NCBI GenBank assembly: GCA_022113835.1
Contig: JAILWY010000009.1
Location: 781,501 to 845,500 of the forward strand
Reading direction: 5' to 3'
DNA from: Atopsyche davidsoni
Taxonomy: Eukaryota > Arthropoda > Insecta > Trichoptera > Hydrobiosidae
DNA length: 64,000 bases
In this document: one piece after another, positions 1-64,000 of the stretch
How the letters are laid out: every line of letters begins with the position of its first letter
Numbering within the stretch: the stretch's first letter is position 1
The notes under the pieces: model-generated
Seen by the model: the letters and a program-made list of their open reading frames with translations, nothing else
The model's database searches: none
What the model was told of the DNA's origin: nothing
Made by a program: the position numbers and the translations under genes

Positions 1-2920
1 TAAATCTGTTACCGAGAACCGCAGAACGATGGCAATACATGACAAACAAATGACAACTCACGTCTGAAGGACAAAAAAGACAAATGCATGTAGGGTTGCC
101 ATAGTTATCAATCACTTGAAATAATAATTTGAAGTATGATTTTAAAAGAGTATTTGGTTATATGATAACTGTGCAAAAAAATATTTTTTAGTTATTGTGC
201 CTAAAATACAATAACTAAAAAAACTTTTGAGAAATGATGTGTTTTAACAAAATTTATAAAGTAATGAAATTTTCCATTGCTTCTAAGGGTAAAAAGAAGA
301 TAAGATAAATTTAATAATTTTGAAATGCTCCGAATCATCACTAGTAAAGACGATCAAATAGTATTTTTTGTTATTAAAATAAATCATTGAATATTCTTTG
401 GCTTTATAATACCTATTAGTTGTATGTTTTATTTGACGATAAGCAGCCCTCAAGAACTGGCCAGCAGTTGTACCCGTTTTGGGATCGGTAGTGCAAGTTG
501 TCCCACGTGCTCGCTGCATCACGGTGGCCCTACGCGCCGCACAGCCTACGAACAGAAGCCGGAGCGCCTAACCTAACCCAGATAGTGGGGCCCGGGGAGT
601 TTTTACCGTTGCGGGATAATGATCTCCGAAGTTCTTTAATTGAATGACGGAAGAAAGACCTCGCAAATGTTCTGTATCCAGCGCCGGGCAAATGGAATAC
701 CTCAGAGGTGACAATTGCACCGCTGGGCGTCCGAGAGGATCGTTACAATCACAAATGAGACTTCCTTTTCATCAGCCCGACAGCAAATTTGTAGAAGTGG
801 CACGGCTTTACAGTTTTAAAATGACCAGGGCGAAAATATCTTACTTCCTTGATGTAGCTTTTGGGATACCAATCCGCATGTTTAGAAACAGCTCTTCGTT
901 TGTGCCCGGTATAGTTCGCTCCGTGAATTAAATAAAATAATGTTAGGCCTGTTTAATTTATCAATTTAACGCTTTGATTTTAATGCGTAATTACCTATTT
1001 ATCGAACTACATACCTCTGTTGACGCTTATTACTGATGAATAAAAATATATTAAGATTCTCTAACCGTTGCACATGCGAACTGATAACTTAAAAACATGT
1101 TTTTACTTTTTGATCACTTAAAAAAAATAAACGATTTTAGGAACACACAACAATACGATATACATATATTTAAATATGCATATTTTAAAACATCCAAATG
1201 AGTGTGTTAGATATCATCAATCCGCATGGCAAACGTATAATGATATAACAAATAACTGGAAGTGTATTTATTTTTATATGTAGTAGTGTATTATTATTAG
1301 GTATCAAATGCATATCTCAAAAGGTGAACAAATAAGATCGACTTGTACAAATAAATCTGATAAATCCTAAAACTCGGATAGAACTGTCAGGCGGCATTTT
1401 TTATGATGACACTGAAGTCTTCCAAGTCCACCGCACTTGCTGGCGATAAGACGCAACAATTCGAGCAATTCTGGCAAATATTTGCACGAAACTTACCGAC
1501 GAGGAAGAAAAACAATCTTCGGCCGTGTTTGACAATTCAATCTCGCATATTTAAAAATTCTGTGAATCCAGAAAAACTTTAAATTAAATGCATTCATATT
1601 TTTAGTCTTTACGTTTTTTTAATCAATGGCTTAATTTTATTAACCTACACTTCGAGGTTTCTTTGTACAATTAAATTCAATCTTAAAAAAAAACTCCAAT
1701 AAAATCTACGTTTATGTAAATATATGTACTGCCTTTAAATGTTTTAATTCTCAAGCGCATCTAGAGTATTCGAAATAATAGATTAGACACTACTTTTGTT
1801 CTTAATATTTTCACCGAGTAGCTAGATCTTTAAGGTGATAAATTTACTGCATTGTGAGTTATGGTTTTGAGATTTAGCATTTTGACTTCGGTACGTAAAT
1901 ATTTGATATAAATAATTGACATAAAATTTTCGACTTATATTTAATTCGAAGTTGACATTGGAATCCAAATACCTATAGTTAATGTTAAACACAAGAATCT
2001 TATATTCAAAAATATATAATATTTATAAATATTTGACAATTTTTAAAGAAACATTTTTGAATAAAATATCGATTGCGCGGCCGTGAACATAAAAATTGGA
2101 AAAGAAAATTAGTCGAATGAATGCGTACTCGTGGCGGATTATTGTAAGTAGATTATATTATTACATCTGAGGTATTAAAAAACTTGTATGGAATTAGCAA
2201 GCAGGTATTGTGTACAGTCTGCTAGGGGACTCGCAGCGGCTGCACTTCTTCGAAGCGGACAGCCGATCGGGCAGTTTGCATTTTAATTGCTCTTCGCAAT
2301 TTAAAACAATCGTTGTCATCAAAAATTTCGAGCTAATTACAAGAAACATCAAGTTTTTAATTTTAAATACCTACCAAAATTTTCTGACGCCATAAAATAT
2401 AGAACTTGTCTTTTATCGTTACGAATATCTCGCTCCGGTGTTACATTATATTCTTGTGTGAATTATTTGTGTTTATTAACTATTTTTTTCTTTTAATCAT
2501 GGCATGTTTGTTAAGTTAACGTTTACCTGTTAAAAAATATTGTTATCGTACCAAGTAAGAATATTAGGCTAATGCATATATTATACTTTTAGGCTTAAAA
2601 TTATTATTATTGATAAAGTTTTGTATTAAATTATTACTTAAAAGTTTTTGGGATATTTTTAAAATTAAATGTAAAAATAACTATTGATTAATATATAAGT
2701 TGTTTAAAATATTACTGTCATTTTATTGCAATCTTAGTGAGTTGTTGAGTAAAGCTGTCATTGAGATAAACAAATTTACACGGCTCAGGGTGTATCTTTT
2801 TATAGACTCATAAAATATAAAAGCGTAGGTATTTTGCGTGTTGACTCGACTGAAATATAATTCAAAATAAATCTGGAAGATAAAGAAGAGGTTCTCTAGA
2901 AACTTGAAGTTCTTTCAAAC
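1..2920. other. AT-rich intergenic or intronic DNA, no gene recognised
   Basis: This stretch is AT-rich with short GC-richer patches (about 480-620, 650-760 and 2215-2280). I see no convincing exon, RNA gene or element boundary. If the minus-strand exon at 2921-3007 is real, this would be its first intron. Confidence 0.5.
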
Positions 2921-3007
2921 CTGAGAATTGTCAGCGGCGCCGTCCGGCTTGGTGTTCGCCGCCACCCATGCCTCTGCGAAGGTCTCCATTGCGCTTTGAA
3001 AGTCCAT
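2921..3007 (-). CDS. possible first coding exon of an unidentified gene
   Basis: Read on the minus strand, an ATG (plus-strand CAT at 3005-3007) in good initiation context (GGAAGATGG) opens 29 codons beginning MDFQSAMETFAEAWVAAN. They end at CAG followed by GTTTGA, a weak but possible splice donor, in phase 0. An in-frame stop lies ten codons upstream of the ATG, so this would be a true N-terminus. A GC-rich stretch at about 3290-3530 lies upstream on this strand and could hold the promoter or 5' UTR. The rest of the gene would run off the left edge. The sequence looks like the conserved start of a regulatory protein. I had a vague association with insect E93/Mblk-1-type factors but cannot confirm it, so no function is assigned. 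It could also be a chance open frame. Confidence 0.3.
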
Positions 3008-3381
3008 CTTCCTCCGGATACTGACGAGGAAGCCTCAGAAAGCGGTCGGACTCGGAGTATGCCAGATCATAATTCAAAATCAAGTGTCAATCCGCACACG
3101 ACAGAATCTCAAAAAATCCACCTCCGTCATTCAAAAACAAAATATTTAAAAATATCACTTATAAATATTTCTAGCGTATTTGAATAATGTTTCACATATC
3201 ACACGGATGAATCAGTTCACTTTTTGAATGCTCAATACAATCGGCCAATTGTTACCGAAAGTGCTGTGTTTGTTATCTTTGCGAAGTATTCGGCTCGAGC
3301 GCTAACCGCGGAAGCGCTATCCCCGCCACGTCCAATCGCCTCGACAGCCGTCGAGCAACTGACTCGCCGCGCTCGCACCGG

Positions 3382-3424
3382 CCCCGAGCACCCCGAGCAC
3401 CCCGAACACCCCGAACACCCCGAG
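3382..3424. repeat. 9-bp minisatellite (CCCCGAGCA)n
   Basis: Nearly five tandem copies of a 9-mer, CCCCGAGCA or CCCCGAACA, lie inside a GC-rich patch (about 3290-3530). The repeat creates chance open frames on both strands and is not evidence of a protein. Confidence 0.8.
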
Positions 3425-3529
3425 GCGGCGCCCGAACAGCCCTCGCGCCGAGCGCGCGTCCCTCTCTGGCGCCGGCCCGCAGCCCCGCGGCGGAGAGGGA
3501 TATCGATACTTCGCCGAGGGTGAGGAAAA

Positions 3530-6500
3530 TCTACAAGCGGAACGCGAAAATCGCCTATCCGAAAGACAGATTTTCATTTGATGATTCTCGAAAAAAGAAT
3601 ATAAGATATCGGAAAGTTTAAAGGGAATATTCTTTGCGGGTTTATTTATTTTTATTCGGTGTCGCGCCTTGGCCCTGCCCACTGCCGCCGGGGGGGCGCG
3701 GAGGTGAGCTGCGAAGCAACGCGCCCGAGAACTGGACCGACATCTTTATCAATACTCTTAGACTAATGCTTTTAATTTTTCTTATTTATCATATATTTAC
3801 TTACACAATAAAAACCAAGCTTATATTCAAAATGGATGTTATCCCAATTTTTATACAGACTTTGAGAAATTTAATAGTTGCACCAAAGAAAATTAGTTTT
3901 AAAGTTTTTAGATAAAGTCAAACTCTTATCAAGATAATTTACAACGTGGCGTATTTATTTACTATTTAAATAATTCAAAAAGGTTTGAATTGCAATTGTA
4001 AATTGCAGGTAGGATTTTGAAGAGACAATTACTCAAGATGATCTTTGAGCTAGCCGATGTTTTCCTGGACCGACTGCCACAAAGTTATAAATACATAAAT
4101 CTGTAAGGCAATATTTCAACGGACGATTTGAATTCTTACAGACTCCGTCGTTTCTCAAGTTTCTCATGCGAGCAAAAAATTGAAATACGGCCTCATTGTC
4201 GTAAAACAATCTAAAAGACCTCTCCGGGGCGGGCGGGGCGGGGGGCTGGGGGCTCCGCCATAAACCGAAACACAAACGGGGGCCATAAAGCGAGGACTCG
4301 GCCCGCAAGATTATCTGGGAGCAATATAACGTGTGAAGATTAGTGCGCACCAGCGGAGAGCGACCCGCGGCGCGCGAGCCTCGGGGCACACCCGGTATAT
4401 CGGCGGCTCCCGAGCCGATTTTTTTGATGATTTAAAATTTGCATGGTTGTCTATCTGAGTAATAAACCCGCAGAGAGACCTCATCACACGATCCTCGAGT
4501 CAGTAGTACTCATTGTTACCAAACTATACAGGACTGATGTCATTTATGAGAATTCGAGTCAAGTCGAAATCTGTTCAATACGTTGTCCTCAAATATAAAA
4601 AAGCGTAAATCTAGAAACCCGTGGCCAAGATGACTATGACAAATTCGTCGATACATCGAATCTAGAGCTTAAATCGAGCAATCGGACTGAGTTACTGAGT
4701 CGAAATAAATATTCTTTCACACTCGATCGGGAGATTCTTCAAAATCAGAAATGCACCCAAGCGGCAATTAGATCGCTTAAGGTCCAGAGTCCGGTCGAAT
4801 GATTTCTGTGTACTTTAGTTTGCTATACCAACGTGGTAGCATTAAAATATGCTCAAAGGTCTCTCAATTATTAATGACTATTGTTATATGAACCAAATAC
4901 ATTATTTATTCGTACAAACATAAATCATAATATAATATCATATTTTACTAGTATGTTATGAAAATGCCAGTATTTATTTAATATAAGCATAATTTGGTCT
5001 TATTTTAGGATATAGTCTCATAAAAATATTCGCTTTGATAAACTAGACTAGATAAAATAGAACGTGCATGTTAAAAATAAATTTGTAATAATGCAAATAA
5101 ATTTATTATATGGATTTTAATTGAGTATTCCTGATACTCGAACGATTTATAGATTAGAATCTTTTCATTTAGTAGAATCAACGCATTATATTTTATCAAT
5201 TGAATCTTATCGACTGGATTTAGTTTATTGCTTTATTGATTTCATAGCAAATCTGTAGCTATACACTTTATTAATGATTATATAAATGATAAAAACATTA
5301 AATTGACTTAACTACAAAATCCTTTTATTTCAAAGATTTGGTTGGTACTTTATATCTTTGGACCTTTCGTAATACAAAAAAGCCATAACCTTTTTAATAT
5401 TGTTTAAATTTCATATATACTTTTATTTCATTATAACAAGTATTTTTCCGCATAGAATTTGAACCCTTGGATATTTGTTTGCTGCGTAAATAAAACATAT
5501 TATAAAAATACTGTATACAATAAAGTAAACCTAAAAAACACAAAAAAATGATTATTTGATTCAAAATCATTTAACTGAAGCAAGTTGTGAATGGAGCAAA
5601 ATATGTTTCTAATGTAAAAATGATTGATTTTTTTTATATAACTTAACAATTAAAATAAAGCTATTAGATGTTTTAAGTGAATGAAATAAGAAACAATTTA
5701 TACGTGTTTTTGAAGATTTAATCGTTATTAAGTTCAGTAATATACATGTTACAGTTAAAGGCATAACAAGGTTATTATTTTTTTTAATAATGATTATTTA
5801 TTTATATAATCAGAATAAGTATAGATCGTTAACAAAGTACGATTCATAAAGTGTTTTTGTTACATGAGTTTTAAGGTTTGTTCATGGTTATCGATGCCTC
5901 AAAAGGGATCAAAATACCTGGATACAGCTAACCCGGCCACGCTCGACTTACTCCGCGCGGGATGCGAATCGGAGACTCTCATTCCAGCAGCCGCGGCCGC
6001 CAGACTGCTAGCACGCGCTCACTGTAATTCTGAAGCATTTTTTTAAAAGAAACTTGAAACTTTAAAATAACGCAATGTATAGAAATCAATAATAAATATT
6101 TACCATGACGAGTTTTTAAAAAATGGTATATAGAGACATGCGTTTATTTCTCAGTGATTATGTCTGACAAAAACCATGCTTTTAATAAATTGACGATAAA
6201 AAATATAAAAATAACTTCTGTGATTTATTAGCAATAGACGATTTCATAAATATATATAAAAAGTCAAGCATTGCAAATCACTTCATCGAGAGTCACTCAT
6301 TTGATAACGTTTGAGTCTAGAAATAGTTCTCTGTATATCAAATGGTTATCGTATGCCAAATGGGCAAATGGCTGAAGATGCCCTTGAAAGATATCCGCTT
6401 GCACTTTGTCGATGATTATATTATTTGATTTATCAATGAACATTAGTTTATGTACATTTTAAAATGGTACAGTTTTTTTTAAATAGTGTTTTCGTTTCAT

Positions 6501-6887
6501 ACAACAGTAATTAATATATTTCAAAAATCATAAGGATAAGTAATTTTAAGCGTTGAGGTTAAGCTGATATTAAAAATATCAATCAGACTGCTTTGAAAAA
6601 TTAAATTTTCATTAAAAAAATTTACAATGTACATATATTATCTACATAAGATTACCTAAGGTAGCATTTTTATAATAAGGTTTCGCGAAATGCTCGATTA
6701 CAATAATATACACAATATGCAACAAATTCAACTTTTAGGATTTTTTAATATTTATTAATACGATACTACGACACAAATATTGTCAAAAATGTTGAAATTC
6801 AGTACAAAAAAAGCTTTTGTAAATATCCATACGTATAGTTTTGAGATAAAAAACAAAAAAAAAATTGGTGGTAAACGCAGTGGTCTC
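3530..6887. other. intergenic DNA, no gene recognised
   Basis: Mostly AT-rich sequence. A G-rich run at about 4225-4260 could form a G-quadruplex, and a GC-rich patch lies at 5930-6025. Neither carries a supportable exon. Confidence 0.5.
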
Positions 6888-6891
6888 TTAA

Positions 6892-7340
6892 CACACTTTA
6901 GGCGGGAACCAAATTGACTAAACTGATGTGCGAAGCGGACGAAATTTGCGTAAAATTGCACGGGTGAAATTTAGTCCATACACTCTTTGATTTGCATGTA
7001 GTCAAATAAATCGTTTCCTATAAAAAGTTGAACCACTTCATACACACTGTGCGGATTACTTGGCATCACAACAACACCACTTTGTCCTAAAAATTGTTCA
7101 ATCATTGGAGGATTAGCATTCTCTGACCACTCCACTTTGTCATAGTCACTTTGTTCAGAATCACTGGACAGTATTGGTAGAAGTAACGTTGACAAGTCCT
7201 AAACAAACATTTCGAGCTGTAAACCTAAAGAATAAAATGACCATTAAGAGTAAACACATTCAAAAACGTATCAATATGCGCTCCGCCTTCAGGCGGCAGT
7301 CCGCGAAACGGGTAATAGTACCCGCCCCGCCTTTAGTGTG
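6892..7340 (-). mobile_element. non-autonomous piggyBac-like element
   Basis: The element is flanked by TTAA at 6888-6891 and 7341-7344, the hallmark target of piggyBac-type transposases. Its ends are inverted repeats, CACACTTTAGGCGGG at 6892-6906 and CACACTAAAGGCGGG read inward from 7340, matching at 13 of 15 positions. Inside, the minus strand keeps a short open frame (6971-7195) that resembles the acidic N-terminus and start of a piggyBac-family transposase. The DDD catalytic core is absent, so this 449-bp copy cannot mobilise itself. The ends and the target site are seen directly; the family assignment rests on these plus weak protein similarity. Confidence 0.75.
6971..7195 (-). pseudogene. 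piggyBac transposase N-terminal remnant
   Basis: This is a 74-codon open frame inside the 6892-7340 element. It starts MSTLLLPILSSDSEQSDYD, an acidic serine-rich head, followed by FLGQSGVVVMPSNPHSVYE and a VQLFIGNDLFDYM segment. That order matches the known piggyBac pattern of an acidic N-terminus and then a conserved block around 'F.G..G' and 'LFF...LL..I'. It stops where the catalytic domain should begin, so only an inactive internal remnant remains. The gene direction is from the 7340 end toward the 6892 end. Confidence 0.5.
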
Positions 7341-7439
7341 TTAAAAATATGAATTTCAATTATTTGTAATATTTTATGGAAGCGAATGCAAGAAGTAAGT
7401 AATATTGTGGTGAAAAAAATTCGGAAAAGTTCAAGCCGT

Positions 7440-7790
7440 AAAAACTTTCTCAAAAGGGTCCGAATCGTCCGGCCGGAGCTCGATTCAGGTTTAGGGGCGA
7501 GAGCGCCGGGACGCGTTAAGCTTATCCAAGGGCCGGGCCGGGCGCCGCGGCGGGCGGCAAATCCGGCGCGCGTAATCCGCGCGGCATGCGCGTTATCCCG
7601 GCTTAGGCGGCCCAACCCGCGCCCGGGGCGGCGGCTAATCCGCCCGCGCCGCCCCGCGCCTGCGCGCCCAGGCGCCGCCCCCGCCCTCGCCCCCGCCCCG
7701 CCCCGCCCGCCCCGCCGCCCCGCCCCGCCCCGCCACGCCCACTGCGGCCCGGGCGCCCCGCGCGACCGCACGCGCCTCTCACCGAATGTC
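7440..7790. other. GC-rich, CpG-dense island
   Basis: About 350 bp of extreme GC content sits in AT-rich surroundings, with many CG dinucleotides and a run of CCCCGCC-type repeats at about 7670-7735 that could form G-quadruplex or i-motif structures. Open frames on both strands here are products of composition. It lies between the piggyBac-like element and a hammerhead-bearing repeat. It could be a CpG-island promoter or a simple-sequence expansion. Confidence 0.6.
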
Positions 7791-7811
7791 ACTACTTTTA
7801 CACAAATACCA

Positions 7812-7935
7812 TGTAACAACAAGGGACAAGGCATTTGTCATGCATCTGATGATGACCCAGTGTATTGGGTCGAAACTAGTAATGCAAAATTTTTAATAAG
7901 ACAAAATACAAAGGTACTTTTATCATTAATGGAAC
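7812..7935 (+). mobile_element. hammerhead-bearing retroposon, family A, copy 1
   Basis: A short inverted stub of the family tail (GGGACAAGGCATTTG, about 7823-7837) is followed by the ribozyme motif at 7841-7886 and then by the tail, with ...AAGGTACTTTTATCATTA. The same unit occurs near 16.8, 25.4, 30.7 and 44.5 kb. Boundaries are approximate because I found no clear target duplication for this copy. Confidence 0.65.
7841..7886 (+). ncRNA. predicted hammerhead ribozyme (family A)
   Basis: The order is stem I strand TGCAT, core CTGATGA, stem II GACCCA-GTGTAT-TGGGTC (6 bp), core GAAA, stem III nucleotides C-TA-G, cleavage triplet GTA, and stem I return ATGCA (5 bp). One extra T sits between the CTGATGA core and stem II; an extra core nucleotide beside helix II is known in a natural viroid hammerhead. 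ACTAGT, which spans stem III, is palindromic, so two copies could form the dimeric hammerhead described for Penelope-like elements. Activity is untested and is inferred from fold and core identity. Confidence 0.65.
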
Positions 7936-8194
7936 ATGGATATATTTTGTAATACTACGTTTATTTCACATGTAGCGAGAGCTCTTTCGCCGAACACGGC
8001 ATCTTCAAAACTGAGTCTATACAGAAAAAAGCGAGCTTATACATAACAAATTCAACAGAAATACATGAATCAAAGATTATACTACATTTCAAATTTATGT
8101 GCGCTCAATAGAAGCAACTTTTCCACATATATATACGTAGTCTCCAAAACCACTTGGTTTTATTTTATTATTACTTTTATCATTATGTTTAATA

Positions 8195-8740
8195 ATGATT
8201 AAGTACATTTTTTCAAATATTGAAGATTTATTAAAGAAATTCTTTTTTCTAAGAGTTTCTTCATCAATCAATCAAACTTGTATAGGCAAAATCGTACTCC
8301 CTGTGAGACGGTCTTCACAAAAATCAATAATATATTTAACAGGTGCGTGTATTTACTTAATTAAATAAACTTTTAAAAATAATAATATCCAGATCGGATT
8401 TAAATGCTTCACTCAGTACTTTGTGTTAAAATTCTAGTATTGCAAGTCACACATTATTTAATTGTTATATGAAGTACGTTGTTTCATTTATAGGATATGA
8501 TTGTTAAAAATTCTTGCTTAGTACCAGTGATTCGTTAGTATAATTGGTAATGCACCGGCCACGTAAGCTTGGAGATGTGGGTTTCGAATCCCACTCAAAT
8601 CACGATGATATTTTTCTAAGAGTTCCTTTAATCAATTTTCAATATTTGAAAAAATGTACTTAATCATTATCAATCAATCAAACTTGTATAGGCAAAATCG
8701 TACTTCCTGTGAGACAGTCTTCACAAAGATCAATAATATA
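8195..8740 (+). mobile_element. composite tRNA-headed SINE-like element
   Basis: A tRNA-like head (8527-8603) is embedded between two copies of a body sequence. One 72-bp segment is directly repeated (8263-8334 and 8669-8740, a few differences). A 29-bp segment at 8195-8223 is perfectly inverted at 8639-8667. A related copy in the opposite orientation lies at about 49200-49500. The arrangement suggests a nested or rearranged SINE family. No protein is encoded. Confidence 0.55.
8527..8603 (+). other. tRNA-like SINE head
   Basis: GTGATTC at the start pairs with AAATCAC at the end (6 of 7). A D-arm-like A box (TTAGTATAATTGGTAATG) and a B box GGTTTCGAATCC inside a T-arm (GTGGG..CCCAC) are present. 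The anticodon arm pairs poorly, the position normally occupied by U33 is A, and the T loop has one extra base. I therefore read it as a Pol III promoter head of a SINE, not a working tRNA. Confidence 0.6.
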
Positions 8741-8749
8741 CCATAAAAT

Positions 8750-11700
8750 TCGTTTTAAAAAAGTGTGTTGTATTATATGTGTTAGAGCAAGGAATACATT
8801 TTTGGTTGAATGGACTCCACAGCAATGCTTCTTGCAGACACTGTGACATAACCGACAACGGTTACTTGCCGAAGCGTCCTAAAAATAGTTAAAATTAAAG
8901 ATTCTTTTATTTTCCAAAAATTAGATTTACAATAGATTCCCTTGATGTGTTTATAACAAAACAGAAAACCAAATAACAGGTCGTCTTTTTCGTTGTTTAA
9001 AAATAAAAAAAAACATCGGAAATAATAAGACGCTATTGGCTTTTTGTTGTTTGGTTATCAGTTGTATCAAAGCGCATGTAGGTCGCTTGCGCTTGTAGCC
9101 ACACTGCAGTGAAATGATATGAGGTCCTGAATTGTATAATTTGCTATTTGATAACAAGATTATTAAATAAGACGTATGAAACTTTTGTAACTGTTAGTAA
9201 GAAATTTGTATTTTGTATATTAAAAACCCTTCGTGAATGCCACTGACATTTATAGACATGTTTTTAATTAATTTTTTTTTTTATAGTAAATCGAAGTTTA
9301 TTTTTCTAGAAAATTAAACTAGTCAAAGCAATATAAACAATTTTTTTTAGTAGCTTAAAAGCTAAGTGTTTTAAGTAAAATTGAAGTCTAAAACAACTAT
9401 TATAATTACAAGTTTGTACTCCTGGAAAGAAAAGCGATGTGTGGTAGTCGCGTTATCTCGTACAACCAATCAAACAGTGCATAGCTTGAAATACGCCATA
9501 TAGAAATAATTTTTAAAAACTTAATTTATTTGTATATTAAAATTATAAAAAACAGGAGAAATAATAAAATGTTCTGAATTAAATATATCGTATTCAGCGA
9601 AAAGAACTATATGTTCTATAATTGTGTTTAATTGATAGATGAGATTTCAAATCTGGTTTTAATCATTCTAAAAATTAATTGACTCTCTTATCTAATCTAA
9701 CGGACTAATCATATGAACTGTAATATTTAATAAAGACTTTTTATTATTAAAATGTTTATGAATGACATAACATAGACAAATGAAGATGTGCACATAAGAA
9801 AATAATAGAACTGTGTACGTTTTTTATTTTAATGCTGATTCTTTTCAACCATCCAGCCTTAATAAAACAGAAAAATATTTTCTTTCTGCATCGAAGGAAG
9901 AATTGTAAAAGATATAACGTTTTAAAGAAGCTCGTTTATCAATATGTGGACACTGCTTTAAAAAATAACAGTTTAATGACCCATTTGAAACTAACCGGTG
10001 TCATCTAATATTCAATATGATCATGATTTATACGAATATGCGTGGGAGGCTGGGGATAATAATTAGTGTATGATTGCATTTAAAATTTTAAGTCATTTTT
10101 CTTAATTTACTTAGTGACAGAGAGTTTTCGCTTCATCGGGACGGATCGCCTTCGCCTGGAACTGAGTCATTCCCTCACGCCGAGCTGATTGAGATTTACT
10201 TTATGACCTGTTAAACGATCAATTTACCTGAGTATTTTAAGGGGCTATAATATTTTTATTGGTTCTTACCGCAGCGGCAGGTAAGAGAGGGTCAGAGCCA
10301 ATTAATGTGAGGTATTGCCAATTACTGAGGTAGTGCCTACTAACTACCCTAGGCGTATGAATGCCTTCAAAGGGCGTTTGCTTATTTAAGTGATATTATA
10401 TTACGAATAAACGAAGACCAGTAAAATCGTTACATGATAATGTTATAAGAATCGTTTAGTTTTACAAAACGTTTTAATTATAAAATGTGTCTAGGTTTTA
10501 AGATTAGGATAACGATTCGAGAAAAAAAATATTTTATGGAGATTTTTTTTTTAATTTCGGTGACGTATCAGCCCGGACATAGACGCAATTACTTTTGACT
10601 CTACCTTCTGTTATCTTTCATTTAAATACATTGCCTAGCTTTTCATACTTGCGTGGTTATAGACTTTTTGTTCTCAGATGATCTATGCGCGAACGTCCCC
10701 TCCGCTCGTACAATAGAGATAAAACAAAGGTCGCACCCACTTCGGGGACTCCGAATGAGACGTTAAGCGCCTCCACAGCCGGTAGAGGAACTCACACAGC
10801 CAGTGTCGACGTAACCAATTTCTCTTCAATAGTATTAAGGCAGGTCTCATCTTGCTGCTTTGTATGGTATTGGATATGAAGCAGAGTTACTATTTAGTTA
10901 TTGAATATTCCATAGCTCCGTCCAGTGCTCGGTAAGCTCCGCACTAATCTTAATGAAAGTTGTTATTGGCCATTGTGTTTAATTAAAGCCCGTGTATTAG
11001 GCACTGTGCTTTGGGGCGCAGTTCGTAAGGCCGGAGGGTTGGAGGGAGGCCAGGTTGTGGGGGCGAGGGCGGTCAAGGTTACCCCTTTACTTCTATATCG
11101 CCGATTAAGTACTTGTAGATTTATTTATATGCAAATTATTACGAACATAACGATGGTCAGATTTTCATATAAGCGAAAGCAATAAGCAGCTAGTTATATT
11201 CGCATTAAAATCTATTAAAAATTGTTGTATTTACTTAAAAATACTTCGTGTCCAGGGAAAAATCCAAGGTAAAATATGCATTGGATGAAGAAGTTAACAT
11301 GGATGTGGAATTTGCGACAGTAGCTGGAAATCAGGAGTATAGGTAAACTAATATTATAAGATTGGCTTAGGATAGAGAAATGTTCAGTGAGATAGTCACT
11401 GTAACATATACCAGATCTTTTACAACAATAATACTTTACATTTAAAAAAGTATTAGAGATATTTATAAAATCAATTAAATAAACTCAAACAATAAAACAG
11501 GGAGCTGCTGTAATAAAGATGATTTTTCTACATATTAAGACCTTAAATCTAATTGCTTAATATATATTCAACAGTGCGACAAAAAATATTTCCAAGCAAT
11601 TTATGAAAGCAGAAATTTAATTGCCTCGTGTTTATATTTTTTTTTTACACAGTAAGTTTTAAATTTCAAAGCTGGATTTTTTTTACTGTAAAATTTTTTA

Positions 11701-13560
11701 ATATTTTCAAACAAAGCGAAACTTAAATCTTTCCTTTTCATGCAGATATTTATGTAATAATATATTTGAGTCATTTATTAAGAGTCTGGGTAAACCATGG
11801 TTGGAATTGAACAGTTAATTTTAGAAATATTTTCAAAGACACGTCGCTGGCAGTAGTTATGGAATTGGTGCATTATTTAATAATAAAATTGAAGATGTTA
11901 GGCCATCAAAACTTATTGGAGTAGTTTTATTAAATTGTTTTTCTCATTTGTATGGGGTTAATAGGTCGTTGCAGAATATTGGGTCAGTAATGTGATAATT
12001 AAATATCAGAAAAGTAATGTAAAACTATATAATACGGAATACTCAAACCGTTTGTAGTATCATTAGGAAAATCATAACACATTGTTCCGGTATTTACAAT
12101 AACACTATATATTTAATTATATATGAACTAACAAATATCTAAAAAATTAATTAAAAAAAAAAACTATGATATATTTTAAAAGGTTTGTATGTGTATTTGT
12201 TATAAAATAAAATATAAATGAAATTTTTATTTTAAAAAATGTACCCAAAAGTAAATTAAAACCCTACCTTGTTGCAATTATATACTAAAACCATAAAAAT
12301 TACTCAAAATAAAGGAATGCTATTGGCTGATTGATAATCGGTTACAAACGATGTTGCTGCGTATTTAGCAGGCTTTATTTTTTGCTTTATTTAAAGGTTA
12401 ATTATCTATAAGCGATTAAGAAGATACTTTGTCGAAGATAAATTTATCATATTGTTTGAGTGATTGAAAGTTTAATGGTCACATGGATAGTAATAGTATT
12501 GTAAATTTATACAATTCTATTAAAATATGTTGACCACAGAAGCAAAATAACATTTTATGCAATATATATATATATATGTTATTATTGATAACATTCCATG
12601 CCTATTTTAATTATATGGCAACTTTTAGACCTTCGTTTTTTTCTTTATTTTTTCACCCGAACGGACAAGTTCTCTACAAAAGCCTAGCAGCATTCACACA
12701 GACTGGGACAATTTCAGTCATTGGCCCACCTTCGGCACTGCGGCCCGACTTCCAGGAAGAAAGGCCGGCAAGGAACAAAGCGCCCTCAGCTTATCCTAAC
12801 AGATGACAGACTTTGACATATTTTCACTTAAGTTATTGGATTTGCCGGCCGCACAATGGGATGCAGTTAACTCTGACGCTAAACGGTTTAACGGGATTAT
12901 GCCGAGACGGGGGCTATTGTAGGCAGATGCATTCAGATAAGGACGCATTCGACTTATCGCCTCACTTTACTGTCACTAATTACAAGTAATAGCAACCAAA
13001 CGTACTGCCATCATTTATACTTCCTTTAAAAGAATATTGGAAATTATTCAGTAAGTTTGCTATAGAAGTGTACTTGGATTTATCTACGCAAACACTTTCT
13101 ACCGAAAGTGTACAGATGTGATCTCTATACAGTAAGTTTCGAAATTATAAAAGCGAAATTCAAGCTTTGACTAATATAATGAACTGTAAAACGTTTGAAT
13201 AAAAAAATACTCGTTGATACATTTTTAAAAAAGTGTATGCCAAAAAAAAATCAACCCACAAATATTTTTTATTTTTTTCAAATTTAAAACAATTGTATTA
13301 TTTATAATTTGAAATAATAAATAAACTGTTTAACATTAGTTAAAAATACTTTTAATTTACATTAATTAAAACGTTAGATGTAACTATGCCAATAAAATTA
13401 ATTTTGAAAAAATATTTTGTATTCTGAGATGATTTAGGATTTTATGTGATATTTTATATTAAATAGACTGTTAGGTGTTCTTTAAAACTAATAAATGATC
13501 TTTGCCCATAATTTTTCTTACCAAGTCAATCTGTATACAGTCTTATATATTTTTTACCAA
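8750..13560. other. AT-rich intergenic DNA, no gene recognised
   Basis: Mostly AT-rich, with moderate-GC patches at 10680-10810, 11010-11090 and 12690-12960. I found no supportable exon, RNA gene or element boundary. A short (AT)n run lies at about 12563-12578. Confidence 0.5.
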
Positions 13561-13562
13561 TA

Positions 13563-13970
13563 CAGTAATACCCCGCTTTACGCGACCCCGTTATGCGCGG
13601 TTTCACTATAACGCCAAATTCAAATTTCGCGTTAAAATGCCTCGCATTACGCGAATTTCTTATTTGAGAATGTGTATGAACATAATGTAGTCATTGACTT
13701 CTCTTAACAATTAAAAACAGCGTTGGGTGTTATGAACGTATTTTAAAAGAACGTAAAAGAAACGCTTCTCAAAAGACAATAGATGTGTTTTTCAGTAAAA
13801 ATAGCATAATGTGTTCTTAGAATTAAAGTGATTGATTCAAATGATTCGTATTTTTTTGTATTAAGTTTTGACTATGTATGTATATTTAATCGTAAACCTC
13901 GATATAAGCGAATTTCACTTAACGCAATTTTTTCCGGAACGCATCCCTCGCGTCAAGCGGTGTATTACTG
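13563..13970. mobile_element. Tigger/pogo-like MITE, copy 1
   Basis: The 408-bp element is flanked by TA dinucleotides (13561-13562, 13971-13972). Its terminal inverted repeats are CAGTAATACCCCGCTTTACG and, from the other end, CAGTAATACACCGCTTGACG. TA target duplication and CAGTAATACC-type termini are typical of the Tc1/mariner superfamily, pogo/Tigger branch. There is no transposase frame, so it is non-autonomous. A second copy in reverse orientation lies at 63334-63735. Confidence 0.8.
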
Positions 13971-13982
13971 TATATTACTTAT

Positions 13983-14139
13983 ATGATTAGGCACATTAGT
14001 TCATACATAGAAGATGATTTAAAGAAACTCTCAGAAAAATATCATCGTGATTTGTGTGGGATCACGTGAAATTACGATGATATTTTTCTGAGAGTTTCTT
14101 TAAATCATCTTTTATGTATGAACTAATGTGCCTAATCAT
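13983..14139. repeat. near-perfect 66-bp inverted repeat
   Basis: Arms 13983-14048 and 14074-14139 are reverse complements at 65 of 66 positions and are separated by 25 bp. The arms contain the AAGAAACTCTCAGAAAAATA segment found in the SINE-like copies near 8.6 and 49.2 kb, so this looks like two head-to-head copies of that SINE 3' region. It starts 10 bp after the Tigger-like MITE's flanking TA. A transcript would form a long hairpin. Confidence 0.85.
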
Positions 14140-14460
14140 ATTAGTAATAATATAATTAACCCGTAATGGGTAATAAATACGCATCTGATTGACGTTTAAT
14201 AAAAAAATCGACATATGTATTACTGTACAATATTTTTTTAGTCTATGCATCCCCTGGTGCTAAAGCAACCCTAGAATTACGTATATTAATCCAAAAATCT
14301 AAGTTCAAAGATGTTTTTTGGTGTCAAATGCTCTGAATGACACCCTATCAATAACACGTGCAGCCCCAGCGGGCGCCCGGGCGGGGAGGCCCGAGAGCCG
14401 GCGCTAGTGTCATCACCAGGCAGGTGCGCTCGCTGGCAGGGGCTCCGCAGGTATGCGGTC

Positions 14461-14507
14461 CAGGTCCAGGCCCAGGCCCAGGCCCAGATCCAGGCCCAGG
14501 CCCAGGC
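14461..14507. repeat. 6-bp minisatellite (CCAGGC)n
   Basis: Tandem CCAGGC/CCAGAT/CCAGGT hexamers lie within a GC-rich patch (14350-14610). They create long Gly-Pro or Gln-Ala open frames in several readings, which I attribute to the repeat. Confidence 0.8.
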
Positions 14508-14619
14508 CGGGCGGCCGCGCAAACAAGGCGAAATGACTGGGTCAGAAATCCCCAGGCATCGACTCCGCCCCCGCCCGCTGCCTGTCGTGCTGTGTCCGAC
14601 TGCGTTCATGCTCTCAAGG

Positions 14620-16742
14620 CAGGTTTCATTGGTATTTTTGTTTATAATTGCACATTTTATTTAAAATATTTATGAATTCGTTTGCGTCCCCTAGAACGTT
14701 TTTAATTTTTTTTGCATTTAAAATTAAGTTTTCTAAATTTTACTTAAATCTGAAATTGACGCAAAAAGTTTGTTTTTTTAAATATTTTAATAGGATAATT
14801 ATAAATAATGAAAGCTTTAATACTATGATAGCTTCAAATACTCTCGACTCGGTGGTTTGTATGATTATGAGATTTATATTTGTATTTACATTTCTGTCAT
14901 TTTTAACACAGAGTTATTTATAAAAAACTATTTGAACTTCAAACGCGTTTTATTGAAAATGTATTGACCATTAACCGTTTATAATAAAATAAACATTAAG
15001 AACGACCATTGAATTGAAATAACATTTCAACTTTTAAACATAATTATTTAATATCTCGCCATGTGCCACGAGTGTGAGAGCGCAGTGTTAGAGGTTCTGA
15101 AAATGACACAAAAATCTGTTACTGCGCAAGGCTCTAGGACTGGCATTGCCGTGCAGGAGGTCTCAACCTTTTTCCAATCTAGTAAATATTTTGTTAACTA
15201 TTGTTTATTGTACAATCGACCAGGCATACCTGTATTTGATTTAATACACAAGTGATTATTTTTATATTGTTAGTTTAAACAACATGGCAATAGTAGAAAT
15301 AAAAGTTAAAAATTATAAAACTCAAAGAGGAATGCTTGATTCAATATGTGCCTATAATTTAGATAGAATAAACACATGTTTTATATCGAGAATTTAACGT
15401 ACTTTTATTTTGGGTGGCAAAACAAATGCGAGTAAATGATAATAAAAATAGAAGTTCATTCATAATTCAATTAAAATAAGTCAAACTTTATGAAAATACA
15501 AGTTCATTTAAAATAATACCGAATTTTTGATAGAAAGGACAAAAAATATAATTGTTTACATTAAAAATAAATTATATTAGTACTGTGAATTCACTCATAA
15601 ATTAATTTTCGAATATTTAATCTTTACAATTGTTAAGTAATGTTAAACAATTTTTTTTCCATGACTAGTTCCAGTTAACAGATACTCAATCACATAATAT
15701 CGATTGATACAGTTAGAGTTCTGGGACTTATTTGTTTTTAAAGGTAGCCTTAATATATCCCAAAAAACATTTTGGTAGTACAATTAGTATCAAATATAAT
15801 TTGGGAAAAGTAAATTTATTTCTATTAAAACAGTTACGTTTCATAACGATAGGAGAAAACCATTTTTTGAAATGTTAATATTTTGTTATGGGTCAAAATA
15901 TAAATAATTAGAATCTATTAAAATAACGATAAACATTGAAAGACCCCTGGCTGACTGGAGATGTGGAGCCGCGCTGGTTGCAGGTATGACAGTGGAAGAA
16001 TCGAAGGAATTAGCAAAGATGGATGAGGCCGCTCGGGATGAGTGCCTCTGCCAGGGCCGCACTGCCCCGCACGACAATAGGTGATGGATATAAATTATCA
16101 AATATATTGAAATATATACTTAAATCCTATCTTATTTTTTCACGCATAAATGAAAGAGTTTAGAGAGATACAAACACTTCTTAAATGTAAATCCAACCAT
16201 ATGATTTGGCACTGCATAAGCAATTCTTTATAATGTGTATTTTCGTAGATGACGAGTCATCGGACGATTCGGTATTGGTACTAGGACCATCTTTAATTTT
16301 GAATAAGGTTTATAGATTAACAACCTACAGTCAATATTAAAAAAATATTTATTAAATACATACGTTACTTTTGGTATTAATACAATGAGTCGAAAAATTG
16401 GCTATTAAAGCAATTTATTTTTGTGTGTTTACTATATATATATATATTTCTTAGTTCGCCTCTAGTCATCCATTTCGGCAGTATGGCGTATGGGATAGAT
16501 ATCCCATTATAGGCAGGGCCGAGACAGGAGATGATCGGCGGATAGGCGCGGATTCCCGGAATCACGGTCGAGGTTTAGCTCTACCTGGCAGGAGTCAACT
16601 TCAGCAGTCCACACCGCCCGAGCAGCGTCACGACTACCAATCCACCCACTCAGTCATTTGTACTGGGGCTGAAGATCAGTCACGCATCAACTGTCAACGA
16701 GCAGTCAGCGAATCAGCGGCTTGATGTTTTGTTATTACTCAT
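14620..16742. other. AT-rich intergenic DNA
   Basis: No element boundary or firm gene seen. A possible internal exon at 15943-16080 is listed separately, and a GC-richer patch at 16450-16720 holds no supportable exon. Confidence 0.45.
15943..16080 (+). CDS. possible isolated internal exon, unidentified
   Basis: A GC-richer block bounded by AAAG (possible acceptor at 15941-15942) and AATAG|GTGATG (possible donor at 16081) stays open for 45 codons. It includes MTVEESKELAKMDEAARDEC, which looks like a helix-rich protein segment. No polypyrimidine tract precedes it, neighbouring exons are not visible and 45 open codons can occur by chance. I do not recognise the protein. Confidence 0.15.
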
Positions 16743-16920
16743 GATAAATAAGATAACTTTTAAAATTAAACTGGTTTAATTTTGCATCTGATGATGACCA
16801 GGTGAATGGTCGAAACCAGTCATGCGATAAATCAAATAAAACTCACGTGAAGCATTTAGTAATCTTATTTATCATGAATATGGATCTTCACCAAACTAAT
16901 GCCTTGTCCCTAAACAAAAT
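16743..16920 (+). mobile_element. hammerhead-bearing retroposon, family A, copy 2, with 13-bp target duplication
   Basis: TGTTATTACTCAT occurs at 16730-16742 and again at 16921-16933, directly flanking the 178-bp unit. The unit holds a hammerhead motif (16783-16826) and the family tail ending ATGCCTTGTCCCTAAAC. GATAAATAAGAT near the start is inverted near the end (ATCTTATTTATC), a fold-back arrangement. The perfect 13-bp duplication marks it as an integrated unit and fits target-primed reverse transcription. Confidence 0.8.
16783..16826 (+). ncRNA. predicted hammerhead ribozyme with covarying stem II
   Basis: CTGATGA and GAAA cores are intact. Stem II is GACCA-GGTGAA-TGGTC, one base pair shorter than the 6-bp stem in other copies. 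Both arms lost a base, so pairing is kept. Stem I is TGCAT/ATGCG (last pair G-U) and the cleavage triplet is the canonical GTC. The symmetrical change between copies is the best evidence here that the fold was selected. Confidence 0.7.
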
Positions 16921-16933
16921 TGTTATTACTCAT

Positions 16934-19900
16934 TGAGATTTGTGCTATATATTATATACTTATTCCCATTTTGATTATTGTAATTTATATATACACATAT
17001 TGGTTATAAGAGTTTTTATAACTGATATCCTATTTCCGGTTTGCATAAACTGAACCCTACCCTTGTATATTTTCCGACTTTGAAGCATGCAAACTAAGGT
17101 AATCATAATATTAAAATTAAGTTATGGCATCTTGGAAAACGGAGTTTATATTCAATATGTTTATTAACTTTAGCAAATGATTCTTCAAGAGGTAACTTTT
17201 AGAGACGTGACAACTTAAAAATATTCTTAGGGCTGTATTTGTTTCAAAATTATTTTTGTAAATCAACAGAAATTAAAATTCTGGCTACCAAAAAGCAATT
17301 GCGTAAAACTATTAATTTTCACCAGAGTAAAACATTTTTTTAGTAATAATTAAAACATTTAAAATATCACAATGTTTGTGACGCAGTCCTCTTTGGCGAT
17401 TTTAAATTTTACTTGTCTGTCTTGAAAAGGTATCCTGCACGCTACTTTTCTATTGTGTTTGCCCTTGGGGTTCTCTTTCCCTTGCAAAGTAAAGCAAAGC
17501 CGACAATTTTTGGTAAATTTAACAATTTTGAAACTCGGGGGTGAGCGAGTGTAAAGGAAAGGATACAAATAAAAAATACACAAAGCAAGTCATTCAAATA
17601 CAATACAAGGTGTTTGTGATGAAATAAAGATCACAAATTTACAGAAACTTTTTGCACTATTTTATATTTAAAATATGCGTAGATAATGTTATTATTTTGA
17701 GATTTAGATTTTATGGGCAAAAATAAAACAGTTATTTTATAAATCAAATTAGCAAAATACGTTTATTTACAGAACATATTTAAATTTTACTGTGTGCTAC
17801 TGAATATGAATATGGTTGTTCAAAATGTAGTGATTTTTTAAAATAAGCACATATATTTAAATATAAACTTAGTAACTGTAATTTTTTCATTTATTAACAT
17901 GACAATTAATGCATGCTCTTATTATAAAAACTTGCCACACTTTAACAACAGAAAAATAACAATAATTTTGACAGCTTAACAATTTATATAAGTAATATTA
18001 AAACTTTAAATCTTTGATATTTAACTTCAAACTAATTTCATGTCATTTCATCAATATTATTATTTTTTAAATATTTTTATAAATTTTTTTTTTGCTTTAT
18101 TGTTGAGTAAGTTTTTTAAATAATTTAAATAAATATAATTTACATAAAAAAATCCAACTTAGAACAAATACATAAAAAAAAAAAATATTCAGAAATAACA
18201 AGAATTGTTCTGTTTTATTTATAAATTAAAATAAATAACAAAAAAACATATTTATTGGTTACATCAGCTTTCATAAATTCATATTTTCCAAAATCCAATC
18301 TTCTCAGCCTTGTTGGGTGCAAAATAATATCTGTATATCTACAAATGACTATCTGTAAATATGAAGCACTTACCTGGCAGATTAACGGCCACTTATCTCT
18401 CTCTACCTGGCAATCACCTGATAAATATATAAATACTCTACTCGTCTTCTTGTACATACTAAAATCTAAAACTTTTTTAAAAATATTTGCATACTTACAA
18501 AAATAATGTAAGATATTACATTAACATCATTCAGTGTATTATTAGTTGTGTAAAGATGTGGTTGTTTAGTTTATATTAAGTTTTATGTCCAGTATAAATA
18601 TTCCCATAAGTCGTAATTTGAAATAAAGATTCTGTACTAAAGAAAAAGTGCTCTCACTGCCTGAGTTATAAATCTTTAGGTTTAATGTAATGTAATTATA
18701 ATAATTGTATTTTTATTTATTTTGATATGGACGAGTATCTTTTTTCCCTTAAAAACATCTGTTTACAAGTATCATCAGAAAAAAAAATCTCTTTTGATAA
18801 CAATATTACTAAAAATTACGTCAACATAACCTTGCTAGTTCCATAAAAAATAAATGTATGTGGTGATTTTGATAAATTTTTCACTATTATTTTTAATATG
18901 TGATTGTGAAGATTCTGAAGTCAAATGATAATAATATTACAATAGATTATCGCAAATTATTATTTCTACGTATCAGTTAGTTGAGAGTTATTATACTTTA
19001 AAATAAATTGAATGTAGATTATCTTGGTTTGTCTGTTAATCAAACGATAACATAAAATAAGAATTGTAAATGTAACTCAAAAAGTAAGCTAATTATTGCG
19101 CCTACTAAAAATGATCATACCACTGTACGTACATTTCAGTAAATTAAATCGTATGCTTTTAAATTCCCAAGGCGCAAAGCAGCACACCGTCTAAGTAAAA
19201 TTGAGGCTTCGGTTATTTTGTAAGCAAATTTATATTCAATTCAAGCCTGGTATTATACGACAGAGACCTCGCCTCGCGCTTGATAGCCATTTTAGAATTC
19301 TCGTTGATACGATCGCAGCCCGCAAGGTCCGCTGATCAATACGGAGTGTAGACAGCAGACATTATCTTCACAAATTTGGCGGCCGTATTGTCTAGTTGTC
19401 TATTATAAAGGGTGGACCGTCTTAATTTAGCTTTCTGACGGAGAGCCTCCGACGACGTTACCTGAACGTAGGGATGCGAACCAGTCCAGCTTACCTTTCA
19501 ATTTTCTGACGTTATTAATTTTTAATAAGCATAGTAAAATGCTTGGAGCAACTATAATATGAAATTGTATTAACGATGGATAATATTTAGAATAATTAGA
19601 TTATTATTCAATAGATAATATTCTAATTATTCTAATTAGATTAGATAATTAGATTAGATTTGATAACATTATGATCCCAAAAAATGTAACTTTATCTAAA
19701 CGTCGACTTTATTGCCATCTAAATATTTTTAGATGATAATAAAGCATTTTTAGGTTACGATTATGAAAACTTATTTTATTTAAATAAGAAATGGTATGTA
19801 TATTGACAAAGTGTTTTAACTGATTCTATTTTTTTCATTTTTAACTATCACTTTTATTGATGTATTTTTTAAATTTCAGTAATACAAAAAAATTGTATAT

Positions 19901-21600
19901 TTTTAAATTTTCAAAAAAGAATGCAAAGTTCTAATTTAATTATTAAAAAAGAATGTTAGTTGTAAAAATATTCTTTAAATGAGTAAAGCATAAGTTAAAT
20001 TTACAGAATAAGTATTTATAAACAATTTTTTGAAAGAAATAATTGTGAAACTCCATGACTGTCTTTATGAATAAGAGAAAAAAAATGTGACCAAATATAC
20101 GTTTCGTAAAGTAAATAATTATTAACATTAAATCAAAACCTTTATTAGGGTAGCTAGTCCCAGCAGTATCGGTATAAAGGAACTCTCCTTCAGTCCGGAG
20201 CGGCGCCTGATAAAGTCAATCATCTCCGAGGGTTACAGGGGCTGGGGGGTTCCCTGCCTCCTTGCCACCCCTTGTCCGCCCTCCCCACCCTCGGCTCGGG
20301 CCTTTATTCCTTAGCACTCCACTAACCGGTACCCGTCAGGACATCAGAAGACACCCCAGATGAATGTGAAGTCTGCACGACAACAGACAGCCGCAGGATG
20401 TCTACTCCCAGTTTACTTATGTCTCATGTTGTAATACGAATAATGCGTACAAGTTTTCGCTACAGATAGACCGGTTTAATGTTGTAAAGACTTGCAAGTT
20501 GTGAATGTCAAACCGAAGGGAATGCGGTACGTACTTTGTGATTAAATTAACAAAAGATCACGTTTACAGAAAAGCTTTATCTCGGCGTACGAGACTACAA
20601 TACTCCATTGGCCAGAATATTACTTAATATCTGATGTTATGCGAACAAGAGAGCAAGTTGAATGAGTATGATAAGGAGTCTCAAGACAACCAAATAATTA
20701 TAGTATTTAAATTTGATTTAAGTATTAAGATATTATATATTATTCACTTAAGTATGTTATAATACATGCGATTTATATTATCATATTTATACATATATAA
20801 ATATATATAAATTTTTAATACATGTATAATTACCAATTAGAGGTTCGGTACTGGTTATTGAGTTGTTATTTTATTAAAAGGAATAAGTTTGTTATATGAA
20901 ACTCTAAGCTAACGAAAGGACATTTTATATAGCATGTATACGCACGTAACCAGAAAATTAAATCATATCTACAAAAATAAGTCCTTGTTTGTTCCCGCGC
21001 TCCATTTCATATACACTTTTGTAGGGCTTCTTTGTGCGCGCCCAGGCAATCACTAGCCGATGGCTTTTAGGGCCCCTCGGGTTATAATCAAGCTAATTGA
21101 GTCAGTCGGTAATAGAACGTCTCGCATCGTTTCCAGCTCCGCCGTGACTCACTCGCCCAGATAAGTTGACTTCCGCCGGGCTCCTCAGGTATATCCGGAT
21201 TGAATACAGCCTCTGAGAGCGTCTGCCTTCCAGCCCGCCCACTGAAAAGCTTCTTCCATTTTCAGAATTAGATTGCAGGCGTTGGGTAACTGTGTTGAGT
21301 TGGAGCTTTGATGATTGTGAAAGCTTTCAACTTTGGGTATGTGATTATATTTTGATATCGCTTTTGTTTTGACTTATATCATCGGATTATAATCTTAAAA
21401 ATACACTTTTCTGTGTAAAATGAGAGAGTGTTGTAGTAAATTGATTATAAATGTGGAATGCTTAAAAGCACACAAAAAAACAAAATATTTAATCTTAGCT
21501 AATTAAAAATAATAAACGTATTTAATAAACAATATGATTTATATATACTGAAAAATATTAGTTTTTATCAATCGTTTAACGCCAGTAAGACAATATTTGA
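16934..21600. other. AT-rich intergenic DNA
   Basis: Contains GC-richer islands at 19250-19480, 20150-20430 and 21000-21260 without a supportable exon. Locally repetitive ATTAGATTAGATAATTAG-type sequence with inverted pairs lies at about 19590-19665. No gene recognised. Confidence 0.5.
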
Positions 21601-21615
21601 CCGATGAGACACTAT

Positions 21616-21872
21616 ATTCAATATTTTTGACAGACATTACTCTGTAAAATTCCATTTGAATATTTTGAATAATATACTTTTGTGAGTTTTCCACATGTTT
21701 AATTTGATTGGTGAACGGTTTTGCCAACCTTTCACGTTGGCATTATCAAACGAAGAGCTTTCATTTGAAAATGCCAACTTATTAAAAAACTTCATTTGAT
21801 AGTGCCAAAATTGATCACCAATAAAATTAAACACGTAGAAAAATCACAAAAGTATTTTATTTACAATATTCG
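21616..21872 (-). mobile_element. hammerhead-like retroposon, family B, copy 1
   Basis: Family B in reverse orientation: ATATTTTTGACAG, GGTGAACGGTTTTGCCAACC, the ribozyme-like centre with stem II GCCAAC/GTTGGC intact, then an inverted arm ending GTATTTTATTTAC. In this copy the GAAAC core is changed to CAAAAC on the ribozyme strand. Boundaries are approximate. Confidence 0.65.
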
Positions 21873-21967
21873 ATCTAAAATAACGATGTTCTAATGATGT
21901 CAGTGTAGCATCCATCCCTCAGAGCGAAGGATCGAACAGGAAACCCTCGATCAAGAGTCAGTGACCT

Positions 21968-22010
21968 TTTTTTTTTTTTTTTTTTTTTTTCCCCGTACCT
22001 AGGTTCACAT
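21968..22010 (-). mobile_element. 5'-truncated LINE-like insertion with 15-bp target duplication
   Basis: AAGAGTCAGTGACCT occurs at 21953-21967 and again at 22011-22025. Between them are 23 T then CCCCGTACCTAGGTTCACAT. Read on the minus strand this is a 20-nt 3' end followed by a 23-nt poly(A). A perfect target duplication plus an uninterrupted A-tail marks a retroposed, extremely 5'-truncated insert that is probably recent. The parent element is not in the window. Confidence 0.75.
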
Positions 22011-22101
22011 AAGAGTCAGTGACCTAACCATTTATCCAATAACCTAAATGGATAAAAGGTTAGGTCACGGTCAGGACAAAAAGCCAGGACAAGCGCCAAG
22101 C

Positions 22102-22205
22102 TTTTCGCCAACCTTTCACGTTGGCGAAAAGGTTGGCTAAAGTATTTTACTTAAATATATTAAAATGGAATTTCTCCAAGTACTCTCTGTCAAAAATATT
22201 GAATT
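22102..22205 (+). mobile_element. truncated family B retroposon, copy 2
   Basis: Stem II and its surroundings (TTCGCCAACCTTTCACGTTG) are followed directly by the family's right end, ending in AGTACTCTCTGTCAAAAATA and TTGAAT. The left arm is missing. Confidence 0.6.
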
Positions 22206-22901
22206 TCTTAAAAAGAGTTCGATTAAAATTTTCATAAATAAAATCTCATCATTATATAAGTGTATGATTTGTTTTATAAATTTATTTTACCTATTTCCTG
22301 ATTCATGTTGCTTTGTATTACATTAAATGTTGTTTTATATTCTACAAAAGTTACCTCTATAAATTTGATAATGAAGTACTTTTGATAATGCACTTAGATG
22401 TTTAGTAGAAGTTTTGTAAAATTAAAATATATTTGTCTATTTCATAATTTCAACCCACAATGCTTAGATGAACTTCGCTATTGTTTTATCGTAAGTAAAC
22501 ATAATATAGTATAATATTTTGTCAAATAAATCCAAAGTTTATTAACATAATTAAAACTACGGTTGCATTTCCACAAATTGCGTTCGAAGTAGTATGTTTC
22601 CAGTAACTCTCTATTAAAAGGAAACTCGCATATATTTCGGTATCTTTTGAGTGATCATTTCAGTACAAAAGAAGGACCCAGAGCATCTCTCGGAGCACCG
22701 TGCGGCATACAGTTGTCCAATTTTCTCAGCCGCGACTCGCACGGTACACGTACAGCCGGCAAACTATACCCGAACCGCGGAGATCGCAGACGGAACTTCA
22801 ACATATCATTAATCACAAGGAAAATTAATCAAGATAAGACCTGTACTAGTTTATTACCAGCGGATTCTCTTATTTGAATCATTTTTATCCTATAAATAAC
22901 T

Positions 22902-23119
22902 AATATTTTTGAATAAAATACTTGAGTGATTTTCCACATTTTTATTTTTATTAGTGACCGGTTTCGCCAACCTTTTACTCTGTTTGATAATGCCAACGTG
23001 AAAGGTTGGCGAAATCGGTCACTAATAAAAATAAAAATGTGGTAAATCACTCAAGTATTTTATTCAAAAATATTAAAATGGAATTCCACCAAGTACTCTC
23101 TGTCAAAAATATTGAATTT
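22902..23119 (+). mobile_element. family B retroposon, copy 3, head-to-head with 12-bp target duplication
   Basis: CTATAAATAACT at 22890-22901 is repeated at 23120-23131. Between them a left arm in reverse orientation (TACTTGAGTGATTTTCCACA...GTGACCGGTTTCGCCAACC) meets a forward copy with TTGATAA, stem II GCCAAC/GTTGGC and a GAAAT core, then the right end AGTACTCTCTGTCAAAAATA. The two arms are inverted repeats, so the whole element is a fold-back integrated as one unit. Confidence 0.8.
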
Positions 23120-23159
23120 CTATAAATAACTTATAATATATGTATGTAGATTGGCCGCG

Positions 23160-23262
23160 AGGTTCTGTATACCAATCCGGCTGAAGCAATTGTGGTGCAA
23201 TGATAAGCACACTTTCTTACCAAATGTTAAGTTCATGGTTCAAATCCATTTGTATTGACTTT
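23160..23262 (+). other. tRNA-like SINE head
   Basis: An A-box-like stretch (GTGGTGCAATGATAAGCAC) and a B box GGTTCAAATCC are spaced as in a tRNA, followed by an AT-rich tail and a (TA)n run. It lies 30 bp after a family B retroposon. I read it as a degenerate SINE. Confidence 0.4.
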
Positions 23263-23293
23263 TTTTACAATTTTAGAAATCCTATGAAAATAA

Positions 23294-23296
<3 letters not shown>

Positions 23297-23326
<30 letters not shown>
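23297..23326. repeat. (AT)n microsatellite
   Basis: Uninterrupted AT dinucleotides, directly downstream of a tRNA-like SINE head. Confidence 0.9.
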
Positions 23327-23329
<3 letters not shown>

Positions 23330-25302
23330 TTCATAAAATGTAATAGAATTGCTGAGGTTTGTATTTGTACGGTATTCATTTGTTATGATTATGTGATTCT
23401 ATCAATAAAAAAAAGGATATATAAGTCCTTTTTTGGTAGATAAAAGCCATTCATTTCCCTCGGTGTTATAAAATACACTTTATGAATAATCAGTAGCAAT
23501 ATTTTGAAATCTTTGCTATAGCATGGATATGGCCACATAATCACAGTACATGGCAATATCTACATGCCATGCAACTGGGTCTCTTCTGTGGACGACGCTG
23601 TTGTGATCGGAGGCGACTAACGACTCCCCGATACATTTGTTCATAAAGTAAACATATAATATTACAAATAATAACTTATCAGGATAGTATATTTTATATC
23701 TGTGTGCATTTTTTTCTGCTGGAGCCATTTCAGGTCAGCAGCCCAGCGCCGTCCAGAGCGGGCACAGCTCGCGGGCCCGCGCCGCCTCGTGCCGTGTTAT
23801 TATAAATTACATTTAGAATTTTCCATTTTCCCGCAGAAGAAATGTCGTTTAATAATATAGTTCGTGATAATGTATTCGCGGGCCGAGCGCAGATGGTCCG
23901 GGCCGCGCCCGGTTTATGTGTAATTTCAGTTTATTCTCCGGCGGCGATGAACAAATGTGAGAGACGAGGCAAGTATAGAGATGTAATTTTATTTCAGGCA
24001 GAACGATCTCAGCCTCGTTTGGTGGCGGGAGGGTTTACGTAGATTTTAAAATATTTATGAGACTGTATTTTTAGTGTGATACTCTCGTAATAAACATGAT
24101 ACATTTTGTGTTTCTTAAAGGAACGAATAGAATTCTATTACCGCGAAATGGAAATGTGTATTTCTTACGCGAGTAGGTTCGCTCGGGCTATGTTATGACT
24201 GAGAATTCGAGGTAGTTTGAGAATATTGCAACCTTATTACACAAAAATTGAATTTTTACATCTAAAGTAATAGCTTATTTAAACCAAAGTTCATTTAAAC
24301 GGTTTAAATATTTTTATTCATTAAAAATATTATAAAATATAATGGAAAAATAAAAGCATTTTGTCTGATATCCGATACCGTTTATTGTTAACGTTAAATT
24401 TTTTTAATTATATTAATAAGTAGAATAAAATATCCCATTTTTTTATTAATGTGATTAATCTTAGGAGTCGTGTTGGATTCAAATATTTTAGGTACTTTTA
24501 TTACAATTTATTTAGATTTCTATTTTCGTCAATGAGACTGTAACATACATATAATATAAAAATGAATACGTCAGAATGGCGTTAATATGTTTTTTTTAAA
24601 TAAAAAAACAACAAATAAAACTAACAAAAATTAAGTGTCCATTAAGTATTTATACTGTAGAATAAGTGTAGGTATGCTTAAATTATCATCGGTCGGTTCA
24701 AAAAGATATTTTATAATTTAAGCAAAAATGAAATGAAGAGAATGTTATGTAAATATTATTATTTCATATTTTTAATAAGTTATTAGAAGTTTGTATATAT
24801 GCAAGTTAAATAATTAATTTAATTGAAATTTTGAAATACAGTTAACAATTTTTAATGTTAATTTGTATACGATAATCAATTTTAGGTAACCAGGATGCTG
24901 CTAGGAAATTTCTCGTAGAATTTTCCTAGAACTCAGTTACAGAAGTAATGCAATAAAACTGTTATTTACTGGAACCGGGCGGCCGGGCAAAGCGAGGAGG
25001 GTGGTATGGCACCCCAGAGGGCTGTTAGGGGAGGGAGCCCCACTTATGAATATGCGGAGTGGGCGAAATATCACTACTATTAGGGTGCCTGGTTTACATG
25101 AATACTTATTGTAAACTGATAAATATGTTGTTTTAAGAGGTTTCGATAATTATGAACTACCATTGTTTATTCAACAAAAGTATGAATTAAAACTTTTCAC
25201 ATTTTTGATATTTTGACATTCTTTTGGGATAGTGACAAAATAAAAAGATGACTCTTCCAGAGTCGAAATATCAGAAACAGAAAAATGGATTTAATTTGCA
25301 AT
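23330..25302. other. intergenic DNA, no gene recognised
   Basis: GC-richer patches at 23720-23800, 23870-24030 and 24970-25060 in otherwise AT-rich DNA. No exon with credible splice signals. Confidence 0.5.
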
Positions 25303-25402
25303 TAAATACTCAAACTTGTTGAGGGACAAGGCATTTATCCATTATTATAATGATAAAAGTACCTTTGTATTTTATCTTCACTTTGAGTTTATTAAAATTA
25401 TT

Positions 25403-25448
25403 TGCATTACTAGTTTCGACCCAATACTCTGGGTCATCATTAGATGCA
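25403..25448 (-). ncRNA. hammerhead motif with a core mutation
   Basis: On the minus strand the core reads CTAATGA instead of CTGATGA, a change at the invariant G5 that should abolish cleavage. Stem II GACCCA/TGGGTC, GAAA, palindromic ACTAGT and stem I remain. Confidence 0.6.
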
Positions 25449-25474
25449 TAACTAAACATGCATAAGTTTAGTTA

Positions 25475-25520
25475 TGCATCTGATGATGACCCAGTGTATT
25501 GGGTCGAAACTAGTAATGCA
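25475..25520 (+). ncRNA. predicted hammerhead ribozyme (family A)
   Basis: Identical to the motif at 7841-7886: TGCAT, CTGATGA, an extra T, a 6-bp stem II with loop GTGTAT, GAAA, palindromic ACTAGT, triplet GTA and ATGCA. It is paired head-to-head with the mutated copy at 25403-25448. Confidence 0.65.
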
Positions 25521-25904
25521 AATAATTTTAATAAACTCAAAGTGAAGACAAAACACAAAGGGACTTTTATCATTATAAATACTCAATTGTTAACAAATCC
25601 TGGAGCCATGGTAATATACTAAATGTCCATTAAACAATATTGCATGACTTTTTTTACCATAGGTAAGTCTTATTTCCTCATTCATAATATTTTTTACTAC
25701 TTTAAAATTAATTATTAACTCTATATTTAAAAACTTTCATGAAAACAATACGGAAAAGATCCTTTCCAGTCATTTCAGTCAGTCTTTTTCTATGGAGAAA
25801 GCGCTCTAATATAAAATGTTTGCAACCTCTTAGCCGTAAGGCTTTTTGTGTTTATTTCATAAAATATTATTTAAACTGAAATCTATTTCATATTATTCTA
25901 CTTC

Positions 25905-26015
25905 TTCAGGTGCCCCTCCTCAGAGAAGGCTGGTGACCATCCCACTGATCATATTTGTCTGGGCATGGTTTTATTAGAGTAAAGTGCAGTGAGTCCCTGG
26001 AAGACCCCCTACTAA
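25905..26015 (+). repeat. dispersed repeat, unclassified
   Basis: CTTCAGGTGCCCCTCCTCAG and the following ~100 bp (GGCTGGTGACC, then CATGGTTTT, then AGTGAGTCC) are similar to 63840-63935 (GTGCCTCACC, GGTTGGCGACCG, CATGGTTTTC, TAGTGAGTCC). Two diverged copies of one family. Class unknown. Confidence 0.5.
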
Positions 26016-26754
26016 TTGATTGAGTATAAATAATTAAATAACATTTATTGTATGCATATACGTAAGATAATTGAACTTTTGATTTCAAAATCAGTTACAA
26101 TTGGTGTCTAAAATGAAATTTTTTACTGAAATCAATAAAAAATATAGAAATCAACATAACTTGTCAAGTTGCGTGTAAATATGAACCTTTTTTATAAACT
26201 AAGGAAAATTGAAAAAAATAGCGCTATGATATTTATTAAAATATATAAATTATTTTTATATATTGTATTATAATTAATTTAACATTCGTAAAGAAAGTGT
26301 TAAGAAATATTGCTTATTCATTGAGGATGATTATAATTACAATATATGTAGATAATTATTATCAAACATATTTTGCTGATAATATATGCTGTAAATATTT
26401 ACATTTGCAAAATGTTTAGACAGTTCACGTAATAATATAATGAAAATGAATCATGAAACAAATAAAGTACCACGAAATCACCGCGTGGGTGTGCTGGTGT
26501 CAACTCTAAAAGTACATCTGATGAAATATTATCGCTCGCGAAATCTACTTGAAGGTTGTAGCCATTTTTTTTATGACGTTAAATTGCATATTGATCGCCT
26601 AGTAGTGCAATTGTTAATGATATAGTTGCTATTTGTTTTCAATGTATTAAATTTATACCGGGAGAATGGTTAATATTCCCCATCAGCTCTTCGGTGTAGT
26701 GTCTAAAACGTCTGTCTCCTCATATAGGGTGTCTTAAGCTCATAGCAATAAAAG

Positions 26755-26829
26755 GCCACTTTGATTGATATAATTAAAGCACCGGGCGTGATATCAACGC
26801 GGTGTGAGCTCAAGTCCCACCTGACTAAG
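26755..26829 (+). other. tRNA-like SINE head
   Basis: TATAATTAAAGCACCGGGCG resembles the D-arm of the head at 8527-8603. GTGTGAGCTCAAGTCCCACC supplies a B box. A family B retroposon integrated immediately after it. Confidence 0.4.
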
Positions 26830-26841
26830 TATTATCAATTG

Positions 26842-26974
26842 AATATTTTAAATAAAATACTTGAGTGATTTGATTTTTTCACATTGGCATTATCACACTG
26901 TGGAAAAATCACTCAAGTATTTTATTTAAAATATTGAAATGAGATTCCACAAGTACTCTCTGTATATTGATTAC
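26842..26974. mobile_element. family B retroposon lacking the ribozyme core, with 12-bp target duplication
   Basis: TATTATCAATTG at 26830-26841 is repeated at 26975-26986. The insert is a fold-back of the two family B arms (AATAAAATACTTGAGTGATT and the inverse) around a short centre TTCACATTGGCATTATCACA. Stem II, GAAAC and stem III are gone. It ends AAGTACTCTCTGTATATTGA. Confidence 0.75.
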
Positions 26975-26999
26975 TATTATCAATTGCAGAAGTTATTAT

Positions 27000-28540
27000 T
27001 TAAAAAAAATCGATGTTATAAATATGATATAAACGAGACTGATCATATATATCATAAGGCAGTGATAGCTCGTTTGTTTTAAAGAGGCAATTTCAAACTC
27101 TCGTTAGCTTGTTTGAAAATGTCTATAATTTGAAAGTAATCTCAATGATGATCGCATGATAAATTGTAGTTGTTTTGTAAACTCTTTGGTTTTTTTTACT
27201 TAATTTTAAAATATTTTAGATAACTTCAGTTGATTTTGATAATCGTGATAGTGACATTGTAACCAAAAGGTGTAATACGTATTTAATGATTATTTAATGC
27301 AGCCGGGGTGAGCTGTGTTGGGCGAGAAGGGAGTCCAAGCCGAGACGAGCGAGCTCTGCTCGGCTAAGGTAGCCTTTGAGGGATTAGCGACGGAAATTCA
27401 AGTATATTAGCAAAGGCAAGCATACGCCACTTGTATTATATCATTTTAACCGTATTCGTTCAAAGAGATTTAAGTAAGCATTAATGGAATATTAATAGCG
27501 TCAGGTTTAGTGTTTGGTAGAGAGCTTATGAATAAGACATTTTATATTTAATGGATCTGTTATCTCTTTATAAAATTTTTACATATTTTTTTAAAATTTG
27601 AAATATTTAAAATCGCTTTTGCGTTTTAATAGACCCGCACTGTTAACGCAGACTTGTACTTTAAGATTCACAAAATAAACGACGATAAAAGTTTTTAAAT
27701 ATAAATGAATACTGTTTCACAATATATGTTGTTTTGTATGTTCATAATATTCATCAAATATTTAGATTTATACGCATGTAACACGTTTTAAAACATATTA
27801 ACATTTTAAATACGAGTACACTTTTGTCACATTCTTCCGCGCAAGCAATAAATTTCCATTTCATTATTTTTTTATTTACTTCCGCTTAACTTGTGGACTT
27901 CTGGAATATAAAAAAACAACATATTTTTTCCATGAATTTGTATTTCCCACGACGTCAAATCTTTTCAAAAATATACACATAAATAGGTCTCCCGGACTCG
28001 GTAACTGTGTCGCAGTTATCGCTTCGAGGGCGAGGATTTGCGGTGACCATAAGTAAAATAGTTTTTGGCATGAATTATTAAATATTCTTTAATAGTACTA
28101 TTCAAATTGAGCACGTTACCCTGTTTTTTGTCTTGCAGCACACCATTTAGAAAATCGTGTCGGTACTCGTAGATTCTCCTTCCTCGTGTCATCAGAGCTT
28201 GGGTTTCTCAATCGTGGAATAAATAATTAAGTATCTCACTTCGGTTAACCGACTTAAGAAATTAAATGCATATTTAAAGCAGTGCTCTATGCTAAAAAGT
28301 TATGTAAATCTCAGGTGATTATCTCGTAATAGCACTGTTGTGTTTCTGCCGTCTGCCAACGGGCCTAAGTTCAAACCCGGCACATGCTAAGTAATAAACA
28401 AAAACAACGCAGTTCCTGTGCTAGAGGAGCGTCTGGCGGGCGATAAACTTTAGCTTGAGGTTCAGGAGATATTTGAATGTAAGCCATCGATCACAAATGG
28501 CCGCTGATTAGTGGCCACTGCCGTAAATATTTATCAATTT
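27000..28540. other. intergenic DNA
   Basis: AT-rich, with a GC patch at 27300-27390. A B-box-like sequence (GTTCAAACCC at about 28370) suggests another SINE head at 28320-28395. No gene recognised. Confidence 0.45.
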
Positions 28541-28637
28541 GAATGGTCTTATTATTGAAAACATTTACAGCGCGTGCTTATCGCCTCGAGTCGAGAATGC
28601 TTCTTAATAGGAATGTTGCAATTAGCTCAGATACGAG

Positions 28638-28673
<36 letters not shown>

Positions 28674-28688
28674 CACACACACACACAC

Positions 28689-28750
<62 letters not shown>

Positions 28751-28758
28751 TTATATAT
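28638..28758. repeat. compound (TA)n(CA)n(TA)n microsatellite
   Basis: TA repeats, then about ten CA repeats (28669-28689), then about 27 TA repeats. A Pol III B-box-like GGTTCGACCC lies just downstream at about 28795, so it may be associated with a SINE. All open frames here (runs of YIYI) come from the repeat. Confidence 0.95.
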
Positions 28759-29033
28759 CTATAAATAGACGTTGAATCTTCATCGAGAGATCTCGGTTCG
28801 ACCCTCGCCCTGATATATGTCTCTCAAACTGATATTATTGGACTCATTCTAGTTTTAATCTAGTCAAAAGCAATTTGCATTGAGCATAATATAATTGCAT
28901 TTCATAGACAAAAGAAAAAATTTAAAGAAATTAAAACTATTTGTAATTTGATGTATAGTATGGATTCAAATTTAAACCCCCTTTTATATATAATTTTTGA
29001 ACATGACATTCTAGATGAAATTTTCTAGAGAAA

Positions 29034-29212
29034 TTCAATATTTTTGACAGAGAGTATTTGGTGGAATTCCATTATGATATTTTTTAATAAAATACTTGAG
29101 TGATTTTCCACATGTTCGTTTTTTATTTGTTACTGGTTTCGCCAACCTTTCACGTTGGCATTATCAAACAGAGTGAAAAACGAACATGTGGAAAATCACT
29201 GTAGTATTTTAT
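29034..29212 (-). mobile_element. family B retroposon, reverse orientation
   Basis: TTCAATATTTTTGACAGAGA starts the copy, followed by the right end, a reversed arm with GTTTCGCCAACCTTTCACG (the ribozyme-like centre), then the inverted arm GAACATGTGGAAAATCACTG. On the ribozyme strand it keeps TTGATAA, stem II and GAAAC. No clear target duplication. Confidence 0.7.
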
Positions 29213-29239
29213 TAAATTTCGGATTCTCAAACACAAAAA

Positions 29240-29865
29240 GAGTTGATGTCTGTACGTCGCATTTGCCAGCGGCGACCGCTGTTCGATTCCGTCAGTCTTT
29301 CAAAACACGAATGCCTATTCTTCCATAAGTGTGCCTGTCATGTGGTGCTATTTATTTGTGGTCTAGATGATTTAGATAGATTATAAGTGGATGATAATCC
29401 ACGTTTCCTGGGGCTTGCCGGACGGCTGGTGGCCGCGCGTGTCAGGTCGCATCGGGCGCGCGCCCCTCCGCCCTTCTGGGCCGTCGCTTCCTTCATCCCC
29501 CGCCTTGTTGAGAAAGTGTTGTGAGATGTAAAGGCTAAAAGGGAGGTTTTTAAAAGTACCTACTCGAAAGAAATTAATATGCGACAGTATTCCGCGGCCT
29601 CGCCGTATTGTGCAATATGATATTCACAAAATTACATTTTTAAATGAAGACGCACAGTAAAAATATTTTCTTTCAAATAAATATTTAATAAATTTTTTAA
29701 ATAAAAATAATTATTGCAATAAGAAGGATGTTATTCTTATAAATACCGTATTAACAAAATAAATCAAATTATATTACATGGAATAAAGTTTAAACTCTGT
29801 GTATCACCCCTGCGAGCCACATCCCACCCTTACCAGAAGCCTTAACTCCGGAACCTCGCTTACAG
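29240..29865. other. intergenic DNA upstream of ILP-1
   Basis: A B-box-like GTTCGATTCC lies at about 29282 and a GC-rich patch at 29400-29510. Otherwise AT-rich up to the ILP-1 promoter. Nothing else recognised. Confidence 0.45.
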
Positions 29866-29941
29866 TATAAAAATGGGTTGAGAGTTTGGATAATTATCAG
29901 TTGTGTTTCAATCTTCAGCCTCGTCTCTCCACTGCACCGAA
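29866..29941 (+). promoter_or_regulatory. ILP-1 core promoter and non-coding first exon
   Basis: TATAAAAA at 29866-29873 lies 33 bp before the A of an arthropod initiator TCAGT (29897-29901). The predicted first exon, 29899-29941, ends at GAA|GTAAGT, a strong splice donor. The matching acceptor is the CAG at 31056-31058, directly before the ILP-1 start codon. ILP-2 and ILP-3 have the same layout. Confidence 0.7.
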
Positions 29942-30679
29942 GTAAGTCTCTGATACTAATTTATTTACTAATAATCTTTACTTTATCATTTGTACGAGCA
30001 AAATTACTTCAGTTTGAAAATTTTACTCCACAATAATATGTTCTGATAGAAATATTTTCTTGTTCAGTACATTATCATTTTAATATACTTTGTATACCGT
30101 AAAATTTCAGTTAACAGCATTTTTTATTACAATAGTATCTCTATTTAAGTTATAATTAAATCATTAATATTATATTAATGTATTCTTCAAATGACTTTTT
30201 GTTACAATAATAAAATATTTTATATTATGATTACACATTTCACGAATGATAATCTACTATTAAGTGAGTAACAAATCTTCCAAATATGTTTGACTTAATA
30301 AATATTGTTAAATTTGAATTGACTTTATTTGTTTTTATTAGAGTTAACGCAGCTTAGATATATTTTTAATAACTTATAAATTGATATAAATATGACAATT
30401 TTCTCGTTTAACCTTATTTGTTTTCATGTATGGATGTTTTAATAGTTAGTAACTGTAACTATTCTATTTTGCTTATGCAGAGGGTTTTCTTATAAATTAT
30501 ACGAATTTTTGAAGAATATTTTTTATAGAATGGGCAATGTTTTATTTACTTAGTGAACTAAAACATAAAAATTATTTAATTAAATATATAAATTAAAATA
30601 GAATATTCTCCAACTCCCCCTCAATCGCAAATTTTAATCATATTAAATTTTAAATAATAATATATATATATTTTTTTTG

Positions 30680-30842
30680 TTGATGGACAAGGCATTTGAT
30701 TGGTGAAGTTCCATTATTATAATGATAAAAGTACCTTTGTGTTTTGTCTTCACTTTGAGTTTATTAAATTTTTTGCATTACTAGTTTCGACCAAATAGTA
30801 CAAAGTACATAGTACAATACAAAGGTACTTTTATCATTATAA
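30680..30842 (-). mobile_element. family A hammerhead retroposon remnant in ILP-1 intron 1
   Basis: GGACAAGGCATTTGATTGGT and TTTTGTCTTCACTTTGAGTT match the family A tail in reverse. The ribozyme half with ACTAGT, GAAA and part of stem II is present, but CTGATGA is missing. A short inverted piece AAAGGTACTTTTATCATTAT follows. It lies in the first intron of ILP-1, about 215 bp before the coding exon. Confidence 0.65.
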
Positions 30843-31058
30843 TAAATATTTTGACATGAAAAGATGCACAGACGATTTTACATTAATTAATAGTTTATAT
30901 TAAAAAACGGAAAAGAAACCACCAGTTCTAACAGCGGTCGCCAGAACCTGCAAAAACATCAACTGAAGATTTTATTTTGGAGATTACCGAAACTCTAACA
31001 GAATCTTCACTCTAAAAGCTCTCAATCTAAGCACCAAAATGACTTCTGTAACCTCCAG

Positions 31059-31641
31059 ATGAACTTCCTGTGGCTCCTCGGGCTGGTGTGCATGTCTGCG
31101 GCCGTGCACTCGCAGGGGGACTTGTTCCAGGCGCCCAAGCGGGACCAGCGCCGCAAGTTTTGCGGGAAGTTCCTCGCCGACACGCTCTCCCTCGTGTGCG
31201 GGGGCATCTACAACGAGTGGACCAAGCGCAACTCCATCGACTGTGAGTCACCATTCAAACCATTAAACGCTCTATTCTGGAGAATCCCTTGAAATTAAAA
31301 AGCGCTCACAAACGAAAATTATAGTTGTCTCCGAACCACTAGGCTAATTATAAATATATTGCTTTATTTACACATTTAGTGGTTGTCGCGTTCAATTCAA
31401 TCACCATGTATGACATCTGTTTAAATTTTTCACACTTTCATGTTTTTCAGTCTCAGATCTCAGTAACAACGATGACTACAACTACGAAGCAGAAGACGCC
31501 CCCGCGTGGCCCTTGCTGCCCCACCAGGCCGCCTCCCTCATCCCCGCCAGCCCCTATCGCCGCTTCCGCCGGGGGGTGTACGACGAGTGTTGCCGCAAGC
31601 CTTGCAGCGTGCACGAGCTGCGCAGCTACTGCGGCCACTAG
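31059..31641 (+). CDS. insulin-like peptide precursor 1
   Basis: Two coding exons, 31059-31242 and 31451-31641, joined over a 208-bp GT..AG intron (donor T|GTGAGT, acceptor TTTTTCAG) in phase 1, give 124 residues. Residues 1-18 are a signal peptide (MNFLWLLGLVCMSAAVHS). The B chain has CGKFLADTLSLVC (C35 and C47, the canonical C-x11-C) after QAPKR. The B/C junction has a KR at 56-57. The C-peptide is acidic (SNNDDYNYEAED) with a WPLL segment, and RRFRR at 98-102 is the furin-type site before the A chain GVYDECCRKPC...YCGH, with the insulin pattern CC-x3-C-x8-C. The product should be a secreted two-chain peptide with three disulfides that acts on an insulin receptor. The start codon immediately follows the intron-1 acceptor. 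A phase-1 intron at the B/C boundary is also found in vertebrate insulin genes. Confidence 0.95.
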
Positions 31642-31928
31642 GGCCCATTGGTATTAAATTAGTTTTCCACGAATCGGCGTAATTGGACGTCGGTTTCAGA
31701 AATCGGGATCTGGAACTGGTGCCTAATTATTCTGCTACTGGAGTGCAGCATCATCTCTTGGCAAGGCTTCAGCACTCCAGAGTCTGAAAACTAAAGCTGT
31801 AAAACTGTGATCTATTCTCATTATAAACACCCGAGACTAAGTATTGAATTCTAGCGTCTTCAAATTGGCACACCTACGACTTAAGCTTCTACACATGAAA
31901 GCTTTCTAGTAATATTATCAGATATTCT

Positions 31929-31934
31929 AATAAA
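31929..31934 (+). terminator. candidate polyadenylation signal of ILP-1
   Basis: AATAAA lies 288 bp after the ILP-1 stop codon. Other AATAAA hexamers follow (for example near 32375 and 32556), so the true site is uncertain. Confidence 0.4.
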
Positions 31935-31939
31935 AGGAC

Positions 31940-34239
31940 TCAAGCATGAGCCAAATAGCCTTTTAGTGCTTAAAATATTACTTTTAGCAAATTTCAATGC
32001 AAAACTAAATTTACAATCTTTTTGATGTAATATCTTAAATACATCATATAATTTGTTCTTATTTCTTACAAAATGTATTTTTATCACAAACGAATTATAT
32101 GATTTCAAAGAAGAAACTAACAAACATTCATTTTTATTTTATGCAACACAAATCTAAATCAACAATATTTTTGAATAATCTAAAGTTATTAAAATGTAGT
32201 AAGAATATCATATATTTTTTTACAAAAATTAAACCTAAATCACATAAAGTTACATGCAGTTATGAGCAGAATTATCCGGAAAAATATAACCTAAAATTAA
32301 TTAATTTGTGATTAAATAATGTTATATATCAACAGTGTATTATGATAAAAAATATTTTCAAAAAATGGCTTTTGAATAAAATATGTATAAAGTATGAATT
32401 AATTGTTTGTCTACATTCAAGAGATTTTAATATATCTAAAAAATTGAGCTTTCCAATAGCTGCTGTGGGTTGTGTATCTTTGGATATCTTTGATAATTAA
32501 TGTTTATAACCAAAAAATTTTGTCCCTACATGTATGATTGCGCTTACACTGGTATAAATAAAGTTTTTGCTATGATATTTTTAAAATTAATATGCCTTAC
32601 TATAAATGTGTTTGCGATTAAAAGATTACATGATGTTTTAAAAATATTGCTAAAATAAATTGAACGTTTTTGAAACTATTTAACCTGTGTTTATTACTTT
32701 ATTTCAAAATTTTTATCGCTTGTTAAATAAGTAAAATATTCTGACTGAAGAAATTTATTACAAAAACCTCACTTATCTATATATTTTATTTTATTTTCCA
32801 AGAATTTAAAAAAATTGTGAAATAATTTTTTTCAAATATTTGTGGTGATATTTTTTAAAACAACAAACCTAATCAATATATTGAGATAAGTTGAAAAAAA
32901 TTGCATATCAAATAGCTGTGTAAAACTATTTATAGACAATTCTAAATGTATTGGAGTAAAATACACCAATCACCAAAATAAATATTTTGACAATTATTCA
33001 ATTTATCTAAAATGGTTTAAAATAACTTACTATTAAATGAATAAAAAAGGCACTAAAGTTATACATTTAACACGAATTAAAAATTACGATCATATAATAT
33101 TACATTTGATTATTTTTCGATTTAAAATCTTTATAGATCTTTAAAGGTTTCATGTTATTGTATAACTTTGTAACGGGAATTGGATCTATATTCAGTTTCA
33201 TAAATCTGTTAAGTGAGAAAAATGAGTTCGAAAATCAATAATTTTTAAAACTGTTTGTTTTATTGTTAATTTATGAACTTTTTAGAGTTTTAACTATAAA
33301 TTGTATTTTTACGAAAGTCATACGTACTAGAACAACATAAATAGGAAATGTTTTAAATAATGGACAGAAGTTAGATATGGACATTTATTATATTTTTATG
33401 TCATCAACATTTGTTACAATTTTATTTTAAAATATATATATTTTTAAATATTTCTAGATAGGTAAAAATGTTATTGATAACAAATACAAACAAATCATGC
33501 AAAGACAACACATTTTAAATTAAATTCATTTAGATACAATTCATTTCAGAAACCATACAGAAAAAAGATTGTTGAAGTCACAACAAACAATTAACCTAAA
33601 AGTAAAATATATTGCTATAAAAATATTTTTAAAGCACAGTAGTACATGCACATAACCTTAAAGATGTCAATGATTCATTTTAATAATAATCATTTACATT
33701 TTTCCCCATCATAGAGATACATCATCTTTGTAAAAGAATATTTGGGTAATTGAAATCAACCACAAGAGATTTTTTCGACGATCTAACTAAGATGGAATTT
33801 TTTTTCAAAAAAAAATGGGCTGTTAACACATTTAGAAAGTACGCAAAAATAGCTTTCATTGTTAAAAAAAAAAGCTCTAGAATGTTTCGAACTCGAAATA
33901 CTAAATATAATTTAGTACTTTATATGATAATGTTAAAGCATATAAGAATATGTTAAAATTGCATAGTAATAATAAAATATATTAGGAAAGATTTTATCTG
34001 ATACCAATGATTGTATTGTATAGAGGAAGTTATCGCGTAAATGCGTAATTATCCTAACTTTTAGGTTGTATTACTGAGTATTATTTCATATTTAAATGAG
34101 AACTTAATAAATACGACGGTACTACACTAAAAATATAATCACAGTGAAATATTTTTACAGCATGTAAGTTATATTAATTTTCAGGTTAAATGTTTGTTGT
34201 TTGATCAAACCATCTCCTGATAGGTCCCCGTGAGAGATT
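31940..34239. other. intergenic interval between convergent ILP-1 and ILP-2
   Basis: AT-rich DNA that should contain the 3' UTR ends of both convergent genes. No exon or element recognised. No clear AATAAA for ILP-2 was found close to its stop. Confidence 0.5.
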
Positions 34240-35114
34240 TTACAGGCCGCAGTAGAAGCTCAGCTCCCGCCTGGTGCAGCCCCTGAAGCAGCACTCGTTG
34301 ATGATGCCGCTGCGTCTCCGCCGGTGCCGACCCTGGACGCCTCCAGGCAGCACCGGGAGCTTCTCGGACGCCAGCTGGGGCCAATTGGCAATGTTTATCC
34401 CCTGAGAACCATCCCCGGTTACCAGAGCGGAATCTGCAAACGAATTTAATTGCTAAATGGTTAGAAGATTACGAAAATAATTATGAAATGAGTGCGCTTA
34501 TATTTTAAAATTTTTATTGGATTCATTTATTAAAATAATATCCCGGTATGAACCTTTTTGAATATAAGGTGAAATCTACGTGTATTTCATAGATTTGGGA
34601 CATAACGGTACAGAATAACAACCCCGAAGAAGAAAAAGATTGTTGGACCTTAACACGTTTTTCACCAACGGTTACAAAGGATTAAGGTAGAGATGCAAAA
34701 AGCAAACAGTTATAACATGCATATATCAAGCTTTATGCTGTCCTAGAGTGGCATGCGTAGTAATTTTTAAAGGCTATTAAAAGGATTTTAGCAAATGGCA
34801 TGTTTTTATATTAATCTTGGAAACTCTTCGAACTCAAAAGTATGACGAATGAAGCATTTTCATAACTTAATTGCAAAACGCAGAGGTACTCGTAGCATAG
34901 TATATAGATAGCGGATTGTGGTTTTTATTATAAACAACATACATGGACCATTCCTGCTGATGAAGAGCTCGTTGTAGTAGCCGTTGCACACGACTGACAA
35001 GGTGTCTGCCAGGTGACTGCCGCACATCCTCACGGGACCATCCCGCGCCGGCGAGTCCGTCGCGTCCTCTGCCACCGCCAAGCAAACGCAACCCACTATT
35101 ACGAAGAACCTCAT
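34240..35114 (-). CDS. insulin-like peptide precursor 2
   Basis: Coding exons on the minus strand, 35114-34943 and 34433-34240, are joined in phase 1 over a 509-bp intron (donor T|GTATGT, acceptor TTTGCAG) to give 121 residues. The signal peptide is MRFFVIVGCVCLAVA. The B chain contains CGSHLADTLSVVC (C31 and C43). The C-peptide includes NWPQLASEKLPVLPG and ends in RHRRRR. The A chain is SGIINECCFRGC...FYCGL with CC-x3-C-x8-C. The B/C boundary (NELFISRNGPYSALV) has only one basic residue, unlike the paralogues, so its processing may differ: monobasic cleavage or an uncut B-C segment. The ATG directly follows the acceptor CTTACAG. ILP-2 is the most divergent of the three. Convergent with ILP-1 and divergent from ILP-3. 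Confidence 0.93.
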
Positions 35115-35714
35115 CTGTAAGGGAAAACAGCCGTTATATTTTTAAGTCACACAATAAAAACATTTATATATATATGATGGAAATCAGCTAGATTCTGATG
35201 TTTTCATTTGATAGCGCCGCTACTCCGGCGGTAGTGTGAAATCATCAAAAATGTTATTCATAAAATAAATTCAGGTATGTTGTTGTGTCTGTAATGCTGA
35301 GTATATTTGAGTCACAAGTAATAAGAAATCGATATTTTATAATTTATTATCTTATTTATTGAAATTATGATGGTTTTAATTTTAAATTCGTTCAAGGACT
35401 GATTAATGGAAACAGTTATAAGCAATGCCTTAAATAGGTCGCACGAGCTTCGGTTACACTATTAAAAATAATTTAAAGATGCAACTTACACTTTTTTTGT
35501 TTAAATCACACATAGTGAAGCAGCAAAACAGTCAATTTTTCAATCCGCATGACGAATTGATTACCTGGTAATTATCAGCTATTCAGGATTCAGATTTTGC
35601 CATCACGCTATATTAAATAGTAATAAGATTTTAGTGAGACACAAAAACTTTCGCTTTTTAATAGGAATAATAAGGCCACGGGTGCCTTGGCTTTTAAGAT
35701 TGTGCCATACTAAC

Positions 35715-35784
35715 CTCGATAGGTCTGCGATGATGTAGGATCGACAGAGCACTATCGAAATCTCAAGTGCGATGCTCTTATATA
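35715..35784 (-). promoter_or_regulatory. ILP-2 core promoter and non-coding first exon
   Basis: On the minus strand TATATAAG starts at 35784. A start site about 31 bp downstream (near 35753, in CGATAGTG) fits. The first exon would end at 35715 (GAG|GTTAGT donor) and splice over 600 bp to the acceptor adjoining the ILP-2 ATG. The initiator match is weaker than in ILP-1. Confidence 0.55.
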
Positions 35785-36282
35785 CTGACTTCCCCGGGGG
35801 TGTTGGGCACGGGGTGGGGGCAGTCAACAGACAAGTGCAAATGCATGTTTATATTGATTCAAAATAATATCAGACGATCTGGTAGGCAAAGAGGTCAGGG
35901 GAAGTTAGACTGTTACTAAATATAATTTAATTTTTGACAAAACTATTTGATGTGGAATCATTCACAGCATAGTTTTATATCATCTGTTGTGCTGCACATA
36001 TTTATGTCAAATATTTTTTTGTAGTGTTTGTATACATTTTGTGTTTATCTTGACAGTATGTATGACGAATTGTGTAACGATATGTGTAACTTTGATCAAA
36101 AATATAAAGCGTATTATTAACATTCACGAGTAATATGATAACAAATCATAAATTGGAATATTTTTTCATGTTACAAAAAAAGTTGTTTACAAAATATAAA
36201 AACATTAATCATTTGAATATTAAAAAACGGATATTATACCTTAATATATTTATAAGATGGAGCATGGCTATTTTAAGTAAGT

Positions 36283-36354
36283 AATCAATATTTTTGACAG
36301 AGAGTACTCGGTGGAATTCCATTGTAATATTTTTAATAAAATACTTGAGTAAAG
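36283..36354 (-). mobile_element. truncated family B retroposon
   Basis: CAATATTTTTGACAGAGAGT, then TCGGTGGAATTCCATTGTAA, then TTTAATAAAATACTTGAG: only the right end and the outer arm remain, with no ribozyme centre. Confidence 0.65.
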
Positions 36355-39175
36355 TTTACTTAAAACAAATATTGTAAGTAAACACCCAATTGACCAATAA
36401 ATTAAAATTTAATGAATGATGTGTAGTCGCCGAGGTTTTAGTATTAGGGTAATAACAAACTGTGATTGTTGAACCGGCGATATCGCGGGGACGCTGGCTC
36501 TGGGCGGAAACCCGCCGCTTCTCCATACAATGGACGGCCTATATAGTGTGTCGTGTTTACGTAGGTGCTTATCACGGGCGCGTAGTCCACGCGAGCAATA
36601 ATGCACTGCATGCTCTCATCAAATCGTTGCATTTTTTAAAGCTTTTGTATCAAAATTTAGGCCAAAAGTATCTGTTTATTCATTATATGGTACTACAATC
36701 AGTTTTGCAGGTTTACAAGTATTTTAATTGATTCATACATTTAATTTAAGTGAAACCTTTATATGTTAATAATGATATTTGTTTGGGAAAGAAAATTGTA
36801 TATTTTGTAGTATAAATAAAATATTCACTTTTCCTGTTTTTTTGTTATTTTTTTTTTTTGACACTACCTGTATGATATATAAAATTTGCTTTTTACTTAA
36901 CCTGCAACGATTTTTTGTTTCAGAAATGTATTGTAACAATTTTTTATACTTTAAATTTAAAAAAAAAGGTCTTTGTATCTCTAGCCTAATACAAACATAT
37001 ATTAAAAAAAAAATGGTAACCTCTTTAGCCGGAGTGAAATAGCGACAAGCGAATCTTCGTTAGCGGCTACTCTGCGTGCCCATCACAAGCGGAAACGACG
37101 CGGAAACTTGGAGTCGTCGCTGTGGTCGTACTTTCGGTCAGTATTCTGTGCGGTTAATCGATAATCACCCGATGGGTTTAAAGTTCCCGTGTGAGTGTTG
37201 CCGGGCGTGGTCGGCGCCGAGGTTCGGTGCGGCACTGCAAGCGTCCGCGTCCGAGTCACAAAGTTTCGTCTGGGCGATAAACAAAGGAATTTCGGGGCGA
37301 CCTGGCCCGGCCCGGCGTATCTTCTAAATATAGCGGCGGTGCGTCGCCACTTGATATCGACCTATTCAATATTTGACGTTTGATAATATCCGTCAAATAA
37401 TATTTGAACGCATCGGGGACTTGAACACTCAGCGCGCTTGTTTGTAGTCACAATCGGCGTGTCTAGTGGATTCATACTTATTGCAATATTATTTATTTTT
37501 GTACGTGCTTGTTTTCGTGATAAAATAAACAATTATTTATCCTCTATCTTGTTATTGTTACATAATGTTATTGTTACTCGTTTTAATATCACCTCACCTT
37601 CTAACACGAATGTTAGATATATTTTAATTGTATCACCTAAACATGATAAAGTTCACGAGGAAATTAAACGGTGATTAACCAATAGCGTTTTTTTTTTGCA
37701 AAAGAGGAGACTTTTGGAGGAGACATCAGCCGGTAATCGGTTGTGTTTCAACGTATGAAGACAGCACCGAGAAGCGCAATCAGAAATAAACACGATGACT
37801 GAAGCTTGTTATGTCTCCAGCTCTCAATCTCTCATACCAGAAACCAATACAAGAAAACATAATAATAAACATAATTTTCAAGAATTTAATTTCACGTGTA
37901 AATTGATTTCTCAACAACATATTGTGAAAAAATATTATCAATCAAGATAGTTAATGTATGATACATCAAATGAATAATATTGTATACAGTCACGGATGTT
38001 TACCAGAATGCAAATCCTCTTATACGGTCGTCGTTGGGGGGTGGGTGTCTCCAGCACTGGGTGGTTGTTTTTCTCTTACTTATTTCCTCGCGACTGATCG
38101 GCACACGAGCTGCTCTTTCACGGGGTTTATTTCCTGGAGACGTTGCCGCAGTCTACACTTGCCGTATTAAAACTGAGGCTTACGCTAAAAATAAAATGTA
38201 TGAAAGTTTCCGATCGTTAGATGTCTTTGGGTGGCAGTGGGCGAGGGTGGTGGTGGTTGCGGAGTATTTTCCCTGTTTTTTTTATCTCACTGTGAATAGA
38301 AAGAGCAGAAATGACTAAAATAATCCATCATATTCTATTTATTTCAATAGGCATATAAAAAACTGCTATCATCACTACCTGCTTTTCATATAAACAACAG
38401 AAAAGTATTAAGCCGAACACGAATGAATGATTTAAGAAAAGTGTGGTTGTAGATTATCTGATATTGGATGTATACTGCGCAGGTTAAATAAAGATAAAAC
38501 ACAATTTTCAGCGCTGAAACTCGTGGTGAGACCTTGTCTCTTTAAAGAAGATTTCCAGCGGTTCATGCCACCTCATGCATGGCACTCCACCTTCCAACCC
38601 TATCGTCTTTGCTTTACTCTCATGTCGAAGCCGCCCAAATTTGCTGTACAGTATCTTTTTTGCCAGACTACCGCCCATAAAAAATATGACATACGAGTAT
38701 ATTTTAACATTATATTGAAGTATTCCAGTGTAATGATTATATTTCTTTAGTTTGAAGGCATATTTTTGGGACTAAATATAGAGTATTAAAAATCGAGCCT
38801 GTCTGTCGTGGATGAGTTTGAATGCTCGAAGTTTATCACCGATCTGGAATATTCACCTCCCCGAGCGTCGCTGGGTGCGCCAGGCAGTGGCGGAGGTAAC
38901 AGACGCGGCCTTATTTGTGAGTTGCGCTCAAGAAGAAACTACTTAGGAAATGAAGAGCGGCAAAAAGAAATTTCCGTTGACTCCATAGGCGTCCTGTGAA
39001 AGTATAAAAAATAATTAAATATATTTAATTATAAGTATAAATGATTTTTATAATTTATTGAAAATATTCATAAATTAATATCACATGACAACTAAAAGAC
39101 AATACACAAAAATAGGACAGCCTGCACAGTTCAATTGATTCTCATAAGATGTAATCTAATAGATATTTAATTTTT

Positions 39176-39265
39176 AAATAATTTAAATAAAATACTTGAC
39201 TGATTTTTCCACATGTTCACTCATCAAAATGGAATTCCACCAAATACTCTATCAAAAATATTGAT
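39176..39265 (+). mobile_element. minimal family B retroposon with 12-bp target duplication
   Basis: TATTTAATTTTT at 39164-39175 recurs at 39266-39277. The 90-bp insert keeps AAATAAAATACTTGACTGAT, CCACATGTTCAC and the right end GGAATTCCACCAAATACTCT, but the entire ribozyme-like centre is missing. Confidence 0.7.
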
Positions 39266-41011
39266 TATTTAATTTTTTGTTACAATCTTTGATCATAAAA
39301 TTATTTGTATTCATTACAATAGTAAACTAAAAGCAAAAAAGTCTAGTTCTCTATTAGTATAGAATAAATTTAGTTATAGTATACTGATGGTTATTATTAA
39401 ATATTTAATAAATCGCCATTTTCACAAACACAGTTAGTCTTTAGGAAATCGATTCAAACTTGAGATGATGTGAAATATCTTTGAAATTATTTTTTGCGAC
39501 ACACAGGATTAGACTTCACACCTCCTCGGCTATTGTAGTCTACTATTCTGTTTTATTGAACCGATGCGGCACTGTGGCCATCAGTCTGAACTCAATTTAT
39601 CTCCTTATGATTTTTGTCATCGTTATATGTGCATATTTAAACACATTGTATAAATTACTAGTAGTAATAAATACAATTTTTTAAAACAGATAAGGTCGCA
39701 GATTTGCGCCTAGTTGTTTCAAGTTTTAGTTTAAGTTCCATCGTTTCAATTTCGGTGCTCAGGCCATTCTGTATACAACTTATATAAGATCAATGAAGCC
39801 TGGGAGCTGATTCCACATTCACCCAAAGAGGTGTATTCGCCTGTAAGTGCTCAAAAAACTGGGTCTTTGAAAGAATCTAGTGTCAGTACCAGAATTTTAG
39901 AGTATTTATTCAAAAAGAATACGGCTTAGCACATAAGAAAGTAAGTGAATAGCATTCCGTGTAGGCGGAGGCCGCGAATTAATGCTTCAGAAAGCACTCC
40001 AGTTGTCGCTATAACGTGAGGTGACAGCGCCGCGCGTCCTCCGTGTGAATCTATTTTGATATGAGAATGCGAAGGTCAAGATAGACAAAATAAACTCATC
40101 TTTATTCATGATAAGATAATTTTAACACGCAGCCTGACGCGAATCAATAATGCAAAATGTGGCGCAAACAATGCCGCAGCGCCGGCGCTGCGCGTCACCA
40201 CAGGTACTCTTCAGTAAGCTCGGGGATGAAAGAGCTTTCATGAAATAAATATTAACAAATAACCCAATAATATTTTCTAAGTACCCTTATGTAATTTTTA
40301 CTTTAATAAAATTAAAAAAAAAAGTTTTTTTAAATGTATAAATAAAACCAAAAAGGCCACTGAAATTTATCACTGTTGACAGCTGAGTATCTTAGATTTT
40401 TTAACCCCTAGAAGTATCTTATAATCTGACGAGAAGAAGAGTTATCACTGTTTCATAAATTTTAGTAGGCCGTCAAGCAATCGAGTTTTATATTTATTTA
40501 AATGACATAGCAGTAAAAATGAAGACGTTTTCAACGAAACAACAGTCACATTAAACTAATAAAAATTTTATTAGAGTTATATGAAAATTTTCCATATATG
40601 TACGCAGTTAAAATGAGCTATAATAAAACCAAATCACTAAAGAATCCATTGAATAATATAAGGAATAAAATGAAATCTATTTAAACATTTATACACACTC
40701 ATTTCAATTTTGGGGTCTAATTATTTTAATTACAATTAATAAAAAAAATTACAATCATAATAAATTACCAACTTTCCAATTATTGACATATCTACTGCAG
40801 AGATAGCACCTTTATTGAGTGAATATAATGTTTATTTAAATGATTCGTAAGAAGTTCCTGAAAGGTTTAAGATTATGAAGTATTTTTTTATGATTAATCT
40901 GGAAAACTTCCAGGTCAGTTAAATTATTACACCGGTCCCAAATTATTACACAGATCTAAAAATACGTAACAAAAAATTACTGTTTTTAATCTACTATAAT
41001 AATAGCCATTG

Positions 41012-41065
41012 TGTGTTTGTATGTTTGTTTGTATGTTTGTATGTTTGTATGTGTGTATGTTTCGT
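41012..41065. repeat. (TGTTTGTA)n simple repeat
   Basis: Imperfect TGTTTGTA/TGTTTG repeats inside the 5' part of the Helitron. Confidence 0.8.
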
Positions 41066-41549
41066 TTTTCCGTTCTGTATAGAATATCTTAAAAGATACA
41101 ACGCTGATTTTTTGCACATAAGTTAAGTAAATTTTTCCGCAGCTATGTGCCGAATTTCAAGACGATAGGATAATATTTTCATTCATAAACTATAAAATAT
41201 GCTTTAGCGAATTTCAATATGTACGAATTATATAATTCTGTTTTTCGCCGCGAGATGTTGTTTACCGCGAGATTTTCAAATTTAGAACTTTTACAAAAAA
41301 AACAAATTTTGGATGCTTCTAAGGAATTTCCAGCTTATGTCAGTTTGACACAAATGCCATCTCTATTTTTTTATCGAAATTGCATTAGAAATTATTAATC
41401 ACATCATTAATAACTCAAAATAACACCTTCTACGCACAGAAAACGTAATTGAAAAAGAATTGCACTATTGAACGTGATAAAGACTGCATCAAATAAATAA
41501 CAGTGCAGTGAAAAGTGATGCGTTGTTTGTGACACGAAATGTGACATAA

Positions 41550-42064
41550 ATGTCAAGCAATGAGTTGGAAGGAAAACGTGAGCAGCGTCTTCTTAAAATT
41601 CGAGTACGCGCATCGACCTCAAGACAAAAAGAAACTGATGCACAGCGAACGCTGCGTTTGTCTTCGGATTAATTAGTGTGACCTGTCGATTCTGCAATGC
41701 TTTACATTATCAAGCAGAAAACTCATCAGATGGAAAGTTCAACGATTATTATCACAAAGGTAAAGTGAAACTACCAGCAAGGCCTATTTCCCCAGTATAT
41801 TTAAAGGATATTTATAATGTAAATTTCAAGAGAAAAATAAGATCATACAATAACAGTATATCTTTTGCATCAATGGGAGCTAAATTAACAGTGGGCCACT
41901 CTGCTTCAAAGTTCAAGGCCAAGGTATATCACAGAACTTCGCACCTTCATCCAACTGATGGTACAAAATTAAAGCATTATTCATCTTATTATTGTAAGCA
42001 TTGTTCATCGAATGCGCGTCATTCTGTGACGGGCTACATTTCTAGTATAAATATAATGTTCTAA
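41550..42064 (+). pseudogene. Helitron helicase-like protein, N-terminal fragment
   Basis: 41550-41672 encodes 40 residues ending RQKETDAQRTLRLSSD and a stop, the charged repeat-like lead found before the zinc-finger region of Helitron proteins. After a frame change, 41678 onward reads CRFCNALHYQAENS, then GKVKLPARPISPVYLKDIY, then KRKIRSYNNSISFASMGAKL. This matches the known family order: a C-x2-C finger, the 'GKV.LP' block, and the 'IR.YN...FAS.GA' block that starts the helicase-like N-terminal domain. The second cysteine cluster is reduced to YYH. The frameshift, stop codon and loss of everything downstream make it a pseudogene. Confidence 0.65.
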
Positions 42065-42299
42065 ACGTTTAACAGTCATAACAACATGAAAACCAATATT
42101 TCAATTAATATTTTTCCTAAAAAGTATATTCAGATTTACTAGCCATATTATTTTCTAGAAAAGATATTTAAATGATGTGTTCTAGAAATAGCATAAGCGA
42201 TTCTCTTACCCCTTCTACTTGTTGTTGTTTTCTCGGGTTAGTTTGCACCTCCCACATGTCTGTTCGCCTCTTCACCCCATTGACAGCACCCTCTAGTAG

Positions 42300-42378
42300 T
42301 ATATAAGTGCCTGGCAAAGGGGATGATCATTAGTTCTCTCTACATTTTCCGCGGAAACATCTCTTCTCACTAGCCGAC
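42300..42378 (+). promoter_or_regulatory. ILP-3 core promoter and non-coding first exon
   Basis: TATATAAG at 42300-42307 is followed 29 bp later by the initiator TCATT (42327-42331). The first exon, 42329-42378, ends GAC|GTAAGT. The intron of 345 bp ends at TTTTTTCAG directly before the ILP-3 ATG. Confidence 0.7.
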
Positions 42379-42723
42379 GTAAGTGTTCTCAGTAAAATAA
42401 TACACTCTTCAAATTTTAAATATTATTATTTTAACACTAGATTTTTTTTTGTAAAGGCTTTTTGTTGTGAAATTCAAAGACAATATAAAGTTTTATATCT
42501 ACTATCGAATAATATTTCGGGGTTTATATTTTAATTTCAGTTATCTATTTATGTAGCAGATGTGGTCTCTGGAACCTGCTTAGAAAATATTTGAAAGCTT
42601 TTTGGAATTCAATTTCTTTCAAGCTTAAAACAGTGGAATAAGAAGTTTGATAATTTGATTCTTACTTATATTTAGTGGTCATTGCTTTCCGAGAGCACCT
42701 GTAATCTTTTGTGGTTTTTTCAG

Positions 42724-44921
42724 ATGAAGCTGCTGTGGATCATGGGACTGGCTTGCCTGGCCGCGGCTGACGACTCGGTCGACCTGTTCCAGCAGCCCAA
42801 GAGAGACAGCCCGAAGCGCCTGTGCGGAAGCAACTTGGCTGACACGTTGTCGCTCGTCTGCAACGGAGTCTACAACCACCGGTACTCCAAGAAAGACGCG
42901 CCTTGTGAGTCTCAAACCCGCTATTCTGTAAATCAATAATGATTTCCCTCATATCTGAACTATTTTTATTTAAAAAATAATGGTTTTATATTACAAACAC
43001 AGCAAATATATTTGAATAATTTTTTAAATATTTTTTCAATATACATATGTAAATATTATTAGACCTTACATTACATGACTAGAAAACAAAAAAAAATAAA
43101 TAAAATAACAAATCAACATCTTTTTATATGAATATTTTAATTTGCTCAAAGTAACACTTGATATTTGTAGCCATAATTAATGTGTTTTTGGCATATACTT
43201 TAAAGTAATTCCGTTTATATATATTTTATATAATTTGATGATGATACTGTAAATGTTTTATTAAATTAATAACAACATTATTTAAGGCTTGTGCTTCACC
43301 AACCTATTAAAATAGACATACTTCATCTGTAGATTAGATTAAAAATGTACTTTTAAATATTAGCTGTCAAGTTTCATCAGTAATTTATATTTTTTCTTAA
43401 TAGTAAAATACAATATATTGTTAAAACAAACTTTTCCGATGTGTTATACTAAATATATAAATCATTTGATTTTTAAGTAATTTAGTCCATATTTTCAGGA
43501 CTTGCTCTCTTATAGTGTGGTCCTTAGCTTTTATAGAGGTATTAAGACTTCCCACTAAGTTTTTCGGAATGAAGATGTCTCTCATGCATGTATAAAAATA
43601 ATACTCAAATTAATTTTGAAGTGCTAATAAATCTCCACAGATGGCGTTAATCATATAAATATAAAGATTATTAAAATAATCAATATTTTTGACAGAAAGA
43701 ATTTGGGGGAATTTCATTTTTATATTTTAAATATCACTCAGTTTGATATTGCCAACGTGAAAGGTTGGCGAAACCGGTCACAAATAAAAATTAACATTTG
43801 GAAAAATCACTCAAGTATTTAATTTAAAATATTATATAGATTATTAATAGAAAATACCGAATGTGGCTACTTTTAATGAAACAATTTTGATTTGATAAAA
43901 TTCAATCTGTGAGTAAAGATATTTTTAGATCCGTTCTATCAGTTATATTTTTTTAATACCAGTTTCTGTTTAAAATTATCATTTAAACTGTTTTTTAGAA
44001 TTTTATGCAGCGTTTATTCTTTATAGCTGCGACGTTTCGCTTCCGGTACCGTGACCATCATGAGAGACTTAATACAGATTCTAATTTTTAAAGTATCTGG
44101 ACCAAAATGTTGGAACGTTTATTAAAAAATTTACTTAAGATCCTTGAACGCAGTATTCGTAACGATGTTAAGAAAAACACAATTTTCTTAACGCAATATT
44201 TTTCATCTCTTCTATTGAGCGATGTTTAGTTTTCGGCCTACAATAACTTGGACCCTAAATAATAGACATAGTATTTAAATATATGTAAAACAATACCATT
44301 GTATTTTAACGATATTTTTTTAAAGTAAAAATATAAATTATCAAATGCATTATTTAATTAGAAATTTACCGACAAAAATCCTTAAAGATGATCTTAGCAA
44401 AAATATTTAAAACTTTAAACAGCTTATTATTTTTGTTGAGGGACAAGGCATTTGATTCGTGAAGATCCATTATTATAATGATAAAAGTACGTTTGTATTT
44501 TGTCTTCACTTTGAGTTTATTAAAAAAAATTACATTACTAGTTTCGACCCAATACACCGGGTCATCATCAGATGCATAACTAAACTAAACAGTGTATTGG
44601 GTCGAAACCAGTAATTCAAATAATTTTAATAAACTCAAAGTGAAGACAAAATGTAAAGGTACTTTTTATTATTTATTTTTTTGCTTAACACTAACAATTC
44701 ATCTAAAATACATTGTCTGTTTATCAGTTGATGGCATGGCAGTTGGAGACTACGCCTACGACAGCGACTATAGCGGTTGGCCCATGCTGACTCGCGAAGA
44801 GGCTTCCGCGCTGTCTGGAGGCCTCCATCGGCGGTTCCGCAGGGGGCGTCATGGCGTCTACGACGAGTGCTGCCTGAAGCCGTGCTCCCTGGATGAAATG
44901 CGCACTTACTGTGGTCAATAG
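42724..44921 (+). CDS. insulin-like peptide precursor 3
   Basis: Coding exons 42724-42904 and 44728-44921 are joined in phase 1 over an 1823-bp intron (donor T|GTGAGT, acceptor TTTATCAG) to give 124 residues. The signal peptide is MKLLWIMGLACLAAA. LFQQPKRDSPKR precedes the B chain CGSNLADTLSLVC (C34, C46). B/C junction SKK. C-peptide GDYAYDSDYSGWPMLTREE is acidic like ILP-1's. The furin-type site RRFRR (95-99) is followed by GRH and then the A chain GVYDECCLKPC...YCGQ (CC-x3-C-x8-C). ILP-1 and ILP-3 are the closest pair: equal length, shared LFQxPKR, SLVC and FRRG. The extra GRH gives the A chain an extended N-terminus unless trimmed. Intron 2 has gained a family B and a family A retroposon. 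Confidence 0.95.
43675..43837 (+). mobile_element. family B retroposon in ILP-3 intron 2
   Basis: AGATTATTAA at 43665-43674 recurs at 43838-43847, a likely 10-bp target duplication though AT-rich. The reversed right end (ATATTTTTGACAGAAAGAAT) is joined to a forward centre with TTGATATT, stem II GCCAAC/GTTGGC, GAAAC and ACCGGTC. Confidence 0.7.
44433..44665. mobile_element. family A hammerhead retroposon in ILP-3 intron 2, head-to-head
   Basis: TTATTATTT at 44424-44432 and 44666-44674 probably flanks the insert. A reverse copy with an intact hammerhead motif (44531-44576) meets a forward copy that has lost CTGATGA and begins CAGTGTATTGGGTCGAAACC. The insert ends about 54 bp before the exon that encodes the A chain, so it may overlap the branch-point region. 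Confidence 0.75.
44531..44576 (-). ncRNA. predicted hammerhead ribozyme in ILP-3 intron 2
   Basis: On the minus strand: TGCAT, CTGATGA, T, GACCCG-GTGTAT-TGGGTC (last pair G-U), GAAA, palindromic ACTAGT, GTA and ATGTA. The core is intact and stem I has one G-to-A change that weakens it. It is antisense to the ILP-3 transcript, so it would not cleave the ILP-3 pre-mRNA. Confidence 0.6.
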
Positions 44922-45435
44922 AGCCTGCAACACCCCCGTCTTGTTCTCCCTTTACTCTTCGGGAAATTTAAAAGTTAACGAGATTGTATTGACAAACCAT
45001 TATCTGGTATTTCATTGAGCGTCAAGAACGTCGTTTATTTAACGCTACTCTGCCTACAATATTTGAATGAAATATTTTAACTTAAATTTTCTTAAGTATT
45101 TTATATAAATTATTTATATCCTTAACCTTTGATAATTTAAAAAAAAAAAACTCTCGTTAGTCGCTTGTGTGGCAGTATTAAAATTTTAACAAAAAAACTT
45201 AAATTTCAATTTTATAGTTTTTAATATTAACCTAAACTAACAGTGATTTTTTTTTTGCCATATTTACATCTTGTTCTATTTTATAGTGAATTTATAATGT
45301 AGTTTAAATATTTTATCCTCAAAGACTTGTCTTTTCTTGTATGTGTGAAATATATATAATTTTTCATTATTAACAACTAAAATTGTATTTAAATATTTTA
45401 GATTTCAACTTTGACTTTGGCAATAACCATATTTA

Positions 45436-45441
45436 AATAAA
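45436..45441 (+). terminator. candidate polyadenylation signal of ILP-3
   Basis: AATAAA about 515 bp after the ILP-3 stop, followed by a GT/T-rich stretch (TGTGTCAGG, TTTATATGTTGTGTT). Plausible, but not the only possible site. Confidence 0.4.
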
Positions 45442-48400
45442 TGTGTCAGGTGATTTATTTTATATGTTGTGTTAATCAATTAGTTAAAATAAACTAATTT
45501 TATATTAATTATGAAAATAGATGTTTTTATTTCCACACGCCACCACTGGGCCGCATGTTTAAAGCAGTCTGGAATAAGTTTCTTTTGCGACGAGAAAAAG
45601 CTATATTTATTTATCGATTCTTTTCTGAGGCGAGCTCCTCCCTCTCCGTGTCTCCGCCATCCTCCCCATCTCCAGACCTGAGCGCCGCCGTAATAAGGGA
45701 AGGGGTGGCATGTTGAGGCCAACAAATACACTGCTTAATATTTAAAAATATCATTTTAAACGCGTAAACACTGTTAATGACAAACGTCAATATAAAAACA
45801 ATGAACTTAAAACAAATTTCGTATAGTTTTTATTATTATCAAGGAAAATTTAGAGATTTTATGGGATTTTTTCCAATGTTGTCAAATACAGTACATTTGT
45901 AAAGAAGATCAAGTAGAAATATATTTTATTAGCACCTTTTATTACTCTATAAAAAAATAAAAACTCGTTCTATTTCTTTTTTTTTTTGTTTTAACAATAT
46001 TAGATCTTTATATATCGTATGAATAAAACAGCTTGTTTTAATAGATAAATACAATTTTTGAAGTCATCACATAATGCATAAAGAACTCAACATAGTTTTT
46101 TTGCTCAAACATTCTTCATATCTTGTTTAAAGGATTTTTAATTGAATGTGTATTTGTGTTATTTTAAATAACACCACTGTGTTCATAGCTGTTAGAAGCA
46201 TAATAATGATGATATCGAATAATTTGAGAAAATAATAACGCCAATTTATAGCATATATACCATAATATATTATAATCATTAAGATTATTTTTTTATTTTA
46301 AGAAAACGATTTATTAAAAAATATATTAAATGTATTCTTTTTTAAATTATAATTTGTTATACTTATTAATGACAATTTTTAAACATGATAATTTTTAAAT
46401 AGTTCATTGAAAAATACCTCGTTTGAAACTCTTACGTTTAAAAAGTATACGCCAGTGGACTTCAGCATTCCACAAGAAATCCAAAACATTTTAATATTCC
46501 GAAAAACCGAATGTAAATATTGATTCTACATCAAAGATAAACTGTCTTTGAGCGCTGCAAAGTGGGACGCTTCAAGTCCTCTGGCTCCCTCCGCTCGAGT
46601 TCCGACTGTGATACACCTGAAATATTGAAGGCATTGGAATGTCCTTCCGAAGCTCGACTCAGCCTCTGATATGTCAAAGGTCATCATCGGTAATCTGGTT
46701 ATATTTGTAATACTCCACATTTAAACATTCAATTGAATAATCAGATGGCTGGGAAATAACAATAAGGAGTCTTTGAAAACCTAAAGCGCTCACAAACAAT
46801 GTAATGCCATTTGGTTATTCATATCTGTTGTCAGTCTGAAGAAGCCCTAGGAAGACCAAAGCGTTCACGAGCAAAAATGTTTTCGTCGTTATAAAATAAT
46901 TACCTCTATTAAAAGTGTTTAATTATGAGTTTTTGCAATACATCCTGAGGTATTTTGAGAGCAATATTTATTTGAGAAATTGGAATCCAGAGTGCCCGCA
47001 TGCTGAGAGACCTGCTGGTGTATTTGAGGAATTAGATCTTCAAAGGCTCTCCCACTCCGTGGGTATTTTCTATACGGGATGTAGGATGTATTGATAAAAG
47101 CGTATCTAATATACTTTACTACGTTCCATCAATAAATACACATATATTGATTAATATTTATATTTTTTGGAATAGCCCTATAATTTTGTAATACTCAAAC
47201 CTAATTGATTTTGCACATTGAACTTCTGTAGCTGAGTGAAAATTATAATTACATATACTTATTCCTCAATAACTAAGTTATTTAGAATAAGCAAGATACA
47301 TCGCTTCCTCATATGCATATAGCGATTGAAGATTTCGCTCAGTTAGAGTAGTACAATGGCCTGCCCGGCGAGGGAATTATTTAAACGATTTCATAAAACT
47401 TAATAATGAAGTGCAGTTGTTCGTTTTTGTACAAGTAGTCGGTCAGTTATTTTATTAATCTAGCAGGTAATAGTATTTTATGATGTCTGTCGTATACAAA
47501 CAACCATTATGAAAACACATAGAGCACGAAATGTTTTTCCTGAAATACACTAACGCATGTTAATAAAGAACGAAAGGAGACAGCAGAGAGATAAGGACAT
47601 CTGCTTTGATTTATTCGTAACCAAATATTGGTAATGCAAACCATTAACTTGCGTCTTCCTTTTTGTGTGTTTTCTATGGATAATAAAACAAAATTCTCAT
47701 GATTTATTCGACAGGGGAGCAGACCGAATATTTGGTATTTATATTTATGGCCGGGATAAAAGTTTTTTTGCGCTATCTTAGAGTACCCGTGAAACTGTTT
47801 CTGACCTGAAAGCTTACGGAGCACAATACACCCTGTCGGGCAACGACGAGCCCTCCGCTTCCGGGTATTGATCTGCGACTATTGTTTCTGTCCGCTACAC
47901 CTTCTAGTGCAAACGTGTAATATGTGGGAATTGTTAAAAATATAATGTAAAGGGGCAGCGAGGTGCCATATTGATGAAAAGGCCATTATTTTAAAACAAG
48001 TTATTTGTTAAGATAAATAGACTGACTTTTTAACACCCACTCTAACACATACAAAATATATACATATATCCTATATCAAATTTCCTAGGCTGTTCTACTA
48101 TACTACGTATATTTTCAGCGAGTTTCAGTTGGTGATTTGTTCAAATACCTAACAAGGGTGGAATATTTTTTTTGTTTCATACCTAAAGGTACTACAGCAC
48201 TTTCTGTAGAACACACAATATACCTTTTTGCAACTTCCCAGAATGAATATTGCAGAAAACCTATCATATTTCTTCAGTGTGGATACAAAAAGTGCTAAGA
48301 TAATCTGAGATATAGGAAATTTACAAGCTCTGTCATGCCAGCGGACGAAGAAGAGCAGCTCAGGTCAGATAGAAATCTGTTTGACCACGATCATGCAAGG

Positions 48401-49190
48401 CTGTTATCGCTACGTTTGCGAATGCATGTTGCAAGACATGACCCATGTGGAAAACATTAGCCGTGAATGGGTAAATTAGCCGCTACTGACTTCCCAGTCA
48501 ACATAAAATAGACCAAGTATGATAGTTTTAGTCAAAACTGTTCGTCAACATGAACAATGGTACTAAAACGCTATTTTATCTTAAAAGTACTGTGGTAAGT
48601 TATTTAGTAATACGAGTCCACGAGGTCCTTCAAAGACATCAATAATGGTACATACAAAGTATATAAATATATATATACGAATATTTAAATGAAATGAAAG
48701 ATATACCAAGACAACTGCAGTCTTGGAGTGTTTGCAACGCGCCCTGGTAAGCCCCGTTGCAGCCTCGGGAGGCTTGCGGGTCTCGTGGCGCAGGCGCCGC
48801 GCGGACTTAGCGCAATATCTCAGCGCGCCCGCTCTAAGCCCCGCGTCTCTATCTGTCCTGGTAATAATACAATATTTCTTCGGTAATATGTATCTCGGGC
48901 ACGAGCTGTATGGCGAGGGACCAAACTGGAGCCTGGAGCCAGCAAACTTACGAATTCTTTTTTCGTGAAAAGCTTTTTACTATACAACTTTAGAAATTCA
49001 TTGACAATTGTTTGAAACCGAAAATATAAAAAAAACTGTATACTTCCCTCCCTGTATGTTTAATAATGGCATGTTAAAATAAAAAAATATTTTATAATGA
49101 TATGTTACTATTTTACTTTGTTAAATATCTTGAAATAAAAAAAAAATTCTTACTGGAATTTTTGTTCACTTGAAAACATATTAAGTACTT
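45442..49190. other. intergenic DNA, no gene recognised
   Basis: AT-rich. GC-richer patches at 45590-45715, 46560-46670 and 48730-48850. No exon with convincing splice sites. Confidence 0.5.
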
Positions 49191-49194
49191 GTTT

Positions 49195-49510
49195 TCAAAT
49201 ATTGAAAAATGATTAAAGAAACTCTCAGAAAAATATCATCATGATTTGATACTTATTATGCCAATCAAATATTGTGTGACTTGCAATACTAGACTTTTAA
49301 TCCAAAGTACTGAGTGAAGCATTTAAATCCGATCTGGATATTATTAGTTTTAAAGTCTATTTAATTAAGCCAATACACGCATTTGTTAAATATATTATAG
49401 ATTTTTTGTGAAGACCGTCTCACAGGAAGTACGATTTTGCCTATACAGGTTTTATTGATTGATAATGATTAAGTACATTTTTTCAAATATTGATAAATTA
49501 TTAAAGAATT
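49195..49510 (-). mobile_element. SINE-like element related to the copy at 8.2-8.7 kb
   Basis: AAAGAAACTCTCAGAAAAAT, GAAGACCGTCTCACAGGAAG, and CCTATACAGG followed by TGATAATGATTAAGTACATT all match the 8195-8740 element in reverse orientation. A recognisable tRNA-like head is missing. TTTTCAAATATTGA occurs at both edges. Confidence 0.6.
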
Positions 49511-49519
49511 TTTAACATC

Positions 49520-52500
49520 TTATAATATCGTATAATCCTGGATTTTTCAAAAATAGACATTGCTCTGTTGGGCAAAATATATTTTGTGATTGTTGATTAG
49601 AATATTACTCATGTAAGAGTTTATTTATTATAGTTCGATTGTAAAAACATGCACTATATATTTCAACACTCTAAAACATAAACAATGAGAAAACAAAGAA
49701 TTGACATACTTTTTTTTTGTCTTCAAAAATAGCAAATATTTATGTATTAAAACATTAGAGAGTTCGAAGAGGTCCGCCCCCGAGCGACCCTGCATCTGTG
49801 CGCGGAGCTTGCAACTCGAATTTATACGAAAAATAATCTCGGCAAAGAAAAGATACAGCGCCCGTGCAGGGCTCTCGGGGGCGCGCTGACTTACGCGGGC
49901 CGGCTACAATAACACCGCTCCGCTTGCTCTGATTACATCTAAGTGCTTCCTTATTTCAGCTTCAGTATTTTATTCGAAAGGTTTACACGGAGTATCCTAC
50001 AAATTATTAGAACTTCAGCAACGAATAATTGACAGTGCAACTGCAGTCGGAATACTCGCTAACGCAGTCAAAACACTTTACAGGGTCTCTACCCTGGCGG
50101 GTAGGTAACTATAAATATTTGCATTAAAATAAAGCAGAATTCAAGCAGTTAGGGATCTTGAATCACGATCTACATCAGAGTAGCAAAATAAAACTCAGTA
50201 TCTGCAAAATGTAGGCAACGTAAGTGTAACGGTAGGTAACAAAAAGAAACACAATGTAAAAATAGTATAAATAGTCATCAAAGCAGTAAAAACATTTTAC
50301 AGGGTATAAACCGTGGTGACCTCAGAATCTACAAGAAGTATAGTAGATCTTGAAGCAGTTTCAATACTTGCCAATGCATTTGAAACACTTCAGAGCCTTT
50401 AACATAGTGGGCAAGCAACGAAAATATATCTGGTTTAAAAAATCAATTTGATTTCCGCGGGTCTTTTTTATGACATTTTGATTTAAAATTTTGATAAATA
50501 TTACCTGTAGATCCGCTATAAACAGTTAACTCGTAGAATTTAAACAAATCGGTCATGCATAGTAATAATAAACATCATTTTAATGAAAAGAATAAGACAA
50601 ACTACAATAGAGTTGAGATTAATTTTGGTTAGGTTATTGAAAGTAGTAATAAGTATTTGCTGACGATTTATTATTTTGACGAAGCATTATTTTTAACCGG
50701 TTAAAATTTTTCAAATCGCTTAAATTTTATAATAGTTTTAAAAATGTTTGTCTTTTATTTATTTGAATGCTTGAGATATGTAAATTCTCCCTTAGACCAC
50801 TGCCTTCCTAGCCGCCCCTCCGCCGGGCTAAGGCGGCGGCGGAACTTCCGGACGCGCCGCCGCTTTATTTGCGCTCTTAAGAATCAGGCGAGATTTAAAT
50901 GTCGTTTAGTTTTCGGCCGCTCCCGCGATGACTTAATGCCGCGGACCTGCCCCCTAATGCCCGCGGAATCATCTTAATTCCCTCAGCCGGCGCAATTATA
51001 CGAATTTAATGAAATACACACTCAACCGTCGCTTCTGCGCTTTTTATGAGCCGGCCCGCATTTTCTTCTCTTCGTAATGTCTCCGTTTTAATGTTTTAAT
51101 TTCGTGGGTTCTGTCTTTCGACTCTGCCGACTGGGATTTCATTCCATTAAGGGAGGAGCGGGATCTGCGCAAGAATTAACTACCCCGAATGCCTTTCGGG
51201 TTTTGTGATACAATTATGAAATGAGTTTGCGGAGGTTTTATGAACAAATTTAATCTAAGTATTTAATTTATATTTGGTTGCCCGACGGGCTCTCTCTGAC
51301 TGGAGAGAATCGCCGACTCGAGTGTTTCACTGCAGAATGAATGACTTGGGCTTTTGTTTCATATCCACCGTTTCGAATACTGCGACTTTTAAGTGAAGTT
51401 TTAAATGCTCAGAAACATATTTTGTAGCATTTTAATATTTAAATACGTATCTGGATTGATATAATCTTATAAGGCTTTTCGAGTAGTTTCTTTTATCATT
51501 AAAGTTTTTTCAAAATTTTATTTAAAAAGATCGAGCAAGCATTCATTAATTGTTAATTTGAAGTAAATATAAAATATTTTTGTTAGTGTACCGTATATCT
51601 CTGCGGATTTTATATTGATAAAAATGGTATTTTGACTTTTTTTAGTCGCTTGAAAGGTACTGTGTAGCAAACTATTGTTTTTATGGTCCGCACGGATCAA
51701 CTTTTCATTTATGGCACAGTTGCCACAAAACCATGTACTCAGTGATCTCAGCATTAATAAAATATGATTTTAACAGTTGTGGCAGAGAGAATTGGTCGTT
51801 TGTTCTGAAATAATCAAATAAAAAAGTTATCGACGTGAGTTTACGCAGTAACCTAATTGCTTCACAACCTCGGCCCGTCGTGCCTTTCCCTATCTCTTGG
51901 TCTCTCCCCGTCGGCTCGCCCCGTTCTCCCCGCACCCCCGATCACGGCATATTTTCCTGCCCACACATCCGACAACAAATTAGGCGGAACTCAATTTGGC
52001 AGCAAAACGCCCAGCAAATGCATTAAGATTACCGAGCTCCCCGCCGACGCAAGGAATGCCTGCACACGCCGCGCCCCACCAGGCGGTGTTTTAACTTAAT
52101 TTTTCAGCTTTGAATCGAATTAATGAGCGAAGCAAAGTGAAAGCCGGGACAAAAGAAGCACTTAAGCCCATCACCGAAAAGGCGGTTATCGCGGGCTTGT
52201 TTTTGGTCTGATACAAGTGAAGTTTCCGTGAAAGGTTTTTAAAAGGGTTTTTAGTTTGCGATATTGATTCGATTTAGTTTGTTTTATATAGATTTATATA
52301 ATTGTTTAAAATACTCAAGGATAGCAATTTTCATTATATTTCTAAACCTAGAGACAAAAAACAAACATCCTATTTTAAATTTAGTTTTGTATATTAGTAT
52401 AAATAAAAATGTAATAACTTTATTTCCAATTAATTTGTCAATGTTATTTGTTTGGAAGAACAGTTGTTCCAAATAATTGTTTGTTTGACGATGTTTATAT

Positions 52501-53550
52501 TCTTGTGGGTGGTATAATTTTATTTATTAATGTATAATTTACTTTAGTCTTTTTTTGTAAATACTTTTTTGCCGTTTTATTATTTTTTTTATATCAATAA
52601 ATGTTGAATTCGAAAGTCTCAGTTTCTTTAGATTAAGAGTTGACAATCTGTCTACCAAACCATATTGTAAAATTGTAAATATTCTTTAGTATACAATATA
52701 TGAGGCTTTCAATAATCAAGATATGTTATTGCAGGAACTTTTCAACATTCGTTATTAATTTTACTGAATTTAAGCGAAAGACATTCGAATATCATAAATG
52801 TTGTACTTTTGAACCCCTAAAATGGCTGCATTAAGTGACTACTGTGTACCTTTATTTTGAAAAAGTTTACATATAAAAGTAATTTAAAAAAATAGCATAT
52901 TAGCTATATATTAAATTATTTTATAACTTAACAAAATCCTAAAAAATATTTTGAAGAGTTTTTTTTATGGATTTTCTAAAAATATCGCAATAAAATAATT
53001 TTAATAGATTAAAAGCTGGAACAAACATAAAACAAGTAAAATTATATTAAAAGAAACTTTAAAAAATAGGAATCTTTTATATTGTATTTTTAAGTATGAT
53101 TATCTAAAAAAATAACATTTATTATTACGCTTGAAGTCGGTTACTCATTAAAACTTCTCACGTATTATCATAGTCAGTTTTTTTTAACCATAAAAATAAA
53201 TCTTTTTTTAATTACGCTTTCAATATAAATAAAATGTTTGCGTATTTCTGTAAGAATAACACTAAGCCTTCAAGCTGGAGGTGGAGACGTCATCAGAGCG
53301 AGGAGAAGAAAGGCGAAACGATTTCGGAGGAATATCAAAGGACCGGAACTCGCAGGTAAGTCCCTGGCGACAAAAACCAACAATGGAGTGATGAATGCCT
53401 CCCCATTACGGGGATGTTTCGTTTCATTTGAATATTTATTTCATTTTTCTTCCCCTCGCTTATATCCAGAATTATTTCGCAATTTTTAAGCTTTCTTCAG
53501 ATCGTTTGAATGATTGACTTCCTCCGAAGGATTTGCAGGGTAATTAAGTT
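49520..53550. other. intergenic DNA with GC-rich islands
   Basis: GC-rich blocks at 49770-49920, 50800-50990, 51030-51180 and 51860-52220 in AT-rich DNA. Degenerate internal repetition (AAAACATTTTACAGGGT-like) at about 50030-50420. No firm exon. Confidence 0.45.
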
Positions 53551-53557
53551 GCGACTG

Positions 53558-53600
53558 TATAAAAGGGATGTTTTCATGCAGAGCTTTTCAGTCGCCATTG
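53558..53600 (+). promoter_or_regulatory. orphan TATA plus initiator core promoter
   Basis: TATAAAAG at 53558-53565 lies 32 bp before the A of TCAGTC (53588-53593), the full insect initiator consensus TCAKTY. Spacing and both motifs are as in a strong regulated insect promoter and resemble the ILP-1 promoter. No coding exon was recognised downstream and no GTAAGT donor lies close by, so the gene is unknown or the match is fortuitous. Confidence 0.4.
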
Positions 53601-53609
53601 TAGCCAGTC

Positions 53610-55570
53610 TTTAAAAAGAAAGCTTCCTTAATTAAGCACGTTATTAATGCTTTTTTTAATACAAGTATTTTTTTCATAACTAAGCTTTAAGATTTATTCC
53701 TTTCACACTTGTAATTTTGAATAATGCAGCGGATCTATCTATATTTTATATTACGGTTTATTTATAAAGGCTTTTGGTTGAAAATATCTAGGAAATAGGG
53801 CTTTCTAACTGAATGAATGCTGTACTGGGAAAAATCTAGAGTGGAAATTTTAAACTCATAACGTGCTGTAATGTATAAATGACCGTCTGAGAATATTATA
53901 TAAAGAACCTGCATTGAGATTTACCAAATAACGAAATATTGATTGACAATTGGAAATCGGAATCATTTTAATTGCCTCAGTGCGTGGACAGCTTTAAATT
54001 TGTTTATTTATGGGAAATGTAAAAAAATAATTTTGGATAAGCACTTGCTCGGGAAATGAAATTTAAGTGTCAAAAATGCCAAAATTTATCAAATGTCTAC
54101 ATTCTTTTATAACTAATACGACTAATGAGTATGTAGAGTTTCCGAAAATGACAAAAAGGATAATAAAAATGTATCTTCTTAAAAGTAAGTACTTTAATTG
54201 GCCCACCAAAGTTTTCTTGCAGTAAAATCAATGTGTGTGTCTTATTGTAAACCGCACTTGTAACATTCTAAAATCGTGAGTTATTATTTTTTAATAGCTT
54301 ACCTGAAAACAGCGAATTTTTAACAGAAAGTCTATGTTTATTTCTATGAAAACGTATACTTATGTTTTTATAATTAAAACATTGTATTAGTATGATAAGT
54401 AATGATTAATATTTTGGAAGATCTCAACTAATAAATATATTGAAATATTTTAATGGAATACACTTCATGCTTAAAGCTGACTGCTCTTGTATTAAATGTA
54501 TTACTTTTCAATTATTTTTGTTAATCTAGCCAATTGTTAAAGCTATATTTTGATCAATATAATATTTTTGATTAAAAAACTTGCTGGAACTAAAATAAAA
54601 TTTGCTTAAAGATGCTTTTGCCAACCTCACTTGTAGATAAAACAAGTCATAAATAAAAAGTGGTAGAATCACTAAATTTTATTTTAGTCAAAATATTAAA
54701 ATGTAATATACATAGAGACAATCAGATGTTTTATACCTTACAGATCGATCAAATATATGTTATTGGTTAAATATAGAAACGACCAGTGAAAATTATAGTT
54801 TCAATGTAGAGTATTATAATTTAAGTCATTAAATTTGACTTGTGCTTTTTAGGGGAGGTATTCCAGGCTCCTAGTGCTCTGAGCGAGGCTTATGGAGCAG
54901 ACAGTCTGCACCGTCTGCCGTATTATGTCTCTGTCAACTGAGCCTCGAAAGACGGAATACTATTCTCAATATACTCCGATAATAGTCTCTGACTCTAAGG
55001 AGCCGCTTTGCGTGTTTAAAGGCGACGTCTTATGCCGAGGCACCCAGAAACGTACTGCTCCGGCTTTTATGGAAAAACATCGCTAGCAAAGGCGAGCTAT
55101 TGAAGCAAACCCGCATAAGCTTAAAAGCAATACGTACTGTGGAATCAAATAAAATCAAAATAAACTTTTAGATAAAAGTCTTTACACAGTCAGTCTTACC
55201 ACACTTATCAGCATATTTTCATAGAGCCAAGTTAGTAGTCTAGAAAAAAGTATTGGAATAGCAAATTATTATGAATGGTGCACAAGTTTTAAAAATTTGA
55301 CTGTGACATGCTAAAATATTGCGAAAGTAATTTTGTCGTGAGCGCTTTCACTATTTAAGCACGAAGAACCCCTCAAAAGACGATAGTGCCTACTATGAAA
55401 TGATTTTATAATCTCCTAATTGGTAAATTATTCATATTTATTATGAACAACTTGCTTAAGCTATTTTTTTCGAGTAAACGCATAGAATTTTGTGAGATTT
55501 TGTCAGAACATATTTGATTAAGTAATATCCATTACCGTAATTAGTGGCGCGGGGTGATAAAAAACCAATG
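53610..55570. other. intergenic DNA
   Basis: AT-rich apart from a block at 54850-55090, which has a possible acceptor (TTGTGCTTTTTAG at 54853) and a 64-codon frame from 54892. I do not recognise that frame as a protein. Confidence 0.4.
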
Positions 55571-55577
55571 ATATAAA

Positions 55578-55745
55578 ATATTCAATATTTTTGACAGAGA
55601 GTATTCGTATTTCCATTTTAATACTTTTTGTGATTTTTCCACATATTTAATTTTATTTTTGGCCGGTTTAACCAACCTTTCGCGTCGGCATTATCAAACA
55701 GAGTCTCAGTTGGCGAAACCGGACACAAAGTTTAATAATTTAATT
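55578..55745. mobile_element. family B retroposon, head-to-head, degenerate
   Basis: TATTCAATATTTTTGACAGA, then a reversed arm with GGCCGGTTTAACCAACC, then a partial forward piece GTTGGCGAAACCGGACAC. In the reversed copy stem II is GCCGAC/GTTGGT, still paired through G-U wobbles. Confidence 0.65.
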
Positions 55746-56206
55746 TTTGTATTGAGGGGTTGAAATTGAAATTAAGCGTACTATATACTGGCATTTAAAA
55801 ATTAGATACTACTGCATATACGAGAAAAGTGTTCATATGTTTTTTTTTATTGTGAGTTTATGTAGATGATACATGGCATTATATATTCTTAATTTTATGA
55901 TACGCTGTGATTTGTCTTCCAAAACTTTGTTCCCGGTCATGGTCAGATATTAACCAAAACGTTGGAAGACACAAAATACAACGCAGCACAACATCCAAAA
56001 AGAAGAACATTTAATAACAACGATTTCCAAAACCTCCGAACGCACCTAATACAGGGGTTGTATTTTTTTTGTTTGTTGATAATACAGGGTGTCCAAAAAG
56101 AAAATCGGGAATTGGTTTTAGCGTTAAAGTTGATTGGGAGCGGCTGGGGGGCGCGGGGAGGATATCGTGGAGTCCGTGGAGAAAATATTGTGGAGTTTTA
56201 GTCGCT

Positions 56207-56660
56207 ATGGAGCAGTACCCGGGGACGCATCGCGCTTTTTGCGTACGAGCGTAACGATGATTCAATAGTGGCTGCTCAACGTTTGTATCGTGCGGAGTAT
56301 CGTACATGCAATGCACCGAGTGACGATAGCATTAGGAAATATTAAAAAATACAGGTACGATGGTAAAAATTCAAAACTCTGGTCGCCCTCGTTCAGCTCG
56401 ACCAGGAAACAATCAAAGTGGAAGCGTCAGTTCGTCAAAATCCGTCTTTATCCACCCGAAAGCGAAGCCAAGCGTTGAACATTAAAAATTGTCTTTGCAT
56501 TTGATTTTAAAGAAAGAATTTGCATTTAAAAGCGTATAAAATTCAATTGGTGCAAAAATTGAAGGATACGGACTACGCAAATCGCTTGAATTTTGCGAAC
56601 GAAATGCCGCGGCGATTCAACAACTTTCAATCTTCGTTCCTGATAAGAAGAGTGCCAGCA
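56207..56660 (+). pseudogene. transposase N-terminal remnant (helix-turn-helix part)
   Basis: Reading across frames from the ATG at 56207: MEQYPGTHRAFCVRA, then a stop. In the next frame ERNDDSIVAAQRLYRAEY. Later come GRPRSARPG, VRQNPSLSTRKRSQALNI and LKDTDYANRLNFANEMPRRF. This order (helix-turn-helix, a GRPR hook, a second helix-turn-helix, then 'L...D...R..FA..M') is that of insect Tc1/mariner-type transposases annotated with a DUF4817 domain. Several frameshifts and stops, and no catalytic domain. Confidence 0.65.
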
Positions 56661-56675
56661 GCGTAACGGTCACCA

Positions 56676-56755
56676 TTTGGATAACATCATATATCATCTA
56701 TATATGATGTTATCCAAATATGATGTCATGATATGGATATATCATGATATCATCT
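56676..56755. repeat. nested inverted repeats
   Basis: TTTGGATAACATCATATATC is inverted as GATATATGATGTTATCCAAA-like sequence within 40 bp, followed by a second ATGATAT palindrome. It lies inside the broken transposon and would form hairpins. Confidence 0.6.
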
Positions 56756-56879
56756 TTACGAGGTAATTTTCCATTATGTATTCTTATAATCAATAATTCA
56801 AAAAAAACTTGATTACTAGTAGTTTTTGTTTTACTGAACTTACAAGTACTCGATGCTCTGTTTGGACATCCTGTATATA

Positions 56880-57970
56880 GATGACTCATGGTATTCCGCT
56901 TATCTACTGTGATGGTGGCAGTGTCGGCTAAGTTCGTGAGTGTGGATGTCGTCAGAGCCGATGCCGAATGAATATTCATCGGCAACCCACGCGGGCCGGC
57001 GCCGCGGGTCCCTGCGACCTCGCCCCGCGACTCCAGACTCGACTGTATTACACTCGGAGCCCCCATGGGGTCTCCCTTCACAAAAAGGTCAAAGTTTCAT
57101 TGTGTGTAATACGCCCGTTAGGTAAACATAATAAGTGTAGATACAATTAATAATTCGGATACTCTAAAAGCAAATATATAACGTTTGTTATATAAATACT
57201 CGAAATCAAAAGCATAATTCTTTGATAATATAAATAATGAGTTACTGATAAATTTAAGTTTAAAAATGCGTTAGAAATACATTTTTAAAGATTAGGATCT
57301 TATTTATATTACCTTACAGCTAATAAATATTGATGGCATACTTATGAATAAATGAAAACTTAACTACTTCCATAATTTTCTATTGATAGATCGTGCAATT
57401 TGATGCAAATTGTTTAATTAAAAAATATACTTATAGCAACCAATAATATAATACAAGTTGGATATTTCAATGATTGATATTTTTTTTTACAAATAAGTAG
57501 ATTTTTTTTTTATTTATGTCAATAAATAATTTCTTTTCGTAAGTAGTTTATTTTGAAAGTTATTGAAAATATTACAATAATATATCATATATTTATTGTA
57601 ATATTTTTAATAACCTGAATAAAATGATTTAATTCTCATATATTATTTACTTGATGACTTTTCTTTCCAATTTAAAACTGCGGTGTAGAAGAACCCGGGA
57701 ACCCACTACACTATTTTCCCCTTAGAAAACCACGAACATTGGTTCAGCACGAGTATATGCTCAGTGAAATGGTCGCTAACCTCCACTGAGGAGAGGCATT
57801 TGATGAAGAAATAAACAATAAATATTATTTCAATTTTGGTTTGCAAAAATATCGTTAAAATAATATAGTCAGACTTTTGTTGTCAAATATATAAGCACGG
57901 TGATGATATATTATTTAATAAAATAATACCTGATAACTATAATAAAATCATTCGATCAAGATCTTATTAT
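56880..57970. other. intergenic DNA
   Basis: A GC-rich patch at 56930-57080. An inverted repeat (ATTACAATAAT...ATTGTAATATTTTTAATAAC) lies at about 57555-57615. No gene recognised. Confidence 0.45.
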
Positions 57971-57973
57971 TTA

Positions 57974-58169
57974 AATATTTTTGAGTAAAATACTTGAGTG
58001 ATTTTCCACATGTTCATTTTTATTTGTGACTCTGTTTGATAATGCCAACGCGATAGGTTGGCGAAACCGGTCACAAATAAAAACGAACATGTGGAAAATC
58101 ACTCATGTATTTTACTCAAAAATATTAGAAAGGAATTCCACCAAGTACTCTCTGTCAAAAATATTGAAT
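57974..58169 (+). mobile_element. family B retroposon, well-preserved fold-back with 13-bp target duplication
   Basis: ATCTTATTATTTA at 57961-57973 recurs at 58170-58182. The unit starts AATATTTTTGAGTAAAATAC, runs through a reversed arm to TTTGTGAC, meets the forward ribozyme-like centre (58036-58072), the inverse arm GAACATGTGGAAAATCACTC, and the right end AAGTACTCTCTGTCAAAAAT ATTGAAT. This is the best reference copy for family B. Confidence 0.85.
58036..58072 (+). ncRNA. hammerhead-like motif with U3-A8 core (family B)
   Basis: TTGATAA, an extra T, stem II GCCAAC-loop-GTTGGC (6 bp), GAAA, the palindrome ACCGGT and triplet GTC. Compared with the consensus CTGATGA, core position 3 is U and position 8 is A. 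Those two positions pair in the folded hammerhead, so the pair is kept as U-A. Stem I is short (TGT/ACA). Activity is uncertain. Confidence 0.5.
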
Positions 58170-58189
58170 ATCTTATTATTTATAAAATA

Positions 58190-59260
58190 ATCATGAATTC
58201 AAATGCATATTGATGCTAATTTTATTTAGCTGATTTAGTTACATTCGAGTGTTCTTAAGCAAATACGAGGAAATATCCAGTAACCGTTTCTACAAGCAAA
58301 ACAAAGATAATACAATTAGTAAGGAACAGCAAGGATTATTCATTAAGCCGTACAAGTCCCACGCTACGTGCAGTCGCCGCAAGATCGTAGACCCTCTACG
58401 AAATTCGCAACACCTTTCGAGCGCCGTAGCACGGAGCACTAATGTGATCCTATTGTGGTCCCTAAGACGCCATTTGAACCGCAGGGAAGGTACTTATCAC
58501 CATACTCAGCCGTCTTACGAGCATTTACACCGCTTTGGTCGTGGCTCAAGGGGTTAGTCCAAAACTGAAACACGGAACTGAAATCTGGGAGGCGTAATCG
58601 CAAAAGCAAACAGTACTCCGGGGATATAAGATATGAGAATTACACACCTTAATATGTATGTTAAGGATAACGTTTATTTCAAGTGTTGGGTTAACTAAGC
58701 TTAAATATTCTATTTTTAAGACACACATACTTAAAATAATATTTAATTCTATTTATGGTTCACAAGCAAGTGTATCGACATATTTTGATAAATAAGAATT
58801 AAAAATCCAATTTACTTAAAAGTGCTAAATTTATAACGTAAATGCACTTATATAAACATTCTGAAGAAAATTTATACTAAAGATATAAGTTCATATATAA
58901 GTAGTCCTCTGGAAAGGTCCTGGGTGGAGTGATTCGAGAGTTCAGGATTACACACACGTCTCAGCGGGAATCTCAGTTCCCGGGATCACGGTGGGGCCCG
59001 ACGCTCTCCCTGCGGTCCCGCGTCTTAAGTAATGATGCTAATTGAAGACGTGATTCTGTCAAGTGTGAATGGGAGGGATATTGGAGGGCTCGGAGGACAA
59101 ATTCAACGTGAAAGTGTTTCAATTAATCCATACACAGACAATATACTTCAAGAAAAAATCGATTATTTGTGTTGGAAACAACTATTAAGTCATCGTCAAC
59201 TGAAACTCCATACCTGAATATTTAGCTTGTTCCTATTTTGAATACATATATAGTAATATA

Positions 59261-59293
<33 letters not shown>

Positions 59294-61540
59294 ATCTTCC
59301 CTACAGATGAATAAATTATTCATCTTTTTATTTGATTGAAAAATATTCCTGGCGTAAATCTGATAAAGAATGTGATTTTTCATCGTAAATTCCGAAACTT
59401 AAAACAGAATCAAAAGTCTTTGTAAACTCGAAGAGATATTCTGTATTCAAAGCAAAACGTAAGACCAGATATAAATCAAAAGAAATTAAAACCCCGTGTC
59501 CCACTTAATTATTAAAAAAGTTCATCTCCACCTATTCACAGAGCAGGCGTGGGGCGCCGTCCACCCCCGGCACCCCCATTATGTCCTCCGTCTAATAAAG
59601 AGAAAGGGAGGTCTAAAATACTTAGCATACTTCCAAACCTTTAATCCCTTATAATCACCTTTACAAAGCAAAGATTAAAACCATTTCTTTTGCCGCCCTG
59701 GGGCTCCTTCGTGGGTGGGGTGGGGGTATTTTTATATTCCGACAAGGAGAAAGTGGGATTAAATCATTATTTTTCCGCTCTTCCTTAAAAACACGGGGGC
59801 TCTCTTCGTTTTGAAAGGACACGTATTTTTTTAAATGTACAATCAGTTAAAATGCGGTTACATTTTCTTGCTACAGTCGCACATTTGTTTTGATCTTAGC
59901 ATTAATAAAAATTGCTAGTCAATCTAATAAACTTTTAAAATTTTATTTACATTGATAAAATTAATTTATTATGTGATACAAAAATAACCATGCTAACGTA
60001 TAGCTACAAAAATATAAAAAAAATAGCAAGCCTAACAGCTCCATAAAACAATACGAAAACAAAAGCAATATTTCATTTTGCTTAATTTATTTATTTTTAA
60101 AATATTACCTAGAAAAGTATTATTTATATATAAATATCTGTGTGTGTGTATAAGGCTAAGCATTACAAAGCTCTTAAAATACCCTCCTAACACTCTTAAT
60201 TTTTATGCCACCCCATTTTTAATAGCAAAAATATATTTCAACTGTTGTCTTATTTTTTATATTTCTTGCTGAGCTGCATCCCTCGCTCCCCGGCGTGTAG
60301 GGGAGGCCAAATTTGCAAATTCTTTTATTACTAAAGGTGTACTTTAGTGATCGCTCGATTTATTTCCGAGGGATCACAAGACGCGGTGTGATCGTTTATT
60401 TCCCCATATCTTTATAAAGGAAAAAAACATGATATCATTTGTTCAAGTGAATCAACAGTGAATAATTTGTATACGTCCTATTTGTATTTCAATGTGTGTG
60501 TTAACATTTTATTTAAAAAATATATTAAGTCTTGTAATTTGTACAATACTTTTAAGAAGGCGGTTTTTATTTGATATTGCCTGGAACATATGCATAGTGA
60601 ATATTTTAAAACGATATATACTGTATTCTTAAGTCAGGTGGTGTGTGTCAGCTTCGAAGGAATACTGTAATAAATGGTTCTTCAACAAAACCATATATTA
60701 TTTATTCTTATGAATCATCAAAATTCTAAATCTATAATTAAATTTATTATGTATACATAAATATATATATTTATATAAATATATACGGTGAGTATGTTTG
60801 TACCAAAAAAATCCAACAAAGTTTGTGTGCAAAATCGCAATTGTTGGTTTTTATAATTAAAAAGCAAGGAAGAAAGCAAAAGAAAAAAAGCTACATTAAT
60901 GAATATTTTTAAGATGCCAAAGCTTTCCTCTGAAATACGCCTTAAACTCATCTCAAAGAAGAGAGACACGTTCATCTAGAAGCGAGAATCACATTTCCCA
61001 AAGCTCAAGATGTAAGCCAAGGATGAATTTCCCCAGTCAGCTGTAAGCTCCGGGGCGCTTTTCATCCAGCTGATAATATAAAGTTGAGCTTTCGATGCCC
61101 GACCATCAGACATTACGGAGCCGGTCTTGCGGGCCTTCGCCCCCTCCTCCTCGCCCCTCCACCCCCATTTAAATTAAAATCTAAATTAAGTCTGGGATTC
61201 ATTTTTTGTCCGATCTTAAACCGTCGACTTAATGTGACTTCCAATCGGGAGTGTAATTATAATGTACTACGATATTTGTTCTTTAAGATGTACCCGTCTG
61301 CCTACATTCTGAGATTTTTTATTATGATTAAAGTTTTTTTGAGATAAAAAATTGTTTTATGTGGCTTAGTTTCATAATATTTTATGAATGTGCTTTCATT
61401 ATTTTTTGTGCTATCAAAATGATACTATTTTAAAATTGTTGATTTGAAATGTGACAAGAAAAGTGTTCAAACTAAATATTTATTCAAATCTTGAAGGAGA
61501 CACTGATAGTTTGCAGATTTTTCACGGAGACTATAATTAT
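58190..61540. other. intergenic DNA
   Basis: GC-richer patches at 58340-58550, 58910-59030, 59540-59600, 60275-60400 and 61020-61180. No exon recognised. Confidence 0.5.
59254..59292. repeat. (TA)n microsatellite
   Basis: A TA run with a single TTT interruption. Confidence 0.9.
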
Positions 61541-61546
61541 AGTAGT

Positions 61547-61717
61547 ATTTTAAATAAAGTACTTGAGTAATTTTTTCACATGTTAATTTTTATTGGTGAC
61601 CGGTTTCGCCAATCTTTCACGCAGGCATTATCAAACTAAACTCACTCAAGTGTTTAATTTAAAATATTTAAATGGAATGCCACCAAGTCTTTTCTGTCAA
61701 AAATATAGATTACAAAT
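61547..61717. mobile_element. family B retroposon with 10-bp target duplication
   Basis: TTATAGTAGT at 61537-61546 recurs at 61718-61727. Left arm AAATAAAGTACTTGAGTAAT, reversed ribozyme-like centre (GGTGACCGGTTTCGCCAATC), then the inverse arm and right end CACCAAGTCTTTTCTGTCAA. Stem II has mismatches in this copy (CGCAGGC in place of CGTTGGC). Confidence 0.75.
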
Positions 61718-61729
61718 TTATAGTAGTTC

Positions 61730-63330
61730 GAATTTTTACATTTTTCAGTCTCATACATATATTTATAATATTATGTTTTTTCAGACCAAAACTAAGAATG
61801 TTCTTGTTTTTTTTGGTGCAATACAAAAAAAATCCTTTGGAAGCCAAAGTTTAAATTTGGAAAGTTCAGTAAATTGATTTATTATAATTTTTATATGAAT
61901 GCAATGCTTATAGGCATACATTTTTATTTTAGGTAATGTTAAATCATGGTCGAGAATGTTAATTATTTCTAAGATTCCACCTCCATATACATCACCTGCA
62001 ACGTGCATTCAGTCATGGAGGCTCCCATATGACCACGATAAAAATATTTTAAATATTTACATAAATTTATCAAAGAGCGAGTTATTGCAAATTAATTTTC
62101 TACTTTTAATATTAATAGCAATACAATGGAGACACGACTCGCTCGCTACATTAAAGTGTCTAATCATTCTCGGCAAGCGCGGTCCGCAAGCCCTGCACCG
62201 CAGCCCCCGCCCCCGCCCGCTCGCCCCCCTCTCGTGCAAGCAGCAGAGACCGCCATTTTTCATTACGTGACGGATCTTAAGGCGGCGCCGGGCAGCCGTG
62301 GCTCAGCGCCGGCAGAGCCTTCTGGAAGCCTCGGAAGTAATCAGCCTATTTGTTCACAGCAGCTATTGTTCAAACTCAAACATGTTTCGAAATACCTGCA
62401 CATTCTGTTCAATTTGAAACACAGCTTTTTTTAATTGAAAAGAGAATTAGTTTTGTAAATATTTCTATTAAACTTTTTAAAGTGATTACAATAAATTTTT
62501 TAAAAAAATAAAATTGAATAATAAACTTACTGTAATGCTATTCTTTTTGATGTATTATTTGATTAAACATAAAATATTTTACATTGCATACAAGTATTCA
62601 AACCGTAAGATCAGATAATGTGTGCACTTTAATATTAATCAATCGGTTAAAAACAGGCCATCAATAATTTTTAATGATATTTCTTATATCACGGAAAGTA
62701 TATAATTGGAACCACTTGAACTGCATTTATTAAGCCTGCTTTGGCGTGATTCAGTAGCAGCTGAAATATTTCTTAGACTTCACGAGCAAGGAGGCACCGC
62801 CGCCGATGGTGATTAATTAGAGTACTGTAAAAACCGCCGCAAAACCGTTTATTCACGGCGTTAAACTGCATTCGCACTTCACATAAATCTGAATTTCAAA
62901 TGTCTGGCATACTAAGTGGGTGACAAATCTCTCCGTACAGCGTCTACTTAATTTACATTCAGAATCGATATTACAACATCCAGATTCTCATCTCGCCTTT
63001 ATCGGTCGGCCATCTTTGACGGGAAATTCCCGCCCACCCCCCCCCCCTCGCCCTCCTACCCGCCCCCGCCCGCCCCCACCCACCCCCGCCCGCCCCCGCC
63101 CGCCCCCGCCCGGCCCTGTCTCCCGGCTCAAGGCGGGCTCAGGCCCAGAGTGGTCTCTCCGTAACTCGCTTGATAAAAACTTTACGTATGTGGCCGCCGG
63201 GGGAGGCGCCGCTCCCTCCGCGAGCATCCGTCCGTTATTTTTGCTATGACGAATTGCTTTTTCAATAAAATAACACCATACCAGTGGATGAGTAGATGTC
63301 AATTTTAAAATATTAATATTGTCTTCAATG
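61730..63330. other. intergenic DNA with GC-rich islands
   Basis: GC-rich blocks at 62170-62330 and 62990-63240. The second holds a C-rich run listed separately. Open frames there are compositional. Confidence 0.45.
63032..63116. repeat. C-rich (CCCGCC)n tract
   Basis: Tandem CCCGCC/CCCACC units with a 13-C run. The G-rich complement could form G-quadruplexes. Similar in composition to the island at 7640-7740. Confidence 0.8.
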
Positions 63331-63333
63331 ATA

Positions 63334-63735
63334 AAGTAATACCCCACTTTACGCGAGGGATACGTTCCGGAAAAAATCGCGTATATCGAGGTTTACGATT
63401 TAACATACATACATAGTCAAAACCTAATACAAAAAATACGAATCATTGAATCAATCAATTTAATTCTAATAACACTTTATGCAGTATTACATGTTATTTT
63501 TACTGACAAATACTTCTATTGTCTTTTGGGTAGCGTTTCTTTTACGTTCTTGTAAAATACGTTCATAACACCCAACGCTGTTTTTAATTGTTAAGAGAAG
63601 TCAATGACTATATTATGTTCATACACATTCTTAAATAAGAAATTTGCGTAATGCGAGGCATTTTAACGCAAAATTTGAAATTTGCGTTGTAGTGAAACCG
63701 CGCATAACGGGGTCGCGTAAAGCGGGGTATTACTG
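63334..63735. mobile_element. Tigger/pogo-like MITE, copy 2
   Basis: A 402-bp copy of the 13563-13970 element in reverse orientation, flanked by TA (63332-63333, 63736-63737), ending GCGGGGTATTACTG. Shared internal segments include CACCCAACGCTGTTTTTAAT and TTACGATTTAACATACATAC (or their complements). No transposase. Confidence 0.8.
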
Positions 63736-63829
63736 TAATTGAACACAATAAAATCATTTAAAAAATCTTATTATACTGGATTAAAATACCACCACTGCAC
63801 AAACTAGTTGAATTTTTGTATTATTCTTC

Positions 63830-63940
63830 TTTATCAAGTGCCTCACCTCGTAGGAGGTTGGCGACCGTTTCACTGAGCAGCCAGTGTTCATGGTTTTCTA
63901 AGAGGAAAATAGTGTAGTGAGTCCTCAGGTCCTTTTACAC
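63830..63940 (+). repeat. dispersed repeat, unclassified, second copy
   Basis: Similar to 25905-26015 through GTGCCTC, GGTTGGCGACCG, CATGGTTTTC and TAGTGAGTCC. Confidence 0.5.
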
Positions 63941-64000
63941 TACAGTTTTATTGCTGTTGCCCAATAGAATGATTATATAATATTTTCCTTAAAAAGCTCT

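Follow-up and report, generated by a model that had tools for sequence, protein, structure and literature searches.

The window analysed here, the whole stretch of 64,000 nucleotides of Atopsyche davidsoni DNA, contains dispersed copies of a short repeat. This repeat is very probably a Penelope-like retrotransposon family, seen as short non-autonomous copies, with a minimal type I hammerhead in its pseudo-LTR (pLTR). The hammerhead motif is genuine, and it is of a type described before in Penelope-like retrotransposons rather than a new class of ribozyme. The preliminary description of this DNA was centred on the motif and its stem II; the Penelope-like context of inverted pseudo-LTRs was absent from it.

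Hammerhead motifs and their copies

The hammerhead motifs are the following, each copy being named after its approximate position in the window:

16783..16826, plus strand: hammerhead motif of the divergent subfamily, with stem I UGCAU/AUGCG, a 5-bp stem II, ACCAGU and a predicted GUC cleavage triplet
7842..7885, plus strand: hammerhead motif of the main subfamily (GUA), in a rearranged copy
25476..25519, plus strand: intact hammerhead motif in the tail-less arm of the 25 kb element
25404..25447, minus strand: hammerhead motif with a broken core (CUAAUGA, G5 to A) in the tail-bearing arm of the 25 kb element
44532..44575, minus strand: hammerhead motif of the 44 kb element (GUA)

The divergent motif reads U-GCAU-CUGAUGA-U-GACCA-GGUGAA-UGGUC-GAAA-CCAG-U-C-AUGC-G. 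The hammerhead core (CUGANGA, GAAA and UH, with stems I and II pairable) is present in the family, and is broken in one of the five copies. The three GUA copies at 7842-7885, 25476-25519 and 44532-44575 have CTGATGA, a stem II of GACCCR/UGGGUC and GAAA, and their letters are as given in the preliminary description. So are those of the 16 kb copy, with its stem II GACCA/UGGUC changed on both sides and its GUC triplet; this stem is one pair shorter than that of the other copies and has an A-U pair at its end. In the viroid CChMVd, an extra A lies between A9 and helix II. In every copy in the window, A9 and stem II are separated by an extra U. The CChMVd (+) hammerhead also carries one extra core nucleotide (PMC3705267), although it is an A rather than a U and belongs to a viroid.

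A descriptor was written with a 4-bp stem I, CUGANGA, 0 or 1 extra base, a stem II of at least 4 bp, GAAA and UH, and with one pair closing a stem III or loop of 2-30 nt. On both strands of the window it has four matches, at 7846 (+), 16788 (+), 25480 (+) and 44571 (-), which, being copies of one repeat, amount to one or two independent occurrences rather than four. The same descriptor, whose extra-base option is fitted to the copies because it was written when these were already known, matches twice in 60 dinucleotide shuffles of the window. The string CTGATGA occurs 13 times in the window, with 4.69 occurrences expected, and none of 100 shuffles reached 13. In an alignment of five copies, all 53 countable stem cells pair. 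The descriptor counts and the pairing support the claim, made from the outset, that the dispersed copies have a hammerhead fold in common; their catalysis is predicted from sequence.

None of the Rfam hammerhead families matched the window, either at the gathering score or with E values up to 10. A plausible reason is the combination of a short stem I, a nearly missing helix III and the additional U that follows A9. On the 44 kb palindrome, two microRNA models of Rfam match, and nothing else does. A family profile search of the window recovered the elements described here; its best match outside them (E 0.0026) is at 29.1 kb, in another hairpin.

Element anatomy and probable Penelope-like character

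The motifs belong to larger units, which are delimited as follows:

16729..16742, no strand: left target-site duplication TTGTTATTACTCAT of the 16 kb element, an exact 14-bp direct repeat
16743..16771, minus strand: left inverted arm of the 16 kb element, with an internal deletion and without its hammerhead, which this arm has lost
16774..16879, plus strand: right arm of the 16 kb element, with leader GTTTAATTTTGCAT, hammerhead and spacer
16880..16919, plus strand: Penelope-type tail ATGGATCTTCACCAAACTAATGCCTTGTCCCTAAACAAAA, matching the 44 kb tail in 36 of 40 positions
16920..16933, no strand: right target-site duplication of the 16 kb element
25303..25313, partner 25576-25586, no strand: target-site duplication TAAATACTCAA of the 25 kb element, 11 bp
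25314..25575, minus strand: 25 kb element, with 113-nt arms 25345-25457 and 25466-25578, 96% complementary
30677..30845, minus strand: 30 kb element, ends approximate, with 30-nt arms 30714-30743 and 30816-30845 (97%)
44424..44432, partner 44666-44674, no strand: target-site duplication TTATTATTT of the 44 kb element, 9 bp, AT-rich and less certain
44433..44665, minus strand: 44 kb element, with 75-nt arms 44483-44557 and 44592-44666, 88% complementary

Four of the five copies (16, 25, 30 and 44 kb) are made up of a pair of inverted arms, and a tail is attached to one end but not to the other. In the 16 kb element, the inverted-repeat pairs are 16736-16758 with 16858-16880, and 16762-16771 with 16774-16783. 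The tail starts with ATGGA and ends in CCCTCAACAA or alike; it is 40 nt long at 16 kb, around 38 nt at 30 and 44 kb (about 44433-44470, minus strand, in the latter) and shortened to 29 nt at 25 kb, where it occupies the low end of the element (25314-25342, minus strand). The tail-less arm departs from the tail-bearing arm 0-12 nt upstream of ATGGA. The leader GTTTARTTWTGCAT precedes the core in the right arms of the 16 and 44 kb elements and in the tail-less arm of the 25 kb element, and both arms extend into it at 25 and 16 kb. The 30 kb element retains a 38-nt tail, and its hammerhead lacks the 5' half. A rearrangement marks the 7.8 kb copy, which has a short inverted piece of tail (about 7820-7837) directly to the left of the motif and no leader.

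Three of the five copies are flanked by short direct repeats, read here as target-site duplications. With element boundaries set by eye beforehand, a repeat as long as the 14-bp one was found in 0 of 2000 random placements, as long as the 11-bp one in 6 of 2000, and as long as the 9-bp one in 16 of 2000; the last is shorter than the 10-nt limit of the repeat search. A clear duplication is missing at 30 kb (7 bp, 186 of 2000 placements) and at 7.8 kb (5 bp, 1181 of 2000).

In PMC3846280, PMC11167929 and PMC6155905, the signature of Penelope-like elements comprises inverted pseudo-LTRs, an optional tail of 30-40 nt, short target duplications and a minimal hammerhead. The copies in the window have inverted pLTRs with a one-ended tail and a minimal hammerhead in the pLTR near the predicted start of a reading frame. 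Pen2a_Av and other Penelope copies of the rotifer Adineta vaga (PMC3846280) likewise have inverted pLTRs of which one bears a tail (31 bp), with the first residues of the frame inside the pLTR and tail, and duplications of 8-10 bp that are missing from some copies. In the rotifer, a gene lies between the pLTRs, whereas here the two arms stand alone, head to head, and two of the duplications (11 and 14 bp) are longer than 8-10 bp. According to PMC6155905, hammerheads are in all available Penelope-like sequences, usually in minimal form and without helix III, and PMC8848866 presents Penelope families as abundant in a butterfly. In the titles and opening lines of abstracts that we surveyed, hammerheads were not reported in a lepidopteran genome; a paper on monarch butterfly transposons discusses Penelope elements, and the word "hammerhead" is absent from its main text. 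Hammerheads in Penelope elements are also the subject of a paper of 2014. Penelope-like target-site duplications longer than 8-10 bp also occur. Exact-pattern scans of the viral_contigs and genome_contigs collections gave 0 matches, and since these collections are viral and prokaryotic, this carries no evidence on insects.

No Penelope reverse transcriptase or GIY-YIG frame was seen, by eye, among the 11 frames of at least 120 aa in the window. A protein search with the 44 kb copy's right arm, in translation, as the query gave one candidate and none at E up to 10; it says little, as the database returned no homologue for an insulin-like exon of the window either and seems to lack coverage of this insect. 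The extra U creates CUGAUGAUG, and with it an AUG starting at A9; in the right arms at 16, 25 and 44 kb, the frame from this AUG stops before the tail. Another frame (SDDD...MDLHQSNALSLNK) is open from upstream of the motif through the spacer to the ATG of the tail, at 16774-16919, 25314-25455 (-) and 44433-44590 (-), the 25 kb version having the shortened tail. This open frame is possibly the start of a Penelope protein; the AUG at A9 or that of the tail may be the one that an autonomous element uses.

The same open frame is the main point in favour of the conserved block being protein-coding (...SDDDPVYWVETSNA...MDLHQSNALSLNK) and the hammerhead coincidental; Penelope reading frames also start near here (PMC11167929, PMC3846280). 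We consider such a coincidence very improbable: in the 16 kb copy, whose stems and core are kept, the motif is translated as another peptide (SDDDQVNGRNQS), stops interrupt the frame in the 30 kb remnant, the 7.8 kb copy departs from it after the motif, and a core, two stems and a cleavage triplet are unlikely to come together by chance. The rarity of descriptor matches in shuffled sequence also counts against a foldback or MITE-type DNA transposon with a chance hammerhead-like sequence. The 113-nt arms of the 25 kb element, 96% complementary, do resemble long terminal inverted repeats, but the flanking repeats vary from 9 to 14 bp, the two ends are unlike, only one having a tail, and the arms part beside a start codon; we give this origin the same very low likelihood.

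Slightly less remote, though still improbable, is a metazoan retrozyme, a kind of retroelement, non-autonomous and 170-400 nt long, whose hammerheads generate the circular RNA by which it spreads. The type I hammerhead, the low GC content and duplications of more than 4 bp would suit a retrozyme, and so would the one-pair helix III capped by the palindromic tetraloop CUAG, which recalls the type I hammerhead HHR_Amex1 of the axolotl (PMC7229834). That source also names insects among the hosts of retrozyme-like repeats. The published retrozymes are, however, tandem direct repeats that give rise to circles, whereas matches to the family in the window are single or inverted, with no tandem direct repeats of 150-450 bp, and the tail on one end is a signature of Penelope elements. 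The salamander motifs act as dimers with a palindromic tetraloop, also according to PMC7229834; the ACUAGU of the main subfamily is likewise self-complementary, while the ACCAGU of the 16 kb copy is not.

Several other features of the window were noted. An exon of an insulin-like peptide, with the A chain GVYDECCLKPCSLDEMRTYC, is located at about 44730-44918 (+) (Pfam Insulin, E 1.2e-06). Its best PDB match is the A chain of bombyxin-II (E 8.7e-05); bombyxin is a hormone of the silkworm. Taken alone, this exon points to a lepidopteran host, or at least to an insect. The 44 kb element is situated around 65 bp upstream of this exon, with its hammerhead on the opposite strand, and is probably in an intron. 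Strong hairpins at 22950-23026, 57970-58130 (-) and 29086-29214 (-), with sub-threshold Rfam matches to unrelated models, are possibly short inverted-repeat transposons. A tRNA-like match at 8529-8602 (+), with 31.5 bits and not called by ARAGORN, may be the head of a tRNA-derived SINE or a decayed tRNA. Another repeat family is formed by the inverted dispersed copies 8263-8400 and 49326-49463, 91% identical, with partial copies at 8618-8740 and 49180-49511.

Stem II, possible constraint and predicted folding

In the stem II of the 16 kb copy, pairing is kept and both sides are changed, which had been described as a compensatory change pointing to selection on the ribozyme. Kept pairing and altered sides stand, in one event in one copy; a clean two-sided compensatory substitution does not, as by its letters the change reads as one substitution plus a 2-nt deletion. 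In the cheapest register, 7 of the 45 columns differ between the 16 and 44 kb copies, with C replaced by A on the 5' arm, and the 2-nt deletion on the 3' side lets this A face a U. A symmetric deletion of one C-G pair is likewise not upheld, its register having 10 differing columns against 7. In the alignment of five copies, one-sided stem changes affect three pairs, each left as G-U or U-G. None of the 11 pairs is changed on both sides, a count that neither supports nor refutes the 16 kb stem II change, because the two 16 kb cells at issue are gapped and were set aside.

The 16 and 44 kb copies are alike at 38 of 45 positions in the hammerhead, 36 of 40 in the tail and 35 of 61 in the spacer. 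None of the 12 core positions differ between them, compared with 19 of the 54 ungapped spacer positions (p = 0.014); when the core is compared with the 33 remaining hammerhead columns, p = 0.16 for the cheapest register and 0.042 for one set by hand, all of these being post hoc tests on one pair of copies. The contrast of core and spacer is suggestive of constraint. The pairing of all countable stem cells, one-sided changes included, also favours selection. Against it count the p value of 0.16, the loss of G5 in the 25 kb minus-strand copy, that of the 5' half of the hammerhead in the 30 kb copy, and the hairpins that bury the motif in the 25 and 44 kb elements. The stem II change of a single divergent copy thus supports selection on the ribozyme weakly, and the earlier statement is upheld to that extent.

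When isolated motifs are folded, stems I and II form; the lowest-energy fold also pairs C3-U4-G5 and puts G12 in a U-G pair, but the energy model has no knowledge of the hammerhead core. In its entirety, the 25 kb element folds with -173.6 (minus strand) and -170.7 kcal/mol (plus strand), and with -111.3 and -106.5 kcal/mol when the hammerhead stems are enforced; for the whole 44 kb element, the values are -92.8 and -58.0 kcal/mol. A long hairpin that buries the motif is hence preferred over the hammerhead-constrained fold by 62-64 kcal/mol at 25 kb and by 35 kcal/mol at 44 kb, which speaks against activity of these copies. The gap is 4.3 kcal/mol for the 16 kb copy (6.4 with 100-nt flanks) and 3.0 kcal/mol for the 7.8 kb copy. 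If any copy cleaves, the energy model suggests that these two would be the likeliest to do so.

Proposed origin of the copies and significance

The movement of Penelope elements is, according to PMC11167929, little known. In that study, the purified protein of a Penelope-like element introduces nicks in both strands of its target and extends them; it starts reverse transcription at two sites that bound the tail, with the hammerhead just upstream. The element concerned, Poseidon of Anolis (PAc), resembles the copies in the window in having the hammerhead at the start of its frame, two reverse transcription start sites bounding the tail, and AT-rich targets. The reading frame of PAc starts with stem II, downstream of C3 and G8, and the AUG that begins at A9 in the window fits this arrangement. 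In the window, by contrast with PAc, the frame from A9 stops before the tail, no protein gene is seen, and the host is an insect, not a lizard.

From the anatomy of the copies and from PMC11167929, we infer an origin by two-sided target-primed reverse transcription, with the protein supplied by an autonomous Penelope partner. The protein would bind an RNA carrying the leader, the hammerhead, the spacer and the start of its reading frame, would nick both strands of an AT-rich target and would start two cDNAs, one just 5' of the AUG, giving the tail-less arm, and the other some 38-40 nt further on, giving the tail arm. Both cDNAs would extend back across the hammerhead in the direction of the leader GTTTARTTWTGCAT and then be joined, leaving two inverted arms, one tail and a target duplication of 9-14 bp. 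For palindromes of this sort, PMC3846280 favours self-priming on an antisense template, which may apply here too. Arm-to-arm identities (66/69 at 25 kb, 60/69 at 44 kb, and 62-64/69 between the 44 kb and 25 kb arms) do not clearly show that each palindrome arose at its own insertion.

The arms hold both sides of the predicted cleavage site, so the inserted copies derive from RNA that was uncut there. This agrees with PMC11167929, where cleavage was unnecessary for insertion in vitro. Cleavage in that system also required added protein and left no RNA-seq ends at the site, which counts against the main reading. The hammerhead, if catalytic as predicted, would most likely serve to trim read-through transcripts or tandem ones, acting perhaps as a dimer or aided by protein.

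A more far-reaching proposal, which we put forward as doubtful, is that the gene-less head-to-head pairs of pseudo-LTRs form a self-standing, trans-mobilised family of this insect lineage, each insertion being made afresh by two-sided priming, and that the hammerhead core, fused through its extra U to an AUG, acts as a switch. If this were true, hammerhead cleavage would behead the translation of the Penelope frame and would switch the RNA between making protein and serving as a template.

Compact copies in one 64 kb window thus show two apparent start sites, a tail, duplications and inverted arms, an anatomy that fits the 2024 in vitro study (PMC11167929). In the divergent copy, the spacer has drifted, but stems, core and tail are retained. 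For the biology of Penelope-like elements, these copies are of confirmatory value, and they offer a handle for tests.
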